Shown here: in pieces, positions 1 through 64,000 of the stretch | Numbering within the stretch: the stretch's first letter is position 1 | Layout of the letters: every line of letters begins with the position of its first letter | From: Catellatospora citrea | GTDB lineage: Bacteria > Actinomycetota > Actinomycetes > Mycobacteriales > Micromonosporaceae | NCBI RefSeq assembly: GCF_003610235.1 | Contig: NZ_RAPR01000002.1 | Span: 1 to 64,000, forward strand | DNA length: 64,000 nucleotides | Reading direction: 5' to 3' | Position numbers and translations under genes: made by a program | The notes under the pieces: model-generated | The model's input: the letters and a program-made list of their open reading frames with translations, nothing else | Databases searched by the model: none | Told to the model about the DNA's origin: nothing

Positions 1-123
1 CGCTCCAGCGCGCCCAGCGGGGCGCCTTACGTCGTTGTCTGCCCACCACGTATCGGACAACGAGTTCCCTGCCGAAACGATCCTACGCAATGTAGGTGAC
101 GTGGCGGCTCGGTCGCGGACTGG

Positions 124-600
124 TCAGTCGTTGTCGGGGATGACCCGCGCGACGGGTTCCGCCCCCTGGCACGTGACGACGACCCGCATTTCGTTCTTGT
201 CCCGCTTGAACTTTATGCGCGCTTCCTTGGCCGGGCCGGGCTCCGGGTCGTCGGCGCGATAACCCTGCGCGGGACTCCACGAGGCGAGCGTCACCGCGCC
301 GCCCGCGCAGGAGGCGTGGACCACGCCGCCGGCGGTGCTCAGGGAGCGGATCGCCGCGCTCGCGGACGGCTGCCCGGTCGGCGCGGGGGTGGCCACGCCG
401 GGGCTCGGTTGCGCGCTCGGGCTGCGGCCCAGCTCATCGGCGAGGAGCCGGTCGACGTCGTCGGAGCTGAGGACGGGGTGCTGTCCGGACCCACCGAGCA
501 GGCCCGCCCCGATGGTGTCCACGCCCGCCACCGCGACCGCGGCCGTCACCACCGCCGCCACCAGCCATCCGGCCGCCATCACCACCGTGCCTCTGCGCAT
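124..600 (-). CDS. exported, membrane-anchored hypothetical protein
   Basis: I do not recognise a named family. The 158-residue product starts MRRGTVVMAAG and has one hydrophobic segment at about residues 7-29. A Ser/Pro/Ala-rich stretch follows (about 58-83), then a compact C-terminal part with two cysteines (C98, C144) that could form a disulfide. This is the layout of a protein exported and held by an N-terminal anchor. It is divergent from the response regulator gene at 701, and the region between them holds three direct repeats spaced 11 bp apart that end 23 bp from this start. I infer that the neighbouring response regulator controls it. Confidence 0.75.
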   Translation of the reverse strand: MRRGTVVMAAGWLVAAVVTAAVAVAGVDTIGAGLLGGSGQHPVLSSDDVDRLLADELGRSPSAQPSPGVATPAPTGQPSASAAIRSLSTAGGVVHASCAGGAVTLASWSPAQGYRADDPEPGPAKEARIKFKRDKNEMRVVVTCQGAEPVARVIPDND

Positions 601-622
601 GGGCCCACTATGCCCGCGCCAT

Positions 623-651
623 GGTTAACGTCGGGCTAAGGGCCGGCTATG
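623..651. promoter_or_regulatory. direct-repeat array 1, candidate OmpR-type response-regulator site
   Basis: Three heptamers, GGTTAAC (623), GGCTAAG (634) and GGCTATG (645), begin exactly 11 bp apart in the intergenic region between the divergent genes at 600 and 701. Direct repeats at 11-bp period are the usual binding mode of OmpR/PhoB-family regulators, and the adjacent gene encodes one. A related array lies at 2653-2681. The regulator assignment is inferred. Confidence 0.55.
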
Positions 652-700
652 GACGCGCCTGCGGTGGAGGTGTGCCCACGTGCTCGGATACCGTCTGGCC

Positions 701-1393
701 ATGGCCAAGGTGGTGATCGTGGAAGACGATCTGACGATTCGCACGACCGCCATCCGGGCGCTCACCGAGCGCGGGCATGCGGTGGCGTCGGCGGCGACCG
801 CCATGGACGGCCTGCGCACCATCGTCGCCGAGCGGCCCGACGTCGTGCTGCTGGACCTGGGGCTGCCCGACCTCGACGGCCGCGAGATGCTGCGGATGCT
901 GCGCGCGATCGACACCGTGCCCATCATCGTGATCACCGCCCGCAGCGACGAGGCCGAGATCGTCCGGGCGCTGGACGCCGGGGCCGACGACTACGTGATC
1001 AAACCGTTCGGCGCGGCACAGCTCGACGCCCGCATCCGCGCGGTCCTGCGGCGCACCGAGCTGCGTGCCGCCGCCGACAGCGCCGTCGTCGTGGGCGAGC
1101 TGCGGGTGGACGCGTCGGCCCGGCAGGCGTTCCTGGCCGGCGCGGTGCTCGACCTCACGCCGCGCGAGTTCGAGCTGCTGCACTACCTCGCCGTCCGGGC
1201 GGGCACCGTGGTGAGCAAACGTGACCTGCTCACCGACGTGTGGCGGCTGCCGTACGCCGGGGGCGACAAGACCGTCGACGTGCACCTGTCCTGGCTGCGC
1301 CGCAAGCTGGGCGAGACCGCCCAGGAACCCCGCTACCTGCACTCGGTCCGCCGGGTCGGGGTCCGGCTCAGCGCACCCGAGTCCCTCGGATGA
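701..1393 (+). CDS. OmpR/PhoB-family response regulator
   Basis: The 230-residue protein has an N-terminal receiver domain (about 1-118), with acidic residues E8, D9 and D10, the phospho-acceptor D52 in VLLDLGLPD, and the conserved lysine in the IKPFG motif. A C-terminal winged-helix domain follows (about 135-228, LTPREFELLHYLA), as in OmpR. I chose ATG 701 because the receiver fold begins at MAKVVIVEDD; an in-frame GTG at 680 would add seven residues unrelated to the family. Its stop overlaps the start of the sensor kinase gene (ATGA at 1390), so the two are translationally coupled. It probably binds the 11-bp repeats at 623-651 and 2653-2681. Confidence 0.93.
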   Translation: MAKVVIVEDDLTIRTTAIRALTERGHAVASAATAMDGLRTIVAERPDVVLLDLGLPDLDGREMLRMLRAIDTVPIIVITARSDEAEIVRALDAGADDYVIKPFGAAQLDARIRAVLRRTELRAAADSAVVVGELRVDASARQAFLAGAVLDLTPREFELLHYLAVRAGTVVSKRDLLTDVWRLPYAGGDKTVDVHLSWLRRKLGETAQEPRYLHSVRRVGVRLSAPESLG

Positions 1394-2670
1394 GAAGGCG
1401 CCTGGCCCTGCTCGTCGCCGCGGCGATGGCGCTGGTCCTCACCGCGTTCCTGCTGCCGCTGGCCCTGCTCGTCCAGACCGTCGCCGCCGAGCGTGCCATC
1501 GGTGCGGCCACCACCGAGGCCCAGGCGCTCGTGCCGGTCATCGCCACCGGCGACCGGCTAGCCCTGGAACTCGGCGTGCAGGAGGCGGCCGGACGCTCCG
1601 GGCAACCGTTCACGGTCTTCCTGCCCGACGGCGCCGTGCTCGGCACACCGGCGCTCCGCACCAACGGCGTCCGGCTGGCGGCACTGGGCAACAGCATCAC
1701 CGTGGCCCGCGACGACGGCCGCGAGATCCTCATCGCGGTCGGGCTGGCCCGGGGCACCACCGTCATCCGCACCGTCGTGCCGACCGCGGAACTGCGCCAC
1801 GGCGTGCCGCAGGCCTGGTTGATCCTCGCACTGCTCGGCATCGTGCTGCTGGGGGCCGGCATCGCCGTCGCCGACCGGCTGGCCCGCACCATCGTGGGGG
1901 AGATCACCGGCCTGGCCGGGGTGTCGCACCGGCTCGCCGACGGCGCGCTGGAGGCCCGCGCCGACGTCACCGGGCCGCCCGAGGTCCGCGCGGTCGCCGG
2001 CGCGCTGAACCACCTGGCAGAACGCATCCAGCACCTGGTCCGCGCCGAACGCGAGGCGGTCGCCGACCTGTCGCACCGGCTGCGCACCCCGCTGACCGCG
2101 CTGCGTCTGGAGGCCGAGGCACTGGCCGACCCGCAGGAGGCCCAGCGCGTGGGCGAGCAGGTCGCCGCGGTCAACCAGGCCGTCACCGACCTCATCGAGG
2201 GCGCGCGTCGCCGCGGCAGCGGACCGGGCTCCTGCGACGCGGCCGAGGTCGTCGCGGAGCGGGCGGCGTTCTGGCACGTGCTCGCCGAGGACGAGCAGCG
2301 GGTGATGACCGTCGTGCCGGCCGCCGGGCCGCTGCCCGTCGCCGTCGGCCGCGGCGACCTGAGCGCGTGCCTGGATGCCCTGCTGGGCAACGTCTTCAGC
2401 CACACCCCGCCCGGCACCGCGTTCACGGTGCGGCTCGCCGCCCGGCCGGGCGGCGCGGTGCTCACCGTGGCGGACGCAGGGCCGGGCTTCGGCGGTGGCG
2501 ACCCCACCCGCCGCGGTGCCAGCGGTGCGGGATCCAGCGGGCTCGGTCTCGACATCGTCCGGCAGACCGCGCAGACCTCGGGCGGGCGGCTCACCATCGG
2601 CGACGCCACGCCGCACGGGGCGCTGGTGACCGTGGAGCTGGGCGCGGCGGCGGACTTAGGCGCACGTTAG
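1390..2670 (+). CDS. membrane sensor histidine kinase
   Basis: The 426-residue partner of the preceding response regulator. It has two transmembrane segments (about 5-30 and 140-162) enclosing an extracytoplasmic sensor loop of about 110 residues, then a HAMP-like linker. The dimerisation domain contains the H-box LSHRLRTPLTAL with phospho-acceptor H229, followed by a HATPase domain (DAGPGFG and SGLGLDIV). The start is the ATG inside the ATGA overlap. A rare leucine codon TTA occurs at 2656-2658, five codons before the stop. It lies inside the 11-bp repeat array 2, so the regulatory site may explain it. The extracellular signal cannot be told from the sequence. Confidence 0.92.
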   Translation: MRRRLALLVAAAMALVLTAFLLPLALLVQTVAAERAIGAATTEAQALVPVIATGDRLALELGVQEAAGRSGQPFTVFLPDGAVLGTPALRTNGVRLAALGNSITVARDDGREILIAVGLARGTTVIRTVVPTAELRHGVPQAWLILALLGIVLLGAGIAVADRLARTIVGEITGLAGVSHRLADGALEARADVTGPPEVRAVAGALNHLAERIQHLVRAEREAVADLSHRLRTPLTALRLEAEALADPQEAQRVGEQVAAVNQAVTDLIEGARRRGSGPGSCDAAEVVAERAAFWHVLAEDEQRVMTVVPAAGPLPVAVGRGDLSACLDALLGNVFSHTPPGTAFTVRLAARPGGAVLTVADAGPGFGGGDPTRRGASGAGSSGLGLDIVRQTAQTSGGRLTIGDATPHGALVTVELGAAADLGAR

Positions 2671-2681
2671 GGCCGGCGTAG
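2653..2681. promoter_or_regulatory. direct-repeat array 2, candidate OmpR-type site
   Basis: GACTTAG (2653), ACGTTAG (2664) and GGCGTAG (2675) again start 11 bp apart and share a TTAG/GTAG core with array 1. A weaker fourth unit (CCGCTAT) starts at 2686, keeping the phase. The array overlaps the last codons of the histidine kinase gene and ends 64 bp before the small exported protein at 2745, so that gene is the likely target. Confidence 0.5.
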
Positions 2682-2744
2682 CGCGCCGCTATCGCACCGA
2701 TCGGCACTCTGACTCGCACAGACCGACGAGAAGGAGTCCGCATC

Positions 2745-3074
2745 ATGCGCAGAGTACTGGTGATCGGCATCGGCGCCGCCGCGATCGCGGTGGCCGCCAC
2801 CGCCGTGGCGGCGGCATCCGACGACCCCGGTGGCGTGCACCGGCCCAGCCCGTTCCCGTCGCTGTCGGCGCCTGCGCCGTCCACGTCGGACACCCCCGTG
2901 CCGTCGCCGTCGTCCGCGCCTCGTCCCAGCGCATCGGCCGACGACCACGGCGGTCGGGGCAGGGGCAACGACGACGCTCCTGGTGACGACCACGGCGGCC
3001 GCGGCAGGGGAAGCGACGACGCACCCGGCGACGACCACGGCGGCCGCGGCAGGGGATCCGACGACGACCGGTGA
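2745..3074 (+). CDS. small exported protein with Asp/His/Gly/Arg tandem repeats
   Basis: The 109-residue protein has a signal-peptide-like N-terminus (MRRVLVIGIGAAAIAVAATA, cleavage likely after AAA near residue 24). A Ser/Pro-rich linker covers about 33-65. Two full and one partial copies of a 15-residue unit follow (DDHGGRGRGNDDAPG and variants, residues 66-109). The alternating acidic, histidine and arginine residues suggest metal or polyanion binding at the cell surface, but I know no family. The start is supported by GAAGGAG upstream. It follows the kinase by 74 bp and lies behind a candidate response-regulator array, so it is probably an output of that two-component system. Confidence 0.75.
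   Translation: MRRVLVIGIGAAAIAVAATAVAAASDDPGGVHRPSPFPSLSAPAPSTSDTPVPSPSSAPRPSASADDHGGRGRGNDDAPGDDHGGRGRGSDDAPGDDHGGRGRGSDDDR
2940..3071 (+). repeat. 45-bp in-frame tandem repeat, about 2.9 copies
   Basis: Units begin at 2940, 2985 and 3030 and encode the DDHGGRGRG-containing 15-mers. The second and third copies are almost identical in DNA, which indicates recent duplication; the last copy ends in DDDR before the stop. Confidence 0.85.
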
Positions 3075-3234
3075 GCCGCCTGTCCCGCGCGTCCGCCCAC
3101 GGGCGGCGCGCGGGCCCACTGCGGGCTGTCCGCCTATCCGCACCCCCGGGTTCGGATCCATGCCCGTGAACTGGGCATTTGCGACGGTTTGCGGCACTAG
3201 GCTGGAGGGAGTCTGCTGTCGGCGGGGGTGTGCG

Positions 3235-3651
3235 ATGGGAACGACGCGACGAGTGGTGCTCAGCGGCACCGCAGCGAGCGCGATCAGCTTGGTCGGAGCC
3301 TGCGGATCGTCGGGGGAGCCGGGTGGTTCCGCGCCGCAACCGCCGGCCGCGCCGCCGACCGGCCCGGTGGTGCTGGGACCGTCATCCGACGTCGCGTTGC
3401 ACAGCGGGAAGGTGTACACGACCGAACAGGTCGTCGTCACCCAGCCCGTGGAGGGCTCGTTCAAGGCGTTCACGTCGATCTGCACGCACAAGCAGTGCCA
3501 GGTCGGCTCGGTCGAGAACGACCAGATCATCTGCCCGTGCCACGGCAGCAGATACTCGGCGGCCGACGGTTCGGTGCTGCAGGGTCCCGCGACCCTGCCG
3601 CTCGCGCCGAAGACGATCACGGTCGCCGACGGGAAGATCACCCTCGACTGA
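3235..3651 (+). CDS. Rieske [2Fe-2S] lipoprotein
   Basis: The 138-residue protein has a twin-arginine start (MGTTRRVVLSG) and a lipobox LVGAC with C23 as the lipidation site, so it is likely Tat-exported and anchored outside the membrane. A Ser/Pro linker precedes a Rieske domain (about 45-138). The cluster ligands are C83-x-H85 and C100-x-x-H103, and C88 and C102 form the usual disulfide pair (CTHKQC and CPCHGS). Unlike QcrA it has no membrane helices and no cytochrome b or c neighbour, so it is not a bc1 subunit. Its electron partner is unknown. The next gene is convergent. Confidence 0.9.
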   Translation: MGTTRRVVLSGTAASAISLVGACGSSGEPGGSAPQPPAAPPTGPVVLGPSSDVALHSGKVYTTEQVVVTQPVEGSFKAFTSICTHKQCQVGSVENDQIICPCHGSRYSAADGSVLQGPATLPLAPKTITVADGKITLD

Positions 3652-3699
3652 TGCGGCGGTGCAGCTCCTCCTCGCCTCTCTGAGTGCGCGGCTCGGCGC

Positions 3700-4113
3700 T
3701 CACCCGGTGCTGATGTTGCCGTACTGGATACACCTGCCGCCCTGCGTGCGGATGCGTTGGGCGGCCCGCACGCCGGTCGCTCCGGTGACCGTGACCCGAT
3801 ACTCGCGGCCGCTCCCGTCGACCGGCGAAGACCAGGCGACCGAGGCCCCGATCTCGTACGAGCGGACCGGCTCCCGCCGTGCCGCTCGCTCGAACTCGTC
3901 GCGCTCGATGCCGGTCTCATCGGTGCAGATCAGGGCGTACGCGGTCGGGTAGTCGTCGGCGGTCAGCGCATCGAGGTAGGACCGCACGATCCGTTCGGCG
4001 TCAGCATCATCGGCTGTCCCGACGGAGTCGACGACGACCCACGTCGCGCAGCCCAGGACCAGCAGGCCGATCGCTGCGAGGATGCCGACCGATGTGCTGC
4101 GCTGCCTGTTCAC
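3700..4113 (-). CDS. membrane-anchored NTF2-like (DUF4878-type) protein
   Basis: The 137-residue protein has one N-terminal transmembrane segment (about 9-31) and an extracytoplasmic domain starting AERIVRSYLDALTADDY. That alpha-helical opening is typical of NTF2-like/DUF4878 folds in actinobacterial exported proteins. Two cysteines (in ICTDE and GRCIQ) may pair. The gene is convergent with the Rieske gene and lies downstream of a strong hairpin that separates it from the FMN reductase. Function unknown; the domain assignment comes from pattern only. Confidence 0.7.
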   Translation of the reverse strand: MNRQRSTSVGILAAIGLLVLGCATWVVVDSVGTADDADAERIVRSYLDALTADDYPTAYALICTDETGIERDEFERAARREPVRSYEIGASVAWSSPVDGSGREYRVTVTGATGVRAAQRIRTQGGRCIQYGNISTG

Positions 4114-4143
4114 GGCGTGAATGATCGCATGTGCTGCCCGGAC

Positions 4144-4183
4144 GCGGCCGGCGCCCGCCTCCCCGTCGGCGGGCGCCGGCCGC
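4144..4183 (-). terminator. hairpin terminator after the FMN reductase gene
   Basis: A perfect 16-bp inverted repeat (GCGGCCGGCGCCCGCC at 4144-4159, complement at 4168-4183) with an 8-base loop lies 10 bp past the reductase stop. There is no U-tract, as is usual in high-GC actinobacteria. Confidence 0.7.
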
Positions 4184-4192
4184 CTGGCCGGG

Positions 4193-4777
4193 TCAGGCGG
4201 CGTCGCGCGTCCGCGCGGTACGCAGCGCCCCGGCCCACCACAGCAGGTCGTCGGTGAGCAGCTTCAGGAACGGCTCGGCGGGTGCGAACACGGCCGAGTC
4301 GGTCGGGTCGGGCTGTTCGAGCGCGGGCAGGTAGAGGTCGGGGGCGATGTGCACGGCGTGGCGCAGGGGCGCCATCTCGAACTCGACGGCGACCTGGCGC
4401 AGCTGCTCGATCGCCCGCGCGCCGCCGACGCTGCCCCAGCCGACGAAGCTGACCGGCTTGCGGTGCCACTCGGCGTACGTCCAGTCCATGGCGTTCTTCA
4501 GCACCGCCGAATAGCCGTGGTTGTACTCGGCGGCCAGGACGATGTAGCCGTCGGCGCGGTCCACGGTGCGGCCGAACCGCGCGACCTCGTCGTTGGCGTA
4601 CTGCCGCGGGGTCCACATGGGTGCGGTCCCGTCGAAGAACGGCAGCGGATGGTCGCGCAGGTCGACCAGCTCGAACTCGACCCCGTCGTACTGCTTGGCG
4701 AAGCCGAGCACCCAGTGGGCGATCCGCTCGCTGAACCGTCCCTCGCGGGTCGTGCCGTTGATGACCTGGATGTGCAT
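4193..4777 (-). CDS. NAD(P)H-dependent FMN reductase family protein
   Basis: The 194-residue protein has the flavodoxin-like fold of the FMN_red family. The phosphate-binding N-terminal loop is INGTTREGRFSERIAHW, the second part is DGYIVLAAEYNHGYSAVLKNAMDW, and a GWGSVGGARAIEQLR segment follows. Such enzymes reduce FMN, quinones or azo compounds with NAD(P)H in the cytoplasm. It is divergent from an HxlR-type repressor gene at 4916. That arrangement is typical of quinone- or electrophile-responsive reductases, so induction by such compounds is likely. It ends at a strong hairpin at 4144-4183. Confidence 0.88.
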   Translation of the reverse strand: MHIQVINGTTREGRFSERIAHWVLGFAKQYDGVEFELVDLRDHPLPFFDGTAPMWTPRQYANDEVARFGRTVDRADGYIVLAAEYNHGYSAVLKNAMDWTYAEWHRKPVSFVGWGSVGGARAIEQLRQVAVEFEMAPLRHAVHIAPDLYLPALEQPDPTDSAVFAPAEPFLKLLTDDLLWWAGALRTARTRDAA

Positions 4778-4901
4778 GTCGTGGTCTCTCTTCCCGTAAC
4801 CGGTCCGCCGACGCTGCCGCCGACCCGCGGCACGCTCTTGATCGCCGCGTATCCCCAGCTTGGCGTGGGTGAGAGCGAGTGGGCAAAACCCTGGTTAGCT
4901 G

Positions 4902-4916
4902 CTTACTATGAGTAAG
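4902..4916. promoter_or_regulatory. palindrome overlapping promoter and start of the HxlR gene
   Basis: CTTACT-ATG-AGTAAG is a perfect 6-bp inverted repeat that ends on the first base of the GTG start at 4916. It contains a plausible -10 hexamer, TACTAT (4904-4909). TTACT/AGTAA-type palindromes are known operators of HxlR/YodB-like regulators. Binding here would block the regulator's own, probably leaderless, promoter and could affect the divergent reductase gene. Confidence 0.5.
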
Positions 4917-5284
4917 TGACCACGAAACTATCGGCCTACGTGCCCGACCACCACGACGCCAGCGACGCCGCCTGCCGCGGCTTCCAGCCGGTCCTGGAGC
5001 TGCTGGGCCGCCGCTGGGTGGGCATGATCATGCTCGCCGGCCGGCGGGGCGCCCGCCGGTTCGGGCACTACCGGGCCTTCGCCGACGGCATCTCCGACCG
5101 CGTGCTGACCCAGCGCCTGCGCGAACTGGAGCACCACGGCCTGATCGAGCGCCAGGTCATCCCCAGCACCCCGGTGCAGATCCTGTACGCGCCCACGGCC
5201 CGCGGGGTCGAGCTGATGGACGCGCTGCAGCCGCTGTTCGACTGGACCGCCCGCAACCCGGGGGCGTTCACCCACCAGCCGTGA
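4916..5284 (+). CDS. HxlR-family winged-helix transcriptional regulator
   Basis: The 122-residue protein matches the HxlR family throughout: a conserved N-terminal cysteine (C20, DAACRGFQPVLELLGRRW), a helix-turn-helix, and the FADGISDRVLTQRLRELEHHGLIER recognition/wing region (read in two parts). The cysteine is the usual redox or electrophile sensor of the YodB subgroup. The GTG start lacks a Shine-Dalgarno sequence but lies 6 bases after TACTAT, which suggests a leaderless transcript. It is divergent from, and probably represses, the FMN reductase gene, as well as itself through the palindrome over its start. Confidence 0.92.
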   Translation: MTTKLSAYVPDHHDASDAACRGFQPVLELLGRRWVGMIMLAGRRGARRFGHYRAFADGISDRVLTQRLRELEHHGLIERQVIPSTPVQILYAPTARGVELMDALQPLFDWTARNPGAFTHQP

Positions 5285-5302
5285 CGCGGTCACGCCGCCG
5301 GG

Positions 5303-7660
5303 TCAGGCTGGTGCCTGCTTGGTCACCTCGACGACCAGGTGTTTGGTGACCGGCTGCTCGCTCTGGCTGCTGATGTCGGCCAGGCCGCACAGCACGTTCA
5401 GCTCGGGCATGTAGCCGGCCGCGTTGCCGGGCGGGATCGGGTGCGCGATCGCCCGGTACCCGTACAGAGTCCGCTGTGTGCCGTCCCGGGAGAAGCTGGT
5501 CACGTCGATCAGGTCGAACTCGGCCAGCCCGCGGGCGCGCATGTCGTCGGAGTTCATGAAGATGACGGTGCGCAGGCCGCGCACGCCGCGGTAGCGGTCG
5601 TCATTGGAGTAGATGGTCGTGTTGAACTGGTCGTGCGAGCGCACCGTGGTCAGCGTCAGCCGGCCCTCGCCGGGGTCGACGTCGTCGGGCAGCGGCCCGG
5701 ACCAGAACTCGGCCTTGCCCGACGGCGTCAGGAACACCCGCTCCCGGGCCGGTTGGGCGATCCGGAAACCGTGCGGCTGGCGTGCCCGGGCGTTGAAGTT
5801 CTCGAAGCCGGGCAGCACCCGGGACATGGTGTCGCGGATGCGGTCGTAGTCGTCGACGTAGTCCTGCCAGGGCGTACGGCTGTCCGGCAGGGTCGCCCGG
5901 GCCATCCCGCCCAGGATCGAGCACTCGGAGCGCAGGTGCGGTGAGGCCGGATCCTTCATGCCGAACGAGATGTGCACCATCGCCATCGAGTCCTCGACGG
6001 TGATGCCCTGCTCCCCGGCTGCCTGCACGTCGCGCTCGGATCGGCCGAGGCAGGGCAGGATCAGGGCGCGCCGCCCGTGCACCAGGTGGCTGCGGTTGAG
6101 CTTGGTGCTCACCTGCACGGTCAGGTCGCAGTTGCGCAGCGCTTCGAAGGTCCGCGGCTGATCGGGTGCGGCCATCACGAAGTTGCCGCCGAGGGCGACG
6201 AACACCTTCACGTCGCCGCGCCGCATGGCCTCGATCGCCGCCACCGTGCCCAGGCCGTGCTCCCGCGGCGGGTCGATGCCGCACACCTCGGCGAGCTTGT
6301 CCAGGAAGGCCGCGGTCGGCCGGTGGTCGATGCCGCAGGTCCGGTTGCCCTGCACATTGCTGTGCCCGCGCACCGGCGCCGGTCCGGCCCCCGGCCGGCC
6401 GATGTTGCCGCGCAGCAGCAGCACGTTGGTGAGCTCGCGAACCGTGTCCACGCCGTGCTCGTGCTGGGTCAGCCCGAGGCACCACGCGATGATGACGCGC
6501 TCCGAGCTCAGGTAGCACGCGGCCAGCGAACGGATGTCCGCCTCGGTGATGCCGGAGTCGCGCACGACGTCGGCCCACGACGTCGCCGCGACGGCCGCGC
6601 GGTAGTCCTCGAAGCCGGACGTGTGGGTGTCGATGAAGTCCTGGTCGAGCACGGACGGATCGCTGTCGGCGGCCTCGAACACGGCCTTGGCGACCCCGCG
6701 CATCAGGGCCAGGTCGCCGCCGATGCGGACCTGCACATTCCTGGTGCCGGTGCGGGTGGTGCGGAAGGTGGCCATGTCGACGAACTCGTGCGGCACGATG
6801 GTGCGGCGCGAGGCCGCCTCGATCAGCGGGTTGATGTGCACCAGCGCCGCGCCGCGCCGGTCGGCCTCGGCCAGCCAGGTGAGCATACGGGGCGCGTTGC
6901 TGCCCGCGTTGTCGGCCATCAGCCAGATCGCGTCGGCCTGCTCCCAGTCCTCGAGGTCGGTGGTGCCCTTGCCGGAGCCGAGGGCGGCGGTCAGTGCCCG
7001 GCCGCTGGCCTCGTGGCACATGTTCGAGCAGTCCGGCAGGTTGTTGGTGCCGAATTCGCGCACCCACAGCTGGTAGAGGAACGTGGCCTCGTTGCTCAAC
7101 CGTCCGGACGTGTAGAACGCCGCCTCGTCCGGGCTGCCCAGCCCCCGCAGGGTGCTGCCGACCAGGGCGAACGCGTCCTCCCAGGAGATCGGGACGTAGC
7201 GGTCGGTGTCCGGGTCGTAGGTCATCGGCTCGGCGAGCCGGCCGACGGCCTCCAGGTCGTAGTCGGTCCAGTTCGTCAGTTCGGCGACCGGGTGTTCGGC
7301 GAAGAAGTCCCGGTCGGCGTACGGCGGGGTCATCTCCCAGGTGACGTGCTTGACGCCGTTCTCGCAGATGTCCAGGCGCAGCCCGGTCGGGTCGTCCGGC
7401 CAGGCGCAGCCGGGGCAGTCGAACCCGCCGTCCTCGTGGTTCATCACCAGCAGCGCCCGGATGCCCTCGACCGGTTCCGGGCTGCGGAACAGGACCTTGC
7501 CGACGCTGCGCGCCGCGCCCCAGCCCGCTGCCGGATGGTGGTATTCGTGCCGCGCGTAGTCGCCGTCCGGCACCGGGCCGCGGCCCAGCGCGGCCGCGCC
7601 GGGCACGGCGCCCAGCATCAGCTGTTCGGCGTCGGGTGCCGGGTCGGGTGACGGTGCCAT
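5303..7660 (-). CDS. YdeP/FdhF-like molybdopterin oxidoreductase
   Basis: The 785-residue protein is a molybdopterin-guanine-dinucleotide enzyme of the FdhF-like alpha-subunit family that includes E. coli YdeP. It carries the family signature DGFDCPGCAWPD (read here as GGFDCPGCAWPD, near residue 80) and CENGVKHVTWE. The catalytic domain contains FYTSGRLSNEATFLYQ and NMCHEASGRAL, and a C-terminal cofactor-binding domain contains LTTVRSHDQFNTTIYS. It lacks the four-cysteine [4Fe-4S] motif of true formate dehydrogenases; only a CxxC remains. No partner subunit or FdhD gene is adjacent. YdeP-type proteins are linked to acid tolerance in E. coli, but the substrate is unknown. The start ATG was chosen where family similarity begins; the open frame continues upstream. 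Confidence 0.9.
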   Translation of the reverse strand: MAPSPDPAPDAEQLMLGAVPGAAALGRGPVPDGDYARHEYHHPAAGWGAARSVGKVLFRSPEPVEGIRALLVMNHEDGGFDCPGCAWPDDPTGLRLDICENGVKHVTWEMTPPYADRDFFAEHPVAELTNWTDYDLEAVGRLAEPMTYDPDTDRYVPISWEDAFALVGSTLRGLGSPDEAAFYTSGRLSNEATFLYQLWVREFGTNNLPDCSNMCHEASGRALTAALGSGKGTTDLEDWEQADAIWLMADNAGSNAPRMLTWLAEADRRGAALVHINPLIEAASRRTIVPHEFVDMATFRTTRTGTRNVQVRIGGDLALMRGVAKAVFEAADSDPSVLDQDFIDTHTSGFEDYRAAVAATSWADVVRDSGITEADIRSLAACYLSSERVIIAWCLGLTQHEHGVDTVRELTNVLLLRGNIGRPGAGPAPVRGHSNVQGNRTCGIDHRPTAAFLDKLAEVCGIDPPREHGLGTVAAIEAMRRGDVKVFVALGGNFVMAAPDQPRTFEALRNCDLTVQVSTKLNRSHLVHGRRALILPCLGRSERDVQAAGEQGITVEDSMAMVHISFGMKDPASPHLRSECSILGGMARATLPDSRTPWQDYVDDYDRIRDTMSRVLPGFENFNARARQPHGFRIAQPARERVFLTPSGKAEFWSGPLPDDVDPGEGRLTLTTVRSHDQFNTTIYSNDDRYRGVRGLRTVIFMNSDDMRARGLAEFDLIDVTSFSRDGTQRTLYGYRAIAHPIPPGNAAGYMPELNVLCGLADISSQSEQPVTKHLVVEVTKQAPA

Positions 7661-7893
7661 CGGGTCCGCCTTCCTCGCGCGCCTCCCGGAACCGGTCGGC
7701 GCCGGAGGTCGTTGCCGTGACTCGACTCGCCGGACCGCTGTCGCGTCTCCGTGATCGGGGCAGCGACCGGCGCAGATGGTGATCATTTTATGCCTGCCGG
7801 TTCGGTCGGGTGCGGACTTCCGGCAAACCCGCGATGACCGCACCGACCGATCGTGCGGCCCGCACCGGCCGCGCGATCGGTGGGGTTCCGCCC

Positions 7894-7899
7894 TAAAGT
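7894..7899 (+). promoter_or_regulatory. -10 element TAAAGT of a probable leaderless promoter
   Basis: TAAAGT ends 7 bases before ATG 7907, and no ribosome-binding site precedes that start. The spacing is that of actinobacterial leaderless transcripts. I see no good -35 box. Confidence 0.4.
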
Positions 7900-7906
7900 G
7901 TGACGA

Positions 7907-8341
7907 ATGGAGCTGACAGGGGAATACGTGCCCGGCACCTGGGACATGTCGGTCAAGCAGGTCGAGGCCTACGAGGCCAGTGGGGGCACGAAGGGCACGA
8001 CGATCATGGGCAAGCCTGTGGTCGTCGTGACGATGCGCGGGGCGCGGTCGGGGAAGATCCGCAAGACGCCGCTGATGCGGGTCGAGCACGGCGGCAGTTA
8101 CGCCATCGTGGCCTCGGTCGGCGGCCGGCCGAGCAATCCCGACTGGTACCACAACATCGTCGCCGATGCCGAGGTCATGCTGCAGGACGGGCCGGACCGC
8201 CGGGCGTACACCGCGCGGCTGGCCACCGGCGACGAGCGTCGCGTGTGGTGGGACCGGGCCGTCGAGGCGTTCCCGACGTACGCCGACTACCAGCGGAAGG
8301 TCACCCGCCAGATCCCGGTCTTCGTCCTCGACCCGGCCTGA
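7907..8341 (+). CDS. deazaflavin (F420)-dependent nitroreductase family protein
   Basis: The 144-residue protein belongs to the DUF385/Ddn-like split beta-barrel family: GTTIMGKPVVVVTMRGARSG, then KTPLMRVEHGGSYAIVASVGG, and PDWYHNIVADAEV. These elements bind coenzyme F420 in the characterised mycobacterial members, which reduce nitro compounds or quinones. Length is typical. It stands alone between the divergent molybdopterin oxidoreductase and the trypsin-nSTAND gene. The start fits a leaderless mRNA with TAAAGT 7 bases upstream. The substrate is not inferable. Confidence 0.9.
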   Translation: MELTGEYVPGTWDMSVKQVEAYEASGGTKGTTIMGKPVVVVTMRGARSGKIRKTPLMRVEHGGSYAIVASVGGRPSNPDWYHNIVADAEVMLQDGPDRRAYTARLATGDERRVWWDRAVEAFPTYADYQRKVTRQIPVFVLDPA

Positions 8342-8449
8342 CCGTACGTCCTGCGGGACCGCGCCCGGCCCGGCGAGCATCTAATATGGAGCCTTCGTCG
8401 GGCCGGGGCCGCTGTGCGCCGACCCGCACAGAGGGGGCGTGAGCGGGAG

Positions 8450-9847
8450 ATGTCCGCCGAGCAACGGCTGCACGCGAGCACGGTCTCGATCGACGTTCCG
8501 AACGGCCATCCGGTCGGGGCGGGCTTCGTGGCCGCGCCCGACCTGGTCTGCACCGCCGCCCACGTGATCACCAAGCTGCTGGCCCGCAGGTCCGCGGAGC
8601 CCGGCGTGGGCACGCAGATCGAGGTCCGGTTCCGGGCCACCGGCACCACCGCCACGGCCGTCGTCGAGGTGTGGCAGCCCGCGCGGGAGGCCGACATCGC
8701 CGTGCTGCGGCTGCAGGCGCCGGTGCCCGAGGGAGTGCGGCCGGTCCGCCTCGTGGACGAGCCCGACGCCTGGGGGCACCACTGCCGGATGTTCGGCTTC
8801 CCGGAACACCACCCGGACGGCGTGTGGGCCGTGGGCACGATGCACGGCCGCCAGGGTTCGGGCTGGCTGCAGATCGACGACGACCGCAACGCCGGCTTCT
8901 GGGCCACGCAGGGTTTCAGCGGCGGCCCCGTCTGGGACGACGACCGCCAGGCCGTGACCGGCATGATCGTCGCGACCGAGGCGCTGGCCGGGCGGCGTAC
9001 GGCCTACGCCCAGCCCGCGTCGGCACTGCTCGCCGTCGCGCCGGGACTGGCCGGCTGGGCCGAGCCGCCGGGCCGGTGGGACGACAGCCCGTTCCGCGGC
9101 CTGGAACCGTTCCGGGAACAGGACGCGCCGCTCTACTTCGGACGCGCCGCCGAGGCCGCCGAGCTGGCCGAGACCGTGTGGCGGGAGCCGTTCACGGTGC
9201 TCAACGGCGCGTCCGGCACCGGCAAGTCGTCGCTGCTGTCGGCCGGGGTCCTGCCACGGCTGCGGGCCCGGCCCGCGGTGATCGTCGGCCTGCGGGTCGC
9301 CGCCGGGGCGAGCGCGGAGAGCGTGCTCACGCGTGCCCTGGCGCAGGCCTTCGACCTGCCCGACGCCACCCCGTCCGAGATCGCCGCCGAGCTGCGCGCG
9401 GGCCGGGTCGGCGACCTGGTCGTCCGGGCCCTCGACCAGGCGTCCGCGCAGCGGCTCGTCATCGTCGTCGACCAGCTGGAGGAGCTGGTCGGTCACGAGC
9501 CCGCGCAGGCCACGGAGCTGTTCACGCTGCTGCGCGCGCTGTGGGGGTCGACCCGCACCGTCCGGGTCATCGTCACGCTGCGCTCCGACTTCCTCGACCA
9601 GGCGGCGGCCCTGTCCGGGCTCGGCTCGGCGTGGACGCACGCGATCACCTACCTGGCCCCGCTGACCGGTGACGCGTTGCGCGAGGCGGTCGAGGGGCCG
9701 CTGGCGGCGGCGGGCCGCACCGCCCGAGCCGCGGCTCGTGGACCGCATCCTCGCCGACGCCGGTGCGACCGCGGGCGCCCTGCCGATGGTGGAGTTCCTG
9801 CTGGAGCGCCTGTGGCGGTCCGAGCCCGGCGACGTGCTCACCCATGA
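8450..9847 (+). CDS. trypsin-like protease plus nSTAND NTPase, 5' part of a frameshifted gene
   Basis: This frame encodes a serine protease domain (about residues 1-205) with an intact triad: H38 in CTAAHV, D82 in EADIAVL, and S157 in GFSGGPV. An nSTAND-type P-loop ATPase follows: FRGLEPF motif, Walker A NGASGTGKSS at 252-261, and Walker B LVIVVDQLEE with D341. The family's remaining NTPase helices continue in another frame from about 9714, and everything after residue 422 or so here is arginine-rich out-of-frame reading. The start ATG 8450 follows GCGGGAG; an in-frame GTG at 8414 is possible. TAATAT at 8382-8387 is a possible -10. No signal peptide is present, so the protease acts inside the cell. 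Trypsin-nSTAND fusions are known from NTP-dependent bacterial conflict systems. Confidence 0.85.
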   Translation: MSAEQRLHASTVSIDVPNGHPVGAGFVAAPDLVCTAAHVITKLLARRSAEPGVGTQIEVRFRATGTTATAVVEVWQPAREADIAVLRLQAPVPEGVRPVRLVDEPDAWGHHCRMFGFPEHHPDGVWAVGTMHGRQGSGWLQIDDDRNAGFWATQGFSGGPVWDDDRQAVTGMIVATEALAGRRTAYAQPASALLAVAPGLAGWAEPPGRWDDSPFRGLEPFREQDAPLYFGRAAEAAELAETVWREPFTVLNGASGTGKSSLLSAGVLPRLRARPAVIVGLRVAAGASAESVLTRALAQAFDLPDATPSEIAAELRAGRVGDLVVRALDQASAQRLVIVVDQLEELVGHEPAQATELFTLLRALWGSTRTVRVIVTLRSDFLDQAAALSGLGSAWTHAITYLAPLTGDALREAVEGPLAAAGRTARAAARGPHPRRRRCDRGRPADGGVPAGAPVAVRARRRAHP

Positions 9848-12557
9848 GACGTACGACGCGCTCGGTGGTGTCGGCGGCGTCATCGCCGGCTACGCCGAGG
9901 AGGTGCTGCGCGAGCGCATCCCGCGAGCCGAGCTGCCCGCCGTGCGGTCGCTGATGCTGCGGTTGGTGCAGCCGACCGCCGCCGGAACCGCGCTGCGCCG
10001 TCCGGTGCGCGCTGAGGACCTGACCTCGCCCATGCTGGCCGTCGCCAGGGAGCTGGCCGCCGCCCGGCTGGTCGTGACGTCGCGGGACCGCGAATCCGGG
10101 GCGGTCACCTACGAGCTGACCCACGACGCGCTGACCCGGCGCTGGCAGCGGCTGGCGGACTGGCTGAAGGAGTCGGCGGAGTTCTGGCAGTGGTACGAGA
10201 GCCTGCGCATCAGCCGCGAGCAGCAGGAGCCGCTGCGCGGCGCGCGCCTGGAGACGGCCCGGAACTGGTTGCGCACCAACGGCGACGATCTCACCCCGGC
10301 CGACCGGGACTTCATCCTGGCCAGCCAGCAGCGCAGCCGCCGGTTCACCTGGGCGTGGCGGTCGGCCGCCGGGGCGCTGGTGGTGCTGCTGCTGGCGACC
10401 GGCGGGTTCGCGGCCCTGCTGCAGGACAGCAACGCAGATCTGGAGGCGCAGCTGCGTGAGGCCAGTGCCCGCGTGCAGGCGGCGGAGGCGACGCGATACC
10501 TGTCGACCGATCCCGACAAGGCGGCGCTGACCGCGCTGACCGCCTACCACAGCATGGCGCTGCCCGAGTCGGCCAGTGCCCTTTTCCAGGTTTATGCGCA
10601 GTTCAACCAGGTCAAGCAGATCCTGCCCGACACCAGCGCCGTGAAGGCCATGGCGGTCATGTCGGACCCGCCCTCGCTGCTGACAGCCGGTGGCGACCTG
10701 CGCCGATGGCGGCTGGACGGCACCGGCCGGCCCGTCTCGGAAAAGCTGGCGGACAGAGCCAAGGGTGTCGTCACCGACCGGTCGGGCACCCGCTTTGCCT
10801 TCATCGGCGCCGACTCGGTGACCGTCGTCCAGCCCGACAAGCGGCTGACCCGCAAGTTCACCAATAAGATCAACCTGGAGCGGTTCGACCCGTCCGGGCA
10901 GGCGCTGCTGCTGCGCGTCCAGCCCCGTCCGGAGGACCCGATCCGGGCCCTGATCTGGGACCTGCGCACCGACACCGACACCGAGCTGCCCCAGGTCGAC
11001 GTGAACGCCGCCTGGTTCGGTCCGGACGCCGGCACCGTGCTCGTCAAACTGGAGTCCGGCGACACCGAGATCTGGGACGTCAAGGCCGGCCGCGCCATCG
11101 AGAAGATCACCGACGACGTGGTGGGCGTCAGCCCCGACGGCAGCCGGGTGGTGCGCTGCCCGAAGTCCACCAGCAGAGCCGCCATGCGCATGTTCGATCT
11201 GCCCGGCCTGCGGCAGGCGGGCGAACTCACCACCTCGTGCCTGGGCGCGTTCGGCAACCAGCTCGGCTTCGACGCCTCCGGCGAGCTCCTGCTGGGGATG
11301 CCCTGGGATGTGAACGCCGCGGGCCGGCAGCGTATCCAGGTCGTGCTGACCGCAACCGGTGAGGCGACCACGCTGGCCGTGCCGCCGCTCGGCACGACCG
11401 ACCTCGCCGACCGGGTCGTGCCCGTCGCCGTGCCGCACGACGGGGGCTGGTTGGTGGCCTACGCCGGTGACGGCGGCGTGGTGCTGGCAGACGTCGCCCG
11501 CAGCCGCCTCACGCAGCTCGGCGCCGACCTGACCGCGTACGACGCGGAACCGGTCGACCTGATCGGCCCGCTAGCCGTCGCCCGGTCGGCACGCCCGGCG
11601 CGGCTGTGGGAGCTGGCGTCCGGCCGCAGGATCACCGGAGGCCTGCCCGAACAGGAGCGGGTGCTGATCGCCGACGACCGCTACCTGTTCACCACGGACG
11701 CCACCCGCACCACGCTGTCGCTGCGCGACCTGGGCGACCCGAGCCAGGTCCGTCACGCGCTGTCCACGCCGCCCAGCCCGGGGCTGTCGCCGTCGTCCGG
11801 CGGGTTCGGGCCGGGCTGGGCGTGCATCGTGCGCACGGACAGCATGCTGGTCCACTTCAACGGCAGCGTGATCCGCCGCTGGGAGTATCCGAGCCTGCGC
11901 CCGCTGGAGCCGGTCACACCGACCCCCGACGACGGCGTCGACCCGCGGTCGCAGACCGGCACCTGCGCGTATGACGCGGACAGGCAACTGCTGGCGGTGA
12001 ACACCACGGGACCGTACATCTCGGTGTGGAACGCCGACACCGGCAAATCTGCGTACGTCGCCACGGTCGACAGGGTGAAAAGCATCCGGCAGATCGCCTT
12101 CGACCAGGGCAGCCACCTCATCGCGGCGCTCGGGGAACGCGGGCAGGTCCAGGTCGTCGACCCGGTCGAGGACACCACCGTGTCGATCGTGACGGCGCCG
12201 CAGAATACGCTGGTCAATGCCTGCTGCCGGATCCAGGCGCTGCACGACGGACTGATCTACCTCCAAAGCGGCGAGCAGTTCCTGGTGTGGAGGATGAGCG
12301 AGGCGACCGTGGGGCTGACCCTCGTGCTGCCCAGGTCCGATGACTTTCAGGGGCTGGAACGCAGCAGCATCGACGATTCCGCCGACACGCTGACGGTCAG
12401 TGGCACGGAGCTCGGGGTGCAGCGGTTCGACCTCGATCCGCAGAAATGGCGGCAGCACCTGTGTGACGTGGTCGGGCGCGGACTGACCGCCGCCGAGCGG
12501 GACGACGCCGCCACCCACCCCGACGACGAAGACATCTGCCCCGGCTGGAGAGGCTGA
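9669..12557 (+). CDS. nSTAND C-terminal part, transmembrane segment and beta-propeller, 3' part of a frameshifted gene
   Basis: Coherent family sequence begins near 9714 (PPEPRLVDRILADAG), the direct continuation of the NTPase in the upstream frame; earlier codons are out-of-frame. It holds the winged-helix end of the nSTAND module (YELTHDALTRRWQRL), one transmembrane helix (about 10345-10430), a short coiled coil (about 10432-10495), and about 650 residues of divergent beta-propeller blades. The blades include SVWNADTGKSAYVATVD and RVVRCPKS. Removing one G in the run at 9711-9714 joins the frames into a protein of about 1,368 residues. This could be a sequencing error, a recent mutation or, less likely, recoding. 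The stop is 1 base before the Trypco1 gene. Confidence 0.85.
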   Translation: MTRCARRSRGRWRRRAAPPEPRLVDRILADAGATAGALPMVEFLLERLWRSEPGDVLTHETYDALGGVGGVIAGYAEEVLRERIPRAELPAVRSLMLRLVQPTAAGTALRRPVRAEDLTSPMLAVARELAAARLVVTSRDRESGAVTYELTHDALTRRWQRLADWLKESAEFWQWYESLRISREQQEPLRGARLETARNWLRTNGDDLTPADRDFILASQQRSRRFTWAWRSAAGALVVLLLATGGFAALLQDSNADLEAQLREASARVQAAEATRYLSTDPDKAALTALTAYHSMALPESASALFQVYAQFNQVKQILPDTSAVKAMAVMSDPPSLLTAGGDLRRWRLDGTGRPVSEKLADRAKGVVTDRSGTRFAFIGADSVTVVQPDKRLTRKFTNKINLERFDPSGQALLLRVQPRPEDPIRALIWDLRTDTDTELPQVDVNAAWFGPDAGTVLVKLESGDTEIWDVKAGRAIEKITDDVVGVSPDGSRVVRCPKSTSRAAMRMFDLPGLRQAGELTTSCLGAFGNQLGFDASGELLLGMPWDVNAAGRQRIQVVLTATGEATTLAVPPLGTTDLADRVVPVAVPHDGGWLVAYAGDGGVVLADVARSRLTQLGADLTAYDAEPVDLIGPLAVARSARPARLWELASGRRITGGLPEQERVLIADDRYLFTTDATRTTLSLRDLGDPSQVRHALSTPPSPGLSPSSGGFGPGWACIVRTDSMLVHFNGSVIRRWEYPSLRPLEPVTPTPDDGVDPRSQTGTCAYDADRQLLAVNTTGPYISVWNADTGKSAYVATVDRVKSIRQIAFDQGSHLIAALGERGQVQVVDPVEDTTVSIVTAPQNTLVNACCRIQALHDGLIYLQSGEQFLVWRMSEATVGLTLVLPRSDDFQGLERSSIDDSADTLTVSGTELGVQRFDLDPQKWRQHLCDVVGRGLTAAERDDAATHPDDEDICPGWRG

Positions 12558-12558
12558 C

Positions 12559-12915
12559 ATGCAACCGCTGATCGAAGTGACCCTGGAGGACGGCACCCGG
12601 CTGCTGGTCGAGCCGAGCGACGGCGAGCGCGACGAGCTGGTCGAGGCCGGGGTGGGCGACCACATCACCACCGCGCGGGACAGCTTCCAGACCATGATGA
12701 GCCGGCTGCGCCCGGTGATCCAGACGGTGACAGACCAGGTCAGCTCGCTGCCGCGGCGGCCGGACAAGTTCACCGTCGAGATCGGCATCAAGATCACGGC
12801 GGAGTCCGGCGTGGTGATCGCCAAGGCCGCCAGCGAGGGCCACCTCACCCTCACCATGGAGTGGTCCGGCCCGGAACGCGGCCCGGTCCCGGGTCAACGG
12901 CAGTCAGGGGAGTGA
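12559..12915 (+). CDS. Trypco1 (CU044_2847-family) protein
   Basis: The 118-residue protein matches the trypsin-co-occurring domain 1 pattern: an N-terminal beta strand pair (PLIEVTLEDGTRLLVEP), a central helix (ARDSFQTMMSRLRPVIQTV), then the conserved FTVEIGIKITAESGVVIAK and a closing strand HLTLTMEW. Known members sit beside, or are fused to, trypsin-like proteases in nSTAND conflict systems, where they are thought to act as substrate, adaptor or effector-associated modules. Its start lies 1 base after the stop of the protease-nSTAND gene, so the two are co-translated. Its own stop overlaps or abuts the start of the ABC ATPase gene. Confidence 0.88.
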   Translation: MQPLIEVTLEDGTRLLVEPSDGERDELVEAGVGDHITTARDSFQTMMSRLRPVIQTVTDQVSSLPRRPDKFTVEIGIKITAESGVVIAKAASEGHLTLTMEWSGPERGPVPGQRQSGE

Positions 12916-12917
12916 CG

Positions 12918-13703
12918 GTGGAGGCGGTGCGACCGCGTGAGGCGGAACCGGCGGCGGCGCTGCGGCTGACCGCCCTGCACAAGGCATTCGGCGACACCCT
13001 CGCCGTCGATCATGTCGACCTGGCCGTGCCGCAGGGCTCGTTCTTCGGCCTGGTCGGGCCCAACGGCGCGGGCAAGACGACGGCGCTGTCGATGGCGGTG
13101 GGCCTGCTGCGACCCGACGGCGGCAGGTCGCAGGTGCTCGGCGTCGACGTCTGGGCGGACCCGGACCGGGCGAAGGCCCTCATGGGCGTGCTGCCCGACG
13201 GGCTCGCCATGCCCGAACGCCTCACCGGCCGGGAGCTGCTGACGTTCCTCGGCCAGCTCCGCGGGATTCCCGACCACGTGCTGACCGGGCGGGTCCAGGA
13301 GCTGCTCGACGTCATGGAGCTCAACGACGCCGAACGCACCCTCGTGGTCGACTACTCCACCGGCATGCGCAAGAAGATCGGACTGGCCACCGCGCTGCTG
13401 CACGGGCCCCGGCTGCTGGTGCTGGACGAGCCGTTCGAGGCGGTCGACCCGGTCTCGGCGGCCGCGCTCAAGTCGATCCTGGTCCGGTTCGTCGCCGCGG
13501 GCGGGTCGGTGATCCTGTCCAGCCACGTCATGGCACTGGTCGAGCAGCTGTGCGACACGGTCGCCGTGATGGCCAAGGGCAGGGTCGTGGCCGCCGGCCC
13601 GCTCGACGCCGTACGCGGCGACGGCACGCTGGAGGAGGCGTTCGTCCGGCTCGTCGGCGTCGACACCGGCGACCGGGAGGGCCTGTCGTGGCTGGCGTCC
13701 TGA
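12918..13703 (+). CDS. ABC transporter ATP-binding protein
   Basis: The 261-residue ATPase has Walker [11 protein letters not shown], a degenerate signature YSTGMRKKIGLATALL, Walker B LLVLDEPFEAVD and the switch histidine in LSSHVM. This is the subtype that works with ABC-2-like permeases. It pairs with the 632-residue permease that follows. I favour GTG 12918 because AGGGGAG ends 5 bases upstream; GTG 12912, overlapping the Trypco1 stop as GTGA, is the alternative. Either way it is translationally coupled to the Trypco1 gene and overlaps the permease gene by 16 bp. The transported substrate is unknown. Confidence 0.92.
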   Translation: MEAVRPREAEPAAALRLTALHKAFGDTLAVDHVDLAVPQGSFFGLVGPNGAGKTTALSMAVGLLRPDGGRSQVLGVDVWADPDRAKALMGVLPDGLAMPERLTGRELLTFLGQLRGIPDHVLTGRVQELLDVMELNDAERTLVVDYSTGMRKKIGLATALLHGPRLLVLDEPFEAVDPVSAAALKSILVRFVAAGGSVILSSHVMALVEQLCDTVAVMAKGRVVAAGPLDAVRGDGTLEEAFVRLVGVDTGDREGLSWLAS

Positions 13704-15586
13704 GCGCACTGCCGGCCGAGGTCCGCATCCTGATCCGGATGAAGGTGGCGATCCTGCGCCACTCCATGACCGGCGGCAAGGCCGCGCTGATGGTCGTCGG
13801 CGGCACCCTCGGGCTCGGGCTCGCGGCCGGCACGATCTGGCTCAGCCTGGTCCGGACCGCCCACCCGACGGTGGTGGCCGATCTGCTCGCCGCCGTCTAC
13901 CTGATGTGGACGCTGGGCTGGGTGGCCGGGCCGGTCTGGGGCGGCTCGTCGCCGCTGCGCGCCGACCACTTCGGGCTGCTGTCCGTGCCGCGGCGGCGGC
14001 TCGCCGTCGGGCTGCTCGGCGCGGCCTTCGTCGCCGTCACCGCCGCGGTGACCCTGCTGGCGTTCCTGAGCCTGCTCGTGTACGCCGCCCGGCTCGGCCC
14101 GGCGGCCGTGCTCGTCGCGGTCCCCGCGGTCGTGCTGCAGCTCGTGTTCGTCGTGCTGCTGTCCCGCGTAGTGGCAGTCGTGTTCGGGGTGGTGGCCAAG
14201 TCACGGACGGGTGCGGCGTTCACCGGTGTGCTCGTCGCCGCGATGATGGTGCTCGCCCAGTCCGGCTGGATGGTCGCCGTCGCGATCCAGGTCTCGGGTG
14301 TGCTCACCACCGGCTTCGGGCCGGGCTTCGCCGGCACGGTGCGAGCCGTGCCGTCCGGCTGGGGCCTGGTCGCGGTCGAGTCGGCCGCCCAGGAGCGGTG
14401 GTGGTGGGCGCTGGGCGCGCTGGCCGGGCTGGCCCTGCTGATCGTGCTGCTGCTGCTCGCGTGGAGCCGCAGCCTCGGCACGCCGCGCCGGGCTCGGACG
14501 ACCATCCGCGGCTCGCGTGGGCTCGCCGCGGCGGGCCGGGGCCTGTTCGCCGGGCGCACCGGCGCCGTGCTGCGCAAGGAACTGCGCACCTGGTGGCGTG
14601 ACCCGCTGCGGACGCAGACGGTCTTCGTGCCGCTCGCCTGGGCGCTCGGCACGACCCTGCTGCCGCTGACGTTCGGCGAGAAGGTGCTGCTGCCGTGGGC
14701 CGCGCCGGCGCTGGCGGTGATGGCCGGCGCGTCCGCGGTCAACCTGTACGGGCAGGACGGCACCGCGCTGTGGCTGACCCTGCTCACCGGCAGCGAGCGG
14801 GCCGACGTGCGCGGACGCCAGCTGGCGTATCTGCTGGTCTTCGGGCCGGTGACGGTCGCGGTCGCGGTGGTGTGCACGGCGTGGAGCGGGCTGGCCTGGG
14901 CGTGGCCCTGGGTGCTCGCCCTCGTGCCGGCGCTGCTCGGCGGCGGGGCCGGGCTGGCCGTGCTCATGTCCGTGGTGGCGCTCGCGCCCGGTCCCGACGC
15001 CCACAAGCGCCCCGAAAACCCCCTCGAACACGGCGACACGACCGGCCAGGCCAACGTCATGTTCTGGGGCGGGCTGCTGCCGGCCGTCCCGGCGGCGACC
15101 GTGCTCGCCCTCGGCACGGTGTACGACAACGCCTTCCTGCTGTGGGCGGGTGTTCCGGTGGGTGTGGCCACCGGCGTCCTGCTGGCGTGGTGGCTCGGCC
15201 GGGTCGCGAGCGGGCGGCTGCGGGCGCGCGGGCCGGAGCTGCTCCTGCTGATGCGCACCGGCCGCAGCAGCAAGCCGGTGGTCCGGATCGAGGTGCCCAA
15301 GCAGGGTGTCTGGACCTCGCTCGTCGGTTGGACGCTTGGCTCGATCGCGCTGTTCCCGCAGGGCCTCGTGCCGCTGGTCTTCCTGCTCGTCGGTGTGGAC
15401 GTGAAGTCCTGGTTCCTGGCGATGTACCTGCCCGGCCCGTACCGGTTGCCGGTCGCGGCCGCGATGGTCCTGGTCGGCAGCTGGCTGTACTACATCGCCA
15501 TCAGGGCGGGCCTGCCGAAGAAGCGCCCGGTCGCACCCGAGGATCCGTCCGGCGAGGACGCGCCCCGGGAACTCGAGTCGGTCTGA
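13688..15586 (+). CDS. large ABC-2-like integral membrane permease
   Basis: The 632-residue hydrophobic protein has about 14 predicted membrane segments in two halves, separated by a basic stretch near residues 270-300 (RRARTTIRGSRG). No solute-binding protein is present, so it is probably an exporter or lipid transporter. GTG 13688 is preceded by GGGAGG inside the end of the ATPase gene, giving a 16-bp overlap. The last 30 residues are charged and cytoplasmic. The gene closes the operon that starts with the trypsin-nSTAND gene, and a bidirectional hairpin follows at 15593. Confidence 0.85.
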   Translation: MAGVLSALPAEVRILIRMKVAILRHSMTGGKAALMVVGGTLGLGLAAGTIWLSLVRTAHPTVVADLLAAVYLMWTLGWVAGPVWGGSSPLRADHFGLLSVPRRRLAVGLLGAAFVAVTAAVTLLAFLSLLVYAARLGPAAVLVAVPAVVLQLVFVVLLSRVVAVVFGVVAKSRTGAAFTGVLVAAMMVLAQSGWMVAVAIQVSGVLTTGFGPGFAGTVRAVPSGWGLVAVESAAQERWWWALGALAGLALLIVLLLLAWSRSLGTPRRARTTIRGSRGLAAAGRGLFAGRTGAVLRKELRTWWRDPLRTQTVFVPLAWALGTTLLPLTFGEKVLLPWAAPALAVMAGASAVNLYGQDGTALWLTLLTGSERADVRGRQLAYLLVFGPVTVAVAVVCTAWSGLAWAWPWVLALVPALLGGGAGLAVLMSVVALAPGPDAHKRPENPLEHGDTTGQANVMFWGGLLPAVPAATVLALGTVYDNAFLLWAGVPVGVATGVLLAWWLGRVASGRLRARGPELLLLMRTGRSSKPVVRIEVPKQGVWTSLVGWTLGSIALFPQGLVPLVFLLVGVDVKSWFLAMYLPGPYRLPVAAAMVLVGSWLYYIAIRAGLPKKRPVAPEDPSGEDAPRELESV

Positions 15587-15592
15587 GCACGG

Positions 15593-15625
15593 CGGCGCTC
15601 CCCGCCCGGGCGGCGGGGAGCGCCG
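15593..15625. terminator. bidirectional hairpin terminator
   Basis: A perfect 14-bp inverted repeat (CGGCGCTCCCCGCC at 15593-15606, complement at 15612-15625) with a 5-base loop sits between the convergent permease and lipase genes and can serve both. Confidence 0.75.
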
Positions 15626-15634
15626 GGTCACCGG

Positions 15635-16309
15635 TCAGGCCGCGATGAAGCCGCGGATCTGGGTCAGCACGCTGGTGTTGGTGAGGAACCCGATGTGGGT
15701 CTCGCACGCCACGTTGGTGTTGGTCGCGCCATCCAGCCGGGTGCTGGTGTACGGGATGATGATGCCGTCGCAGGCCGAGTACCAGGTGCGGTACTTGCCG
15801 GTGCCGGGCGTCTCGTCGCCGTCGGCGAGGTCGAGCAGGAACAGCGAGCCCGGGTACATCTCGATGCACGAGACGTTGATCAGGCACGCGCCGGCGTACG
15901 TGGTGCCGTGGTTGGCGCCGGCGATCGAGGCGACGTGGCTGACGTTGGCCGAGCCGCCCATCTCCTCCAGGTACCAGCGGGTGACCAGGCCGCCCATCGA
16001 GTGGTTGACGATGGCGACCTTCGACGCGCCGGTCTGCGCCTTGACCTGGTTCACCTTGTCGCGCAGCCCGGCCGCGCTGATCTGGTTGGAGCCGGCCCAG
16101 TTGTAGTCGTAGGTGTAGAGGCGGGTGAAGCCGCCGGCCCGGAAGACCGACAGCGCGGTCGTCCAGTTCGACGAGTTGCCGATGAAGCCGTGCACGAAGA
16201 TCACCGGCGTGCTGGTCGCCGCGTTGGCGGGCGAGGACGGGGCGACCACGAGCGCCGCGGCGGCGACCAGGGCCGCGCCGACGGCGATGAGGCGTTGGCG
16301 GATACGCAT
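15635..16309 (-). CDS. secreted lipase/esterase (alpha/beta hydrolase)
   Basis: The 224-residue protein has a cleavable Sec signal peptide (MRIRQRLIAVGAALVAAAAL, likely cut after ANA at residue 30). The mature part starts TPVIFVHGFIGNSSNW, where HG supplies the oxyanion hole. The nucleophile elbow is NHSMGG with S104, and the general-base histidine is probably in ETHIGFL near the C-terminus; an acidic residue lies in DLADGDE. This matches the small secreted class-2 lipases of Streptomyces and relatives that hydrolyse acyl esters. The four cysteines (INVSC, ACL, ACD, ACE) could form two disulfides. ATG 16309 was chosen because the signal peptide begins there. Confidence 0.88.
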   Translation of the reverse strand: MRIRQRLIAVGAALVAAAALVVAPSSPANAATSTPVIFVHGFIGNSSNWTTALSVFRAGGFTRLYTYDYNWAGSNQISAAGLRDKVNQVKAQTGASKVAIVNHSMGGLVTRWYLEEMGGSANVSHVASIAGANHGTTYAGACLINVSCIEMYPGSLFLLDLADGDETPGTGKYRTWYSACDGIIIPYTSTRLDGATNTNVACETHIGFLTNTSVLTQIRGFIAA

Positions 16310-16554
16310 GGGGGAGCCCTCCGTTGGGACGAGATGCGTGGTGCCAACGAGCATCGGAGCAGCGCCCCACCGTCTGCATCGGTGTAATCGCCGGTTCGCC
16401 CGCGGTGCCTGAGATCCACGCACCGCATCGTCAGGTGTCGACGTATATTGATGGCCGGTGGTACGGCGGCCACTTCTCGTTCCCGTGTGTTCGGTTTCGT
16501 TGATTCGAGATGGAACGTGAACGAAGCCGACCCGATCCCCTGATGGGAGAGCCG

Positions 16555-18474
16555 ATGGGCAACCGTCCCCGCCGCATCGCCGCCGTGACCCTGCTCGCCG
16601 CCCTCGCCGGAATGCTCCTCGGCGCGCCCGCGGCCCCGGCCGCGCCGCCCGACTACACCACCAGCGAGGCGGGCAACCCGTTCACCGACGGCTGGTACGC
16701 CGATCCCGACACCGTCGTCTACGGCGACCGCTACTGGGTGTTCCCGACCACATCGAAGAGCTACGCCGAGCAGACCTACCTCGACGCGTTCTCCTCCACC
16801 GACCTCGTCAACTGGACCAAGCACCCCAACGTGCTGACCAAGGCGAACGTCTCCTGGGCGTCGTACGCGATGTGGGCGCCCGCGCCGATCCAGCGCAACG
16901 GGAAGTACTACCTCTACTTCGCCGCCAACGACATCCAGAACAACGCCAGTCTCGGCGGCATCGGCGTGGCCGTGGCGACCCAGCCCCAGGGTCCCTACGC
17001 CGACGCGCTGGGCCGCCCGCTGATCGCCCAGTTCCAGAACGGGGCGCAGCCCATCGACCAGGACGTCTTCATCGACGACGACGGCCAGGCCTACCTGTAC
17101 TACGGCGGCTGGGGACATGCCAACGTGGTCAAGCTGAACGCCGACATGATCAGCCTCGGCACGCACGGCGACGGCACGGTCTACAAGGAGATCACCCCGG
17201 CGGGCTACGTCGAGGGCCCGCAGCTGTTCAAGCGCAACGGCAGGTACTACCTGATGTGGTCGGAAGGCGGCTGGACCGGCCCCGACTACTCCGTCGCGTA
17301 CGCCATCGCGAACTCGCCGCTGGGCCCGTTCACCCGGCTCGGCAAGGTGCTCGCCCAGGACGCGGCCGTGGCCCGGGGCTCGGGGCACAACTCCGTGGTC
17401 AACATTCCCGGCACCGACACCTGGTACATCGTCTACCACCGCCGCCCGCTCAGCGAGACCGACGGCAACCACCGGCAGCTCGCGTACGACCGGATGGTCT
17501 TCAACGCCGACGGCACGATCGCCCCGGTGACGATGCGGGTGCGCGACAACTTCGCCGACAACAACGCGCTGGGCTGGCGCACCTACGGCGGCTCCTGGTC
17601 GGCCACGGGCGGCCGCTACACGGCGGCGAACTCACTCGGCGGCAAGGCGCTGCTGGACACCAACTTCGGCGACGTCACCCACGACGCCGACGTGTCGGTG
17701 ACCTCCGGCGGCGGCGACGCCGGGGTGATCTTCCGGGTCACCAACGCGGGCACCGGCACCGACAGCTACACCGGCTATTACGCGGGCATCAGTCCCGCGG
17801 GCCGCGTCGTGCTCGGCCGGGTCAACAACAACTGGACCCAGCTGCAGGCCACACCCATGACCGTCGCCGTCGGCACCACCTACCGGCTGCGGGTGACCGC
17901 CGTCGGACCCTCCCTCAAGGTGTACGTCGACGACCTGGTCACCCCGAAGATCAGCGTCACGGACGGGACCTACCCGACGGGCGCGACCGGGCTGCGGGTG
18001 TTCAACGCCGCAGCGGCCTTCGACAACGTCGCCGTCGGCCCGCCGGTCGGCGCGGGGACCAACCTGGCGCTGAACCGCCCGGCGACGGGCACCACCGCCT
18101 GCACGGCGTCCGAAGGCCCGGAGAAGGCCGTGAACGGCACCGTCAACGGCGGCAACAGCGACAAGTTCTGCTCCGCCGTGACCGGGGCCTGGCTGCGCGT
18201 CGACCTCGGCGCGACCCGGGCGATCAACCGGTTCGAGGTGGCCCACGCCCAGGCGGGCGGCGAGTCGGCGGCCCTGAACACCAGGGCCTTCACCATCTCG
18301 GTGTCCGCCGACGGCGTGACCTGGACGCAGGCCGTCAACGTCACCGCCAACACCGCGGCCACCAGCACCCACCCGGTGAGCGTCAGCGGCCGCTATGTCC
18401 GCCTGAACGTCGGCACCCCCGCCCAGAACGCCGACCTCGCCACCCGCGTCTACGAACTGCGCGTGTACGGCTGA
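16555..18474 (+). CDS. secreted glycoside hydrolase family 43 enzyme with CBM32-like domain
   Basis: The 639-residue protein has a signal peptide (about 1-29) and a five-bladed GH43 domain (about 38-335). Its motifs are GWYADPDTVV (general-base Asp), SYAMWAPAP, DQDVFIDDDG and GYVEGPQLFKR (acid Glu). A concanavalin-like/LamG-type sandwich follows (about 338-510, FADNNALGWRTYGGSW), then an F5/8 type C (CBM32) domain (about 513-639, NLALNRPATGTTACTASEGP). GH43 enzymes act on arabinan, xylan or galactan side chains outside the cell. ATG 16555 is preceded by GGGAG at good spacing; ATG 16510 and 16543 lack this. A hairpin follows at 18527. Confidence 0.92.
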   Translation: MGNRPRRIAAVTLLAALAGMLLGAPAAPAAPPDYTTSEAGNPFTDGWYADPDTVVYGDRYWVFPTTSKSYAEQTYLDAFSSTDLVNWTKHPNVLTKANVSWASYAMWAPAPIQRNGKYYLYFAANDIQNNASLGGIGVAVATQPQGPYADALGRPLIAQFQNGAQPIDQDVFIDDDGQAYLYYGGWGHANVVKLNADMISLGTHGDGTVYKEITPAGYVEGPQLFKRNGRYYLMWSEGGWTGPDYSVAYAIANSPLGPFTRLGKVLAQDAAVARGSGHNSVVNIPGTDTWYIVYHRRPLSETDGNHRQLAYDRMVFNADGTIAPVTMRVRDNFADNNALGWRTYGGSWSATGGRYTAANSLGGKALLDTNFGDVTHDADVSVTSGGGDAGVIFRVTNAGTGTDSYTGYYAGISPAGRVVLGRVNNNWTQLQATPMTVAVGTTYRLRVTAVGPSLKVYVDDLVTPKISVTDGTYPTGATGLRVFNAAAAFDNVAVGPPVGAGTNLALNRPATGTTACTASEGPEKAVNGTVNGGNSDKFCSAVTGAWLRVDLGATRAINRFEVAHAQAGGESAALNTRAFTISVSADGVTWTQAVNVTANTAATSTHPVSVSGRYVRLNVGTPAQNADLATRVYELRVYG

Positions 18475-18526
18475 CCCGTGTCCACCCGCCGCACGTCCTC
18501 GGTTGACCGGGTGGCGGCGGCACGCA

Positions 18527-18555
18527 CGCCCCGCCAGATCTGATCTGGCGGGGCG
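18527..18555 (+). terminator. near-perfect palindromic terminator
   Basis: CGCCCCGCCAGATC (18527-18540) and its exact complement (18542-18555) are separated by a single base. It lies 53 bp past the GH43 stop and 75 bp before the ABC ATPase start. It separates the two transcription units. Confidence 0.7.
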
Positions 18556-18629
18556 TCTGGCGCATACCGGGTGGCGGGGTCGGTGCACCGTGCGACCCGG
18601 CCGCCGACGTGGTGGACGAGAGGAATCTG

Positions 18630-19619
18630 ATGGCGGTGAACCGAACCGGCCTGGCGGTGGAGACATCCGGGCTGGTCAAGACATTCGGCAAGACCCGGGC
18701 GGTGGACGGGCTCGACCTGGCGGTCCCCGCCGGGACGGTGTACGGCCTGCTCGGGCCCAACGGGGCGGGCAAGACCACGGCGGTGCGCATGCTCGCCACC
18801 CTGCTGCGCCCCGACGGGGGGCAGGCCCGGGTGTTCGGGCACGACCTGCGTACCGAGGCCGACGCGGTGCGCACCCGGGTCAGCCTGACCGGCCAGTACG
18901 CGTCCGTGGACGAGGACCTGACCGGCACCGAGAACCTGATCCTGCTGAGCAGGCTGCTCGGCTACCGCAAGCCGGCCGCCCGGGAGCGCGCCGCGCAGCT
19001 GCTGGCGGCGTTCGGGCTGACCGACGCGGCGGACCGGCAGGTGAAGAAGTACTCGGGCGGCATGCGGCGGCGCATCGACATCGCCGCCAGCATCCTGAAC
19101 ACGCCCGATCTGCTGTTCCTGGACGAGCCGACGACGGGCCTGGACCCGCGCAGCCGCAACCAGGTATGGGAGATCATCCGGGCGGTGGTGGCGCAGGGCA
19201 CCACCGTGCTGCTGACCACGCAGTACCTGGACGAGGCGGACCAGCTCGCGGGCCGGATCGCGGTCATCGACGAGGGCAAGGTCATCGCGGAGGGCACCCC
19301 GGGGCAGCTCAAGTCCTCGATCGGGGCCGGCACGGTGCACCTGCGGCTGCGCGACGCCGCCCAGCGGCCCGAGGCGGAGCGGATCCTGGCGAAGGTGCTC
19401 GACACGACGGTGCAGCAGGAGGCCGACCCGGTGGCGCTGACCGCGCGCGTGGGCGGCTCAGGCGCTGCGGTGGACGCCGCCGCGGCGGGCTCGCGAGCCC
19501 TGGCCGAGCTGGCGGGGGCGGGCATCGTCGTCGACGAGTTCTCCCTCGGCCAGCCCAGCCTCGACGAGGTGTTCCTGGCCCTGACCGACAAGGCCGCCCG
19601 CAACGAGGAGAACGCATGA
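18630..19619 (+). CDS. DrrA-family drug-export ABC ATPase
   Basis: The 329-residue ATPase has Walker [11 protein letters not shown], signature [15 protein letters not shown], Walker [14 protein letters not shown] and H-loop region [14 protein letters not shown]. The C-terminal extension (about 240-329, [21 protein letters not shown]) is diagnostic for the daunorubicin-resistance DrrA family. ATG 18630 follows GAGAGGAA at 18617-18624. Its stop lies in an ATGA overlap with a 24-codon ORF that occupies a 71-bp insertion before the permease gene. No antibiotic biosynthetic genes are nearby, so the substrate is unknown. Confidence 0.93.
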
Positions 19620-19692
19620 GCGAGCGCAGCGAGCGAATCGGGTGGCCTGAGGAACATGCCGCCGACGGGCGAAGCGAGGAGAAGGCATGAGC
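19604..19692 (+). repeat. 71-bp insertion flanked by 18-bp direct repeats
   Basis: An 18-bp sequence including a ribosome-binding site and start (CGAGGAGAANGCATGAGC) occurs at 19604-19621 and again at 19675-19692, 17 of 18 bases identical. Between them lies a GAGCGCAGCGAGCGAATC-type stretch of the kind I associate with small dispersed repeats in actinomycete genomes. The duplication looks like a target-site copy or a slippage product. It recreated a ribosome-binding site and an ATGA junction in front of the permease gene. Confidence 0.6.
19616..19690 (+). CDS. 24-codon ORF bridging the DrrA and DrrB genes
   Basis: It starts in an ATGA overlap with the ATPase stop and ends in an ATGA overlap with the permease start. 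It has its own GAGGAG and encodes a charged peptide beginning [13 protein letters not shown]. It exists only because of the 71-bp insertion. I think the product has no function, but translating it would keep ribosomes coupled from ATPase to permease. Confidence 0.35.
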
Positions 19693-20535
19693 ACGACGAC
19701 CGTCGCCCCTGACGCCACGGCCTACACGCCGTCGGCCGAGACCATCGCCGCGGTGCTGGCACCCGGCGAGAAGCCGCGCCGTCCCGGCCCGCTGTCGGCG
19801 TCGCTGACCTTCGGCTGGCGCGCCATGCTGAAGATCAAGCACGTGCCCGAGCAACTGTTCGACGTCACGATGTTCCCGATCATCATGACGCTGATGTTCA
19901 CCTACCTGTTCGGCGGCGCACTGGCCGGATCGCCGCGCGAATACCTGCAGTACCTGCTGCCCGGCATCATGGTCACCAGCGTTGTCATGATCACGATGTA
20001 CACCGGGGTCGGCCTCAACACCGACATCGAGAAGGGCGTCTTCGACCGCTTCCGCACCCTGGCGGTATGGCGGCCGGCAGCGCTGGTCGGCATGATCCTC
20101 GGCGACGTGCTCCGCTACGTGCTGGCCGCGACCGTGATCATGGGCGTGGGCATGGTGCTGGGCTTCCGGCCCGGCGGCGGGGTGATGGGCGTGCTGGCGG
20201 GCATCGGCCTGCTGGTGGTCTTCTCGTTCGCGTTCTCCTGGATCTGGACCTGGTTGGGCCTCATTCTGCGCAGCGAGAAGTCGGTGATGGGCGTCAGCAT
20301 GCTGGTGCTGTTCCCGCTGACCTTCCTCAGCAACGTGTTCGTGCAGCCCACCACGATGCCCGGCTGGCTGCAGGCGTTCGTCGACGTCAACCCGATCACC
20401 CACCTGGTGGCCGCGGTGCGCTCGGTGATGGCCGGCGCCCCCGACGCCGGGGCGATCACCTGGGTGCTGGTGGCCAGCGCGGTGTGCACCGCCGTGTTCG
20501 GCGCGCTGACCATGTACCGGTACAACCGCAAGTGA
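19687..20535 (+). CDS. DrrB-family ABC-2 permease
   Basis: The 282-residue permease has an N-terminal cytoplasmic stretch of about 45 residues and six membrane helices, beginning with LFDVTMFPIIMTLMFTYLFGG. It has the ABC-2 signature around FDRFRTLAVWRPAALVGMILGD and the late motif PLTFLSNVFVQPTTMPGWLQ. With the preceding ATPase it forms a DrrAB-type exporter. GCGAGGAGAAGG gives a strong ribosome-binding site. A bidirectional hairpin follows at 20581. Confidence 0.93.
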   Translation: MSTTTVAPDATAYTPSAETIAAVLAPGEKPRRPGPLSASLTFGWRAMLKIKHVPEQLFDVTMFPIIMTLMFTYLFGGALAGSPREYLQYLLPGIMVTSVVMITMYTGVGLNTDIEKGVFDRFRTLAVWRPAALVGMILGDVLRYVLAATVIMGVGMVLGFRPGGGVMGVLAGIGLLVVFSFAFSWIWTWLGLILRSEKSVMGVSMLVLFPLTFLSNVFVQPTTMPGWLQAFVDVNPITHLVAAVRSVMAGAPDAGAITWVLVASAVCTAVFGALTMYRYNRK

Positions 20536-20580
20536 CGGCCCGCCGCCCCGGCGGCATTCCGCACCACCGGTGACGGTCAT

Positions 20581-20613
20581 CCGCCCTGGCGGCTCTCACA
20601 GCCGCCAGGGCGG
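20581..20613. terminator. bidirectional hairpin terminator overlapping the AAA gene stop
   Basis: CCGCCCTGGCGGCT (20581-20594) and its exact complement (20600-20613) surround a 5-base loop. The right arm covers the last codons of the convergent AAA/TPR gene, whose stop is at 20596-20598. Confidence 0.75.
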
Positions 20614-23600
20614 CGGCGTCTGCGGGTGGTAACCGCAGGCGGTGCCGGTCGACACACTCGCCCGCAGATGCGCGGCCAGTTCCGGGTGCAGGTCGTCGAG
20701 CCGCCGCAGCGTGTCGCGGATACGGCCGGTGACCGCCTTGCGGGCGCGCTCGCCGTCGTCACCCAGCCGGCGGGTGCGCCCGCCGAGGCCCGCGGCCGCC
20801 CGCAGCTCCGCCAGTAGCGCCTCGCGTTCGGACTCCAGCGCCGCCCCGCGGGCCGTGTCGTCGCGCCGCGCGGCGTCGTCGAGTTCGTCGTCGAGCTGGG
20901 CGAGCCGTCGCCGGTAGTGTGCCTTCGCGGTCTCGTCCAGCACCGGATCGGCGCCCATCCGCCGGGCCGCGACGGCCGCCGCCCCGCCGGGCGGGTCGGC
21001 CAGCTCCACCGCGGGGATGTCGGTGCCGGGGCGGCTCAGTAGCTCGTGCAGGTCGCGCAGGCCTTTGGCGTCGGGAAGGTGCACGGTGCGGCCCGCGTAC
21101 CGCAGCCGCCAGGTGGCGTCCTCCCGCCGGAACTCGCACGCGGTGTCCGCGGGCCGAAGGTCCGTGCCGTCCCGGCTGTCGCTCGCCGCGCCGTCTTCCC
21201 GTCCCGGGGCGGTCGTGGTCAGGTGCGCCATGCCCAGCTCGGCTGCTTCGCGGGACACCTGGTCCCGGAGCGCAGCAGCGATCTGTGTGTCGCCCGGGCC
21301 GTCCCGTTCGGTCAGGGCGCGGGCCAGTCCCGCGCGGGCCCGCACCGCCCAGGGCCGGGCCTGCATCCGCTCGGCCGACTCCGCGGCCGCCGTGTACTCG
21401 GCGACGGCGTCGTCCCAGCGCCGCGCCGCCGCGTCGACCTCGGCCAGCCAGAGGTCCAGCGGGCCGCTGACGTCGCAGCCCCACAGCGACAGCGCCCACT
21501 CGCCGCGATACGGCGTCAGCGCCTCCCGTGCCTTCGCGCACCGGTCCGGATCCGCGGTGGCGGTCGCCAGCTGCGCCCGCAGGCGCAGCCACAACCGGGT
21601 GACCGAGGTCGGGTACGGGTCGTGCTCGTTACGCGCCTCAGCGGTCGCGATCAGCCGCAGCGCCGCGTCCGGGTCCCCGCGCTCCACCGCGGTGATCGCC
21701 TGGACCAGCGGCAGGTACGGGTGATCTCGCGCCTCCAGCTGCGCCAGCAGCCGCCACGCCTCGTCGAAGCGACCCCGCTGCATGGCCAGCGCCCAGTCCA
21801 GGTGGTACTGCATGAACGCGAAGTCGGCGTGGCCGTGGCCCTCGATGTCCCGCAGCTGCGCGAGCAGTTCCTCGGCCTCGTCGAACCGGCCCGTCGTGGT
21901 GGCGATGATGGCCTGGTCGACCAGCAGCGAGATGCGCATGCGCAGGCTGCCGTCGCGCTCGGCCGCCGCCACGAACGCGCGCAACTGTTGCAGGTAGGCC
22001 GGGTCGCCCAGCTCCAGCAGCGCCACCCAGCGGAACGACGCGGCCAGCGCCTCGGTGCCGGTGTCCGCCGAGCGGCGGCTGACCTGCTCCATCTCGGCGG
22101 TCAGCGCCTCGCGCTCCCGCGCGCCGCCGGGCCCCCAGCTGATGTCGTGGCGCGCCCACAGGCTGAACATCAGCGCCTCGTCGTCACGGCCCGTGCGGGC
22201 CAGCAGCTCGGTGCGCACGACCAGGCTCTGCGCCAGCTGTTCCGGGGTGGCCGCGTCCGCACCGTCGCCGATCAGGGACCGGTACGCGTCACGCAGCAGC
22301 GTGCGTCGCAACTCCGTGTGCGCGTCGCCGTCGCGGCCGTGCCGGAAGACGATCAAGGCCACCCAGGCCAGCAGCTCCCCGTCGCCGGTCTCGCGGGCCA
22401 GCCCGGCGGCCTCCTCGAACAGCCGCCAGCCCTCCGCCTTGTCGCCCACGTGGTACACGCCGCGGCCCAGGTCGATGAGCACCCGCACCCGCCGGACGGG
22501 CTCCCGCACCAGCTCCAGGGCCCGCCGGTAGTGCGCGATCGCCTCGTCGGTGGCCAGGCGGTCGCCCGCGTCCGTGGCCGCCGCCAGCAGCCGCGCCACC
22601 GCGACCTCCGGTTCCAGCAGCGGGCCGGCGGCATACGCGTGCCGGGCCAGGTCCGCGGGCAGCACCAGCTCCGCCAGCTCTGGCGACGCCGCGGCCGCCC
22701 GGACCACCGCCGCGTGCAGCTCCTGCCGGGCGGGCTCGGACAGCCCGTCGTGCAGCGCCTCGCGGACCAGGTCGTGGGTGAAGCCGTATCGCCCCGAGCC
22801 GAGCGCGGCGACCAGGCGGGCCTCCTCGGCCTGCGCCAACAGCCGGTCCATCTCGGCCGCGGGGACGGCGGCGGTCGCCGCGAGCACTGGTTGATCGAAC
22901 TCGCGGCCGAGCACCGCCGCGGTGGACAGCAGCCCCGTGACGTCCGCCGGGAGCAGCGCCAGCCGCCGGGTCAGCGCATCGCGCACCCCCGGCGCGACCG
23001 CGGTCACCCCGCCGCCGCTGTGCCACAGCCGTGCCGTCTGCTCCACGAAGAACGGATTGCCGCCGGTGCGCCGGTGCACCTCGGCGGCCAGGGCCGGGTC
23101 CGGGGCGGTCCCCGCGGTGCGGGCCATCAGCTCGGCGACCTCGTCGCGAGCGAGTCCGGTGAGGGTGACCGTGGTGGCCTTCACCGACAGCGGCACCATC
23201 AGCGCCCGCAGCGGGTGCCCGGGAATGTCCACCTCGACGTCGCGGTAGGCGCCGATCAGCAGCACCCGCTCCGACCAGGTGTGCTGCGCGGCGAACCGGA
23301 GCAGCCGCAGCGACGCCGCGTCGGCCCAGTGCAGGTCGTCCAGCGCCACCACGACCGGGCGGCGCTGCGACAGCGCGACCAGGGCGCTGGTGACCGCGTC
23401 GAACAGCGGGAACTCGCCGTCCAGCGCCGCTTCGACGGCGTCCGGGCCGCCCTCGCCGAGCAGGACCGACAGCCCGGTCCCGCCGGCCTGCCGGGCCGCC
23501 GCCCAGCCGTCCTCGCCGACGCCGCGGCGGATCGCCCGCAGCACCTGCGTCCACGGCCAGAACCCGGGCGCGCTCTGCTCGTCCCAGCAGGTCCCGGCGA

Positions 23601-23787
23601 CCACCAGGGCCCCGGCGGCGCGCGCCTGGGCCATCGCGGCGGTGAGCAGGGTCGTCTTGCCGATGCCTGCCTCGCCGACGACCAGCACCAGGCCGCCCTG
23701 CCCGGCCAGGGCCCGGCCGACCTCGTCGTGCAGCACCGCCGACGGGTGGGCGCGCCCGATCAACCCCGCGGTCACAGCCTGTCCCAC
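20596..23787 (-). CDS. large AAA-ATPase/TPR signalling protein
   Basis: The 1,063-residue protein begins with LIGRAHPSAVLHDEV and an AAA_16-type ATPase: Walker A VVGEAGIGKTTLL, Walker B VVALDDLHWADAASLRLL. It continues with about 500 residues of helical TPR-like repeats, the architecture of MalT/LuxR-LAL regulators. It ends without a LuxR helix-turn-helix. Instead the last 190 residues form a domain starting WRLRYAGRTVHLPDAKGLRDL and including KAHYRRRLAQLDDEL, RARKAVTGRIRDTLRRL and STGTACGY. I know this domain from actinobacterial ATPases and BTAD-type proteins, with no assigned function. The GTG start has no clear ribosome-binding site. Confidence 0.85.
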   Translation of the reverse strand: MGQAVTAGLIGRAHPSAVLHDEVGRALAGQGGLVLVVGEAGIGKTTLLTAAMAQARAAGALVVAGTCWDEQSAPGFWPWTQVLRAIRRGVGEDGWAAARQAGGTGLSVLLGEGGPDAVEAALDGEFPLFDAVTSALVALSQRRPVVVALDDLHWADAASLRLLRFAAQHTWSERVLLIGAYRDVEVDIPGHPLRALMVPLSVKATTVTLTGLARDEVAELMARTAGTAPDPALAAEVHRRTGGNPFFVEQTARLWHSGGGVTAVAPGVRDALTRRLALLPADVTGLLSTAAVLGREFDQPVLAATAAVPAAEMDRLLAQAEEARLVAALGSGRYGFTHDLVREALHDGLSEPARQELHAAVVRAAAASPELAELVLPADLARHAYAAGPLLEPEVAVARLLAAATDAGDRLATDEAIAHYRRALELVREPVRRVRVLIDLGRGVYHVGDKAEGWRLFEEAAGLARETGDGELLAWVALIVFRHGRDGDAHTELRRTLLRDAYRSLIGDGADAATPEQLAQSLVVRTELLARTGRDDEALMFSLWARHDISWGPGGAREREALTAEMEQVSRRSADTGTEALAASFRWVALLELGDPAYLQQLRAFVAAAERDGSLRMRISLLVDQAIIATTTGRFDEAEELLAQLRDIEGHGHADFAFMQYHLDWALAMQRGRFDEAWRLLAQLEARDHPYLPLVQAITAVERGDPDAALRLIATAEARNEHDPYPTSVTRLWLRLRAQLATATADPDRCAKAREALTPYRGEWALSLWGCDVSGPLDLWLAEVDAAARRWDDAVAEYTAAAESAERMQARPWAVRARAGLARALTERDGPGDTQIAAALRDQVSREAAELGMAHLTTTAPGREDGAASDSRDGTDLRPADTACEFRREDATWRLRYAGRTVHLPDAKGLRDLHELLSRPGTDIPAVELADPPGGAAAVAARRMGADPVLDETAKAHYRRRLAQLDDELDDAARRDDTARGAALESEREALLAELRAAAGLGGRTRRLGDDGERARKAVTGRIRDTLRRLDDLHPELAAHLRASVSTGTACGYHPQTPPPWRL

Positions 23788-23972
23788 GTGGTCGCTCCAG
23801 GGTGCCTGCCGTGGATGGCCATCGGGAGACCAGGCTATATGCCACCGCCGACAGCGGGTGTCGTGGCGAGCGATTCCCGGTCCCGTCGCGGAAAGCAGGG
23901 CAGGCTTCGCGGCGGGCCGTCCGGCACCGATCGCTCACCGGAATCGGGCGAGCCCGACTCGCCGCAGTGCCA

Positions 23973-23978
23973 CTAAGA
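23973..23978 (+). promoter_or_regulatory. -10 element of a probable leaderless promoter
   Basis: TAAGAT ends 7 bases before the GTG start at 23986, and no Shine-Dalgarno sequence is present. Confidence 0.4.
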
Positions 23979-23985
23979 TCGCCGG

Positions 23986-24708
23986 GTGCGTACTGAGGGC
24001 AGGCGGGTCGCTCTGGTGACCGGGGCGAATCGCGGGATCGGGTTCGAGGTCGCCCGGCAGCTCGGGCGGTCGGGGTTCGAGCCGGTCGTCGCCTCGCGTG
24101 ATCGCGGGCTGGGCGCGGCGGCGGTGGCACGGCTGGCCGACGACGGCGTGCTCGCCCACAGCGTCGAGCTGGACGTCACCGACGAGGCGACGGTCCGGGC
24201 GGCCGCCGACTGGATCGAGCGCCGGTACGGCCGGCTGGACGTGCTGGTCAACAACGCGGCGGTCGCGGTCGACGACGTCCCGCCGAGCCGGCTGTCCGTC
24301 GAGTCGTTCCGGCGTACCTTCGAGACCAATGTGATCGGTGTCTTCGCGGTGACGACGGTGATGCTTCCGCTGCTGCGGGCGGCGGACGCCGGCCGCATCG
24401 TCAACCTCTCGTCAGGGTCCGCGTCGCTGAGTCTGACCAGCGCCGACTGGCCGGCCGAGTGGAACGCGGCCGCCTATCCGTCCTCGAAGTCCGCGGTCAA
24501 CGCGCTGACCGTCCAGTTCGCCGTCGAGTTGCGGCCGACCGCCGTCAAGGTCAACGCCGTCGATCCCGGGTACACGCTGACGGACATGTCACCTGGTGCG
24601 ACCCGCACCGCAGCCGAGGCCGCCGCGGTGGTGGTCCGGTACGCCACGCTGGACGCGGACGGCCCGACCGGCGGATTCTTCAACGCGCAGGGCCCGATTC
24701 CCTGGTAG
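23986..24708 (+). CDS. short-chain dehydrogenase/reductase
   Basis: The 240-residue classical SDR has the cofactor motif TGANRGIG (about 12-19), VNNAAV (structural NNAG variant), the catalytic Ser in NLSSGSASLS, and Y-x-x-x-K as AAYPSSKSAVN. DPGYTLTDMS follows as in carbonyl-reductase-like SDRs. It probably uses NADPH (basic R after the first strand: SRDRG) on a small carbonyl substrate in the cytoplasm. It is a single-gene unit with a leaderless-type start; the next gene is convergent. Confidence 0.92.
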   Translation: MRTEGRRVALVTGANRGIGFEVARQLGRSGFEPVVASRDRGLGAAAVARLADDGVLAHSVELDVTDEATVRAAADWIERRYGRLDVLVNNAAVAVDDVPPSRLSVESFRRTFETNVIGVFAVTTVMLPLLRAADAGRIVNLSSGSASLSLTSADWPAEWNAAAYPSSKSAVNALTVQFAVELRPTAVKVNAVDPGYTLTDMSPGATRTAAEAAAVVVRYATLDADGPTGGFFNAQGPIPW

Positions 24709-24758
24709 CCGTCGATCTGCTGCGGCCACCGTGTATGGCGCCGACGCAGGGCGAAGGC

Positions 24759-25199
24759 TCAGCCTGCCGCGCGGCCGAAGTCGGGCAGGATCAGCGAGCC
24801 GTCGGGAGCCAGCGTGAAGCCCGGATTGTGCGCGATCTCCCAGACGTGGCCGTCGGGGTCGGCGAAGAAGCCCGCGTAGCCGCCGTAGAAGGTCTCCGCG
24901 GCATCCTTGGTCACCGTGGCCCCGGCCCCGGCCGCCACTGCCATGATCTCGTCGACCTCGGCGCGGCTGCGCACGTTGTGGGCCAGGCAGATGCCGCCGA
25001 AGCCGTCGCCGCCCGGGTCCGGCACACCGGCGTCGGCGGCGACCTTCTCCCGCCCCCAGAGCACCACCGCGATGCCCCCGGTCTGGAAGAACACGGTCTG
25101 CTCGATCTCCTGGCCCCGCCAGCCCAGCCCCTCGTAGAAGGCCTTGGCCCGCGCCAGCTCGGCGACCCCGAGCGTGACGATGCTGATGCGCTGCTCCAC
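24759..25199 (-). CDS. VOC-superfamily (glyoxalase-like) protein
   Basis: The 146-residue protein has the paired beta-alpha-beta-beta-beta fold of vicinal-oxygen-chelate proteins: ISIVTLGVAELARAKAFYEGLGW, then GGIAVVLWGRE, GICLAHNVRSRAEVDEIM, and GGYAGFFADPDGHVWEIAHNP. The terminal E in WEIAHN is the usual metal ligand; the N-terminal ligand is not a clear His, so metal binding is uncertain. This subgroup is often annotated as glyoxalase or bleomycin-resistance-like without proof. I chose GTG 25199 over the upstream start because the fold begins there and TACCGT lies 6 bases upstream, fitting a leaderless mRNA. Confidence 0.88.
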   Translation of the reverse strand: MEQRISIVTLGVAELARAKAFYEGLGWRGQEIEQTVFFQTGGIAVVLWGREKVAADAGVPDPGGDGFGGICLAHNVRSRAEVDEIMAVAAGAGATVTKDAAETFYGGYAGFFADPDGHVWEIAHNPGFTLAPDGSLILPDFGRAAG

Positions 25200-25205
25200 C
25201 GCAGC

Positions 25206-25211
25206 ACGGTA
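25206..25211 (-). promoter_or_regulatory. -10 element of a probable leaderless promoter
   Basis: On the minus strand TACCGT ends 6 bases before the GTG at 25199; no ribosome-binding site is visible for that start. Confidence 0.35.
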
Positions 25212-25246
25212 ACCCCGCCGCCGCCGCACCGCGCGCCAAGGTCACT

Positions 25247-25307
25247 CGACTTGCCGGGCACATGTGCGAAAGCGCGTACAAGATACGCACACCTGCCAGG
25301 CAAGTCG
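25247..25307. repeat. 61-bp palindromic dispersed element, copy 1
   Basis: The arms CGACTTGCC (25247) and GGCAAGTCG (25299) close a long imperfect hairpin (19 of 22 outer positions pair), with an inner GCGTA/TACGC stem. A second copy of the same length at 48576-48636 is about 84% identical (51 of 61). It lies between the VOC gene and the 5'-nucleotidase gene. No ORF or transposase is associated. Confidence 0.75.
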
Positions 25308-25435
25308 GGCGATCATGGGGCACGGCAGGCACCGGGCCAGCGGTCTTGGTCGATCGGGTGGCACGGGTTCACCCGTTTGGTTAGGGTGCGGGGCGGCGCC
25401 CCACCGGGCGCGACCCCCATGGAAAGGCGCGAGAC

Positions 25436-27232
25436 ATGACCTCCCCCTCCGGTATGCCGTCGCGGCGGCAGCTGCTCACCGGCGCAGCCGCGGCCGTCGT
25501 CGCGGGACCGCTGGTCGCCGCCGTCCCGGCCCAGGCGGCCGGGCACGGGCAGCCGAAGACCTACGACCTGACGGTTCTCGGCACCTCGGACACCCACGGC
25601 AACGTCTTCAACTGGGACTACTACCGCGACAAGGAGTACGACGACAGCGCGCACAACGACGTCGGCGTCGCGAAGGTGGCCACCCTGGTCAACCAGATCC
25701 GCGCCGAGCGCAAGGGCAAGGCCACGCTGGTCCTCGACGCGGGCGACACGATCCAGGGCACCCCGCTGGCGACGTTCTACGCCAAGCAGGAGCCGATCAC
25801 GTCGACGGGCGAGCGGCACCCGATGGCCCGCGCGATGAACGTCATCGACTACGACGCCATCACGCTGGGCAACCACGAGTTCAACTACGGCCTGCCGCTG
25901 CTGGACCTGTGGATCCGCCAGCTCGGTTTCCCGGCGCTGGCCGCGAACGCGGTCAAGGCGCGCTCGGGCAAGCCGGCGTTCACGCCGTACGTCATCAAGA
26001 AGGTCTCGCTGGGCCACGGCGCTCCGTCGCTGCGGGTGGGCATCCTGGGCCTGACCAACCCGGGTGTCGCGATCTGGGACAAGGCCAACGTCGAGGGCAA
26101 GCTCCGCTTCGAGGACATGATCGCGACCGCGGCGAAGTACGTGCCGATCATGCGCGACCACGGCGCCGACATCGTGCTGATCTCGGCGCACGGCGGCGAC
26201 AACGGCGTGTCGAGCTACGGTGACCTGCTGCCCAACGAGAACCCGACCGCCCTGATCGCGCAGCAGGTGCCCGGCATCGACGCGATCCTGTTCGGCCACG
26301 CGCACAACGAGGTCGTGGAGAAGTTCGTCGCCAACGAGGCGACCGGCGAGCTGGTGCTGCTCTCCGAGCCGTCCAAGTGGGGCCAGCGGGTGACCCGGAT
26401 GGACTTCACGCTCAGCCGCGAGCGCGGCCGCTGGAAGGTCACCGCCAAGCACGCGACCATGCTGAACACGAACACCGTCGTCGAGGACCCGAAGGTCGTC
26501 GCCGCGGTGAAGGCGCAGCACGACAAGACCGTGGCCTACATCAACCAGGTGGTCGCCACCTCGGTGGTGGAGCTGTCCGCGGAGCAGTCCCGCTACGTCG
26601 ACACCCCCATCCTCGACTTCATCAACAAGGTGCAGACCGACACGGTGGCCGCGGCCATGGTCGGCACCCCGCAGGCCGGGCTGCCGGTGCTGTCGATCGC
26701 CGCGCCGTTCAGCCGCACCGCGCTGTTCCCGGCCGGCGACGTGAAGATCAAGGACCTGGCCGGGCTGTACATCTACGACAACACCCTCGAGGCCGTGGTG
26801 CTCACCGGCGCCGAGGTCCGGGCCTACCTGGAGTACTCGGCCAAGTACTTCCGGACGCTCGCCCCGGGCGCGCCGGTCGACCCGGCCGCGATCAGCGACC
26901 CGGCCGTGCCGGACTACAACTACGACACGTTCTCCGGCGTCGACTACGAGATCGACATCAGCAAGCCGGTGGGCCAGCGCATCACGGTCCTCAACCACGC
27001 CGGCACGACGACCCCGGTCGCCGACACCGACCAGTTCGTGGTGGCGGTGAACAACTACCGGCGCAGCGGCGGCGGCGGCTTCCCGGGCATCGTCAAGACC
27101 CAGGTCTACAACGCCCAGCAGGAGATCCGCCAGCTGCTCATCGACTGGGCGCAGGCCAAGGGCTCGATCGACCCGGCCGACTTCTTCCAGCAGAACTGGC
27201 GCCTGGTCCGCGAGGGCGTCCCGGTCTTCTGA
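25436..27232 (+). CDS. Tat-exported bifunctional metallophosphatase/5'-nucleotidase
   Basis: The 598-residue protein has a twin-arginine signal (SRRQLLTGAAAAVVAG, cleavage near AQAA at 35). A dimetal phosphoesterase domain follows with LGTSDTHGNV (D52, H54), LVLDAGDTIQG, TLGNHEFNYG (N146, H147), LISAHGGDNG and FGHAHNEV. The C-terminal 5'-nucleotidase substrate domain runs from about residue 370 to 598 and includes YDTFSGVDYEIDIS and NNYRRSGGGGFPG. Such enzymes release phosphate from extracellular nucleotides or 2',3'-cyclic nucleotides. The gene is monocistronic, with the palindromic element upstream and a hairpin downstream at 27270. Confidence 0.94.
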   Translation: MTSPSGMPSRRQLLTGAAAAVVAGPLVAAVPAQAAGHGQPKTYDLTVLGTSDTHGNVFNWDYYRDKEYDDSAHNDVGVAKVATLVNQIRAERKGKATLVLDAGDTIQGTPLATFYAKQEPITSTGERHPMARAMNVIDYDAITLGNHEFNYGLPLLDLWIRQLGFPALAANAVKARSGKPAFTPYVIKKVSLGHGAPSLRVGILGLTNPGVAIWDKANVEGKLRFEDMIATAAKYVPIMRDHGADIVLISAHGGDNGVSSYGDLLPNENPTALIAQQVPGIDAILFGHAHNEVVEKFVANEATGELVLLSEPSKWGQRVTRMDFTLSRERGRWKVTAKHATMLNTNTVVEDPKVVAAVKAQHDKTVAYINQVVATSVVELSAEQSRYVDTPILDFINKVQTDTVAAAMVGTPQAGLPVLSIAAPFSRTALFPAGDVKIKDLAGLYIYDNTLEAVVLTGAEVRAYLEYSAKYFRTLAPGAPVDPAAISDPAVPDYNYDTFSGVDYEIDISKPVGQRITVLNHAGTTTPVADTDQFVVAVNNYRRSGGGGFPGIVKTQVYNAQQEIRQLLIDWAQAKGSIDPADFFQQNWRLVREGVPVF

Positions 27233-27269
27233 GCCCGGTCCTGGTCTCGCACGACTGCTCGTACGCACG

Positions 27270-27301
27270 CGGTGTGCCGGTGTCTCACCACCGGCACACC
27301 G
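27270..27301 (+). terminator. hairpin terminator after the 5'-nucleotidase gene
   Basis: CGGTGTGCCGGTG (27270-27282) and its exact complement (27289-27301) form a 13-bp stem with a 6-base loop, 38 bp past the stop. Confidence 0.7.
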
Positions 27302-27355
27302 CCCGCGGACGGCGCGTCGAGATCCGCAGCCCGGGGGAGCGGCGGCAGGGGACGG

Positions 27356-27361
27356 CATACT
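27356..27361 (+). promoter_or_regulatory. -10 element CATACT of a probable leaderless promoter
   Basis: CATACT ends 7 bases before GTG 27369; no ribosome-binding site is present. Confidence 0.35.
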
Positions 27362-27368
27362 CGGACAG

Positions 27369-27878
27369 GTGACCGACTCCCCGCCCAGCCCGACCGTGCC
27401 GATCGGCTCCCGCAACGAGGTGTTCACCGCCTACCTCGACCACTACCGGGCCACCGTCATCACCACCGTCAAGCGACTGTCCGAGGCCGAGCAGCGGCAC
27501 AGCCGGCTGCCGTCCGGCTGGACGCCGGTGGAGCTGCTCAAGCACCTGCGGTACGTGGAGCTGCGGTGGATCGAGTGGGGTTTCGAGGGCCGCGACGTCG
27601 GCTACCCGTGGGGCGACGGGCGCGACGGCCGCTGGCACGTCGACGCGTCCGAGTCGGTGACCGAGCTGGTCGCCGTGCTGCTGGCACAGGGCGAGCACAC
27701 CCGCGAGGTGGTCCTGGCCGCGGACCTGTCGACGGTCGGCCGCCCCGGCGAGCGCTGGGAGGGGGCCGAGCCGCCGACCCTGGAGCGCGTCCTGTTCCAC
27801 CTGCTGCAGGAGTACGCCCGGCACGCCGGGCACCTGGACATCGTGGCGGAGCTGGCCGCGGCCGACAGCCTCGCATGA
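27369..27878 (+). CDS. DinB-like/DUF664 family protein
   Basis: The 169-residue four-helix-bundle protein starts a helix at VFTAYLDHYRATVITTVKRLSEAE, followed by GWTPVELLKHLRYVELRWIEWGF and, near the end, VLFHLLQEYARHAGHLDIVAEL. The three histidines (LLKHL, FHLL and HAGHLD) are at the positions that bind metal in DinB/YfiT-type proteins. Many actinobacterial members act as mycothiol- or bacillithiol-dependent transferases, but DUF664 itself is uncharacterised. It is a single gene with a leaderless-type GTG start. Confidence 0.88.
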   Translation: MTDSPPSPTVPIGSRNEVFTAYLDHYRATVITTVKRLSEAEQRHSRLPSGWTPVELLKHLRYVELRWIEWGFEGRDVGYPWGDGRDGRWHVDASESVTELVAVLLAQGEHTREVVLAADLSTVGRPGERWEGAEPPTLERVLFHLLQEYARHAGHLDIVAELAAADSLA

Positions 27879-28038
27879 TCGCCTGGTAACGTCACCGCTC
27901 ACGCGACCGACCAGGGGAGGTGAGACCCATTACCGCGACATCAGGCTGGGTGCTCCCCCTCCCCAAGGCAGTGCGGTCGATCTGACGTAGGCGGCCGCCG
28001 GAGCGCCCGTGAGGCATCCGGCGAAAGGCTGACCACCC

Positions 28039-28890
28039 ATGACGACCTACTTCGGCTCCGACGGAGCCACGCTGCACTACGACGAGCTGAACCACGCAGG
28101 CGCCGACCGGCCACCGGTCGTGGCGCTCGCGGGCGGCGCGGCCATGCATCCGCGATACCTGGGCGACCTGGCCGGGCTCGGCGACGCGCAACGCCTGATC
28201 ATGCCGCACCTGCGCGGTGTCGGGCGTACGCCGCTGCCCGAGTCCCCGCAGACGGCGTCCTTCTGGCGGCAGGCCGAGGACGTCGAGCAGCTGCGCGCGC
28301 ATCTCGGCCTGGACCGGGTCCTGCTGCTGGGCCACTCGGCGGGCACCCGGCTCGCCATCAGCTACGCGGCCCGGTTCCCCGACCGACTCGCCGGCCTCGT
28401 GCTCGTCACTCCGCCCGCCGGTTACCTGGTCGAGGAACCCTCGGACACCCCGGCGCTGATCGACGCGCGGCGCGGGGACCCGGTCTTCGACGCCGCCGTC
28501 GCGGCCTGGGCCACCGGACCCGGCAGCCACGACGACCCCGGCTTCAACGCCTGGTACCGGCAGGTGGCCCCGCTCGGCTACGCGGCCTGGGGCGAACGGG
28601 AGCAGGCCCACGCGTCCACCGCGCTGTACAGCTTCGCGGCGAACCGGGCCTACTTCAGCGTCGACCCGCCCGCGGACCTCGCCCAGCGCCTGGCGCAGGT
28701 CACCGCGCCCGTACTGGTCGTTGCGGGAGCCCAGGACTGCAGCGCCGGGCTCGCCCCGGTCCGCGCCCTGTCCGAGCTGTTCCCCTCGGCCGAGCTCGCC
28801 GTGATCGACCAGTGCGGACACCACCCCTGGGTGGAGCAGCCCGCCGCCTTCCGCACCGCCCTCGACACCTTCCTCCACCCGCTTTCCTGA
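28039..28890 (+). CDS. alpha/beta hydrolase, proline-iminopeptidase-like
   Basis: The 283-residue protein has the alpha/beta-hydrolase core: VVALAGGAAMHPRYLG at the oxyanion strand, the nucleophile elbow LLGHSAGT with S100, the acid in VVAGAQDCSAG, and the histidine in IDQCGHHPWVEQP. The cap region (about 140-215) and the HLRGVGRT segment resemble prolyl aminopeptidase-like hydrolases. The usual oxyanion HGGPG is replaced by AGGAA, so peptidase activity is doubtful. No signal peptide. The coding end lies 3 bp before a strong bidirectional terminator. Confidence 0.88.
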   Translation: MTTYFGSDGATLHYDELNHAGADRPPVVALAGGAAMHPRYLGDLAGLGDAQRLIMPHLRGVGRTPLPESPQTASFWRQAEDVEQLRAHLGLDRVLLLGHSAGTRLAISYAARFPDRLAGLVLVTPPAGYLVEEPSDTPALIDARRGDPVFDAAVAAWATGPGSHDDPGFNAWYRQVAPLGYAAWGEREQAHASTALYSFAANRAYFSVDPPADLAQRLAQVTAPVLVVAGAQDCSAGLAPVRALSELFPSAELAVIDQCGHHPWVEQPAAFRTALDTFLHPLS

Positions 28891-28893
28891 AAG

Positions 28894-28937
28894 GAAGGGC
28901 ACCTTCACATCGCCATGCGTTGTAGAAGGTGCCCTTC
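28894..28937. terminator. bidirectional terminator between convergent genes
   Basis: GAAGGGCACCTTC (28894-28906) and its exact complement (28925-28937) form a 13-bp stem around an 18-base loop, flanked by AAGG and TTAA. It lies between the hydrolase (ends 28890) and the pectinesterase (ends 28946). This arm sequence is, in my recollection, a frequent terminator motif in Micromonosporaceae. Confidence 0.8.
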
Positions 28938-28945
28938 TTAACAGG

Positions 28946-30637
28946 TCAGCTCACGGGGTTCCAGCCGTCGCCGCCCGCCAGGTATGCCTGTGCGGTGAAC
29001 TGCGGCGCGTCCGCGTCGGGCAGCTGCGGCCGGTCGGCGGTGACGGTCGAGCCGGGCCCGGTGTTGTGGTACTCGAAGAACCGGGCGTCGCGCCAGGAGA
29101 AGCCGGACATGTCCGTCCAGGGGGCGTCCTTGATGTGCGCGCCCAGCACCGAATCGCGGAAGACCACCTGCGCGATGGCGTTGACGTCGCCGCTGGGGTG
29201 CCAGGGCCGTCCGAGGTGGACGCTCTGCGCGGCGACGTCGGACGCGGTGGTCAGCGTGCATCGGGTGAACAGGTAGCCGTACGGGTTGGTGATCGTGGTC
29301 GAGGCCGCGGTGACGTACCCGTTGTTGCTGGTAGACCCGCGGTTGAGCGAGCGGATCTCGCAGCGGTCGAAGACCGCCGTGCCCCGGCCGAAGATGAAGT
29401 CGACGTCGCCTTCGATGTAGCAGTCGCGGTAGTACGCCCGGCTGACGGTCGCCGCGTTGGGCGAGCTCGGCTGCAGCGTGTCCTGGTTGCCGAGGATCCG
29501 CACGTTGTCGAAGACCAGCCGGTCGCCGCGGGTCGTCACGGCGACGGCCTGCTCGGCGCTGTAGTCGTGGGCGGCCTCGTCGAAGGTGTTCGAGAAGGTG
29601 AGGTTGCGGGCGGTGAAGTCGTTGCCCTCCAGCAGCACCGAGGTGCTGCCGGTGGTGCCGTACGTGCCGCTGCCGTCGGGTTTGGGGGTGCCGCTGGCGT
29701 TGTCGTACGTGATGACGACGTCGGCGGCGTTGCCGGTGGTGCCGACGAACGAGACGAACGGCTTGTTCGCGGGCACGGTCACCAGCTCCCGGTACGTGCC
29801 GGGTTTGATGCTGATGGTGACGCGGCCGGTGTTGTTCGCGGGCACGGCGTCGACGGCCGCCTGCACCGTGGTGTGGTGGCCGCTGCCGTCCTTGGCCACC
29901 ACTATCGCGCCGACCGGCGGCGGGCTGGCCGACGGCGGGGCCGACGGGCTGCTCGACGGCGACGGCGAGGCCGGTGCCGAGGCGCTGGGGGAGGGCGCGG
30001 CGCCGTCGGACACGGTCACGTCGTCGAACGACGCTGCGGCGTAGAAGGTCGCGACGCCGATGCCACCCGTGGCGAACTGGGCGTCGGTGGCGGTCAGCGC
30101 GGCCGCGCCGTTGACCGTGCCGCGCAGGGCGGTCCCCGACACCGACAGCGACAGGGTGTACCAGGCGCCGGTGGTGACGGTGACCGAGCCGGTGGCCAGG
30201 GTGGTGGACGAGCCGCCGACCAGCTTCTTCAGCTCCACGGTGTGATTGGACCGCAGCGCCAGGTAGTAGTAGCTGGTGTTGGACTGGGCCCGGGCGATGA
30301 CGGCGGTGAACCGGTTGGCTCCGTTGAAGGCGGTGGGTCTGACCCGGGCGGTGACCGTGTAGTCCCGCCAGGACGTCGACCCGGCCCGCGCGCGGGCGTC
30401 CGCGCTGGTGCCGGACTGGCGCAGCACCCGGCTGCCGTCGGTGGCGACGGTCCAGCTCCCGCCGGAGGTGGTCCAGCCGGCGGAGTTGCCGTCCTCGAAG
30501 TCGTCGGTGTAGAGGGTGGCCGCCGCGGCGGTGGCGGTGAAGGTCAGCGTGGCCATCGCGGTGGCCAGGGCCAGGCCGGCGGCGGCGGTCGCCACCGATC
30601 GCCATCGGGCGCGGCGGAACGGGACGGGGATGGGCAT
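28946..30637 (-). CDS. secreted pectinesterase (CE8) with N-terminal beta-sandwich
   Basis: The 563-residue protein has a signal peptide (about 1-40, cut after AAA). A LamG/DUF1080-like sandwich covers about 42-215 (LYTDDFEDGNSAGWTTSGGS), then a Pro/Ser linker, and a right-handed beta-helix pectin methylesterase domain (about 245-563). Catalytic signatures are intact: GNQDTL with D386, YIEGDVDFIFG with D413, and the Arg of HLGRPW. It would demethylate homogalacturonan outside the cell. The start ATG begins the signal peptide. A perfect LacI-type palindrome lies 55 bp upstream, implying sugar-dependent repression. Confidence 0.93.
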   Translation of the reverse strand: MPIPVPFRRARWRSVATAAAGLALATAMATLTFTATAAAATLYTDDFEDGNSAGWTTSGGSWTVATDGSRVLRQSGTSADARARAGSTSWRDYTVTARVRPTAFNGANRFTAVIARAQSNTSYYYLALRSNHTVELKKLVGGSSTTLATGSVTVTTGAWYTLSLSVSGTALRGTVNGAAALTATDAQFATGGIGVATFYAAASFDDVTVSDGAAPSPSASAPASPSPSSSPSAPPSASPPPVGAIVVAKDGSGHHTTVQAAVDAVPANNTGRVTISIKPGTYRELVTVPANKPFVSFVGTTGNAADVVITYDNASGTPKPDGSGTYGTTGSTSVLLEGNDFTARNLTFSNTFDEAAHDYSAEQAVAVTTRGDRLVFDNVRILGNQDTLQPSSPNAATVSRAYYRDCYIEGDVDFIFGRGTAVFDRCEIRSLNRGSTSNNGYVTAASTTITNPYGYLFTRCTLTTASDVAAQSVHLGRPWHPSGDVNAIAQVVFRDSVLGAHIKDAPWTDMSGFSWRDARFFEYHNTGPGSTVTADRPQLPDADAPQFTAQAYLAGGDGWNPVS

Positions 30638-30691
30638 GTGTCGGCTCCACTCTGTGGGGCGTCGACGTCCCACCGGGACGTCGCACGAAAT

Positions 30692-30705
30692 GGAAAGCGC
30701 TTTCC
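30692..30705. promoter_or_regulatory. LacI-family operator upstream of the pectinesterase gene
   Basis: GGAAAGCGCTTTCC is a perfect 14-bp palindrome with the central CG typical of LacI/GalR-family operators. It lies 55 bp upstream of the pectinesterase start. It is the only copy I see in this window. The rest of the 326-bp gap up to the gene at 30964 shows no ORF with coding character and no other clear signal. Confidence 0.7.
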
Positions 30706-30963
30706 GACGCAACCTACGCGGCCGCCATCGTGATGTCAATCGATGCCTGGCGATCCTGCCCGCGGCGCGGTCACGGGTCCCGGACCGCGCCACGCGACTG
30801 CTCCCGCGGACGTCCCGCCGACCCGTTCCGGGCCTGCGTCAGGGCGATGGATGATCTCGTTCACCTTGTGCCCGGTGCTGCTGTCGCGGCCCCGCGGGCA
30901 GGGCGTATCGTCCAGCACGGTGGCCGATCATCTTGCGGCGCACCGGTCGACATGGAGGTGTCG

Positions 30964-31266
30964 GTGACCGAGTCGGTGGCGCACAACGCGCCGGACAGCG
31001 CCCTGCCGGCAGGGCTGGCGGTGAGCCACCAGACGGCTCTGGACATCATGGGTATCGCGATCGTGTGCTACTCCGTGCTCATCGAGCAGGAGGAAGGCAG
31101 GCCCGCGCCCGACGTCGATCAGATGTCGCGGTGGGAGCGCGAGCTGGAGGCCGTCGCCGAACTGCGTCGGACCCTGGATGCGCGGGACACCGAGCGCGTG
31201 CGCAGGCTCGCCGACGAGCATGCCGCGCTGGTCCGCCGACTCGACCGGATGATCGAAGACAGCTGA
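30964..31266 (+). CDS. small hypothetical helical protein
   Basis: I do not recognise this 100-residue protein. It has a hydrophobic helix (ALDIMGIAIVCYSVLIEQ, about 27-44) and then a highly charged helical part (MSRWERELEAVAELRRTL, and RRLADEHAALVRRLDRMIE) that could form a coiled coil. I chose GTG 30964 because GGAGG ends 4 bases before it; ATG 30952 and further starts upstream lack a site. It is followed by a 12-bp inverted repeat and then by the GGDEF-EAL gene on the same strand. Confidence 0.6.
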   Translation: MTESVAHNAPDSALPAGLAVSHQTALDIMGIAIVCYSVLIEQEEGRPAPDVDQMSRWERELEAVAELRRTLDARDTERVRRLADEHAALVRRLDRMIEDS

Positions 31267-31360
31267 CCCGGTGCAGGCGTGGTGCGCCTGATCACCCCTG
31301 TTGCTGGAGTGGTGCGCCCGCATGGTCCGGGGCGGCATTCCCGATGCGCCGCCGATGTGG

Positions 31361-31398
31361 GGGAAATCTGAGTAAAGCGGGGATTGCTCAGATTTCCC
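31361..31398. terminator. 12-bp inverted repeat between the small protein and GGDEF-EAL genes
   Basis: GGGAAATCTGAG (31361-31372) is repeated in exact inverse at 31387-31398 around a 14-base loop. It may terminate the upstream gene or serve as an operator or leader structure for the GGDEF-EAL gene, whose start is 65 bp further on. Its AT content is higher than in the other terminators of the window, which favours a regulatory role slightly. Confidence 0.4.
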
Positions 31399-31462
31399 GA
31401 TTTGGTCGGTTAGGCTGGCGGCTCGTGTGTTCTCAGCCCACGAAATGCCTTGGGAGGGCGAT

Positions 31463-33586
31463 GTGACGCCACTGGCTGTGAGTGGCCTGCCCCTGATCCG
31501 ACGACCGGCGACGGTGCCGGTCGTGCTGACCTTGACCGGTGCCGTGCTGGCCGTCCTGACCCTGGCGCAGATCCCGCTCGCCATGGAGAAGGTCCCGTTC
31601 TGGGTGATGGCGACCCTGGCGCTGGCCGCCGCGACCGTCACCTACCTGCCCGCCTCCGGCAAGGCCACCGGCGCGGTGATCAGCCCGTCCCTGGTGTTCA
31701 CCTTCGCGATCCTGCTGTGCTGGGAGCTTGGTCCGGCGATCGCGATCCAGGCGCTGGCCGTGGCCGTGATAGCGGTCCGGGCCCGGCAGCCCTGGCGTGA
31801 CGCGGTGCTCAGCGCCGCCCGGTACGCCGTCGCCTTCGGCGCCGCATACCTGGTGCTGCTGGTCGGCGAGCCCGACCCGTTCCACTCGGTGGCGGCGGCC
31901 GACCTGGTCAACGACACGGTCGCCGTGGCCGGTGCGGCGCTGGTCTTCGTGCTCGTCTACGGCTGGACGATCGTCGTCACCCAGCGACGCGCGTCGCACC
32001 CCGCCGGTCGCGCCCAGCCGCAGGAGAGCCTGCGCGTACGCCTGACGAACATGCGCGACCCGGTCGTGCACCTCGGCGCGCTGACCATGCTGAGCCCCGT
32101 GCTCGCGGTCGCCGGCCACGTCAGCCTCGGCTTCGTACCCCTGGTGATCATGCCGCTGTACGCGGTCGAGCGCATGGCGCGCCTGTCGACCGAACGCCAG
32201 CGGGCCGCGCTCACCGACCCGCTCACCGGCCTGGGCAACCGGGCCAGCCTGCAGTCCGCGTACACCGAGGCGCTGGCCGAGCCGCTGCGCCACGGACAGG
32301 GCCCGACCCTGCTCCTGCTCGACCTCGACGGCTTCAAGTACGTCAACGACTCGCTCGGCCACGAGACCGGCGACCAGCTGCTCACCGCGGTCGCGGAGCG
32401 GCTGCGCGGCGGTCTGCCGGCCGGCGCCCTGGTCGCCCGGCTCGGCGGGGACGAGTTCGGCGTGCTGGTCGACGAGGCCGACACCGACCGGGCGCTGCTG
32501 GCGGCACGGCGCATCAGCGCCGCCGTCAACGGCCCGGTCCGGCTCAGCGGCCTGGAGGTCGAGGTCACGGCCGCGGTCGGCGTCGCGGTCAGCCCGCAGC
32601 ACGGCGAGGACTTCGCCACCCTGATGCGCCACGCCGACATCGCCATGTACGAGGCCAAGCGCGACAACGTGTGCGTGGCCGTCTACCGTCCCGGCACCGA
32701 CCGGCACCCGCAGCGCCTGGCCCTGCTGGACCAGGTGCGCCACGCCATCGTGACCGAGGACCGCGACCGCATCGCCGTGCACTACCAGCCGCAGGCGGAC
32801 CTGGCCAGCGGCCGGATCGTCGGCGTGGAGGCGCTGCTGCGCTGGACCGACCCGACCGGCCGGCCCGTCTCGCCCGCCACCGTGATCTCGGTGATCGAGC
32901 ACACGCCGGTGATGCACCAGCTCACCGACCGCATCATCGACGACGCCGTCGCCCAGGCCGGGCGCTGGCGGGCCGCCGGCCTCGACCTGCGCACCTCGGT
33001 CAACGTCAGCATCCGGGACCTGTTCCGCGACGACCTCGTCGAGCGGCTGCGCAACCGGCTGGCCGAGCACCGGGTGCCCGCCCGCATGGTGCAGCTCGAG
33101 ATCACCGAGAGCGCCCTGATGGCCGACCCGGCCCGCGCCATGCGGACCATCGACCAGCTGCGCGACCTGGGTGTCGGGCTGGCGCTCGACGACTTCGGCA
33201 CCGGGTTCTCCTCGCTGCAGCACCTGCGGATGATCCCGCTGGACGAGATCAAGATCGACCGGTCGTTCGTCTCCGGCATGACCTCCGACCAGCACGACAG
33301 CGCGATCGTGTCGTCGGTCATCGCGCTCGCCGGCACGCTGGGCCTGCGCACCGTCGCCGAGGGCATCGAGGACGCGCAGACCCGGCGGCAGCTGCGGTCG
33401 GCGGGCTGCTCGCTGATGCAGGGCTACCTGCTCTCGCCCGCGGTGCCGGCCGAGCGCATTCCGGACCTGATCGCCGACGCCGCGGCCAAGTCGTCGGCCG
33501 TCACGGCCGACCTCGCCGAGCAGCCCGAGCTGCCGGTGACGGCCGCGCCGGCGCACTATCCCGAACAGGCCGGCGCCCGCTGGTGA
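31463..33586 (+). CDS. membrane GGDEF-EAL protein (cyclic di-GMP synthesis/degradation)
   Basis: The 707-residue protein has about six to eight membrane helices (about 12-240), then a GGDEF domain with intact active site GGDEF (328-332), preceded by LLLLDLDGFKYVNDSLGH. An EAL domain follows with E456-A457-L458, DDFGTGFSSL, KIDRSFV and EGIED. No RxxD inhibitory site is evident before the GGDEF. Both active sites look functional, so it may be a bifunctional enzyme in which one domain is allosteric. The N-terminal membrane part resembles an MASE-like sensor. GTG 31463 follows GGGAGGG. It is convergent with the VWA gene. Confidence 0.93.
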   Translation: MTPLAVSGLPLIRRPATVPVVLTLTGAVLAVLTLAQIPLAMEKVPFWVMATLALAAATVTYLPASGKATGAVISPSLVFTFAILLCWELGPAIAIQALAVAVIAVRARQPWRDAVLSAARYAVAFGAAYLVLLVGEPDPFHSVAAADLVNDTVAVAGAALVFVLVYGWTIVVTQRRASHPAGRAQPQESLRVRLTNMRDPVVHLGALTMLSPVLAVAGHVSLGFVPLVIMPLYAVERMARLSTERQRAALTDPLTGLGNRASLQSAYTEALAEPLRHGQGPTLLLLDLDGFKYVNDSLGHETGDQLLTAVAERLRGGLPAGALVARLGGDEFGVLVDEADTDRALLAARRISAAVNGPVRLSGLEVEVTAAVGVAVSPQHGEDFATLMRHADIAMYEAKRDNVCVAVYRPGTDRHPQRLALLDQVRHAIVTEDRDRIAVHYQPQADLASGRIVGVEALLRWTDPTGRPVSPATVISVIEHTPVMHQLTDRIIDDAVAQAGRWRAAGLDLRTSVNVSIRDLFRDDLVERLRNRLAEHRVPARMVQLEITESALMADPARAMRTIDQLRDLGVGLALDDFGTGFSSLQHLRMIPLDEIKIDRSFVSGMTSDQHDSAIVSSVIALAGTLGLRTVAEGIEDAQTRRQLRSAGCSLMQGYLLSPAVPAERIPDLIADAAAKSSAVTADLAEQPELPVTAAPAHYPEQAGARW

Positions 33587-33598
33587 CGGGCGGCGCGA

Positions 33599-35356
33599 TC
33601 AGAAGCTGCTGAGCAGCTTCACGAAGGCTTCGTCGATCTTCGCCGGGTCCTGGGCGTCGAAGGCCTTGCCCGCGGCGGCAGCCGCGATCTTCTCCAGGGT
33701 CGGCAGGTCGGAGCCCTGGTCGAAGGCGATGCAGAACACCTTCACCGGCCGGTCCGGGTCGAGGGCGATGTCGCGCAGCAGCTTGGCCAGATCGTTGTCC
33801 TCCGGGTACTCGTTCTCCCCGTCGGTCAGCACCACCACCGCGTTGATCCGGGTGCGGTCGTAGTTCTCCAGCATGTGCCGGTGCGCCGCCCGGATGGTCG
33901 TGTACAGGGCGGTGCCGCCACCGGAGCGCATCGCGTCCAGCTTCGCGCCGAACTGCCGGTCGTCCAGCCGCGACAGCGGCAGCTGCGGGCGGTACGGCAG
34001 GGACGAGCCCGCCTGCTTGGCGGAGAACGCCCACAGCCCGACCCGGTCCTCGCTGTTGAGCAGTTTGATGCCGTTCTTCGCGGCGTCCATCGCGTATTCG
34101 AGCCGGGTGTGCGTGCCGACCTTGTTGGCCGTCATCGACCCCGACACGTCCACCGCCATCAGGATGTTGGCCTTCTTGCGCAGCGTCTCCCAGCCGGCCT
34201 TGATGCCCTGCACGACCTCGGGTGAGGGCGGCTCGAAGTAGGCGCCCGGGGACTTGGCGCCGCCGACCACCTGCACCAGCTGATCGGACGCGGTCTGCTC
34301 GTGGTCGCGGAACCCGATGGCGGCGAACTCCCGCTGCTGCGGGGCCTCCTGCAGGAACGCCAGGAAGTCCGCGGCCCCGGCCCGCTGCGCGTCGTTCGCC
34401 TGCGGCAGCACCACGTACGGGTGGTCGAGGTTGAAGGTGCCCTCCTTCGGATACAGCGCGACCAGCTGCTCGCGGGGTTTCCTGTTGTTGCTCAGCGCGC
34501 CGGTGTTGTAGAGGTAGACCAGCTCCTCCTGGGTGACGACGGCGCTGAGATCGGAGCCGGCGGCCTCCCCGTCGACCTTGGCGAGGTCGACGGCGGCCAG
34601 CGAGCGCAGCAGGTCGACCACGTCGTCGCTGTAGTGCGAGACGTTCGCCTCGATCTGGCGGACGAACCTGGTCACCTTCGGGTCGCGCACGTCGGCGGCG
34701 GTGAGGTCGCTGGAGGTGCCGGTGGCCGCGTAGTACGTCGCGATGGTCGCGGCCAGGCCCGAGGTGGACAGGTTCGGGTTGTCCTTGCCGAAGGTGAACC
34801 GCTTCCACTCGGGCTTGCCGAACTCGGCCCAGCCCTTCTCGCCGGACATGCCGAGGATGTCGCCCCAGCCCAGCGCGCCCTGCTGCTGCAGGAACCGGGC
34901 CTTGGTGGCGGGCATGGCGATGACCAGCGGGCTGTTGGCGATCGACGCGTACTCGCCGGGGGTCTGCTCCGGGTGTCCGGCGGCCTTGTCGAGCAGCCGC
35001 AGCTGCCCGGTCCACAGCGTCGAGGTCGGCAGCCACACCTGCGGCCGGGGGCTGCCGGTGCCGGACAGCGCGGCCCAGTCACCGGCGAGCGCCTCCATGG
35101 CCTGCCCGGAGGTGAGGCCGGTTACGGTGACGTCGGCGCACCGCCCGCCGAAGCGCCGCCTGCTGTCGTTGTACCGCTCGGCCAGCTCCTTGACGAGGTC
35201 GCTCTTCTCGGTGGAGGAGACGACGTCGAGTGCGACGCAGTCACCGCGGTCGCCGGCGACGGCCGACACGTACACGTAGGAGCCCGCGATCAGGGCGAAG
35301 CCGACGGTCGCGGCGAAGGCGACCGGCAGCCACCTCTGGGTCCGGCGCGAAGCCAT
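33599..35356 (-). CDS. membrane-anchored substrate-binding-like protein with C-terminal VWA domain
   Basis: The 585-residue protein has one N-terminal transmembrane anchor (about 10-33). A periplasmic-binding-protein-like region (about 40-380) follows, with VWLPTSTLWTGQLRLLD and SPLVIAMPATKARFL, as in extracellular solute-binding family 1. The C-terminal von Willebrand A domain starts at 403 with an intact MIDAS, DVSGSM, plus the conserved T in GGGTALYTTI and D in VVVLTDGEN. It probably works outside the membrane in metal-dependent protein binding. It follows the Ser/Thr kinase gene by 26 bp on the same strand, and the pair likely forms one operon. No ABC transporter is adjacent. Confidence 0.87.
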   Translation of the reverse strand: MASRRTQRWLPVAFAATVGFALIAGSYVYVSAVAGDRGDCVALDVVSSTEKSDLVKELAERYNDSRRRFGGRCADVTVTGLTSGQAMEALAGDWAALSGTGSPRPQVWLPTSTLWTGQLRLLDKAAGHPEQTPGEYASIANSPLVIAMPATKARFLQQQGALGWGDILGMSGEKGWAEFGKPEWKRFTFGKDNPNLSTSGLAATIATYYAATGTSSDLTAADVRDPKVTRFVRQIEANVSHYSDDVVDLLRSLAAVDLAKVDGEAAGSDLSAVVTQEELVYLYNTGALSNNRKPREQLVALYPKEGTFNLDHPYVVLPQANDAQRAGAADFLAFLQEAPQQREFAAIGFRDHEQTASDQLVQVVGGAKSPGAYFEPPSPEVVQGIKAGWETLRKKANILMAVDVSGSMTANKVGTHTRLEYAMDAAKNGIKLLNSEDRVGLWAFSAKQAGSSLPYRPQLPLSRLDDRQFGAKLDAMRSGGGTALYTTIRAAHRHMLENYDRTRINAVVVLTDGENEYPEDNDLAKLLRDIALDPDRPVKVFCIAFDQGSDLPTLEKIAAAAAGKAFDAQDPAKIDEAFVKLLSSF

Positions 35357-35382
35357 GGCACTCCTTCTGTGAAGCGGTCGGT

Positions 35383-36822
35383 TCAGCGCTCGGCCGGGTC
35401 GGGTGCGCCGTCGTCGAGCGCGACGGCGGTGAACAGGCGCACCAGGTACACCACGACGAGCACACCGCCGCCGACAACCACGCCGGTGCCGGTCTGCGCG
35501 GAGGGGACGTAACCGGCCGCGAAGCCGCCCGCGCCCAGGACGAGCGCGGTGGCGATGCCGAGCGGGTCGCCGACCTGCCGCAGCAGCCGCCGCGACCGGG
35601 ACGCCCGGCTCACTGAGCCCGCCGGTCGAAGGGACGGCTCGGGCAGGATCTGGCCGTGCCCGCCTACAGGTCGGGGTGTGGTCGCCGCGGGCTGCGGTGC
35701 GGTCCTGGCGGCCGGGGGCTGCGGCACCGTCGGGGCCTGCGGCGGTAGCGCGCTCGGATCGGTCGGCAGTCGGGGAGCGGTGGCGGTCGGCACGGCTGGT
35801 GCCGCTGCGAGGGTGACGGCGGGCGCGGTGACGGTCGGCGGGGACGGCTGCGCCGCCGTCGCGGTGAGCGTCGCCGGGGCGGTCGCCCTCGGCGCGGGCG
35901 CGGCGGGGGAGTCGCCCGGCTGGAGCAGGGCCGTTGCCGCGTCGCTGCCCTCCTGGAGCGCCTCGACCAGCGGCACCGGCGCGGCCGGGGCGGCCTCGTG
36001 GCCGAGCAGGCGCATGAGGAGCTGCTGCGCGGTCGGCCGGGCGTGCTGGTCCTTGGCCAGGCACGCGACGACCAGCTCACGCAGCGTTCCGGATAGGTTG
36101 TCCAGATCGGGCGGCTCCGACAGCACACGCGCCATCACGGTGGCCATCGAGTCGTGCCCGAACGGGCCGCGCCCGGACGAGGCGAACCCGATGGTCGCGG
36201 CCCACCCGAAGATGTCGCATGCCGGACCGACGTCCACATTGTGGAAGCGTTCCGGGGACATGTACGGCACGGTGCCCATGACGTGCCCGGACATGGTCTC
36301 CGCGCCGAGCGCGCGGGCGATGCCGAAGTCGATGACGCGCGGCCCGTCGCCGCCGAGGATGACGTTGTCGGGTTTGAAGTCGCAGTGCACGATGCCGGCC
36401 TGGTGGATCGCGGCGAGCGCGGTGGCGGTGCCGACGGCGAGCCGGTAGAGCGCGTTGTCGGCGAGCGGCCCGAGGTCACGGACCTGCTTGTGCAGCGTCG
36501 GCCCGGCGATGTACTCGCTGACGACGTACGGCAGCTCGGTGTCGATCTCGGCGAAGAGGATCTGCGCGGTGCAGAACGGCGTGACCCGGCGGGCGGCGGC
36601 GATCTCCTTGGCAAACTGCGCCTTGGCCTTCGGGTTGTGCTGCAGGTCGACGTTGATCGTCTTGACCGCGACGCGGCGGTCGCTGGCGTCGACGCCGAGG
36701 TAGACGACTCCCTGGCCGCCCTTGCCGAGCCGTCCGAGCAGCCGGTACGGGCCCAGCGAGCGCGGATCGTGGCTGGTCAGCGGAGCCGCGTCGGGAACGG
36801 GGTCGTGCGCCGTGTCGGCCAT
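35383..36822 (-). CDS. transmembrane Ser/Thr protein kinase
   Basis: The 479-residue kinase has the glycine loop LGKGGQGVV (32-40), K54 in VAVKTI, catalytic HCDFKPDN with D148, VIDFGIAR (D165), and the activation/P+1 segment GTVPYMSPERF. The arginine of the HRD motif is replaced by C, so it is a non-RD kinase. A Pro/Ala/Thr-rich linker covers about 300-400, and two membrane segments lie near the C-terminus (about 415-465). There is no extracellular PASTA domain. ATG 36822 follows GGAGGG. Its operon partner is the VWA/solute-binding protein, a plausible extracellular sensor for the kinase. Confidence 0.92.
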   Translation of the reverse strand: MADTAHDPVPDAAPLTSHDPRSLGPYRLLGRLGKGGQGVVYLGVDASDRRVAVKTINVDLQHNPKAKAQFAKEIAAARRVTPFCTAQILFAEIDTELPYVVSEYIAGPTLHKQVRDLGPLADNALYRLAVGTATALAAIHQAGIVHCDFKPDNVILGGDGPRVIDFGIARALGAETMSGHVMGTVPYMSPERFHNVDVGPACDIFGWAATIGFASSGRGPFGHDSMATVMARVLSEPPDLDNLSGTLRELVVACLAKDQHARPTAQQLLMRLLGHEAAPAAPVPLVEALQEGSDAATALLQPGDSPAAPAPRATAPATLTATAAQPSPPTVTAPAVTLAAAPAVPTATAPRLPTDPSALPPQAPTVPQPPAARTAPQPAATTPRPVGGHGQILPEPSLRPAGSVSRASRSRRLLRQVGDPLGIATALVLGAGGFAAGYVPSAQTGTGVVVGGGVLVVVYLVRLFTAVALDDGAPDPAER

Positions 36823-37059
36823 CTGCCCTCCGGAATCCCGATGATCCATCAACGAGCCGCAAGGATAGCGCCGCCGGTCCACCGGGGTGAGCCGGAGGTG
36901 AGTCCTCCTCACGGGGTGGACGGGCACTCCGAATAGGAAACCAATCTTGCCTATCGACGGATTGTCAGTTAAGAATGTTTACGAACGGTTTCACCAGGTG
37001 GTCCTGGAGGGGCAGAACCCGTTCCTCGCCCCGCTATGCACGAAACCGGAGGACCCGTC

Positions 37060-38376
37060 GTGTCCAGAACACTGCGCACCACCGCCAGGTGGTGGCTCGC
37101 CGCACTCGCCGCCCTGCTCACCGCGATCACCGCGACGGTGGTCACGGGCGCGGGCACCGCACAGGCCGCGCCCGCGTTCAAGGTGCTCGCCTTCTACAAC
37201 GGCACCTGGGACGCCGCGCACATCGACTTCGACAAGGAGGCGCTGGTCTGGTTCCCGCAGGCCGCCGCGCAGAACAACTTCACCTGGGAGGCGACCACCG
37301 ACTGGACCCGGCTCAACACCGGCAACCTCGCCCAGTACAAGGTGATCATGTTCCTGGACGACGCGCCGCCGTCCGGGCAGCGGGCCGCTTTCCAGCAGTA
37401 CATGCAGAACGGGGGCGCGTGGATGGGCTTCCACGTGACCGCCTTCAACACCGACCCGAACACCTGGAGCTGGTACTACAACACCTTCCTCGGCACCGGC
37501 GCGTTCGTGTCCAACACCTGGGGGCCGACCAGCGTCACCATGCGCACCGAACGCGCCCACCCGTCCACCACGCGGCTGCCCGCGACCTGGACCTCGGCGG
37601 TCAGCGAGTGGTACTCGTGGCGCAACGACCTGCGCACCAACCCGAACATCGACATCCTGGCCTCGATCGACCCCGCCAGCTACCCGGTCGGCACCGACCC
37701 GAACCAGACCTGGTACAGCGGCTACCACCCGCTCATCTGGACCAACCGCAACTACAAGATGCTGTACGCGAACTTCGGGCACAACGCGATGAACTACAAC
37801 ACCAACACCCGGCTGTCCTCGACGTTCGCCAGTGAGGTGCAGAACCGCTGGCTCATCGACGGCCTGCTGTGGCTGGGCGGGGTGACCACCGGCCCCAGCC
37901 CGTCGGCCTCCCCGGCGCCGTCGGCGTCGTCCGGGCCGATCTCGCCGACCGCCTGGTACAGCGTGGTCAACCGCAACAGCGGCAAGTGCGTCGACGCCCG
38001 CGCCGCGGCGTCGGCCAACGGCACCGCGATCCAGCAGTACACCTGCAACAACACCACCGCGCAGCAGTTCCGCTTCACGCCCACCAGCGGCGGCTACACC
38101 CACGTCGACATCAGGCTCAACAGCGCTCGGTCGCTCGACGTGACCAACGTGTCCACGGCCGACAACGCGCCGATCCAGCTGTGGACCTACAGCGGTGGCA
38201 ACAACCAGCAGTGGCAGCCCGTCGCCGAGGGCGGCGGCTACTACCACCTCGTCAACCGCAACAGCGGCAAGTGCCTGGACGTGCCGGCCGCGTCCATGGC
38301 CGACAGCGTCCAGCTGGTGCAGTACGCCTGCAACGGCACCGGGGCGCAGTCGTTCCGGCTGGTGCAGCAGCCGTAA
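37060..38376 (+). CDS. secreted ThuA-like domain protein with ricin-type lectin domain
   Basis: The 438-residue protein has a signal peptide (about 1-36, cut after AQAA). A ThuA-like class-I glutamine-amidotransferase-fold domain covers about 38-275 (FKVLAFYNGTWDAAHIDF, YKVIMFLDDAPPSGQ, GAWMGFHVTAF). A Pro/Ser linker precedes a beta-trefoil ricin B lectin domain (about 305-438) with NRNSGKCVDARAA and NRNSGKCLDVPAA and QxW-type motifs. The lectin should bind plant polysaccharide; the ThuA part is of uncertain activity. I chose GTG 37060 because GGAGG lies 7 bases upstream, rather than ATG 37036, which has no site. The upstream 100 bp is unusually AT-rich for this window and probably holds the promoter. 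Confidence 0.9.
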   Translation: MSRTLRTTARWWLAALAALLTAITATVVTGAGTAQAAPAFKVLAFYNGTWDAAHIDFDKEALVWFPQAAAQNNFTWEATTDWTRLNTGNLAQYKVIMFLDDAPPSGQRAAFQQYMQNGGAWMGFHVTAFNTDPNTWSWYYNTFLGTGAFVSNTWGPTSVTMRTERAHPSTTRLPATWTSAVSEWYSWRNDLRTNPNIDILASIDPASYPVGTDPNQTWYSGYHPLIWTNRNYKMLYANFGHNAMNYNTNTRLSSTFASEVQNRWLIDGLLWLGGVTTGPSPSASPAPSASSGPISPTAWYSVVNRNSGKCVDARAAASANGTAIQQYTCNNTTAQQFRFTPTSGGYTHVDIRLNSARSLDVTNVSTADNAPIQLWTYSGGNNQQWQPVAEGGGYYHLVNRNSGKCLDVPAASMADSVQLVQYACNGTGAQSFRLVQQP

Positions 38377-38390
38377 TCGCAGGGGAGGGC

Positions 38391-38423
38391 GAGCGGGCCG
38401 GTGCCGAGTGCACCGGCCCGCTC
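38391..38423 (+). terminator. hairpin terminator after the ThuA-ricin gene
   Basis: GAGCGGGCCGGTGC (38391-38404) and its exact complement (38410-38423) form a 14-bp stem with a 5-base loop, 15 bp past the stop. Confidence 0.75.
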
Positions 38424-38546
38424 CGTCGTTACCGGCCGGTCCGGCACCCCGCCGCGGCACGCATGCGACCGCCATTAGAGTGAGCCACCGCACCTGGATC
38501 GACCGCAGCGCATGCCCCCTCCCTGCGTTCAAAGGACTTCCAGCTC

Positions 38547-40415
38547 ATGGCCCGTAAGGTGAGCCTCCGCGCCCGGCTGCGCTACTGGTTCGACAACACC
38601 ATGTCGCGCGGCACCACCGGGCTCATCGGCTGGCTCGCCGTCGCCTCGTTCGGGCTCGTGCTCGTCGTCACCGTGGCCATCGAGATCGCCGACCCGGAGA
38701 AGTCCGGCGCGGACCCGCTGCGCCTGCTGTGGCGGACGTTCGTGACCACCTTCAGCCTGTCCGCCCCGACCGACGAGGGATGGGCGGTGATGCCGTTCTG
38801 GTTCGTGCTGGCGCTGGGCGGCATCTTCGTCGCCAGCGCCCTGATCGGCCTGCTCACCAGCGGCATCAACCGCCGCCTGGAGCAGCTGCGCAAGGGCCGC
38901 TCCGCGGTGCTCGAACGCGACCACACCGTGGTCCTCGGCTGGTCCGACCAGATCTACACGGTGATCACCGAGATGGTGGAGGCCAACGCGAGCCGCCGCC
39001 GCGCCGCCGTGGTGGTGCTCGCCGAGCAGGACAAGGTCACCATGGAGGACCGGGTGCAGCACCGGATCGGCGCCACCGGCCGCACCCGGCTGATCTTCCG
39101 CACCGGCAGCCCGCTGGACCTCAAGGACCTGGAGATGGTCAACCTCAACGAGGCCCGGTCGATCATCGTGCTGGCCCCGGACGGCGCCACCGCCGAGGAC
39201 GCCGACGCGTACGTGCTCAAGACGCTGCTGGCGATCAACAAGGGCCCGGCGTTCCGGGGCCGCCCGCACCACGTCGTCGCGGCCGTGCGCGACAGCCGCA
39301 ACCGGGCCGTGGCCAAGCTGGCCGGCGGCGACGCGATCGTGCTGGACGGCGACGACATCGGCGCGCGGCTCATCGTGCAGACCGCGCGGCAGTCCAAACT
39401 GTCGGTGGTCTACCACGACCTGTTCGACTTCGGCGGCGACGAGATCTACATGACCGTCGAGCCGACCCTGGTCGGGCGGCCGTTCGCCCAGGCGCTGCTG
39501 GCGTACAAGCAGTGCTGCCCGCTGGGCCTGCTGCTGGCCGACGGCAAGACCGTGCTCAACCCGCCGCCCGGCACGGTGATCAGCCCCGGCGACCGGATCG
39601 TGCTGCTGGCCCGCGACGACTCGATGATCACCCTGGCGACCGCGCCGTTCACCGTCGACGACACCGCGATCGTGCACGGGGTGCGCGGCCCCGCCGCCCC
39701 GGAGAGCACCCTGATCCTGGGCTGGAACCGCCGCGCCGCCCGGATCGTCGAGCAGCTCGACGTGTACGTCGCAGCAGGTTCGACGGTCGACGTGGTCACC
39801 GACCGGGCCGACGCCAACCCCGCGGTGGCGCGGCTCGCGCCCCGGCTGCGCCAGCTGGTGATCCGCTCCAAGGCCGGTGACACCCGCGACCGAGGCGTGC
39901 TGGAGACGCTGGACGTGGCGTCGTACCACAACGTGATCGTGCTGTCCGACGACGACCTCGACGCGCTGACCGCCGACTCGCGGGTGCTGGTGACGCTGCT
40001 GCACCTGCGCGACATCCTGGCCGGGCGCGGCCCGGGGTCGATCGTCAGCGAGATGCGCGACGACCGCGACCGCGCCCTGGCCCAGCTCACCAAGGCCGAC
40101 GACTTCGTGGTCAGCGAGCAGCTGGTGAGCCTGCTGATGACGCAGATCTCGGAGAACCGCCACCTGGAGTCGGTGTTCGCGGACCTGTTCGACGCCGACG
40201 GCGCGGAGATCTACATCCGCCCGGCGAGCTACTACCTGCGCGCCGGAGCGACGATCACCTTCGCGACGGTCGTGGCGTCGGCCGCCCGGCGCGGCGAGGT
40301 CGCCATCGGCTACCGGGTCAGCGAGAGCGGCGACGGCCACGGGGTGGTCCTCAACCCCGACAAGGAGCAGGTCATGCCGGCCATCGACCGGGTCATCGTC
40401 CTGTCGAGCAGCTGA
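38547..40415 (+). CDS. CASTOR/POLLUX-like ion channel with TrkA-type NAD-binding domains
   Basis: The 622-residue protein has two membrane helices (about 25-47 and 80-104). Between them lies a pore-like loop (LLWRTFVTTFSLSAPTDEGW) instead of a TVGYG filter. Two RCK-like modules follow: HTVVLGWSDQIYTVITEM (about 122-350) and LILGWNRRAARIVEQLDV (about 385-610). This is the architecture of the plant CASTOR/POLLUX/SYM8 cation-channel family and its bacterial homologues. It likely forms a tetrameric, ligand-gated channel in the cytoplasmic membrane. Ion and ligand are unknown. The gene is single, with the start supported by family alignment at MARKVSLRARLRY. Confidence 0.9.
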   Translation: MARKVSLRARLRYWFDNTMSRGTTGLIGWLAVASFGLVLVVTVAIEIADPEKSGADPLRLLWRTFVTTFSLSAPTDEGWAVMPFWFVLALGGIFVASALIGLLTSGINRRLEQLRKGRSAVLERDHTVVLGWSDQIYTVITEMVEANASRRRAAVVVLAEQDKVTMEDRVQHRIGATGRTRLIFRTGSPLDLKDLEMVNLNEARSIIVLAPDGATAEDADAYVLKTLLAINKGPAFRGRPHHVVAAVRDSRNRAVAKLAGGDAIVLDGDDIGARLIVQTARQSKLSVVYHDLFDFGGDEIYMTVEPTLVGRPFAQALLAYKQCCPLGLLLADGKTVLNPPPGTVISPGDRIVLLARDDSMITLATAPFTVDDTAIVHGVRGPAAPESTLILGWNRRAARIVEQLDVYVAAGSTVDVVTDRADANPAVARLAPRLRQLVIRSKAGDTRDRGVLETLDVASYHNVIVLSDDDLDALTADSRVLVTLLHLRDILAGRGPGSIVSEMRDDRDRALAQLTKADDFVVSEQLVSLLMTQISENRHLESVFADLFDADGAEIYIRPASYYLRAGATITFATVVASAARRGEVAIGYRVSESGDGHGVVLNPDKEQVMPAIDRVIVLSSS

Positions 40416-40476
40416 CCGGCGGTGGATCTGTCCGCCATCGAGCCGGACGCGATCTGCTCGGACGGTGGTAACGCCT

Positions 40477-40506
40477 TTGCGCGAACAAGATCACGGGTTC
40501 TAGGGT
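40477..40506 (+). promoter_or_regulatory. promoter with -35 TTGCGC and -10 TAGGGT
   Basis: TTGCGC (40477-40482), an 18-bp spacer and TAGGGT (40501-40506) precede GTG 40513 by 6 bases. There is no ribosome-binding site, so the transcript of the MFS gene is probably leaderless. Confidence 0.5.
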
Positions 40507-40512
40507 GCGTGG

Positions 40513-41706
40513 GTGCGTGACATCCCCCGGGTCGTGTGGATCCTCGCCGTCGGCCGATTCGTCAACGCTGCCGGGTCCTTCGTCTTCACCTTCCTGTTCC
40601 TGTATCTCACCGGACCGCGGCAGCTGCCGCTGGAACAGGCCGGCCTGATCAGCGGAGCGCTCGGCGTCGGCCTGCTGGCCGGCAACTTCACCGGCGGCTG
40701 GTTCGGTGACCGGTACGGCCACCGCCGGGTCATGCTGCTCGCCTCCACCGTCGCCGGCCTGGTCACCCTGCTCATACCGTGGACGCCGGTGGCGCTGCTG
40801 GCCGTGTCGACCGCGCTGCTCGGCTACAGCGGCGCGACCGCGGGCACCTCGCAGGGCGCGCTGACCGCGCTGGCCGTGCCCGCCGGCGACCGGCGGCGGG
40901 CCGTCGCGATCAGCCGGGCCGCGTTCAACGCGGGTTGCGTCATCGGACCGCCGGTCGGCGCGCTGCTCGCCGTGGAACACTTCACCGCCCTGTTCGTCAT
41001 CGACGGCCTGGTCATCCTGGCCGTCCGGGCGGTCACCGCGGCGCTGCTGCGGGCCGAGCCCGAGCGGCAGGCCACGCCCGCCGCAGGCCGTCCCGCCGGG
41101 CTGTGGCGCAGTGTGTTCGCCGACCGCGGGCTGCTCATGCTGCTGCCCGCGATCGTCGTGGTCGACGTCGTCTACCGCCAGCTGTACTCGACGCTGCCGG
41201 TCTACCTACGCGACAACGGCCGGCAGCTGACCGTGTACGCGACGGTGCTCGCCGTCGGCTCCGGGCTCATCCTGCTGCTGGAGATCCCGGTGACCATGCT
41301 GCTGCGGCGGCTGCCCGCGACCGGCATCGTCGCGGTGGGATACGCCCTGGTCGGTGTCGGTATGGCGCTGTTCGGCCTCGGCTCCACCGCGGCCGTGGTG
41401 ATCGCCGCGATGGTGGTGCTGACCGCCGGCGAGATCCTCTACAAGACCACCGCGACCGCGCACGTGCTCGACCGCGCCCCGGCCGAGCTCACCGGCCAGT
41501 ACCAGGGCCTCTACAGCGGTGCGGCGACCAGCGGCACCATGCTGGCGGCTCCGCTGGGCGCGCTGCTGTACGGGGTCGCTCCGGGCGCGCTGTGGCCGGT
41601 GTGCGCGGCGCTCGCCGTCGGCGCGGGGCTGCTCGCCTGGCGATCGGGCCGCGCCGGAGCCCCGGCGGAGACCACCGCCCCGGAACCTGCGGCCGCCTCC
41701 GCCTGA
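40513..41706 (+). CDS. MFS transporter
   Basis: The 397-residue protein has 12 predicted membrane helices in two halves. It has the major-facilitator signature between helices 2 and 3, GGWFGDRYGHRRVML, and a related loop in the second half. A short Pro/Ala-rich tail ends the protein. Family and size fit small-molecule or drug efflux, but no substrate can be assigned. The DUF998 gene starts 16 bp after the stop, so the two are probably co-transcribed. Confidence 0.9.
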   Translation: MRDIPRVVWILAVGRFVNAAGSFVFTFLFLYLTGPRQLPLEQAGLISGALGVGLLAGNFTGGWFGDRYGHRRVMLLASTVAGLVTLLIPWTPVALLAVSTALLGYSGATAGTSQGALTALAVPAGDRRRAVAISRAAFNAGCVIGPPVGALLAVEHFTALFVIDGLVILAVRAVTAALLRAEPERQATPAAGRPAGLWRSVFADRGLLMLLPAIVVVDVVYRQLYSTLPVYLRDNGRQLTVYATVLAVGSGLILLLEIPVTMLLRRLPATGIVAVGYALVGVGMALFGLGSTAAVVIAAMVVLTAGEILYKTTATAHVLDRAPAELTGQYQGLYSGAATSGTMLAAPLGALLYGVAPGALWPVCAALAVGAGLLAWRSGRAGAPAETTAPEPAAASA

Positions 41707-41721
41707 CGCGGCGGATACGGG

Positions 41722-42393
41722 ATGATCGAGCTCATGCCGCCCACCGCACTGGCCCGCACGTTCGCCGCCGCCGGATCGGTCGCCGTCCTCACCGGTGTGC
41801 TGGCCGTGTCCGCGCTGCACGTGCTGCCGCCGACGGCGTCGATCAGCCCGGTCCGCCGGACCATCAGCGAGTACGCGTACTCCGAGACCGGCTGGGTGTT
41901 CAACCTCGGGGTGCTGGTCCTCGCCGCCGGTTCACTGGCCGTGTGCGTGGCGCTGGCGTACGCCAAGCTGATCCGGCCCGCCTCGGTCGCCTCGCTGGGG
42001 CTGCTGCTGTGGTCGGCGGGCCTGGCCGCGGTCGTGTACTTCCCGAAGCACGACTGGTCGGTCGGTCCGTCGACGCACGGCACCATCCACCGGATGGCGA
42101 GCCTGGTGGCGTTCCTCAGCCTGCCCCTGGGCGCGCTGCTGGTCACCGTCATGTGGCGGCGGGAGCGGCGCTGGCGGGGCAGCGTCTGGCTGACCGCGAT
42201 CCCCGCGCTGGCCGCCCTCGCCTTCTTCAGCGTCATCATCGGCGCCTACCTGCTCACGCCGTACACCGGGCGGCCGTGGTGGGATGTGATCCCGCTCGGC
42301 TTCGTGGAACGCGGCATGGCCACCTTCGAGGTGCTCACGATGCTGGCGCTGGGCCGCTGGGCGTGGCGCGCCTCGTCCACGCCCCGCCGGTGA
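41722..42393 (+). CDS. DUF998 family membrane protein
   Basis: The 223-residue protein has six predicted membrane helices and the DUF998 features RRTISEYAYSETGWVFNLG and HGTIHRMASLVAFLSLPLGALL, with KHDW in the loop after helix 3. The family is uncharacterised. It probably shares the transcript of the upstream MFS gene and is convergent with the flippase-like gene, 9 bp away. ATG 41734 is an alternative start. Confidence 0.88.
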   Translation: MIELMPPTALARTFAAAGSVAVLTGVLAVSALHVLPPTASISPVRRTISEYAYSETGWVFNLGVLVLAAGSLAVCVALAYAKLIRPASVASLGLLLWSAGLAAVVYFPKHDWSVGPSTHGTIHRMASLVAFLSLPLGALLVTVMWRRERRWRGSVWLTAIPALAALAFFSVIIGAYLLTPYTGRPWWDVIPLGFVERGMATFEVLTMLALGRWAWRASSTPRR

Positions 42394-42402
42394 CGGGCTG
42401 CG

Positions 42403-43767
42403 TCAGCTGGTCGCCGCGCCGGCCTTCGTCGCCGCTGCCACCGTCGCCGTCGCTGGAACCGCTGCCATCGCCGGGACCGGACCGGTCGCCGCGGGCCCGG
42501 CCTCGGGTGCCGTTGCCGGCTCGGCGGTCGCGCGGCGGTCGGCGCGGCGCAGGAACGTCCAGGTGGTCAGGCCGGCGGGGATGACCAGCCAGCAGGACAG
42601 CAGCCGGTAGCCGAGCACGGTCGCCGCGGCGGCGGCCGGTTCCGCGCCCGCGGCGGTCAGCGCGGCGAGCAGGGTCGCCTCGATGACCCCGATGCCGCCG
42701 GGGGTGATCGGGATCTGCCGGACCAGTTGCGCGGCCACGTAGATCGTGCCGAGCTGGAGCAGGTCCAGCGGCAGGTGGAAGGCCTGTGCGACGGCGACGA
42801 GGCAGGCCAGGTCGGCGAGCCAGTTGAGCGCCGACAGGCCCAGTGCGGCGGTGCGGTGGCGTCGCGGCATGCTCTCGGCGACCGTGGCCACGTCGCGCAG
42901 CAGTTGCCCGAGCCGTCGCAGCTGCGCGCGGACGGGGCCGGTGCGTGCGGGCCGCCCGGCGCCGTCGGCGGTCGGGTCCGGTGCGGTGGCCAGGAAGTCG
43001 AGGTCCTCCTCGTCCACCGGCCCGTGGATGGTCAGCGAGGCGCGTGCCCGGAGCCGGTGGCGCAGCAGCAGGGCGGCGGTTCCGGCGCTGACCACGAGGA
43101 CCGCGAGGGTCAGCACCGGCTGGTCCCGCCAGGTCGACACGGGCGAGGCGAGGAAGATGAGCAGGTAGCCGGCGACGTAGAGCAGCGCGAGCGCGACGAA
43201 CGAGCTGACGCCAGACATGATCATCACGGCGGTCGCCGCCTCCCGGCTCGCGCCCCAGCGGCGGAAGCGCTGGAAGGCATACGCGGCGGAGACCGCTGTG
43301 CCGGCGGGCATGCTGATCGAGAGCGCGGAGCGGGTGTACGCCAGCGCCAGCGCCCCGCCCAGGCTCGCGTGCACCCCGACGCCCTTGAGCAGGTTCGTCT
43401 GCTGGCGGGCGAACAGCGACATCGACAGGATCTCGGCCAGCAGCGCGACCCCGATCCAGGCCAGCTCGCCGTCGGCGACGACCGGTTTGATCTGGTCGAG
43501 GCCGGGGATCTGACCGCTGACCGTCTGCAGGGCGAGCACGACCACGGCCACGGGCAGCAGCCTGCGCAGCCAGCGCCGCCAGCCCGGCGTGGACGGTCGG
43601 GATCCCTCCGGCGACGGTTCCTGCGGCGCGGCGGGCGGGCGCGGGTCCCGACGCGCCACGGCCCGCTCCCGGGGTGCCACGGCTTGCCGGCGCGGGGACC
43701 GGTACGGCCGGGCCAGGCGTCGGCATACCTTCGGCGCGCTACGTCGGCGAAGTGCCTTCACGATCAC
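42403..43767 (-). CDS. flippase-like (LPG synthase transmembrane region family) protein
   Basis: The protein of about 454 residues has an Arg/Pro-rich N-terminus of about 70 residues and eight or more helices with the family motifs SISMPAGTAVSAAYAFQRFRRWG and RQIPITPGGIGVIEATLLAAL. It ends in an Ala/Pro tail. The family moves or modifies lipids in MprF and glycolipid pathways; here there is no synthetase domain, so a lipid flippase-like role is the safest inference. The start is uncertain (GTG 43767 or 43761). A 23-bp TetR-type operator lies 40 bp upstream, matching the operator of the adjacent TetR/efflux pair, so it is likely in the same regulon. Confidence 0.85.
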   Translation of the reverse strand: MIVKALRRRSAPKVCRRLARPYRSPRRQAVAPRERAVARRDPRPPAAPQEPSPEGSRPSTPGWRRWLRRLLPVAVVVLALQTVSGQIPGLDQIKPVVADGELAWIGVALLAEILSMSLFARQQTNLLKGVGVHASLGGALALAYTRSALSISMPAGTAVSAAYAFQRFRRWGASREAATAVMIMSGVSSFVALALLYVAGYLLIFLASPVSTWRDQPVLTLAVLVVSAGTAALLLRHRLRARASLTIHGPVDEEDLDFLATAPDPTADGAGRPARTGPVRAQLRRLGQLLRDVATVAESMPRRHRTAALGLSALNWLADLACLVAVAQAFHLPLDLLQLGTIYVAAQLVRQIPITPGGIGVIEATLLAALTAAGAEPAAAAATVLGYRLLSCWLVIPAGLTTWTFLRRADRRATAEPATAPEAGPAATGPVPAMAAVPATATVAAATKAGAATS

Positions 43768-43806
43768 GGACCATACCGCTCGCGGGTCGCTTGTCGAGCG
43801 ACTCGT

Positions 43807-43829
43807 AACGCTGCACACAGCGCAAAGTT
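43807..43829. promoter_or_regulatory. TetR-type operator O2 upstream of the flippase-like gene
   Basis: The 23-bp site, with core GCACACAGCGCAAAGTT, matches operator O1 (44514-44536) at 20 of 23 positions. It lies between the TetR stop and the flippase-like start, 40 bp upstream of the latter. The left arm has degenerated at two positions. Confidence 0.65.
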
Positions 43830-43874
43830 TGCTGAATGCCGATCCCGGGCGGCCGCTGTCGGGGGACGCACGGG

Positions 43875-44459
43875 CTACGCGAACGGCTCGGCGGCGCGGT
43901 CCAGTCCGGCCCGTACGGCCACGGGCAGGGCGGTTCCGCCGCCCTGCTCGACCCACAGGCCGAACACGGTCCGCAGCGCGGTCATGAAGACGGCCGCGAG
44001 CACCCGGGAGCGCATCGGCTCGTCGGGATGGCCTGGGTCGCGCGCGGCGACCTCCACGGCCAGTTCCTGCTCCAGCGAGGCCTGGGCGGCTGCCTGCTGG
44101 GCGAGCAGGGACGGGTGGCGGCGCAGCAGCCGGGTCTGCGCGACCCAGTTCGGGTCGACCTCGCCGATCTGCTCGAAGTGGCTCACGGCGGTGTTGGTGA
44201 GCGCCTGCCACGGCGTCTCCGCGGCGGGGCGGGCGCGCAGCAGTTCGAGCAGCGCGTTGACGCGCATCCGGTCGCCGTACAGGAGGGCGTCCTCCTTGTT
44301 GGCGAAGTAGTTGGAGAAGGTGCGCCGCGACACGTTGGCCTCGTCGGCGATGGCGTCCACGGTCACCGCGTCCAGGCCGCGCTCGACCGCCAGGCGCAGC
44401 ACGGCTTCGTGCAGGGCCTGCCGGGTCGCTTCCTTCTTGCGCTCGCGCAGGGTCGTCAT
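43875..44459 (-). CDS. TetR-family transcriptional regulator
   Basis: The 194-residue protein has an N-terminal TetR helix-turn-helix (about 10-56: LRLAVERGLDAVTVDAIADEANVSRRTFSNYFANKEDALL, quoted as LDAVTVDAIADEANVSRRTF) and an all-helical ligand-binding domain. It is divergent from a DHA2 efflux pump gene, with a near-perfect palindrome in the intergenic region. It most likely represses itself and the pump until a pump substrate binds. A second copy of the operator suggests it also controls the flippase-like gene behind it. ATG 44459 was chosen at MTTLRERKKEATRQAL. Confidence 0.93.
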   Translation of the reverse strand: MTTLRERKKEATRQALHEAVLRLAVERGLDAVTVDAIADEANVSRRTFSNYFANKEDALLYGDRMRVNALLELLRARPAAETPWQALTNTAVSHFEQIGEVDPNWVAQTRLLRRHPSLLAQQAAAQASLEQELAVEVAARDPGHPDEPMRSRVLAAVFMTALRTVFGLWVEQGGGTALPVAVRAGLDRAAEPFA

Positions 44460-44513
44460 CGGCTCCACGAGCAGGAGACGATACCGGCCACCGTGGCGAA
44501 ATGCACATCGGGA

Positions 44514-44536
44514 AACTTTGCACACTGCGCAAAGTT
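44514..44536. promoter_or_regulatory. TetR-type operator O1 between regulator and efflux pump
   Basis: AACTTTGC (44514-44521) and GCAAAGTT (44529-44536) are the outer arms of a 23-bp palindrome in which 10 of 11 base pairs match. It lies 55 bp from the TetR start and 18 bp before the pump start, where it can block both promoters. Confidence 0.8.
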
Positions 44537-44554
44537 GATGCCATATTCGATGCC

Positions 44555-46555
44555 ATGAGCAACCCCGGCCACACCCCCCGCCACCTGCGCATGGGCCATC
44601 GCGAGATCCTGGAGTCCCTGAGCGGGCTGCTGCTCGTGCTGTTCGTCGCCATGATCAGCTCGACCATCGTGTCGACCGCACTGCCCCGCATCGTCGGCGA
44701 ACTGAACGGCACCCAGACGCAGTACACCTGGATCGTCACCGCCACCCTGCTCGCCGCCACCGCGACGACCCCGGTCTGGGGGCGCCTGGCGGACATGTTC
44801 AGCAAGAAACTCCTGGTCCAGATCGCGATCGTGATCTTCGTCGTGGGCTCGTTGCTCAGCGGTTTCGCCCAGGACACCAGCCAGGTCATCGCGGCCCGCG
44901 CCGTGCAGGGCATCGGCGTCGGCGGCCTGCAGGCCCTGGTGCAGATCGTGATCGCGGCGATGATCCCGCCGCGCGAGCGCGGCCGCTACAACGGCTACCT
45001 CGGCGGCGTCATGGCCGTGGCGACGCTGGCCGGACCGCTGCTCGGCGGCCTGATCGTGGACACCTCGTGGCTGGGCTGGCGCTGGTGCTTCTTCATCGGC
45101 GTGCCCATCGCGGCGATCGCCTTCGCGCTGCTGTGGCTGACCCTCGACCTGCCCCGCGGGCACCGGGTCAAGGCGAAGATCGACTATGTCGGCGCGGCCC
45201 TGATCGCCATCGGCGTGAGCACGCTGCTGGTCTGGGTGTCGTTCGTCGGCAACTCGTTCGAGTGGCTGTCCTGGCAGACCTTCGCCATGGTCGGCGCGGC
45301 ACTGCTGGTGCTGGCCGCGGCGGTGTGGGTGGAACTGCGCGCGGAGAGCCCGGTCGTGCCGATCACCGTGATCAGCAAGCGGGTGCCCGCCCTGTCCATC
45401 CTCGCCAGCCTCGCGGTCGGCATGGCCATGTTCGGCGGCTCGGTCTTCCTCGGCCAGTACTTCCAGATCGGCCGCGGCTACACCCCGACCGAGGCCGGCC
45501 TGCTCACCATGCCGCTGATGCTCGGCGTCCTGGTCTCCTCGACGGTCACCGGCCGCATGGTCACCAAGTCCGGCAAGGTCAAGCCGTACATCGTCACCGG
45601 CGCGATCGTGCTGGTCGCGGGCTTCCTCGGGCTTTCGTTCATCGATCACGACACGCCGCTGACCATGATCAGCGTGGGCATGCTGCTGGTCGGTCTCGGC
45701 GTCGGCATGACCATGCAGAACCTGGTGCTCGCCGTGCAGAACACCGCCGCCATGAAGGACCTGGGCGCGGCCACCGGCTCGGTGACCTTCTTCCGCTCGC
45801 TGGGCGGCACCATCGGCGTCTCGGTGCTGGGCGCCGTGCTGGCCAACCGGGTCCAGTCGATCATCGCCGAGCACCTGGCCGCGGCGGGCCTGCCCGCGGG
45901 TTCGGGCGGCGGCTCGCTGAACCTCAACGCCCTGCCGCCGATGGCCCAGACCATCGTCCGGGAGGCGTACGGCGACGCGACCGGCCACATCTTCCTCATC
46001 TCCGCGGCCATCGGCGTGGTCGGCGTGATCGCCGCGATGCTGCTGCCCGACATCGTGCTGCGCTCCGGCGCCGAGGCCCCGGCACCCGCGCCGACCGCCC
46101 CCGCACCCGCCGCCCAGGTCCCGTCGCACGCCGACGCCCGCCTGCACACCCCGGCCCCGGCGTACGCGTACGCTCCCGCCGCCGCCCCGGCCACGGCCGA
46201 CCCGCGCCTGCACGCCCCCGCCCCGGCGTACGCCTACGCGCCTGCCCCGGCCACGGCCGACACGCGCCCGCACGCCCCGGTGCCCGCGTTCGCCTACGCG
46301 CCGTCCACCCCGTGGCCGCCGTACGGCGACACCCGTGTGCCGGCGCCCGCCGACGGCCACCGGTCGTACGCCCCGGTACAGGCCGGCGAGCGGTCGCCGC
46401 AGGCCGCGCCGTCGTACGGCTTCGCGCCGGGTGCGGTCCGGGTGCCCCACGGTTTCGGGCCCCGCCCCGGCGACCTGCCCACCGTGGCGGCGCACGCGCC
46501 GACCGTCCCCGCGGGCGGGTTCACGGAGTCCGCCCCGACGCCCGGCCGGGCCTGA
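44555..46555 (+). CDS. DHA2-family (EmrB/QacA-like) MFS efflux pump with long C-terminal tail
   Basis: The 666-residue protein has 14 membrane helices. Its motifs are VWGRLADMFSKK (motif A), the antiporter motif C region GPLLGGLIVD, and SWLGWRWCFFIGVP between helices 5 and 6, all typical of DHA2 proton-driven drug pumps. After the last helix (near 46065) an unusual tail of about 160 residues rich in Pro, Ala and Tyr follows. The tail contains in-frame repeats (PAPAYAYAPA). It is divergent from the TetR gene and carries the palindromic operator 18 bp upstream of ATG 44555. The UspA gene follows 17 bp after the stop. Confidence 0.92.
   Translation: MSNPGHTPRHLRMGHREILESLSGLLLVLFVAMISSTIVSTALPRIVGELNGTQTQYTWIVTATLLAATATTPVWGRLADMFSKKLLVQIAIVIFVVGSLLSGFAQDTSQVIAARAVQGIGVGGLQALVQIVIAAMIPPRERGRYNGYLGGVMAVATLAGPLLGGLIVDTSWLGWRWCFFIGVPIAAIAFALLWLTLDLPRGHRVKAKIDYVGAALIAIGVSTLLVWVSFVGNSFEWLSWQTFAMVGAALLVLAAAVWVELRAESPVVPITVISKRVPALSILASLAVGMAMFGGSVFLGQYFQIGRGYTPTEAGLLTMPLMLGVLVSSTVTGRMVTKSGKVKPYIVTGAIVLVAGFLGLSFIDHDTPLTMISVGMLLVGLGVGMTMQNLVLAVQNTAAMKDLGAATGSVTFFRSLGGTIGVSVLGAVLANRVQSIIAEHLAAAGLPAGSGGGSLNLNALPPMAQTIVREAYGDATGHIFLISAAIGVVGVIAAMLLPDIVLRSGAEAPAPAPTAPAPAAQVPSHADARLHTPAPAYAYAPAAAPATADPRLHAPAPAYAYAPAPATADTRPHAPVPAFAYAPSTPWPPYGDTRVPAPADGHRSYAPVQAGERSPQAAPSYGFAPGAVRVPHGFGPRPGDLPTVAAHAPTVPAGGFTESAPTPGRA
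46133..46303 (+). repeat. in-frame tandem repeat in the efflux pump tail
   Basis: Three units start at 46133 (66 bp), 46199 (60 bp) and 46259 (45 bp, partial). Each encodes D-x-R-(L/P)-H-x-P-(A/V)-P-A-(Y/F)-A-Y-A-P. The units differ by small in-frame deletions. Confidence 0.75.
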
Positions 46556-46572
46556 GTGAGGCGGACCGCATC

Positions 46573-47067
46573 ATGGACCTTCCGCAGCAGCGCACCGAGC
46601 ACTACGGCCCGGCGGCCGCCCCGTGCGCCTTCGAGCGCGGCACCGACGGACCCCGCGTGATCATGGTCGGCGTGGACGGCAGCCCGCCCTCGGAGCGGGC
46701 TGCCTCCTACGCCGCGGGGCTGGCCCGCCGCCAGCGCAGTCGCCTCGTGGTGGTGTACGTGGGGGAGTCGGCCGGGCTGGTCGCCGCGGTCTACGGGCAG
46801 GCCGCGGTGGTGGCGCTGGAGACCGCCGAGGAGCTGGCCGGAGAGCTGCGCGAGCAGGTGCGCCTGGCGGCCGAGGAGATGGGGCTGCCGGTGACGTTCA
46901 TGGTGCGCCGGGGTGATCCGTACGGCGAGCTGCGCGCCGCGGCGGACGAGGTGAAGGCGGACATGGTGGTCGTCGGGGCGTCCGCGCAGGCGGGGCACCG
47001 GTTCGTCGGCTCGGTGGCGACCCGGCTGGTCAAGCAGGGCCGCTGGCCGGTGGTCGTGGTTCCCTGA
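46573..47067 (+). CDS. universal stress protein (UspA family)
   Basis: The 164-residue single-domain Usp starts its fold at VIMVGVDGSPPSERAASYAAGLA. It ends with the nucleotide-binding pattern VVVGASAQAGHRFVGSVATRLVKQGRWPVVVVP, in which G-x2-G-x9-G(S) is recognisable as GASAQAG and GSVAT. It probably binds ATP in the cytoplasm. The gene follows the efflux pump by 17 bp and may be co-transcribed under TetR control. An N-terminal extension of about 30 residues precedes the domain; ATG 46573 is the only good start. Confidence 0.9.
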   Translation: MDLPQQRTEHYGPAAAPCAFERGTDGPRVIMVGVDGSPPSERAASYAAGLARRQRSRLVVVYVGESAGLVAAVYGQAAVVALETAEELAGELREQVRLAAEEMGLPVTFMVRRGDPYGELRAAADEVKADMVVVGASAQAGHRFVGSVATRLVKQGRWPVVVVP

Positions 47068-47155
47068 CCAGCCGGCCGGTCGGCCAGAACTCTGCTAAAA
47101 GGGTCAAATCCTAGTAACTTGGAGTGGTCCTGGGGGTTCGACGGGGGAGTCTGAC

Positions 47156-48352
47156 ATGTCCGACACGCTGGCCACGAACGTCCCGACCTACCCGTTCGGC
47201 AACGCGGGGCTCGATCCGCTGCTGCCCGATCTCGGCCCCGACGGGGTGGGCCGGGTGCAGCTGCCCACCGGCCAGCAGGCCTGGCTGTTCACCCGGCACG
47301 AGCACCTGCGCGAGCTGCTGCGCAGCCCGGACTTCTCCAGCGACTTCACCCGGCCCGGGTTCCCGCTGATCAGGCCGATCCCGGAGGACATGCCGCGCCG
47401 CCCGGACGGCTCGCTGATCCGCATGGACCCGCCCGAGCACACGAAGTTCCGCCGCATGCTCACCCCCGAGTTCATGATCAAGCACATCCGCACGCTGGAA
47501 CCGCTGATCCGGCAGACCGTCGTCGACGCGCTGGCGGAGATGCGCGCCGCCGGGCAGCCCGCCGACCTGGTCGAGCACTTCGCGCTGCCCGTCCCGTCGA
47601 TGGTGATCTGCCACCTGCTCGGCGTCCCGTACACCGACCACGACTACTTCCAGGAGCGCAGCCGCATCCTGCTGGCCTGGTCGAGCCCGCCCGAGCAGGT
47701 CCGGGTCGCGATCGAGGAGCTGCGCGACTATCTGACCCGGCTGATCGCGGCGCGGCGCGGCGAACCCGGCGAGGACCTGATCAGCCGCCTGGCCGCCGAA
47801 CGGGTCGCCACCGGCGAGATGACCGAGGAGGAGCTGGTCGGGCTGTCCGTGCTGCTGCTCATCGCCGGGCACGAGACCACCTCGAACATGATCGGCCTGA
47901 GCACGCTGGTGCTGCTGGAGCATCCCGAGCAGCTGCGCCAGCTGCGGGAGCGGCCCGAACTGATCGACGACACCGTCGAGGAGCTGCTGCGCTACCTGAC
48001 CATCGTGCGCACCGGGCTGACCCGGGTCGCGGTGGCCGACACCGACGTCGGCGGGCACCGCGTCGCGGCCGGGGAGGGCGTCATCGCGCTGCTGTCGGCC
48101 GCCAACCGCGACACCGACGTGTTCCCCGACGGCGCGGAGTTCGACCTGAACCGCGGCTCGCACCAGCACATGGCGTTCGGCTTCGGCATCCACCAGTGCA
48201 TCGGCCAGCCGCTGGCCCGCGCCGAGCTGCGCATCGCCCTGTCCGAAATGATCACTCGGTTGCCCGGCCTGGCCCTGGCGGTGGACGCCGACGAGGTGCG
48301 CTACCGCGACGCGGTCGTGTTCGGGGTGCAGCGGCTGCCGGTGACGTGGTGA
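47156..48352 (+). CDS. cytochrome P450
   Basis: The 398-residue bacterial class-I P450 has the I-helix AGHETTS, the K-helix ExxR in EELLRYL, the meander region and the heme loop FGFGIHQCIGQPLAR with the cysteine thiolate. Sequence style (IRMDPPEHTKFRRML) is that of CYP105/107-like actinobacterial enzymes, which hydroxylate macrolides, terpenoids or xenobiotics. ATG 47156 follows GGGGGAG. It overlaps the ferredoxin gene by 4 bp (GTGA), so the electron donor is made with it. No ferredoxin reductase or biosynthetic cluster is present. Confidence 0.95.
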   Translation: MSDTLATNVPTYPFGNAGLDPLLPDLGPDGVGRVQLPTGQQAWLFTRHEHLRELLRSPDFSSDFTRPGFPLIRPIPEDMPRRPDGSLIRMDPPEHTKFRRMLTPEFMIKHIRTLEPLIRQTVVDALAEMRAAGQPADLVEHFALPVPSMVICHLLGVPYTDHDYFQERSRILLAWSSPPEQVRVAIEELRDYLTRLIAARRGEPGEDLISRLAAERVATGEMTEEELVGLSVLLLIAGHETTSNMIGLSTLVLLEHPEQLRQLRERPELIDDTVEELLRYLTIVRTGLTRVAVADTDVGGHRVAAGEGVIALLSAANRDTDVFPDGAEFDLNRGSHQHMAFGFGIHQCIGQPLARAELRIALSEMITRLPGLALAVDADEVRYRDAVVFGVQRLPVTW

Positions 48353-48558
48353 GCGGACGGCTGCGGGTCGCCGTCGACCGGGACGCGTGCTGCGGCTCGG
48401 GCAACTGCGTACGCACCGCCCCCGAGGTCTTCGACCAGGACGCCGACCTCGGACTGGTCGTCCTGCGCCAGGCCGAGCCGCCCGAGTCCGAGTACGACGC
48501 GGTGCGCGAGGCCGCCTACAACTGCCCCGCCGCCGCCATCGACCTCACCGAACCCTGA
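48349..48558 (+). CDS. [3Fe-4S] ferredoxin
   Basis: The 69-residue protein has the P450-associated single-cluster motif C14-x5-C20 and C59-P (ACCGSGNCVRTAPEVFDQD, then AYNCPAAAIDL). The fourth ligand position has no cysteine, as in [3Fe-4S] ferredoxins. It starts at the GTG overlapping the P450 stop and is therefore the natural electron donor of that enzyme. Size is typical. Confidence 0.93.
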   Translation: MSGRLRVAVDRDACCGSGNCVRTAPEVFDQDADLGLVVLRQAEPPESEYDAVREAAYNCPAAAIDLTEP

Positions 48559-48575
48559 CTGCCGCGATGATCGTC

Positions 48576-48636
48576 CGACTTGACTGGCAGGTGTGCGGAA
48601 GCGGGCTCAAGATACGCACAGGTGCCAGGCAAGTCG
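48576..48636. repeat. 61-bp palindromic dispersed element, copy 2
   Basis: The same length and ends as copy 1 (25247-25307), with 51 of 61 bases identical and the core CAAGATACGCACA conserved. Here the left and right arms (GGCAGGTGTGCG region and TGCCAGGCAAGTCG) also pair. It lies between the convergent ferredoxin and hypothetical genes and may act as a terminator at this place. Confidence 0.75.
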
Positions 48637-48673
48637 AGCGATCGAGGACGCGGACGATCAAGGATCCGGGCGG

Positions 48674-49441
48674 TCAGGCCCAGGGCAGGCGGAGGGCTTC
48701 GAGTTCGGGGTCGGTGAGGATCGCCTCGACCAGGGCGGGCGGGCCGGCGACCTTGGTGCCCCACAGGTCCCAGTCCGACCAGGTCACCCAGGACCGGTCG
48801 GCGGGCCAGAGGTTGGCCGGCGAGCCGCTGCCGCGCTCGTCGTCGTAGAGCGCCGCCGCCTCGCGGAGTGGCCCGGCCAGCACGTGCGGCTCCTGGTCGG
48901 GAGCCGCGCCGCGGGCGATGTAGGCGAAGCAGGCCGTGTCCGGGCCGGACCAGGCGATCAGCAGGTCGAGCAGCCGCAGCCAGCCCTCCCGGTCCAGCGA
49001 CCCCTCACCGGGCGGCTCGATGCTGGCGGGCCAGCTGCCGTCCGGATGCGCGCCCGGCAGGCTGCGGAAGTCCGGCGCGCTGCCGGGCGGCACCACCGGC
49101 TCGTCGGTGCGCGCCGCGAGCTCGGCCCAGGTCAGCCGCCGCCAACCCGGCCCGGGGTGCTGCGAGCGGCCCACGGCCCCGCCGGTGTCGACGACACCCC
49201 ACTCGTCGAGGTTGATCCCGCCGACCAGCTCCGGCTCGACCAGGTTCGCATCGAGCAGGCTGCGCCGCAGGTCGTGATGAGTGGTGAGGGTCGCGCCCGT
49301 CTCCCACTCGTACATCGCGTGCAGGATCCACACCGCGTCCGGCCTGCCACCGGGGTCGTAGCCGGTCAACGCGCCGTCCGGCCGCAGCTCGGCCAGCCAG
49401 TCCGCCTCGTCGAGAGCCACCTCGCGCCACCCGTCGCCCAT
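48674..49441 (-). CDS. uncharacterised cytoplasmic protein
   Basis: I cannot name this 255-residue protein. It has no signal peptide or membrane helix and is rich in Trp, Asp and Pro. Recognisable segments are RPDAVWILHAMYEWE near the N-terminus and WPADRSWVTWSDWDLWGTKV with a following PALVEAILTDPELEALRLPW at the end. The last pattern (WP-x-DRSW, D-x-DL, DPELEA) recurs, as far as I remember, in hypothetical actinobacterial proteins of the SMI1/immunity-like type, but I would not assign a function. It is convergent with the P450-ferredoxin operon. Confidence 0.7.
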   Translation of the reverse strand: MGDGWREVALDEADWLAELRPDGALTGYDPGGRPDAVWILHAMYEWETGATLTTHHDLRRSLLDANLVEPELVGGINLDEWGVVDTGGAVGRSQHPGPGWRRLTWAELAARTDEPVVPPGSAPDFRSLPGAHPDGSWPASIEPPGEGSLDREGWLRLLDLLIAWSGPDTACFAYIARGAAPDQEPHVLAGPLREAAALYDDERGSGSPANLWPADRSWVTWSDWDLWGTKVAGPPALVEAILTDPELEALRLPWA

Positions 49442-49567
49442 GGCTCATCTGACCACATGATCCACCCGTGCGCGGTGCGGCCCGCGGGCGGATGTCGCGG
49501 CGACCGGCCATCGTGGACGCCACGTTCGGCCGGTGGACGCCCGCGCCGCGGTCGCGATACTGGACCG

Positions 49568-49705
49568 ATGCCGAGAATTCTCGCCGACGCCGCCCCGCCG
49601 CCGGAGTACATGGGGCTCGGGCTGGCCGCGGTCTGCGTCTGCCTGCTCGCGGTCGTGGCCGCCGTCGTCCTGGTCGTCGTGCTGGTCAAACGCTCGCGAA
49701 AATGA
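49568..49705 (+). CDS. small single-span membrane protein
   Basis: The 45-residue peptide starts MPRILADAAPPPEYMGLG. It has one strongly hydrophobic helix of about 25 residues and ends in KRSRK, the inside-positive end of a type I-like membrane peptide. Its end overlaps the end of the convergent gene by 20 bp. The composition (VVLVVVLVK) argues for a real membrane segment, but no family is known to me. Confidence 0.5.
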   Translation: MPRILADAAPPPEYMGLGLAAVCVCLLAVVAAVVLVVVLVKRSRK

Positions 49706-50033
49706 ACCCGGCCAGCACCGAGGCGGCGTTCGCGGCGACCGCGAGCACGGCCAGCAGCGGGTCGCGCCGACCCAGCCACCAGGCCAGCAGCACCGCCTCC
49801 GCGCCGCACACCACCAGCTCCGCGAAGACCAGGACCAGCGGGTACGCCTCCCGTCCGGTCCACGGCGCCAGCAGCCACCACAGCAGCGGATGCGTCGCCA
49901 GGTTCACGCCCAGCCCACACAGCACCGCCCGGCGCCACGACGCCGCCCAGCCCCAGCGCAGCGCGGCCGCGTACACGGGGATCTCGACGGCCAGCGTCAG
50001 CGCGAGCGCGGCCGGGTAACGGAGCATTCGCAT
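49686..50033 (-). CDS. small integral membrane protein, four helices
   Basis: The 115-residue protein has four predicted membrane helices (RYPAALALTLAVEIPVYAAAL, LCGLGVNLATHPLLWWLL, PLVLVFAELVVCGAEAVLLAWWL and LLAVLAVAANAASVLAGFI, the first 20 residues of each at most). It has a conserved-looking NLATHPLLW and an E in the third helix. No named family. Its start codon overlaps the start codon of the divergent gene at 50032 by 2 bp; an in-frame ATG six bases further in is possible. The two gene products may work together. Confidence 0.75.
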   Translation of the reverse strand: MRMLRYPAALALTLAVEIPVYAAALRWGWAASWRRAVLCGLGVNLATHPLLWWLLAPWTGREAYPLVLVFAELVVCGAEAVLLAWWLGRRDPLLAVLAVAANAASVLAGFIFASV

Positions 50034-50994
50034 GACGCTAGCGACCCTGCCCGCCCCGCGCACCCCCGCTGCGCCGCGGGCGTCGGCCCTCGCGCTCGGG
50101 TTCGCCGCCTGCGCGGCCGTGGCGCTGGCCGCCGCGCTGCGCGCCCCGCTGGCGACCACGGTCCTCGGGCTGATCGCCTTCGGGGTGCTGCACAACGTGC
50201 TGGAGCTGCGCTACGTCGCGGGCCGCTTCGCGCACATCCTCACCGGACGGCTGCTGTGGACCGCGCTGGCGCTGGTCACCGCGATCGTCTTCTGCCGCCT
50301 GCTGGCGCTGCGCGGGCCGGAGATCGTGCTCTGCTATGGCGTGCTGGCCGCCGGGGTGTGGCACGCCGTGCCGCGCCGCCGGCTGCTGCCCGCCGGACTG
50401 GGTCTGGCCGGCGCGGCCGCGGTGTCGCTGACCTGGCCTGCGTACCACTTCGTGGTGCTGGCCCACCTGCACAACGTGGTGCCGTTGTTCTTCCTGTGGG
50501 AGTGGTCGCGGCGGCTGGCCGGACGCGACCGGACGCTGTTCCGGGCCGCGCAGCTGGGCTGGGTGCTGGTGGTGCCCGCGCTGCTGCTGGCCGGGGTGTT
50601 CGACCCGCTGCTGGCCGACGGTTCGGCGGCGGTGGTGGAGTTCGCGGGCACGCCGCAGGCCATCGCCGCACCGGTCAGCCCGCCGGGCGTCACCGCCGGG
50701 CTGCGGTTCCTGGCCGTGTTCGCGTTCCTGCAGGCCATGCACTACGTGGTGTGGCTGGGCTTCCTGCCGCGGCACGCCCCCGAGGCCGCGGCCGCGTTCG
50801 AGCAGCGGGTGCCGTGGCTGGCCGGCTGGCGGCCGTGGGCGCTCGGCGTCGCCGCCGCGCTGGTGCTCGGTGCGCTGTTCGGAATCGACTACGGCCAGGG
50901 CCGCACCATGTACCAGGCACTGGCCAGCTACCACGCGTACCTGGAGTTCCCGGTCCTGCTCGCGCTGCTGTTCGTGACCCCGCGCGCTGCCTGA
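50032..50994 (+). CDS. polytopic membrane protein with histidine-bearing helices
   Basis: The 320-residue protein has about eight predicted helices. Histidines recur inside or at the ends of helices: FGVLHNVLELRY, GVWHAVP, AYHFVVLAHLHNVVPLFFLW, QAMHYVVWLGFLP, and SYHAYLEFPVLLAL. Such an array resembles membrane di-iron enzymes (Brp/Blh carotene dioxygenases, desaturases), but I see no family signature and treat this as an inference. GGAG lies 7 bases before ATG 50032. It is divergent from a four-helix membrane protein with overlapping starts. The next gene is a convergent ArsR-type regulator. Confidence 0.8.
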   Translation: MTLATLPAPRTPAAPRASALALGFAACAAVALAAALRAPLATTVLGLIAFGVLHNVLELRYVAGRFAHILTGRLLWTALALVTAIVFCRLLALRGPEIVLCYGVLAAGVWHAVPRRRLLPAGLGLAGAAAVSLTWPAYHFVVLAHLHNVVPLFFLWEWSRRLAGRDRTLFRAAQLGWVLVVPALLLAGVFDPLLADGSAAVVEFAGTPQAIAAPVSPPGVTAGLRFLAVFAFLQAMHYVVWLGFLPRHAPEAAAAFEQRVPWLAGWRPWALGVAAALVLGALFGIDYGQGRTMYQALASYHAYLEFPVLLALLFVTPRAA

Positions 50995-51004
50995 GCCCGC
51001 GCCG

Positions 51005-52009
51005 TCACTGCTCGGCCTGGCCGGGCCTGCCCTCCAGCAGCGCCATGCCGAGCGGGGCGAGCCGGTGCTCGACGCTGTTGCGCCGCCGCTCGCTGTACAC
51101 CAGCCCGGCCTGGCGCAGCACGGCCAGGTGCTCGCTGGCGGTGCTCGGCGACTGGTGCAGCCGGGCGGCGATCGAGCTGGTCGAGCCGCCTTCGGCGCAC
51201 AGTTCGAGGATCGCCGCCCGGGTCCGGCCGACCAGTGCCGACAACGCCTCCTGATGCCGCACGGCGAGCAGCCCGGCCCCGCGGTCGACCTGGTAGACCA
51301 GCACCGGCGGCAGCGCGTCGTCGATCATCGTGATCGGCCGGGTGGAACGTTTGAAGAACGACGGCACCAGCACCAGGCCCCGGCCGCCCAGGTGCAGGTG
51401 CCGGTCGCGGGGGTAGTTCGCGATGCGCAGCACGCCGTCCTCGAAGCTCAACGACGGATGCAGCGAGTTGAGCAGCGCGGCGAGACCGCCGGCGGCGACC
51501 GCGCGGCACCGTGCGGCGTGGTCGGCGGCGAAGGACGCGGCCACCCAGTGCCACTGCGGCCGGACCACGGCCTCGTAGTACTGGCGGATGCCGGAGGTCA
51601 GCTCGTGCAGCGCCGCCGCGCGTCCCGCACCGAGGTCCTGTGCCGCCGCGGGCAGCGCCGTCGCGCGACCGGCGGCGACGTGCGCCACGTCCCGGCGCAG
51701 CTGGCTCGGGCAGGTGCCGCCGATCGCGTCGAGCCCGTCGTCGATGCCACCGCCGCGTGGACCCGGGGTGAGGAAGTCGGGGAAGTCGCCGTGGGACCAG
51801 TTGACGCCGAGGAACAGCTCGGCGCTCCCGCGCAGCGCCGTGCCGGCCCGCAGCGACTGCTGCGCGGCGCGGTGCCAGCCCAGCAGCAGCGGATCCTCGT
51901 TGCGCCGGCCGAGCAGATGGGCGCTGAGAGTGATCTCCCACAGCGGATCCGGGGCGGTGACGATCCGCGTCTGCATGAGGTCGCGCGGCGTGAAATGGAT
52001 GCAGAACAA
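51005..52009 (-). CDS. ArsR-type transcriptional regulator with large N-terminal domain
   Basis: The 334-residue protein ends in an ArsR/winged-helix domain (about 245-325, GRTRAAILELCAEGGSTSSIAARL, quoted in part, and SPSTASEHLAVLRQAGLV). The 240-residue N-terminal domain opens with IHFTPRDLMQTRIVTAPDPLWE, a pattern I know from a family of actinobacterial regulators (DUF5937-type). No ArsR metal-binding cysteines are evident, so the signal is probably an organic ligand or a protein. The best start by family pattern is TTG 52009; ATG 51976 would cut the IHFT segment. Confidence 0.88.
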   Translation of the reverse strand: MFCIHFTPRDLMQTRIVTAPDPLWEITLSAHLLGRRNEDPLLLGWHRAAQQSLRAGTALRGSAELFLGVNWSHGDFPDFLTPGPRGGGIDDGLDAIGGTCPSQLRRDVAHVAAGRATALPAAAQDLGAGRAAALHELTSGIRQYYEAVVRPQWHWVAASFAADHAARCRAVAAGGLAALLNSLHPSLSFEDGVLRIANYPRDRHLHLGGRGLVLVPSFFKRSTRPITMIDDALPPVLVYQVDRGAGLLAVRHQEALSALVGRTRAAILELCAEGGSTSSIAARLHQSPSTASEHLAVLRQAGLVYSERRRNSVEHRLAPLGMALLEGRPGQAEQ

Positions 52010-52147
52010 GACGATCCGCGACCCCTCAGCTCCGACGTGATCCGCGCAGGGCCCGGTCCATGACTCCGCCCCTCTCCGACGACAGCTTTTGCGCTCGGGG
52101 GCAGGTTAGTGGTTGCCATGGATGGAGCACCAGCCCCACGTCCGGGA

Positions 52148-52744
52148 TCAGACGTGCAGTTGCGGCGGGAAACCGGTCCAGCGCAGGCGTTCCGGCAGGT
52201 GGGCCAGGTCGTTGAACGACACCAGCGACGGCGGCCGCCCGGCCCGGTAGAGCAGCACGGTGATCCCGCAGTTCGCCTGGTTGATGCCGATCCACCGGGC
52301 CGGCGGGGCGTCCAGCGCGTGCCGCACCAGCCAGCCGATCAGGAAGTTGTGCGTCACCACCAGCTCGTGCGTGTCGTGCTCGGCGGGGGCCGTGTAGCGG
52401 GCCTGCGCGGCCTCGATCAGGGCCGCGCCCTCGGCGATCTCCGCGGGGGAGTAGCCGTCGAGGAAACCCCTGGCGAACGCGGGCAGCTCCGCGGCGGGCG
52501 GCACGTACGGCACGTAGTCACCGGCCAGCGGCGTCTGCTCGACCGGCACCCCCGGCAGGTGCGCCGTGATCAGCGCGGCCGTCTGCGCCGCCCGGGCCAC
52601 CGGGCTGTGCTGCACCGACGCGAACGGCACCGAGGCCAGCCGCGCGCCGGTCAGCCGGGCCTGCTCGCGCCCGGCCTCGGTCAGCTCGCCGTCCGCGGTC
52701 GCCTCGCCGTGGCGCACCAGGTACAGCAACCGGTTCGCGATCAC
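52148..52744 (-). CDS. histidine phosphatase superfamily protein
   Basis: The 198-residue protein has the phosphohistidine motif YLVRHGEAT near the N-terminus, the second arginine in VQHSPVARAAQTA, and the second catalytic histidine in LVVTHNFLIGWLV. It belongs to the phosphoglycerate-mutase-like branch of cytoplasmic phosphatases; the substrate is unknown. GTG 52744 overlaps the stop of the NUDIX gene (GTGA), so the two are coupled. Such NUDIX and histidine-phosphatase pairs can act in succession on nucleoside or sugar phosphates. Confidence 0.9.
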   Translation of the reverse strand: MIANRLLYLVRHGEATADGELTEAGREQARLTGARLASVPFASVQHSPVARAAQTAALITAHLPGVPVEQTPLAGDYVPYVPPAAELPAFARGFLDGYSPAEIAEGAALIEAAQARYTAPAEHDTHELVVTHNFLIGWLVRHALDAPPARWIGINQANCGITVLLYRAGRPPSLVSFNDLAHLPERLRWTGFPPQLHV

Positions 52745-53175
52745 GACTGAGCCCGCAGCTCGGCGTACGCGGGAGAGGCCAGGAAGTCGGTGATCGCCCG
52801 CGCTGTGCCCGGGGTGAACTCGCGCCCCTCGAACACCTGGTCGGCGGGCGTGAACACCATCGCCGCGCCCTCGCCGAGCACCACGTCGTCCTGCACCGCG
52901 GAGGTCACCCCGTAGAAGTAGTGCTTCACCCGGTGGTGCTCGGGCACCGGCTGGACCAGGAACAGCCGCAGCGGGGAGTCCGGGCGCAGCGACGCCTCCT
53001 CCATCAGCTCCCGCGGCGCGGCCTGCTCCGGCGTCTCGCCGGGCTCGATGTGCCCGCCGGGCAGGGCCCACATGTTCGGGAAGTTCGGCGCGTGCTCGTC
53101 GCGCAGCTGCAGCAGCAGCTCGCCCGCGCGGTTCACGAGCAGCACCACGGCCAGCTGTACCGGCTTGTCGTCCAT
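52741..53175 (-). CDS. NUDIX hydrolase
   Basis: The 144-residue protein contains a complete NUDIX box, GGHIEPGETPEQAAPRELMEEASL (GX5EX7REUXEEXGU pattern with the final G replaced by S), after MWALPGGH. Such enzymes hydrolyse nucleoside diphosphate derivatives with Mg2+. It is the first gene of a two-gene unit with the histidine phosphatase. I prefer ATG 53175; an ATG-equivalent start at 53184 would add three residues. Confidence 0.92.
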   Translation of the reverse strand: MDDKPVQLAVVLLVNRAGELLLQLRDEHAPNFPNMWALPGGHIEPGETPEQAAPRELMEEASLRPDSPLRLFLVQPVPEHHRVKHYFYGVTSAVQDDVVLGEGAAMVFTPADQVFEGREFTPGTARAITDFLASPAYAELRAQS

Positions 53176-53257
53176 TCGGACCACCCTAGATCAACCTTGA
53201 TCGGCTTGCGGACCCCTGTCACAGTGATGACCCACATCCGGCTACGGGGAGAGACAC

Positions 53258-53824
53258 ATGGCAGACGGCGTACGGCTCAGGTCGCGCAACGTGATGCTGA
53301 GCGCGGCGTTCCTGGGACTGGCGGGCAGCTCGGCCGCCTGCGGGATCGGGTCGAACGCCCCGGACGACCCGGTGTACCAGCCCAGCGCGGTCGACTACCA
53401 GCAGCCGGCGTACCAGCCGGAACCGGTGGTCGTGCCGTCACCGACGCCGCTGCCGACACTGAGCCCGACGCCTGTCCGCACGACCGCCGCACCGAAGCCG
53501 GTCGTGGCGGAGCCCGTGTACGACGACGACACCTACGTCTTCTACTGCGTGGACGCGAGCGAGGTCATCGTCGACCCGATCGAGTGCGACGGCGACCGCG
53601 CCTACGGTGCCGACTGGCCCTACTACCTGGTCTACGGCGCCGCCACCGTGTTCCCGCGCACCCTGCGCGTCGGCCAGCGGGTGCCCACCGGCGGCAGCCT
53701 GTTCAGTGCGGGCGACAGCGCGACCCGATCGGACTGGGGCCTGCCGTCGAAGGTCACCAACGGCAGCACCGTGCGCTCCGGCATCGTCGGCGGCACCGGC
53801 TCCGGCACCACCGCGGGCAGCTGA
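53258..53824 (+). CDS. YgiB/DUF1190-like lipoprotein
   Basis: The 188-residue protein has an N-terminal export signal and a lipobox-like GSSAAC (C28). A Pro-rich linker follows (about 35-80), then a domain beginning YVFYCVDASEVIVDPIECD with paired cysteines, and YLVYGAATVFPRTLRVGQRVP. This matches the DUF1190 pattern of E. coli YgiB/YjfM. The match is supported by the next gene, 3 bp downstream, which encodes the YgiC/YjfC-type ATP-grasp protein that accompanies YgiB in proteobacteria. It is probably anchored outside the membrane; function unknown. Confidence 0.8.
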   Translation: MADGVRLRSRNVMLSAAFLGLAGSSAACGIGSNAPDDPVYQPSAVDYQQPAYQPEPVVVPSPTPLPTLSPTPVRTTAAPKPVVAEPVYDDDTYVFYCVDASEVIVDPIECDGDRAYGADWPYYLVYGAATVFPRTLRVGQRVPTGGSLFSAGDSATRSDWGLPSKVTNGSTVRSGIVGGTGSGTTAGS

Positions 53825-53827
53825 GCG

Positions 53828-55252
53828 GTGCGCCGGATCCACCACGGCACGCCCCGGCCCGGCTGGGCGGAGACCAACCGCTCGCTGGGCCTGGTGTTCA
53901 ACGACACCGTGTCCGAGGACGGCTCCGTCGCGTCGTACTGGCGCGAGGGGCCGTTCTACGACTTCGACCTCGACGAGATCCTGACCCTGGAGCAGGCCGC
54001 CGCGACCCTGCACCGCATGTGCGTGGCGGCCGGCGACCGCATCGTCGAGGGCTGCCCGCGCACCGACGCCGCGGTGCGCCGCGAGGCCTACCTGACCTCG
54101 GTGTGCAGCCCGCAGATGTGCCTGCTCAGCCGCGCGGGCGTGCCGGAGTACGTGCACGAGCAGGTCATCCGCACCTGGTACGACAACAGCCCGCAGACCT
54201 GGACGCACGGCGACAAGGACCTGTTCGGCACGCACGCGCACACCCGGCAGAGCCCCGACTGCTCACCGCACGTCTACGGGCGCTTCGACATCTGGTACGG
54301 CGGCCGCGGCACCACTCCGAAGCTGCTCGAGTACAACGCGCAGACGCCGACGTCGCTGCTGGAGGCGGCCGTGGTGCAGTGGCGGTGGCTGGAGGAGACC
54401 GGCCACACCCACCACTACGACCGCCAGTGGACCAGCGTGCACGAGCGCCTGATCGACGCCTGGCGGCGCAACCTCGGCGAACTCGTCGCCGCCCGCCCGT
54501 GGCTCCCGCAGCGCCCCACCGTGTACTTCGCCTACGACGGCAGCGAGGCCTCTGGCGAGGACCTGATGAACGCGGGCTACCTCGCCGAGACGGCCCGGCA
54601 GGCCGGCTACCCGGTCGAGCTGATCGAGGTGGCGCAGATCGGCGTCGACATGGCCGACGGCCGCATCGTGCACGAGCCCAGCAAGGGCGCGCCCGCCACC
54701 CCGATCGACGTCATCTTCCTGCTGTACCCGTGGGAGTGGCTGTGGCACGAGGAGGGCGGCCGGCCCATCTTCGCCAACATGGCCGACCCCACCAAACGCG
54801 GCACCGTCTGGATCGAGCCGCCGTGGACGGCCGCGCTGTGGTCCAACAAGGCGCTGCTGCCGGTGCTGTGGGAGCTGTACCGCGACGACCCGGTGCACCG
54901 CGAGCTGCTGCTGCCGGCGTACTTCGCCGACGAGCGGCCCGCCGACATGACCAGCTACGCCCGCAAGCCGATCTGGTCCCGCGAGGGCGCCAACGTGGAG
55001 CTGGTCCGCGACGGGACCGTGCTGGCCAGCACGGGCGGCGACTACGGGGACACCGGCATGATCGTCCAGGGCCTGGCCGAGCTGCCGACCTTCGACGGGC
55101 CCGGTGGGCCGTACCATCCGGTCCTGGGGGTTTGGATGATCGACGGTGAGCCGGCCGGCATGGGCATCCGCGAGGGCGTCGGCACCGACGGCCTGATCAC
55201 CCGCAACGGCGCCTGCTTCACGCCGCACACGATCGGCTCCCACCGGCCGTGA
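53828..55252 (+). CDS. glutathionylspermidine synthase-like ATP-grasp protein (YgiC type)
   Basis: The 474-residue protein carries the C-N ligase signatures of the family: RFDIWYGGRGTTPKLLEYNAQTPTSLLEAA (quoted in part as LLEYNAQTPTSLLEAA), TVYFAYDGSEASGEDLMNAGYL, DVIFLLYPWEWLW, and KPIWSREGANVELV with the ATP-binding Lys. It lacks the N-terminal amidase domain of E. coli Gsp, as in YgiC/YjfC. It is about 90 residues longer than YgiC, with an extra N-terminal part. Since actinobacteria use mycothiol rather than glutathione, the real acceptor is unclear. It follows the lipoprotein gene by 3 bp. Confidence 0.9.
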   Translation: MRRIHHGTPRPGWAETNRSLGLVFNDTVSEDGSVASYWREGPFYDFDLDEILTLEQAAATLHRMCVAAGDRIVEGCPRTDAAVRREAYLTSVCSPQMCLLSRAGVPEYVHEQVIRTWYDNSPQTWTHGDKDLFGTHAHTRQSPDCSPHVYGRFDIWYGGRGTTPKLLEYNAQTPTSLLEAAVVQWRWLEETGHTHHYDRQWTSVHERLIDAWRRNLGELVAARPWLPQRPTVYFAYDGSEASGEDLMNAGYLAETARQAGYPVELIEVAQIGVDMADGRIVHEPSKGAPATPIDVIFLLYPWEWLWHEEGGRPIFANMADPTKRGTVWIEPPWTAALWSNKALLPVLWELYRDDPVHRELLLPAYFADERPADMTSYARKPIWSREGANVELVRDGTVLASTGGDYGDTGMIVQGLAELPTFDGPGGPYHPVLGVWMIDGEPAGMGIREGVGTDGLITRNGACFTPHTIGSHRP

Positions 55253-55258
55253 CGGCTG

Positions 55259-55693
55259 TCAGGCGGGCAGGAATGCCCGCAGTTCTGCGGTCTTGCGCTC
55301 GGCGTCGTCACGTGAATACGACCCGAGTGCCTTGACCGGCACCGGGCCGTCGGCCAGGCGAAGGACCGGGGCGTACAGCGGCTGTCCCGCACGGGTGTCG
55401 ACCTGCTCGCAGTCGACCGCCTGGACCGCGTGCCAGGGCGTGACCACGTCCCGGCTGTCGAAGCCGCGCACCCGGACACCGGCCGCGTCGATGACGACGC
55501 CCATCCGCAGCGCCCGCCAGATCCCGAGCACGCCGGACACGACCAGCACGACCCCCAGTCCCAGGCCGAACCAGTTGCGCTCGGCCACCACGTCACCCGA
55601 GGTGAAATAGGTCAGCCCGAGCAGGCCCCACACGGTGAACAGGACCACCAGGATCCATCTCTGGATCCTGGGGCGGATGACGATGCGCTGCAT
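55259..55693 (-). CDS. small membrane protein with PH-like domain
   Basis: The 144-residue protein has two N-terminal membrane helices (about 11-33 and 42-62). A short PH-like (DUF-type) beta domain follows: GVVIDAAGVRVRGFDSRDVVTPWHAVQAVD, shown here as GVRVRGFDSRDVVTPWHAV, and APVLRLADGPVPVKALGSY. Such two-helix-PH proteins are common and uncharacterised in actinobacteria. It is convergent with the ATP-grasp gene (6 bp). Confidence 0.85.
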   Translation of the reverse strand: MQRIVIRPRIQRWILVVLFTVWGLLGLTYFTSGDVVAERNWFGLGLGVVLVVSGVLGIWRALRMGVVIDAAGVRVRGFDSRDVVTPWHAVQAVDCEQVDTRAGQPLYAPVLRLADGPVPVKALGSYSRDDAERKTAELRAFLPA

Positions 55694-55834
55694 GGATGGG
55701 CACAATACCGGCTGCGTGCGGGCTTGGCGTGACCCGTCGGCACGAGAACCGACCGGCACGGGTTGGTACCTTGGCGCTCCGGATGTCGGCGCCGCACGGG
55801 TGGTGCCGGATCGGGCGGATCGGCGGGGGAGCAT

Positions 55835-56863
55835 GTGACGGGGCATGAGCTGGGCGAACCGTTCGCGGTGCCCGAAGACCGCAGCAACGTCAGCGGCGTA
55901 CGGCTGTTCGGCGCGCGGGTGGCCGGGCGGCCCGTGCTGGTGCGGGTAACCAATGACCCCGGGCGCGAGGTGCACCTGGTCGACGCGCTCGACGGCACCC
56001 CCGTCGGCGGCTTCACCGTGGTGCCACGGCGCTGGCTCGGGGTGAGCAAGGCCGCCCGGTACGCCACTTTCCTGGCTTCGCACGTCTGCCCGGCGGCCGA
56101 CGGCCCGCGCCTGGTCAGCGTGAACGACGACGGGGTGGTCCGGCAGTGGGACCTCGCGAGTCGCACGCTGGCCACCCGCACCCGACGGCTGCCGAGCTCG
56201 AACCTGGGCTGGATCAACGCCCTCATCTCGTACACCGAGGCAGGGCGCACCGTGCTGCTGTTCGGTGGCCAGAACGGGCTGGTACGCCGCCAGGACGCGG
56301 CCACGGGCCGGGAGGTCGGCGCGCCACTGCACCACGACACGGCCGTGGACGCGCTGGCCGTCTACACGGTCGCCGGGACGCGGCACATCGCCGCCGGAGA
56401 CGCGGGCGGTCGGCTGCACCGGTGGGACGCCACCACGGGCCGGCCGGTCGGACGGCCGATTCCGGCGCACCTGGGTCCGATCCGCTGGATCGTGGCCCAC
56501 CTCGTCGACGGACGTCCCCAACTGGTCACCGGCAGCATCGACCAGACCGTGTGCCGGTGGGACGCGCTGACCGGCGACGAGCTCGGCGAGACCAGATACT
56601 TCGGGGAAGTGCCGATGGCCGCGGTGCTCACCGGCGAGGGCCCTGACCGCCTGCTCGTCGTGGGTTGTGACGACAAACTGCACCGGTACCGCGCCGCGAC
56701 GGGCGAACCGGTCGGCGATCCGATCGACTGCGGAGCCGACGACTACGTCGTGGACCTCTGCGAACTCGACGTTGCCGATCGCCGGGCGCTGTTCGTCCAC
56801 GGCGACCCGGCGATCCGTCGCTTCGACGCCCGCACCTTCCTGCCCTGGCCGGTCGGGCGTTGA
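55835..56863 (+). CDS. WD40-repeat beta-propeller protein
   Basis: The 342-residue protein consists almost wholly of WD40-type blades. Blade ends are LVSVNDDGVVRQWDLAS, LFGGQNGLVRRQDAATG, AAGDAGGRLHRWDATTG, VTGSIDQTVCRWDALTG and VVGCDDKLHRYRAATG. About seven blades fit the length. No NTPase, kinase or protease domain is attached, and there is no signal peptide. GTG 55835 follows GGGGGAG. The repeats resemble propellers attached to actinobacterial nSTAND proteins and kinases, so it may be a stand-alone protein-interaction module; no partner is adjacent. Confidence 0.88.
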   Translation: MTGHELGEPFAVPEDRSNVSGVRLFGARVAGRPVLVRVTNDPGREVHLVDALDGTPVGGFTVVPRRWLGVSKAARYATFLASHVCPAADGPRLVSVNDDGVVRQWDLASRTLATRTRRLPSSNLGWINALISYTEAGRTVLLFGGQNGLVRRQDAATGREVGAPLHHDTAVDALAVYTVAGTRHIAAGDAGGRLHRWDATTGRPVGRPIPAHLGPIRWIVAHLVDGRPQLVTGSIDQTVCRWDALTGDELGETRYFGEVPMAAVLTGEGPDRLLVVGCDDKLHRYRAATGEPVGDPIDCGADDYVVDLCELDVADRRALFVHGDPAIRRFDARTFLPWPVGR

Positions 56864-56876
56864 CGGGCGACACCGC

Positions 56877-57353
56877 CTACGCGGCGTGCTGCCTGCGGTG
56901 CAGCTCGCGTATCTGGGCGGCCAGTTCCGGGGCGGGGCCGTCGACCTGCACACCCGGTGCGACCTCCTGGATCGGCAGCGGCCGGACCGGGCCGGGCGGC
57001 AGGCCCATCTCGTCGCGCCAGGCGGTGAGCTGCGCGGACGAGACGGCGTACACGATGCGGCCGAGCCCGACCCAGGCGTGGGCGGCCGCGCACATCGGGC
57101 AGTGTTCCCCGGAGGTGTAGACCGTCGCGGCGGCGCGCTGCGCGGGCGTCAGGTGCTCGGCGGCCCACCTGGCGATCTCGAACTCGGGATGGCGGGTCTC
57201 GTCGCCGGCCGCGACGTGGTTGTGGTCCTCGAACAGCACCTCGCCGTCCGCGTCGACCAGCACCGACCCGAACGGCTCGTCGCCGACCGACAGCGCGAGC
57301 TCCGCCAGTTCGACACAGCGCCGCAGGTGCGCCAGATCCGTCTCGTCGACCAC
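56877..57353 (-). CDS. nucleoside/nucleobase deaminase (CMP/dCMP deaminase family)
   Basis: The 158-residue protein has the zinc-binding deaminase pattern: H-P-E in TRHPEFEIARWA (zinc His and catalytic Glu) and SGEHCPMCAAAHAW with the two zinc cysteines. SVGDEPFGSVLVDADGEVL precedes it, as in guanine deaminases and TadA-like enzymes. TadA normally has PCxMC; here the residue before the first Cys is His, so I favour a free-base or nucleoside deaminase. The GTG start follows GGAG. Confidence 0.9.
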   Translation of the reverse strand: MVDETDLAHLRRCVELAELALSVGDEPFGSVLVDADGEVLFEDHNHVAAGDETRHPEFEIARWAAEHLTPAQRAAATVYTSGEHCPMCAAAHAWVGLGRIVYAVSSAQLTAWRDEMGLPPGPVRPLPIQEVAPGVQVDGPAPELAAQIRELHRRQHAA

Positions 57354-57431
57354 GACAACTCCGTTCGATGGATGCTCTCATGCGGCAGCGTACCGGCGAT
57401 CAAGCGGGCGGACGACGTCGCGGCCACGTGA

Positions 57432-57437
57432 CAAGAT
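57432..57437 (+). promoter_or_regulatory. -10 element of a probable leaderless promoter
   Basis: CAAGAT ends 7 bases before ATG 57445, with no ribosome-binding site between. Confidence 0.3.
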
Positions 57438-57444
57438 CCGATGC

Positions 57445-58089
57445 ATGGAGTTCAAGGAAGTGATCCGCCGCCGCCGGATGGTCCGCCACTACGCCGACCG
57501 GCCGCTGAGCCCCGAGGTCGTGGAACGCATCCTGGCCAGCGCCCTGCGCGCACCCTCGGCCGGATTCTCGCAGGGCTGGGCCTTCCTGGCGCTGACCGAC
57601 CCGGCCGACCGGGCACGGTTCTGGCCCTTCGTGCCGACCCGGATGGCGCAGACGCCCACCATGCAGCTCGCCCCGCTGGTCGTCATCCCGCTGGCCCACA
57701 AGGCCGCCTACCTGGCCCGGTATGCCCAGCCGGACAAGGGCTGGGAGGACCAGGCCGAAGCCCGCTGGCCGGTGCCCTACTGGCACATCGACACCGGGAT
57801 GGCCTCGCTGATGATGCTGCTGTCCGCGGTGGACGAGGGCCTGAGCGCGTGCTTCTTCGGCATCATGCCCCAGCAGGGCCCCGACTTCGACGCGGTGACC
57901 GAGGTCCCGGCGCACACCGACGCGCTGCGCGCCGAGTTCGGCATCCCGGCCGAGTACGTCCCGATCGGCGGCATCTGCATCGGCTACCGCGCCGAGGACG
58001 CCCCCGCCCAGGGCTCGCACGTCGCCCAGCGCCGCCGCGGCACGGCCGAGGTCATCCACCGCGGGCAGTGGGGCGTGCACGCCTCCTGA
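57445..58089 (+). CDS. nitroreductase family protein
   Basis: The 214-residue flavoprotein starts with the FMN-binding pattern VIRRRRMVRHYADRPLSPE and SALRAPSAGFSQGWAFLAL. The middle contains DTGMASLMMLLSAVDEGLSACFFG (read as two parts), and the C-terminal YVPIGGICIGYRAED closes the FMN site. Length and motifs fit NAD(P)H-dependent nitroreductases of the actinobacterial type, which may also be F420- or FMN-dependent dehydrogenases. The gene is single; the next gene is convergent. Confidence 0.9.
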   Translation: MEFKEVIRRRRMVRHYADRPLSPEVVERILASALRAPSAGFSQGWAFLALTDPADRARFWPFVPTRMAQTPTMQLAPLVVIPLAHKAAYLARYAQPDKGWEDQAEARWPVPYWHIDTGMASLMMLLSAVDEGLSACFFGIMPQQGPDFDAVTEVPAHTDALRAEFGIPAEYVPIGGICIGYRAEDAPAQGSHVAQRRRGTAEVIHRGQWGVHAS

Positions 58090-58144
58090 CCGCCATGGCC
58101 GGGCACGGCCTGTGCTCTGTCGGGCAGGCCGCTGCAGAGCCGGA

Positions 58145-58681
58145 TCAGGGCGCCGACCAGCCGGTCGCGGCGACGACGTCGGTGGCGACGTCGACCACCG
58201 ACCGGCCGTCGGTGGCGATCCGGACGGCGTCGGCCGGGGCGTCGCGGTCCAGCCAGGCGGCGGCCCGCGCGCTGCGGGCGACGTGCACGTCGAGGCCGCT
58301 GCCCAGCTCGCGGGTCGCGAGGCGGCCGTTGGCGACCTCGTCCGACGCGGTGAGCAGCACCCGGACGATCCGCACCGGCGCGTGCAGCGCCCGCGCCAGC
58401 TCGTCGGCGTACAGCACGCTCACGGTGTTCGTGTAGACCAGCCGCCGGTAGCCGAGCGCGGCGAAGTTGCGCCAGACCGCGGCCAGGTTGTCGAGCACGA
58501 TCCGGGACCGGTCCGGATCCCCGGCCGGAGCCGGGAAGACCTGGCCGAGGAAGTCGCCCTCCAGCTGGACGTGCCCGATCCCGGCCGCCTCCAACTGCGC
58601 GCACACCTCCAGGGCGACGGTCGACTTGCCGACGCCCGAACGACCACCGATGAACAGCACCTCGACCTGATCCGCACCCAT
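58145..58681 (-). CDS. P-loop kinase-like protein
   Basis: The 178-residue protein has Walker A FIGGRSGVGKST (about 10-21) and an LEGDFLGQVFPAPAG segment in place of the acceptor-binding region of shikimate/gluconate kinases. An internal arginine-rich lid-like part follows (NGRLATRELGSGLD). It is probably a small-molecule kinase; the substrate is unknown. The open frame continues upstream, but family sequence begins at MGADQVEVLFIGG. It is divergent from the NarL-type two-component genes. Confidence 0.85.
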   Translation of the reverse strand: MGADQVEVLFIGGRSGVGKSTVALEVCAQLEAAGIGHVQLEGDFLGQVFPAPAGDPDRSRIVLDNLAAVWRNFAALGYRRLVYTNTVSVLYADELARALHAPVRIVRVLLTASDEVANGRLATRELGSGLDVHVARSARAAAWLDRDAPADAVRIATDGRSVVDVATDVVAATGWSAP

Positions 58682-58813
58682 CGGACCATGATGGCCGCGC
58701 GCGGCCCCGGCGTCGTGCGGGTTTCGGCCGTCTGCTCGGCGGCGGGCGATGGTAGGGCTGTCCCCACCATCACCTCGGCGGGCAGCGGGATGGGAACGGG
58801 CCGGCCGGGCGCA

Positions 58814-58819
58814 TAGCGT
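58814..58819 (+). promoter_or_regulatory. -10 element of a probable leaderless promoter
   Basis: TAGCGT ends 7 bases before ATG 58827 of the histidine kinase gene; no ribosome-binding site is visible. Confidence 0.4.
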
Positions 58820-58826
58820 CTGTGAC

Positions 58827-60086
58827 ATGACGATCCTTCGCCGCCTCGGCCTCGACGCCGCGTACAACCTGCTGGGTCTGCCGCTCGCGGTGGCCTCCTT
58901 CGCGCTGTGCATCGCGCTGTTCGCCGCCGGCGTCGGCACCCTGGTGACCTTCTTCATCGGGGTCGCCTTGCTCGCCGCCGCGCTGCTGGTCGCCCGGGGG
59001 TTCGCCGACATCGAGCGGCTGCGCCTGCAGAAGCTGTACGGCCGCCCCGTGCCGCGCCCGCGCTACCAGGCCGCACCCGAGGGCTCCGGCTGGATCCGCC
59101 GGATGACCACTCCGTTGCGCCAGGGCCAGAGCTGGCTCGACCTGCTGCACGGCATCCTCAACCTGCCCCTGGCGATCATCGCGTTCGTGTTCACGGTGAC
59201 CTGGTGGGCGATGGCGCTCGGCGGCCTCACGTACTGGATCTGGGGTCGCTTCGTCCCGGAGGAGGACGGCCAGAACATCGTCATCGAGAAGATGCTCGGC
59301 TCGGACACCGAAGCGACCCGCACCCTGTTCAACACCCTGGTCGGCGTGTTCGCGCTGCTCACCATATACGCGGTGCAGCGCGGCGTGGCGGCGCTGCACG
59401 CGGGTTTCGCCTCGATGCTGCTGACCCGGCTCGCCCAGCTGCAGGGGCGCATCGACTCGCTGACCGAGGGCCGGGCCGCCGCGGTGTCGGCCGAGGCGGT
59501 GGCGCTGCGCAAGCTGGAGCGCGACATCCATGACGGCCCGCAGCAGCGGCTGATCCGGCTCGCGATGGAGCTGTCCCGGGCCCGCCGCCAGCTCACCGAC
59601 GACCCGGACGCCGCCGGGCAGACCATCGACGGCGCCCTCGGCCAGGCCAAGGAGACGCTCGACGAGCTGCGGGCGCTGTCGCGGGGCATCGCGCCGCCGA
59701 TCCTGGCCGACCGGGGCCTGGCCGCCGCGCTCACCTCGCTCGCCGAGCGCTCGACCGTGCCGGTGACGCTGGACCTGGCCGTCGAGGGCAGGCTGCCCGC
59801 CGCGACCGAGAACGCCCTGTACTTCGCCGCGGCGGAGGCGCTGTCCAACATCGCCAAGCACAGCGGGGCCGCCTCCGCCCGCCTGGAGGTGACCGAGCAG
59901 GATGGTCGCGTGTACCTGATGGTGACCGACGACGGGGTGGGTGGCGCACACCTGGCCAAGGGCCACGGCCTGGCCGGGCTCGCGGACCGGTTGCGCGCGG
60001 TCGACGGCGAGTTCGCCGTGGACTCCCCGGCGGGCGGCCCCACGATCCTGGTCGCGCAGGCGCCGTCGACCGTGCCGGTGGCGTGA
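58827..60086 (+). CDS. NarX/DesK-type sensor histidine kinase
   Basis: The 419-residue kinase has four membrane helices in two pairs (about 15-55 and 108-140, 165-185), the layout of the actinobacterial putative sensor domain. A HisKA_3 domain follows with H235 in ERDIHDGPQQRL, and a HATPase with NIAKHSGA, VTDDGVGGA and GHGLAGLADRL. Its response regulator is encoded 4 bp downstream. Such systems often respond to cell-envelope stress; the signal is not evident here. Confidence 0.93.
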   Translation: MTILRRLGLDAAYNLLGLPLAVASFALCIALFAAGVGTLVTFFIGVALLAAALLVARGFADIERLRLQKLYGRPVPRPRYQAAPEGSGWIRRMTTPLRQGQSWLDLLHGILNLPLAIIAFVFTVTWWAMALGGLTYWIWGRFVPEEDGQNIVIEKMLGSDTEATRTLFNTLVGVFALLTIYAVQRGVAALHAGFASMLLTRLAQLQGRIDSLTEGRAAAVSAEAVALRKLERDIHDGPQQRLIRLAMELSRARRQLTDDPDAAGQTIDGALGQAKETLDELRALSRGIAPPILADRGLAAALTSLAERSTVPVTLDLAVEGRLPAATENALYFAAAEALSNIAKHSGAASARLEVTEQDGRVYLMVTDDGVGGAHLAKGHGLAGLADRLRAVDGEFAVDSPAGGPTILVAQAPSTVPVA

Positions 60087-60090
60087 ACCG

Positions 60091-60732
60091 ATGCGCGTCG
60101 TCGTCGCCGAGGACAGCGTGCTGCTGCGCGAGGGCATCGTCCGCCTGCTGATCGAGGCCGGGCACGAGGTCGTCGCCGCGGTCGGCGACGGGCCGGCCCT
60201 GGTCGACGCGATCGCCTTGCAGACGCCCGACGTCGCGGTCGTCGACGTGCGCATGCCGCCCAGCCACACCGACGAGGGCCTGCGCGCCGCGGTGCAGGCC
60301 CGGCGGGCGGCCCCCGGCACCCGGGTGCTGGTGCTGTCGCAGTACGTGGAGCTGGCGTACGCCGACGAGCTGCTCGCCGACGGCCGGGGCGGGGTCGGCT
60401 ACCTGCTCAAGGACGCGGTGGTCGACGTCGACGGCTTCCTGGACGCGCTGGAACGGGTCGGGTCCGGCGCGACCGTGCTCGACCCGCAGGTCATCGCCCA
60501 GCTGATGATGCGTGGCAGGAGGGATCCGGTGCAGACCCTGACCCCGCGCGAGCGCGAGGTGCTGGAACTGATGGCGCAGGGCTACTCGAACACCGCCATC
60601 GGCCGGGCGCTGGTCATCGGCGACGGGGCCGTGGAGAAGCACATCGGCAACATCTTCGCCAAGCTCGACCTGGCTCCGGACGCCGACCAGCACCGCCGGG
60701 TGCTCGCGGTGCTGGCATACCTGCGCTCCTGA
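60091..60732 (+). CDS. NarL/LuxR-family response regulator
   Basis: The 213-residue protein has a receiver domain (about 1-120) with E7, D8, phospho-acceptor D52 in VAVVDVRMPP, and the lysine in YLLKDAV. A LuxR-type helix-turn-helix follows (about 145-205: LTPREREVLELMAQGYSNTAIG, quoted in part, and GAVEKHIGNIFAKL). It begins 4 bp after the cognate kinase gene and is surely co-transcribed. Targets are unknown. Confidence 0.94.
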   Translation: MRVVVAEDSVLLREGIVRLLIEAGHEVVAAVGDGPALVDAIALQTPDVAVVDVRMPPSHTDEGLRAAVQARRAAPGTRVLVLSQYVELAYADELLADGRGGVGYLLKDAVVDVDGFLDALERVGSGATVLDPQVIAQLMMRGRRDPVQTLTPREREVLELMAQGYSNTAIGRALVIGDGAVEKHIGNIFAKLDLAPDADQHRRVLAVLAYLRS

Positions 60733-60740
60733 CCCGCCCC

Positions 60741-61043
60741 TCAGCGGGGGAGTTTGGCGGCCAGGAGCTGCACCGTGCGGATCTCGGGGGGCTTGCTGAG
60801 GAGTTCGCCGGCGCGGCCCATCAGCGCGCCGGCGACGTCGCCGTCTAGATGGGCCTGCAGCGCGGCCTCGTCGTCGAACGCGTCGACCAGGCCGAAGGTC
60901 GACTCGTCGATGCGGAACGCGAACCACGCGACGGTGCCCTTCTCCGCCTGGACCAGGGGCAGCGCGCCGGTGAGGAACGAGGCCACCTCGTCCTCCATGC
61001 CCGGCGCGGCGTGCAGCGTCGCGATGAGCCCGATCGAGACCAT
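60741..61043 (-). CDS. antibiotic biosynthesis monooxygenase (ABM)-domain protein
   Basis: The 100-residue protein is a single ABM dimeric alpha-beta-barrel: VSIGLIATLHAAPGMEDEVASFL, quoted as IGLIATLHAAPGMEDEVASF, then GTVAWFAFRIDESTFGLVDAF and the closing strand IRTVQLLAAKLP. The family includes quinol and heme monooxygenases such as YgiN. Catalytic residues are not diagnostic. AGGAG precedes the ATG at 61043. It is convergent with the two-component system. Confidence 0.88.
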   Translation of the reverse strand: MVSIGLIATLHAAPGMEDEVASFLTGALPLVQAEKGTVAWFAFRIDESTFGLVDAFDDEAALQAHLDGDVAGALMGRAGELLSKPPEIRTVQLLAAKLPR

Positions 61044-61188
61044 GTGCGCTCCTGTCGCGGGGGAGGGGTCAGGCGTCGTCCCACGCGAGAGTATCGAGAT
61101 CGGCGGTCCGATATAGCCGATTGCTCCGGTCAGCGCCATCTCGTGCCCGGCACAGCCGAATCCGCCCTGCGCACGGCACTGACCGCCC

Positions 61189-61194
61189 TAGTCT
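61189..61194 (+). promoter_or_regulatory. -10 element TAGTCT of a probable leaderless promoter
   Basis: TAGTCT ends 6 bases before ATG 61201; no ribosome-binding site. A weak -35 CTGCGC lies 16 bases upstream of it. Confidence 0.45.
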
Positions 61195-61200
61195 GGGCAC

Positions 61201-62679
61201 ATGGTCGGGCGGGCCGGGGACGGCCGGCGGGTGCTGGTCACCGGGGCGACCGGGTACATCGGCGGACGGCTCGCCCCGCGGCTCATCGAGGCGGGGCACC
61301 GGGTGCGCTGCCTGACCCGGTCGGCGACCCGGCTGCGCGACGTGCCCTGGGCGGCCCAGGCCGAGATCGTCGAGGCCGACGTCCTCGATCACGCCGCGAC
61401 CAGGCAGGCCCTGCGCGGCATCGAGGTGGCGTACTACCTCGTCCACTCACTCGGCTCGCCGGGGTTCGAGGACCTCGACCGGCGCGCCGCGCAGACCTTC
61501 GCCGACGCGGCCCGGCAGGAGAGCGTCCGCCGCATCGTCTACCTGGGCGGCCCGGCACCGGAGCGGACCGCCGGGGCGTCGGCGCACCTGCGCTCGCGCG
61601 ACGAGGTCGCCCGGATCCTCACCAACTCCGGCGTGCCTACGGTGACGCTGCGCGCCGCGGTGATCATCGGCTCCGGCTCGGCGTCGTTCGAGATGCTGCG
61701 GCACCTGACCGAGCGGCTGCCGGTAATGGTGACGCCGCGCTGGGTCGGCAACCGCATCCAGCCCATCGCGGTCCGCGACGTGCTGCACTACCTGGTCGGC
61801 TGGGCGAGTGTGCCCGGCGACGTGAACCGCTCCTTCGACATCGGCGGGCCGGACGTGCTCACGTACCGGGAGATGATGAGCCGCTACGCGCGGGTGGCCG
61901 GGCTCAACCGCCGGGTCGTCGTCCCGGTGCCCCCGCTGACGCCGTGGCTGTCCTCGCTGTGGGTGGGCCTGGTGACGCCCGTCCCCGGTGCCATCGCGAC
62001 CCCGCTGGTGGAGAGCCTGATCCACGAGGCGGTCTGCCACGAGCACGACATCAGCCGGTACGTCACCGACCCGACGGGCGGGCTCAAGCCGTTCGACGAG
62101 GCGGTCCGGCTGGCGCTGCTCAAGATCCGCGATGCGGAGGTGGAGACCCACTGGTCGACCGGGTCGTGGACACGCGCGCCGGCCGAGCCGCTGCCCACCG
62201 ACCCGGACTGGTCCGGCGGCAGCCTCTACGTCGACGAGCACACCGAGCGGGTCAAGGCCCCGCCGTCCGCGCTGTGGGAGGTCGTCTCCGGCGTCGGCGG
62301 CGACAACGGCTGGTACTCCTCCGACCTGGCCTGGACCGCGCGCGGCCTGCTCGACAAGGCCTTCGGCGGGATCGGCCTGCGCCGCGGCCGCCGCGACCCC
62401 ACCGTGCTGCGCGCCGGGGAGACGGTGGACTTTTGGCGGGTCGAGGAGATCGAGCCGGGCCGGCTGCTGCGGCTACGGGCCGAGATGCAGCTCCCGGGCC
62501 GCGCCTGGCTGGAGATGCGGGTCGGCGACGACCCCCGGGGCAGCCGGTACACCCAGCGCAGCGTGTTCGCCCCCCGCGGCCTGGCCGGGCACGTGTACTG
62601 GCGGGCCGTCGCACCCCTGCACTCGATGATCTTCGGCGAGATGGCCCGCAACATCGCCCGCGCCGCCGAGCGCGCCTGA
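61201..62679 (+). CDS. extended SDR/NmrA-like oxidoreductase fused to DUF2867 domain
   Basis: The 492-residue protein starts with a Rossmann motif VLVTGATGYIGGRL and an NAD(P)-binding epimerase-like domain (about 10-300, IVYLGGPAPE, LRAAVIIGSGSASFEML). A DUF2867 domain (about 325-490) follows, with YVDEHTERVKAPPSALWEVV and RAWLEMRVGD and YTQRSVFAPRGLAGHVYW. The fusion is common in actinobacteria and cyanobacteria, and DUF2867 resembles START/SRPBCC ligand-binding folds. It may act on a hydrophobic substrate held by that domain. The start is leaderless-type. Confidence 0.9.
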   Translation: MVGRAGDGRRVLVTGATGYIGGRLAPRLIEAGHRVRCLTRSATRLRDVPWAAQAEIVEADVLDHAATRQALRGIEVAYYLVHSLGSPGFEDLDRRAAQTFADAARQESVRRIVYLGGPAPERTAGASAHLRSRDEVARILTNSGVPTVTLRAAVIIGSGSASFEMLRHLTERLPVMVTPRWVGNRIQPIAVRDVLHYLVGWASVPGDVNRSFDIGGPDVLTYREMMSRYARVAGLNRRVVVPVPPLTPWLSSLWVGLVTPVPGAIATPLVESLIHEAVCHEHDISRYVTDPTGGLKPFDEAVRLALLKIRDAEVETHWSTGSWTRAPAEPLPTDPDWSGGSLYVDEHTERVKAPPSALWEVVSGVGGDNGWYSSDLAWTARGLLDKAFGGIGLRRGRRDPTVLRAGETVDFWRVEEIEPGRLLRLRAEMQLPGRAWLEMRVGDDPRGSRYTQRSVFAPRGLAGHVYWRAVAPLHSMIFGEMARNIARAAERA

Positions 62680-62696
62680 CCCACCTGGGCGCTGCT

Positions 62697-63590
62697 TCAG
62701 CGCGGCCGCAGCACGTCGGCGAACAGGTCGACCAGCGCGGTCGCACAGGAGCCGTCGGGGTCCTTCTCCGCGTTGTAGCAGCCGACCGAGACCCCGGCCA
62801 GGGCGTCGGAAGCGGTCAGCGGCCGCATCAGCTCGCGCAGCTCGGCCAGCCGCAGCCCGCCCGGCATCAGGTAGTCGGTGGCGGGGAAGGCCTGCTGGTC
62901 GAGCACGTCCACGTCCAGATGCACCCAGTAGGAGCCGTCGCGGGCCAGCGCCTCGCGGGCCGCCGCCCCCGCCTGCGCCATGCCCTGGCGCTGCAGGTCC
63001 TCGGGGGTGGACTCGGGCCGGTAGCCGAGCTGTTCGGGCAGCGCCGAGCCGTACTCGATCGCCTCGGCCCGGTCGCGCGGCCCCAGCAGTCGCAGCCGGT
63101 CCGGGGCGACCAGGGGACCGCCGACGAGATCCACCCAGTCCACCGGCCCGTGCCCGGTGACCACGGAGATCGGCATGTCGGCCGGCTCGCCGGTGGGGGA
63201 GGTGCGCCCGTCGTAAAGGTCCAGGTGCCCGTCGAGGTACGCCAGCCCGGCCCCGCCCAGCGCGTCCCGTGCCCCCGCGAGCACGGCGGGCAGCAGGGTG
63301 CAGCAGCCGCCGACCACCAGCGGCCGGTGACCGGCGGTGATCAGCTGGTGGACGTGGCGGCGTACGACGTCGGTCATGGTGCGCACCGACGGCCAGGCGA
63401 GCACGCCGGTGTGCTCGTCGCGGACCCTGCCGACCAGGCGTACCGGCAGGTCCCCGCCGTCGCGGCCGCCGACGGCCGCGACCAGCCCCGCGGCGCGCAG
63501 GGCGCCGGGGGACAGCTCGGTCCCGAAGGGCGGGTCGCCCGCCTCGGGCACGCCGACGCAGTCGATCGGCACGCCCACCACCGTGATCAC
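62697..63590 (-). CDS. arginase/ureohydrolase family protein
   Basis: The 297-residue protein has the ureohydrolase fold with two intact metal motifs, YLDGHLDLYD (D-x-H-x-D) and VHLDVDVLD. The first motif, normally GGDHS, is GGCCT, so the histidine ligand of the MnA site is a cysteine. The loop GTELSPGALRAAGL, where arginases have substrate residues, is conserved. It may be an agmatinase- or formiminoglutamase-like hydrolase, or an inactive relative. GTG start at 63590; the gene is convergent with the SDR-DUF2867 gene. Confidence 0.87.
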   Translation of the reverse strand: MITVVGVPIDCVGVPEAGDPPFGTELSPGALRAAGLVAAVGGRDGGDLPVRLVGRVRDEHTGVLAWPSVRTMTDVVRRHVHQLITAGHRPLVVGGCCTLLPAVLAGARDALGGAGLAYLDGHLDLYDGRTSPTGEPADMPISVVTGHGPVDWVDLVGGPLVAPDRLRLLGPRDRAEAIEYGSALPEQLGYRPESTPEDLQRQGMAQAGAAAREALARDGSYWVHLDVDVLDQQAFPATDYLMPGGLRLAELRELMRPLTASDALAGVSVGCYNAEKDPDGSCATALVDLFADVLRPR

Positions 63591-63701
63591 GAATCGAGTC
63601 TCGTCGGCGCCCGAGCCCGCGGCAAGCAGGCACGCCGCCGGTCACCACTCTGGACACCAGCCCCCGTGACAGCGGTTCGGCTCGACCCACATGATGTACG
63701 G

Positions 63702-64000
63702 ATGGACGACGCCCCGAGCGCGACACCCCACCGCAACGAGGACATGGCCACGATGCTCGCCGCACGTGTGCGTGCGGAGTTCGGCGACCCGGCGGGTTGG
63801 CCGCGGCCCGAGGGTTACCCGGACGCGCTTGCCCTGTGCGCCATCGACTCGATCCAGTCGATCGGAGTGCGGTACGAGAGCGTCGGCAACGTCGTCACGC
63901 GATACCGGAAGTTCCGGCGTGATCAGGGTGGCGATCCCGCAGTCGACGGTCTGCCGCAGCTGCTGCGCACGTTCGAGGACGTCGGTGGGGTCGAAGCCTG
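63702..64000 (+). CDS. 5' part of an uncharacterised protein, cut by the window end
   Basis: An open frame of 99 codons runs from ATG 63702 to the end of the window without a stop. The translation begins MDDAPSATPHRNEDMATMLA and contains YPDALALCAIDSIQSIGVRY and VVTRYRKFRRDQGGDP. I remember the CAIDSIQSIGVRY pattern from hypothetical actinobacterial proteins of about 240 residues with a helix-hairpin-helix-like organisation. No function is known to me. It is divergent from the arginase-like gene. Confidence 0.7.
   Translation, partial: MDDAPSATPHRNEDMATMLAARVRAEFGDPAGWPRPEGYPDALALCAIDSIQSIGVRYESVGNVVTRYRKFRRDQGGDPAVDGLPQLLRTFEDVGGVEA

What the first reader, a model, noticed from the sequence alone, without database searches (positions are those of the whole stretch)
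8450..15586. Trypsin-nSTAND-propeller / Trypco1 module coupled to an ABC exporter
An intracellular trypsin-like protease with intact triad is fused to an nSTAND NTPase, one membrane helix and a long beta-propeller. One base further a Trypco1-type protein follows, then an ATPase and a 632-residue permease joined by overlapping starts and stops. Trypsin-nSTAND with Trypco1 is a known composition of NTP-dependent conflict systems in multicellular bacteria; the tight coupling to an ABC exporter is what I have not seen described. The exporter could deliver a signal or effector, or simply share the operon.
Basis: partly seen in the sequence, partly recalled or inferred. Interest (0 to 1): 0.75.

Follow-up and report, generated by a model that had tools for sequence, protein, structure and literature searches.

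The report
Bacterial receptor with swappable sensor
A soil bacterium carries a membrane receptor whose inner protease-and-switch half stays almost constant between species while its outer sensing half is exchanged between old versions, as in self/non-self or immune receptors; the transporter genes beside it look like an optional addition.

Summary
The genes exist as described: trypsin, nSTAND1, one membrane helix, beta-propeller, Trypco1, ABC ATPase, permease. But the first gene is two overlapping frames here: the window has one base more than four relatives, where it is one open frame.

The ABC coupling is not a feature of the system. Trypsin-nSTAND-Trypco1 occurs in 5 of 11 Catellatospora genomes; the ABC pair follows in 3 of those 5. 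Of 40 other Trypco1 loci, 0 have an ABC ATPase within 1.5 kb downstream; of 23 other close ABC homologues in a class-wide sample, 0 have Trypco1 within 1.5 kb.

The better finding is the receptor. Trypsin-nSTAND is 88-98% identical among seven Catellatospora alleles. The propeller behind the helix falls into classes 55-64% alike that disagree with the tree of the rest: C. aurea and strain NPDC049111 are 98.3% identical before the helix and 57.5% after. dS between classes is two to four times the cytosolic value; in the one within-class pair measured it is about equal. Ten of 20 comparable pairs outside the genus (five protein groups) drop likewise.

Best reading: an NLR-like membrane receptor with an exchangeable exported sensor; function untested.

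The parts
8450..9847 (+). Trypsin-like protease (His in TAAHV from 8552, Asp in ADIAVLRL from 8690, Ser in GFSGGPV from 8912) and first half of the nSTAND1 NTPase (Walker A from 9206, Walker B from 9455); this frame ends at 9847
9669..12557 (+). Second frame of the same gene: rest of nSTAND1, membrane helix, propeller region; one open frame with the first part in four relatives
10344..10415 (+). Single membrane helix (FTWAWRSAAGALVVLLLATGGFAA), Arg-rich on the N side; the identity break between alleles begins here
   Evidence: helix by hydrophobicity and reading of the sequence
10416..12554 (+). Variable ectodomain: helical start, WD40-type propeller region (probably two propellers), eight cysteines invariant in 7 of 7 alleles, conserved C-terminal cap
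12559..12915 (+). Trypco1 (trypsin-co-occurring domain 1), 118 aa
12912..13703 (+). ABC ATPase; start GTG at 12912 or 12918; optional, missing at the same site in two of five species
13688..15586 (+). 632-aa ABC-2 type permease; optional together with the ATPase
15594..15624 (+). 13-bp perfect stem with 5-base loop at the operon end; a like hairpin follows Trypco1 directly in C. methionotrophica and the deletion remnant in G003
   Evidence: read directly from the sequence; no terminator scan or folding was run

Best explanation
A two-gene, membrane-anchored, NLR-like recognition system. A cytosolic trypsin and nSTAND1 switch are joined through one helix to an exported beta-propeller sensor that binds an outside ligand (a phage part, a rival's protein or a neighbour's surface). 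Binding would drive nSTAND1 assembly and switch on the trypsin, with Trypco1 as adaptor or first substrate, leading to arrest or death of the cell. The sensor is kept as several old allele classes that move between lineages as a whole domain behind a constant cytosolic half. The ABC pair is an optional passenger or accessory between Trypco1 and the operon-end hairpin. Shown: domain make-up, constant/variable split, conflict between sensor class and the rest of the locus, older divergence of the classes, optional ABC pair. Inferred: topology (from charge and cysteines), ligand sensing, activation order, outcome.
For: Seven alleles: cytosolic part 88.3-98.3% identical; ectodomain 55.0-63.8% between classes (paridis, 63.5-63.8% to coxensis and aurea, counted apart) and 76.8-84.9% within them; C. 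aurea vs NPDC049111 98.3% then 57.5%, best change point at residue 638, the start of the helix-like segment. Trees: the ectodomain joins window + methionotrophica (DNA) and window + NPDC049111 + methionotrophica (protein) at 100/100 and rejects window + paridis (AU p 4e-66, DNA) and aurea + NPDC049111 (p 2e-80, protein); the cytosolic part rejects window + methionotrophica (p 0.027, DNA) and the three class-A alleles together (p 4e-9, protein); Trypco1 and the downstream gene reject window + methionotrophica too (p 0.014, 0.039). Pairwise ML dS: between classes 1.69-3.11 against 0.58-0.97 for the cytosolic half of the same pairs; within class A (window-methionotrophica, the only such pair) 0.88 against 0.81. 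No second match to the nSTAND-propeller part in the own genome at E 1e-5. Two flanking control genes show no such step. Same break in a second Catellatospora receptor family (about 76% to 47%, one pair) and in 10 of 20 comparable pairs outside the genus. Topology: more Arg/Lys on the N side of the helix in 115 of 117 family members, even ectodomain cysteine count in 101 of 117. Trypsin and Walker motifs intact in 6 of 6 relatives. The ectodomain model resembles tandem WD40 proteins, the Apaf-1 apoptosome among the top Foldseek hits.
Against: No functional data of any kind. Codon site models find no positively selected sites in the ectodomain (M1a/M2a p 1.0; M7/M8 p 0.49); the higher NG86 dN/dS is, I think, inflated by third-position GC. 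Only seven alleles, one per strain, so a balanced polymorphism inside one population is not shown. C-out topology is a prediction; cysteine density is hardly higher in the ectodomain (median 0.53 against 0.45 per 100 residues), and the authors of PMC7159879 (passages) see no secretion features in the systems they describe. The model is of modest confidence (mean pLDDT 58.8) and its Foldseek TM-scores are low (0.17-0.36). A third family shows a milder step (about 90% to 75-80%); of the 20 outside pairs 5 show hardly any drop and 5 an intermediate one, and the 20 are not independent (19 proteins). The cytosolic DNA tree is weak (window + paridis 74/79) and does not reject window + coxensis or window + vulcania. 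In the window the gene is frameshifted, so it may be inactive there.
Confidence: 0.55

Rival explanations
1. One reading: trypsin-nSTAND/Trypco1 and the ABC exporter are one functional unit, the exporter delivering a signal or effector.
For: Overlapping starts and stops, and the pair lies inside the operon before the end hairpin in three species.
Against: Clean absence in C. coxensis and C. methionotrophica; 0 of 40 other Trypco1 loci; 23 of 24 class-wide ABC homologues without Trypco1 within 1.5 kb; the pair does not follow the sensor class (class A occurs with it in the window and without it in methionotrophica).
Confidence: 0.08
2. The ectodomain simply evolves fast under weak constraint; no exchange of alleles.
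For: Omega is about three times higher in the propeller (0.16 against 0.051); no sites under positive selection.
Against: Topology conflict (AU p 2e-80 and 4e-9 in the protein trees); 98.3% to 57.5% step within one pair; dS about equal in the within-class pair but two to four times higher between classes.
Confidence: 0.1
3. The receptor is a nutrient or cell-envelope sensor whose exported propeller adapts to niche; exchange reflects niche change, not recognition of an enemy or neighbour.
For: nSTAND1-helix-propeller proteins named SARP regulators or class 3 adenylate cyclases by their sources show the same break, so the pattern is not tied to a killing effector.
Against: Several old classes kept in parallel in close relatives, patchy presence (5 of 11) and outright deletion (G003) fit recognition or immunity better (inference); trypsin is a usual component of the conflict systems described in PMC7159879 (passages).
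Confidence: 0.22
4. In the window's own strain the system is a dead gene: the frameshift has separated the trypsin and first nSTAND half from the sensor. (Compatible with the best explanation for the family.)
For: One base more than four relatives between 8450 and 9741; the database lists a separate 939-aa product; G003 shows outright loss of the module with about 20 codons left.
Against: Both frames are otherwise open and as conserved as in relatives; a single-base assembly error would look the same.
Confidence: 0.5

Closest known systems
Trypsin/Trypco1 conflict systems of multicellular bacteria (Kaur et al., PMC7159879; passages seen)
   Same: Trypsin-like peptidase with a neighbouring Trypco1 gene and an NTPase switch
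   Different: There Trypco1 is described beside VMAP ternary systems, without secretion features; here nSTAND1 takes that place, and the sensor is a propeller behind a membrane helix, exchanged between alleles
nSTAND1 NTPases with diverse N-terminal effectors (PMC8195603; 12 of 36 places seen)
   Same: nSTAND1 domain with exchangeable effector
   Different: The passages seen concern EAD, Death-like, TRADD-N and FGS contexts; no allele classes of an exported propeller are described in them
DGR-diversified antigen sensors (PMC10907252; passages seen)
   Same: STAND or vWA conflict protein with a diversified C-terminal sensor
   Different: The only RVT_1 match in this genome is on another contig; no C-lectin domain was found; variation is by whole-domain classes, not point hypermutation
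TraA receptor of Myxococcus (PMC6372800, PMC3820747; search listing with starts of abstracts)
   Same: Polymorphic bacterial surface receptor with a variable domain governing recognition types
   Different: No trypsin, STAND or propeller; works by TraA-TraA binding and outer-membrane exchange
Fungal NLR / het WD40 proteins (PMC12222747, PMC1805685; search listing with starts of abstracts)
   Same: NTPase-switch receptors with polymorphic WD40 sensors in allorecognition
   Different: Fungal and intracellular; variation there through highly alike internal repeats (title of PMC12222747; detail recalled). No repeat search was run here
PknD-type receptors: kinase, helix, extracellular propeller (search listing; architecture recalled)
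   Same: Cytosolic enzyme, one helix, exported beta-propeller sensor
   Different: Kinase instead of trypsin-nSTAND1

Membership tests
Trypsin/Trypco1 conflict system | Trypsin-like domain with intact catalytic motifs | tested here: met
Trypsin/Trypco1 conflict system | Adjacent Trypco1 gene over the curated cut-off | tested here: met
   (88.6 bits, cut-off 24.6)
Trypsin/Trypco1 conflict system | MoxR / vWA / VMAP partner genes (for the ternary subtype) | tested here: not met
   none among the ten neighbouring frames scanned with Pfam; nSTAND1 stands in their place
Trypsin/Trypco1 conflict system | Anti-invader function | not testable with these tools
   needs challenge assays
nSTAND1 NTPases | PF20703 match over cut-off with Walker motifs | tested here: met
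AVAST type 1 (Avs1b) | NCBIfam NF041810 over its cut-off | tested here: not met
   30.7 bits against 1500, residues 16-132 of the trypsin part only
DGR-diversified sensor | Reverse transcriptase near the target | tested here: not met
   only RVT_1 hit in the genome is on contig C1, the window is on C2
Polymorphic recognition receptor (TraA-like in behaviour) | Variable sensor with discrete classes on a constant body | tested here: met
   (seven alleles)
Polymorphic recognition receptor (TraA-like in behaviour) | Class decides recognition | not testable with these tools
   needs strain mixing or sensor swaps
ABC-2 exporter | ABC ATPase plus membrane permease of ABC-2 type | tested here: met
   (permease named through relatives; it has no Pfam match itself)
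Receptor with exported sensor | N-in / C-out topology | tested here: inconclusive
   charge rule 115 of 117, even cysteine count 101 of 117, eight invariant cysteines in 7 of 7 alleles; cysteine density hardly differs; no experiment

The most novel reading that the evidence does not exclude
Across actinobacteria, nSTAND1 proteins with one membrane helix form a family of NLR-like surface receptors in which a constant intracellular body (protease, cyclase or transcription-factor effector plus STAND switch) is combined with whole-domain-exchanged, balanced alleles of an exported propeller, giving these mycelial bacteria polymorphic non-self or kin recognition without a diversity-generating retroelement.
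Probability: 0.35. Interest if true: 0.85.

Novelty: new variant of a known kind. Interest (0 to 1): 0.62.

Why it matters
If the exported propeller is a recognition domain kept as exchangeable classes, bacteria would have a membrane counterpart of plant, animal and fungal NLR polymorphism built on a STAND switch, and natural allele pairs (the receptors of C. aurea and NPDC049111 differ almost only in the sensor) would be ready-made swap experiments for finding the ligand. It also shows that a striking operon neighbour, here an ABC exporter, can be an optional insertion.

Tried and rejected
ABC coupling as a system: rejected by synteny and by surveys in both directions. Positive selection at single sites: tested with my own M0/M1a/M2a/M7/M8 code on five alleles, not found. 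Point hypermutation by a DGR: no reverse transcriptase on the window's contig. Paralogous donor of the sensor in the own genome: no second match at E 1e-5. Avs1: not met. Structure of the ectodomain: modest confidence, so variable sites were not mapped on it; no solved structure matches P0006 by sequence at E 0.001, and the four matches of Trypco1 have E 0.27 or worse. RNA families at gathering score and tRNAs: none in the window. Literature: searches listed no paper on exchange of a propeller ectodomain in nSTAND1 proteins; one search listed only 20 of 757 papers, and subscription papers and preprints are not in the library.

Limits of the counts. The 40 other Trypco1 loci are 37 of the 49 non-module places (weak and contig-end matches among those left out; those kept reach E 5.7e-4) and the 3 other places. 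ABC was sought there by tblastn with the window's ATPase at E 1e-8. The family set is the best 120 listed of 458 matches, from a database clustered at 90%, so pairs alike in both halves are under-represented; 5 of 122 proteins without a helix-like segment were left out, and the pair count asked for coverage of 0.9 in both halves. The 10 outside pairs with a drop of 25 points or more come from five protein groups. In one search the Trypco1 profile was built from 38 of 44 loci (6 dropped for stops or short length) plus the window's own. Of the 21 ABC places in the genus, the 10 with short loci were scanned, 3 positive (window, G010, G006); five longer loci (L049-L053), three of them over places already among the 10, were negative.
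Full report
What is there. The window is from a Catellatospora genome (9.33 Mb, 4 contigs; the genus follows from the named near relatives). Searches confirm trypsin, nSTAND1, Trypco1, ABC ATPase and a membrane permease in the order given. The first gene is not one frame: trypsin and the first nSTAND half lie in one frame (to 9847), the rest in another (9666 on). Four relatives carry the same protein as a single open frame, and the window has one base more than they do between 8450 and 9741. Both window frames are otherwise as conserved as in relatives, so this is either a recent lesion or an assembly error.

The ABC pair. At the same chromosomal site C. paridis and C. vulcania have the pair directly after Trypco1 (L035, L038); C. 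coxensis and C. methionotrophica do not (L036, L037). In methionotrophica the alignment passes from window position 12917 to 15590 with no base between, and the operon-end hairpin follows the Trypco1 stop. On the unrooted tree of the downstream gene the three species with the pair stand on one side of a branch (92/92), so one gain or loss would do; the trees of the cytosolic part and of Trypco1 do not show that grouping and would ask for two events. Around 40 other Trypco1 loci, nearly all of the same family, a relative of this trypsin lies within 5 kb in 26, an nSTAND1 half as well in 11, an ABC ATPase anywhere in about 16 kb in 3 (upstream or on the other strand), and an ABC ATPase within 1.5 kb downstream in 0. 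In the other direction, 24 close ATPase homologues in 20 of 394 genomes of the class include one beside Trypco1, the window's own. The permease has 609 relatives at E 1e-20 or better among the candidates scored. Some in other genera (Microtetraspora 76%, Planotetraspora 74-75%) are as near as the copies of other Catellatospora outside this operon (62% in C. sichuanensis and C. tritici, 77% in Catellatospora sp. TT07R-123); a 95% copy in C. citrea has a context I did not see. My reading is a travelling two-gene cassette that entered this operon; loss from two species is the alternative.

Presence of the module. It is found in 5 of 11 Catellatospora genomes. In G003 the flanks are conserved and about 20 codons of the start of the trypsin gene remain, joined straight to the hairpin: a deletion remnant. 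In five further genomes only the downstream GH43 gene of this neighbourhood was recognised in the stretches fetched; two of these stretches, in G002 and G009, run to a contig end.

The sensor. Sliding comparisons of the Catellatospora alleles show a sharp fall in identity at the membrane helix in every pair except those of one sensor class, where it is slight. With C. aurea and strain NPDC049111 added there are seven alleles: class A (window, NPDC049111, methionotrophica), class B (coxensis, aurea), paridis (nearest to B, 64%) and vulcania. C. aurea and NPDC049111 are 98.3% identical over trypsin-nSTAND and 57.5% over the ectodomain. DNA trees of the cytosolic part, Trypco1 and the downstream gene pair the window with paridis (support only 74/79, 84/85, 80/90) and reject pairing with methionotrophica at p 0.027, 0.014 and 0.039; the propeller tree pairs it with methionotrophica at 100/100. 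Protein trees of seven alleles conflict strongly in both directions. The exchange ends before Trypco1, whose tree follows the cytosolic half. ML dS between classes is 1.69-3.11 against 0.58-0.97 for the cytosolic half; for window and methionotrophica it is 0.88 against 0.81. So the classes are old and travel as units; site models find no positively selected codons. Two control genes beside the module show no such step: GH43 windows lie at 78-100%, the oxidoreductase at 74-100% apart from the ragged start of its partial alignment.

Generality. A second trypsin-nSTAND family of the genus (L064, L070) shows the same break (about 76% to 47%), a third (L065, L100, L101) a milder one. In the best-scoring members of the wider nSTAND1 family, 20 pairs outside Catellatospora are at least 85% identical before the helix with good coverage: 10 drop by 25 points or more, 5 by 8-25, 5 by less than 8. 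They come from few groups and are not independent; they include trypsin, cyclase and SARP-type N-terminal domains. Of six such pairs with a large drop that I traced, four have their change point 18-31 residues after the start of the helix-like segment; in P0166/P0171 the segment taken as helix (891) and the change point (675) disagree, and in P0198/P0200 the single change point fell on a difference at the N terminus. Two less similar pairs break 167 residues after and 52 before it.

Topology and fold. Arg/Lys excess lies on the N side of the helix in 115 of 117 family members, and the ectodomain cysteine count is even in 101 of 117, though cysteine density is about the same on both sides. Eight cysteines are invariant in the seven Catellatospora ectodomains although up to 45% of residues differ, and only two lie before the helix. 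This fits an exported, disulfide-braced domain but does not prove it. The AlphaFold model (mean pLDDT 58.8) is mostly beta after a helical start, and Foldseek places it with tandem WD40 proteins, a repetitive propeller (2ymu) and the apoptosome (5juy) first, at low TM-scores.

Mechanism. Most likely an outside ligand is bound by the propeller, the STAND switch assembles and the trypsin is activated, with Trypco1 as partner; the outcome is probably arrest or death, as proposed for related systems (PMC7159879, passages). Old sensor classes shared across species, patchy presence and loss fit an arms race or self/non-self recognition. All of the function is inference.

Novelty. The parts are known; the constant-body/exchanged-ectodomain evolution of membrane nSTAND1 receptors was not found in the searches. 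TraA (PMC6372800, listing) is the nearest bacterial precedent I saw for behaviour, DGR-diversified sensors (PMC10907252, passages) the nearest for purpose.

Noticed in passing
window 9700-9741: A one-base length difference from four relatives splits the trypsin-nSTAND gene into two frames.
   Followed up: partly
L054 (G003), about 2900-3050, minus strand: Deletion remnant: about 20 codons of the start of the trypsin gene joined to the operon-end hairpin; next to it a 380-aa open frame that I did not identify (one search failed).
   Followed up: partly
window 7831-7848 and 8343-8450: Insertion hotspot upstream of the module: about 1.3 kb in C. paridis and C. coxensis with an HEVGHSVGLDHD metalloprotease-like frame; related sequence of 1.5-1.9 kb in C. 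methionotrophica and G003 with a hemolysin-III-like frame (both labels recalled from motifs, not from a call).
   Followed up: no
L064 and L070: Second trypsin-nSTAND receptor family with a divergently placed Trypco1 and the same identity break at the membrane helix.
   Followed up: yes
P0190, P0191, P0194, P0196, P0204; P0213, P0228, P0232: Groups whose members are named class 3 adenylate cyclase / WD40 and SARP / WD40 by a source: ectodomain identity is either near that of the N half (75-95%) or about 40-44%.
   Followed up: partly
G000 C1:3148812-3149333: Single reverse-transcriptase (RVT_1) match in the genome, on another contig; not examined for a DGR or a group II intron.
   Followed up: no
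L060, L061, L062 (G000 C1): Three further Trypco1-family genes in the own genome without a recognisable relative of this trypsin-nSTAND within about 8 kb.
   Followed up: partly
window 15638-16423 (-), 16510-18471 (+): Downstream lipase-like and GH43 genes, in aligned order in the four relatives and G003.
   Followed up: partly
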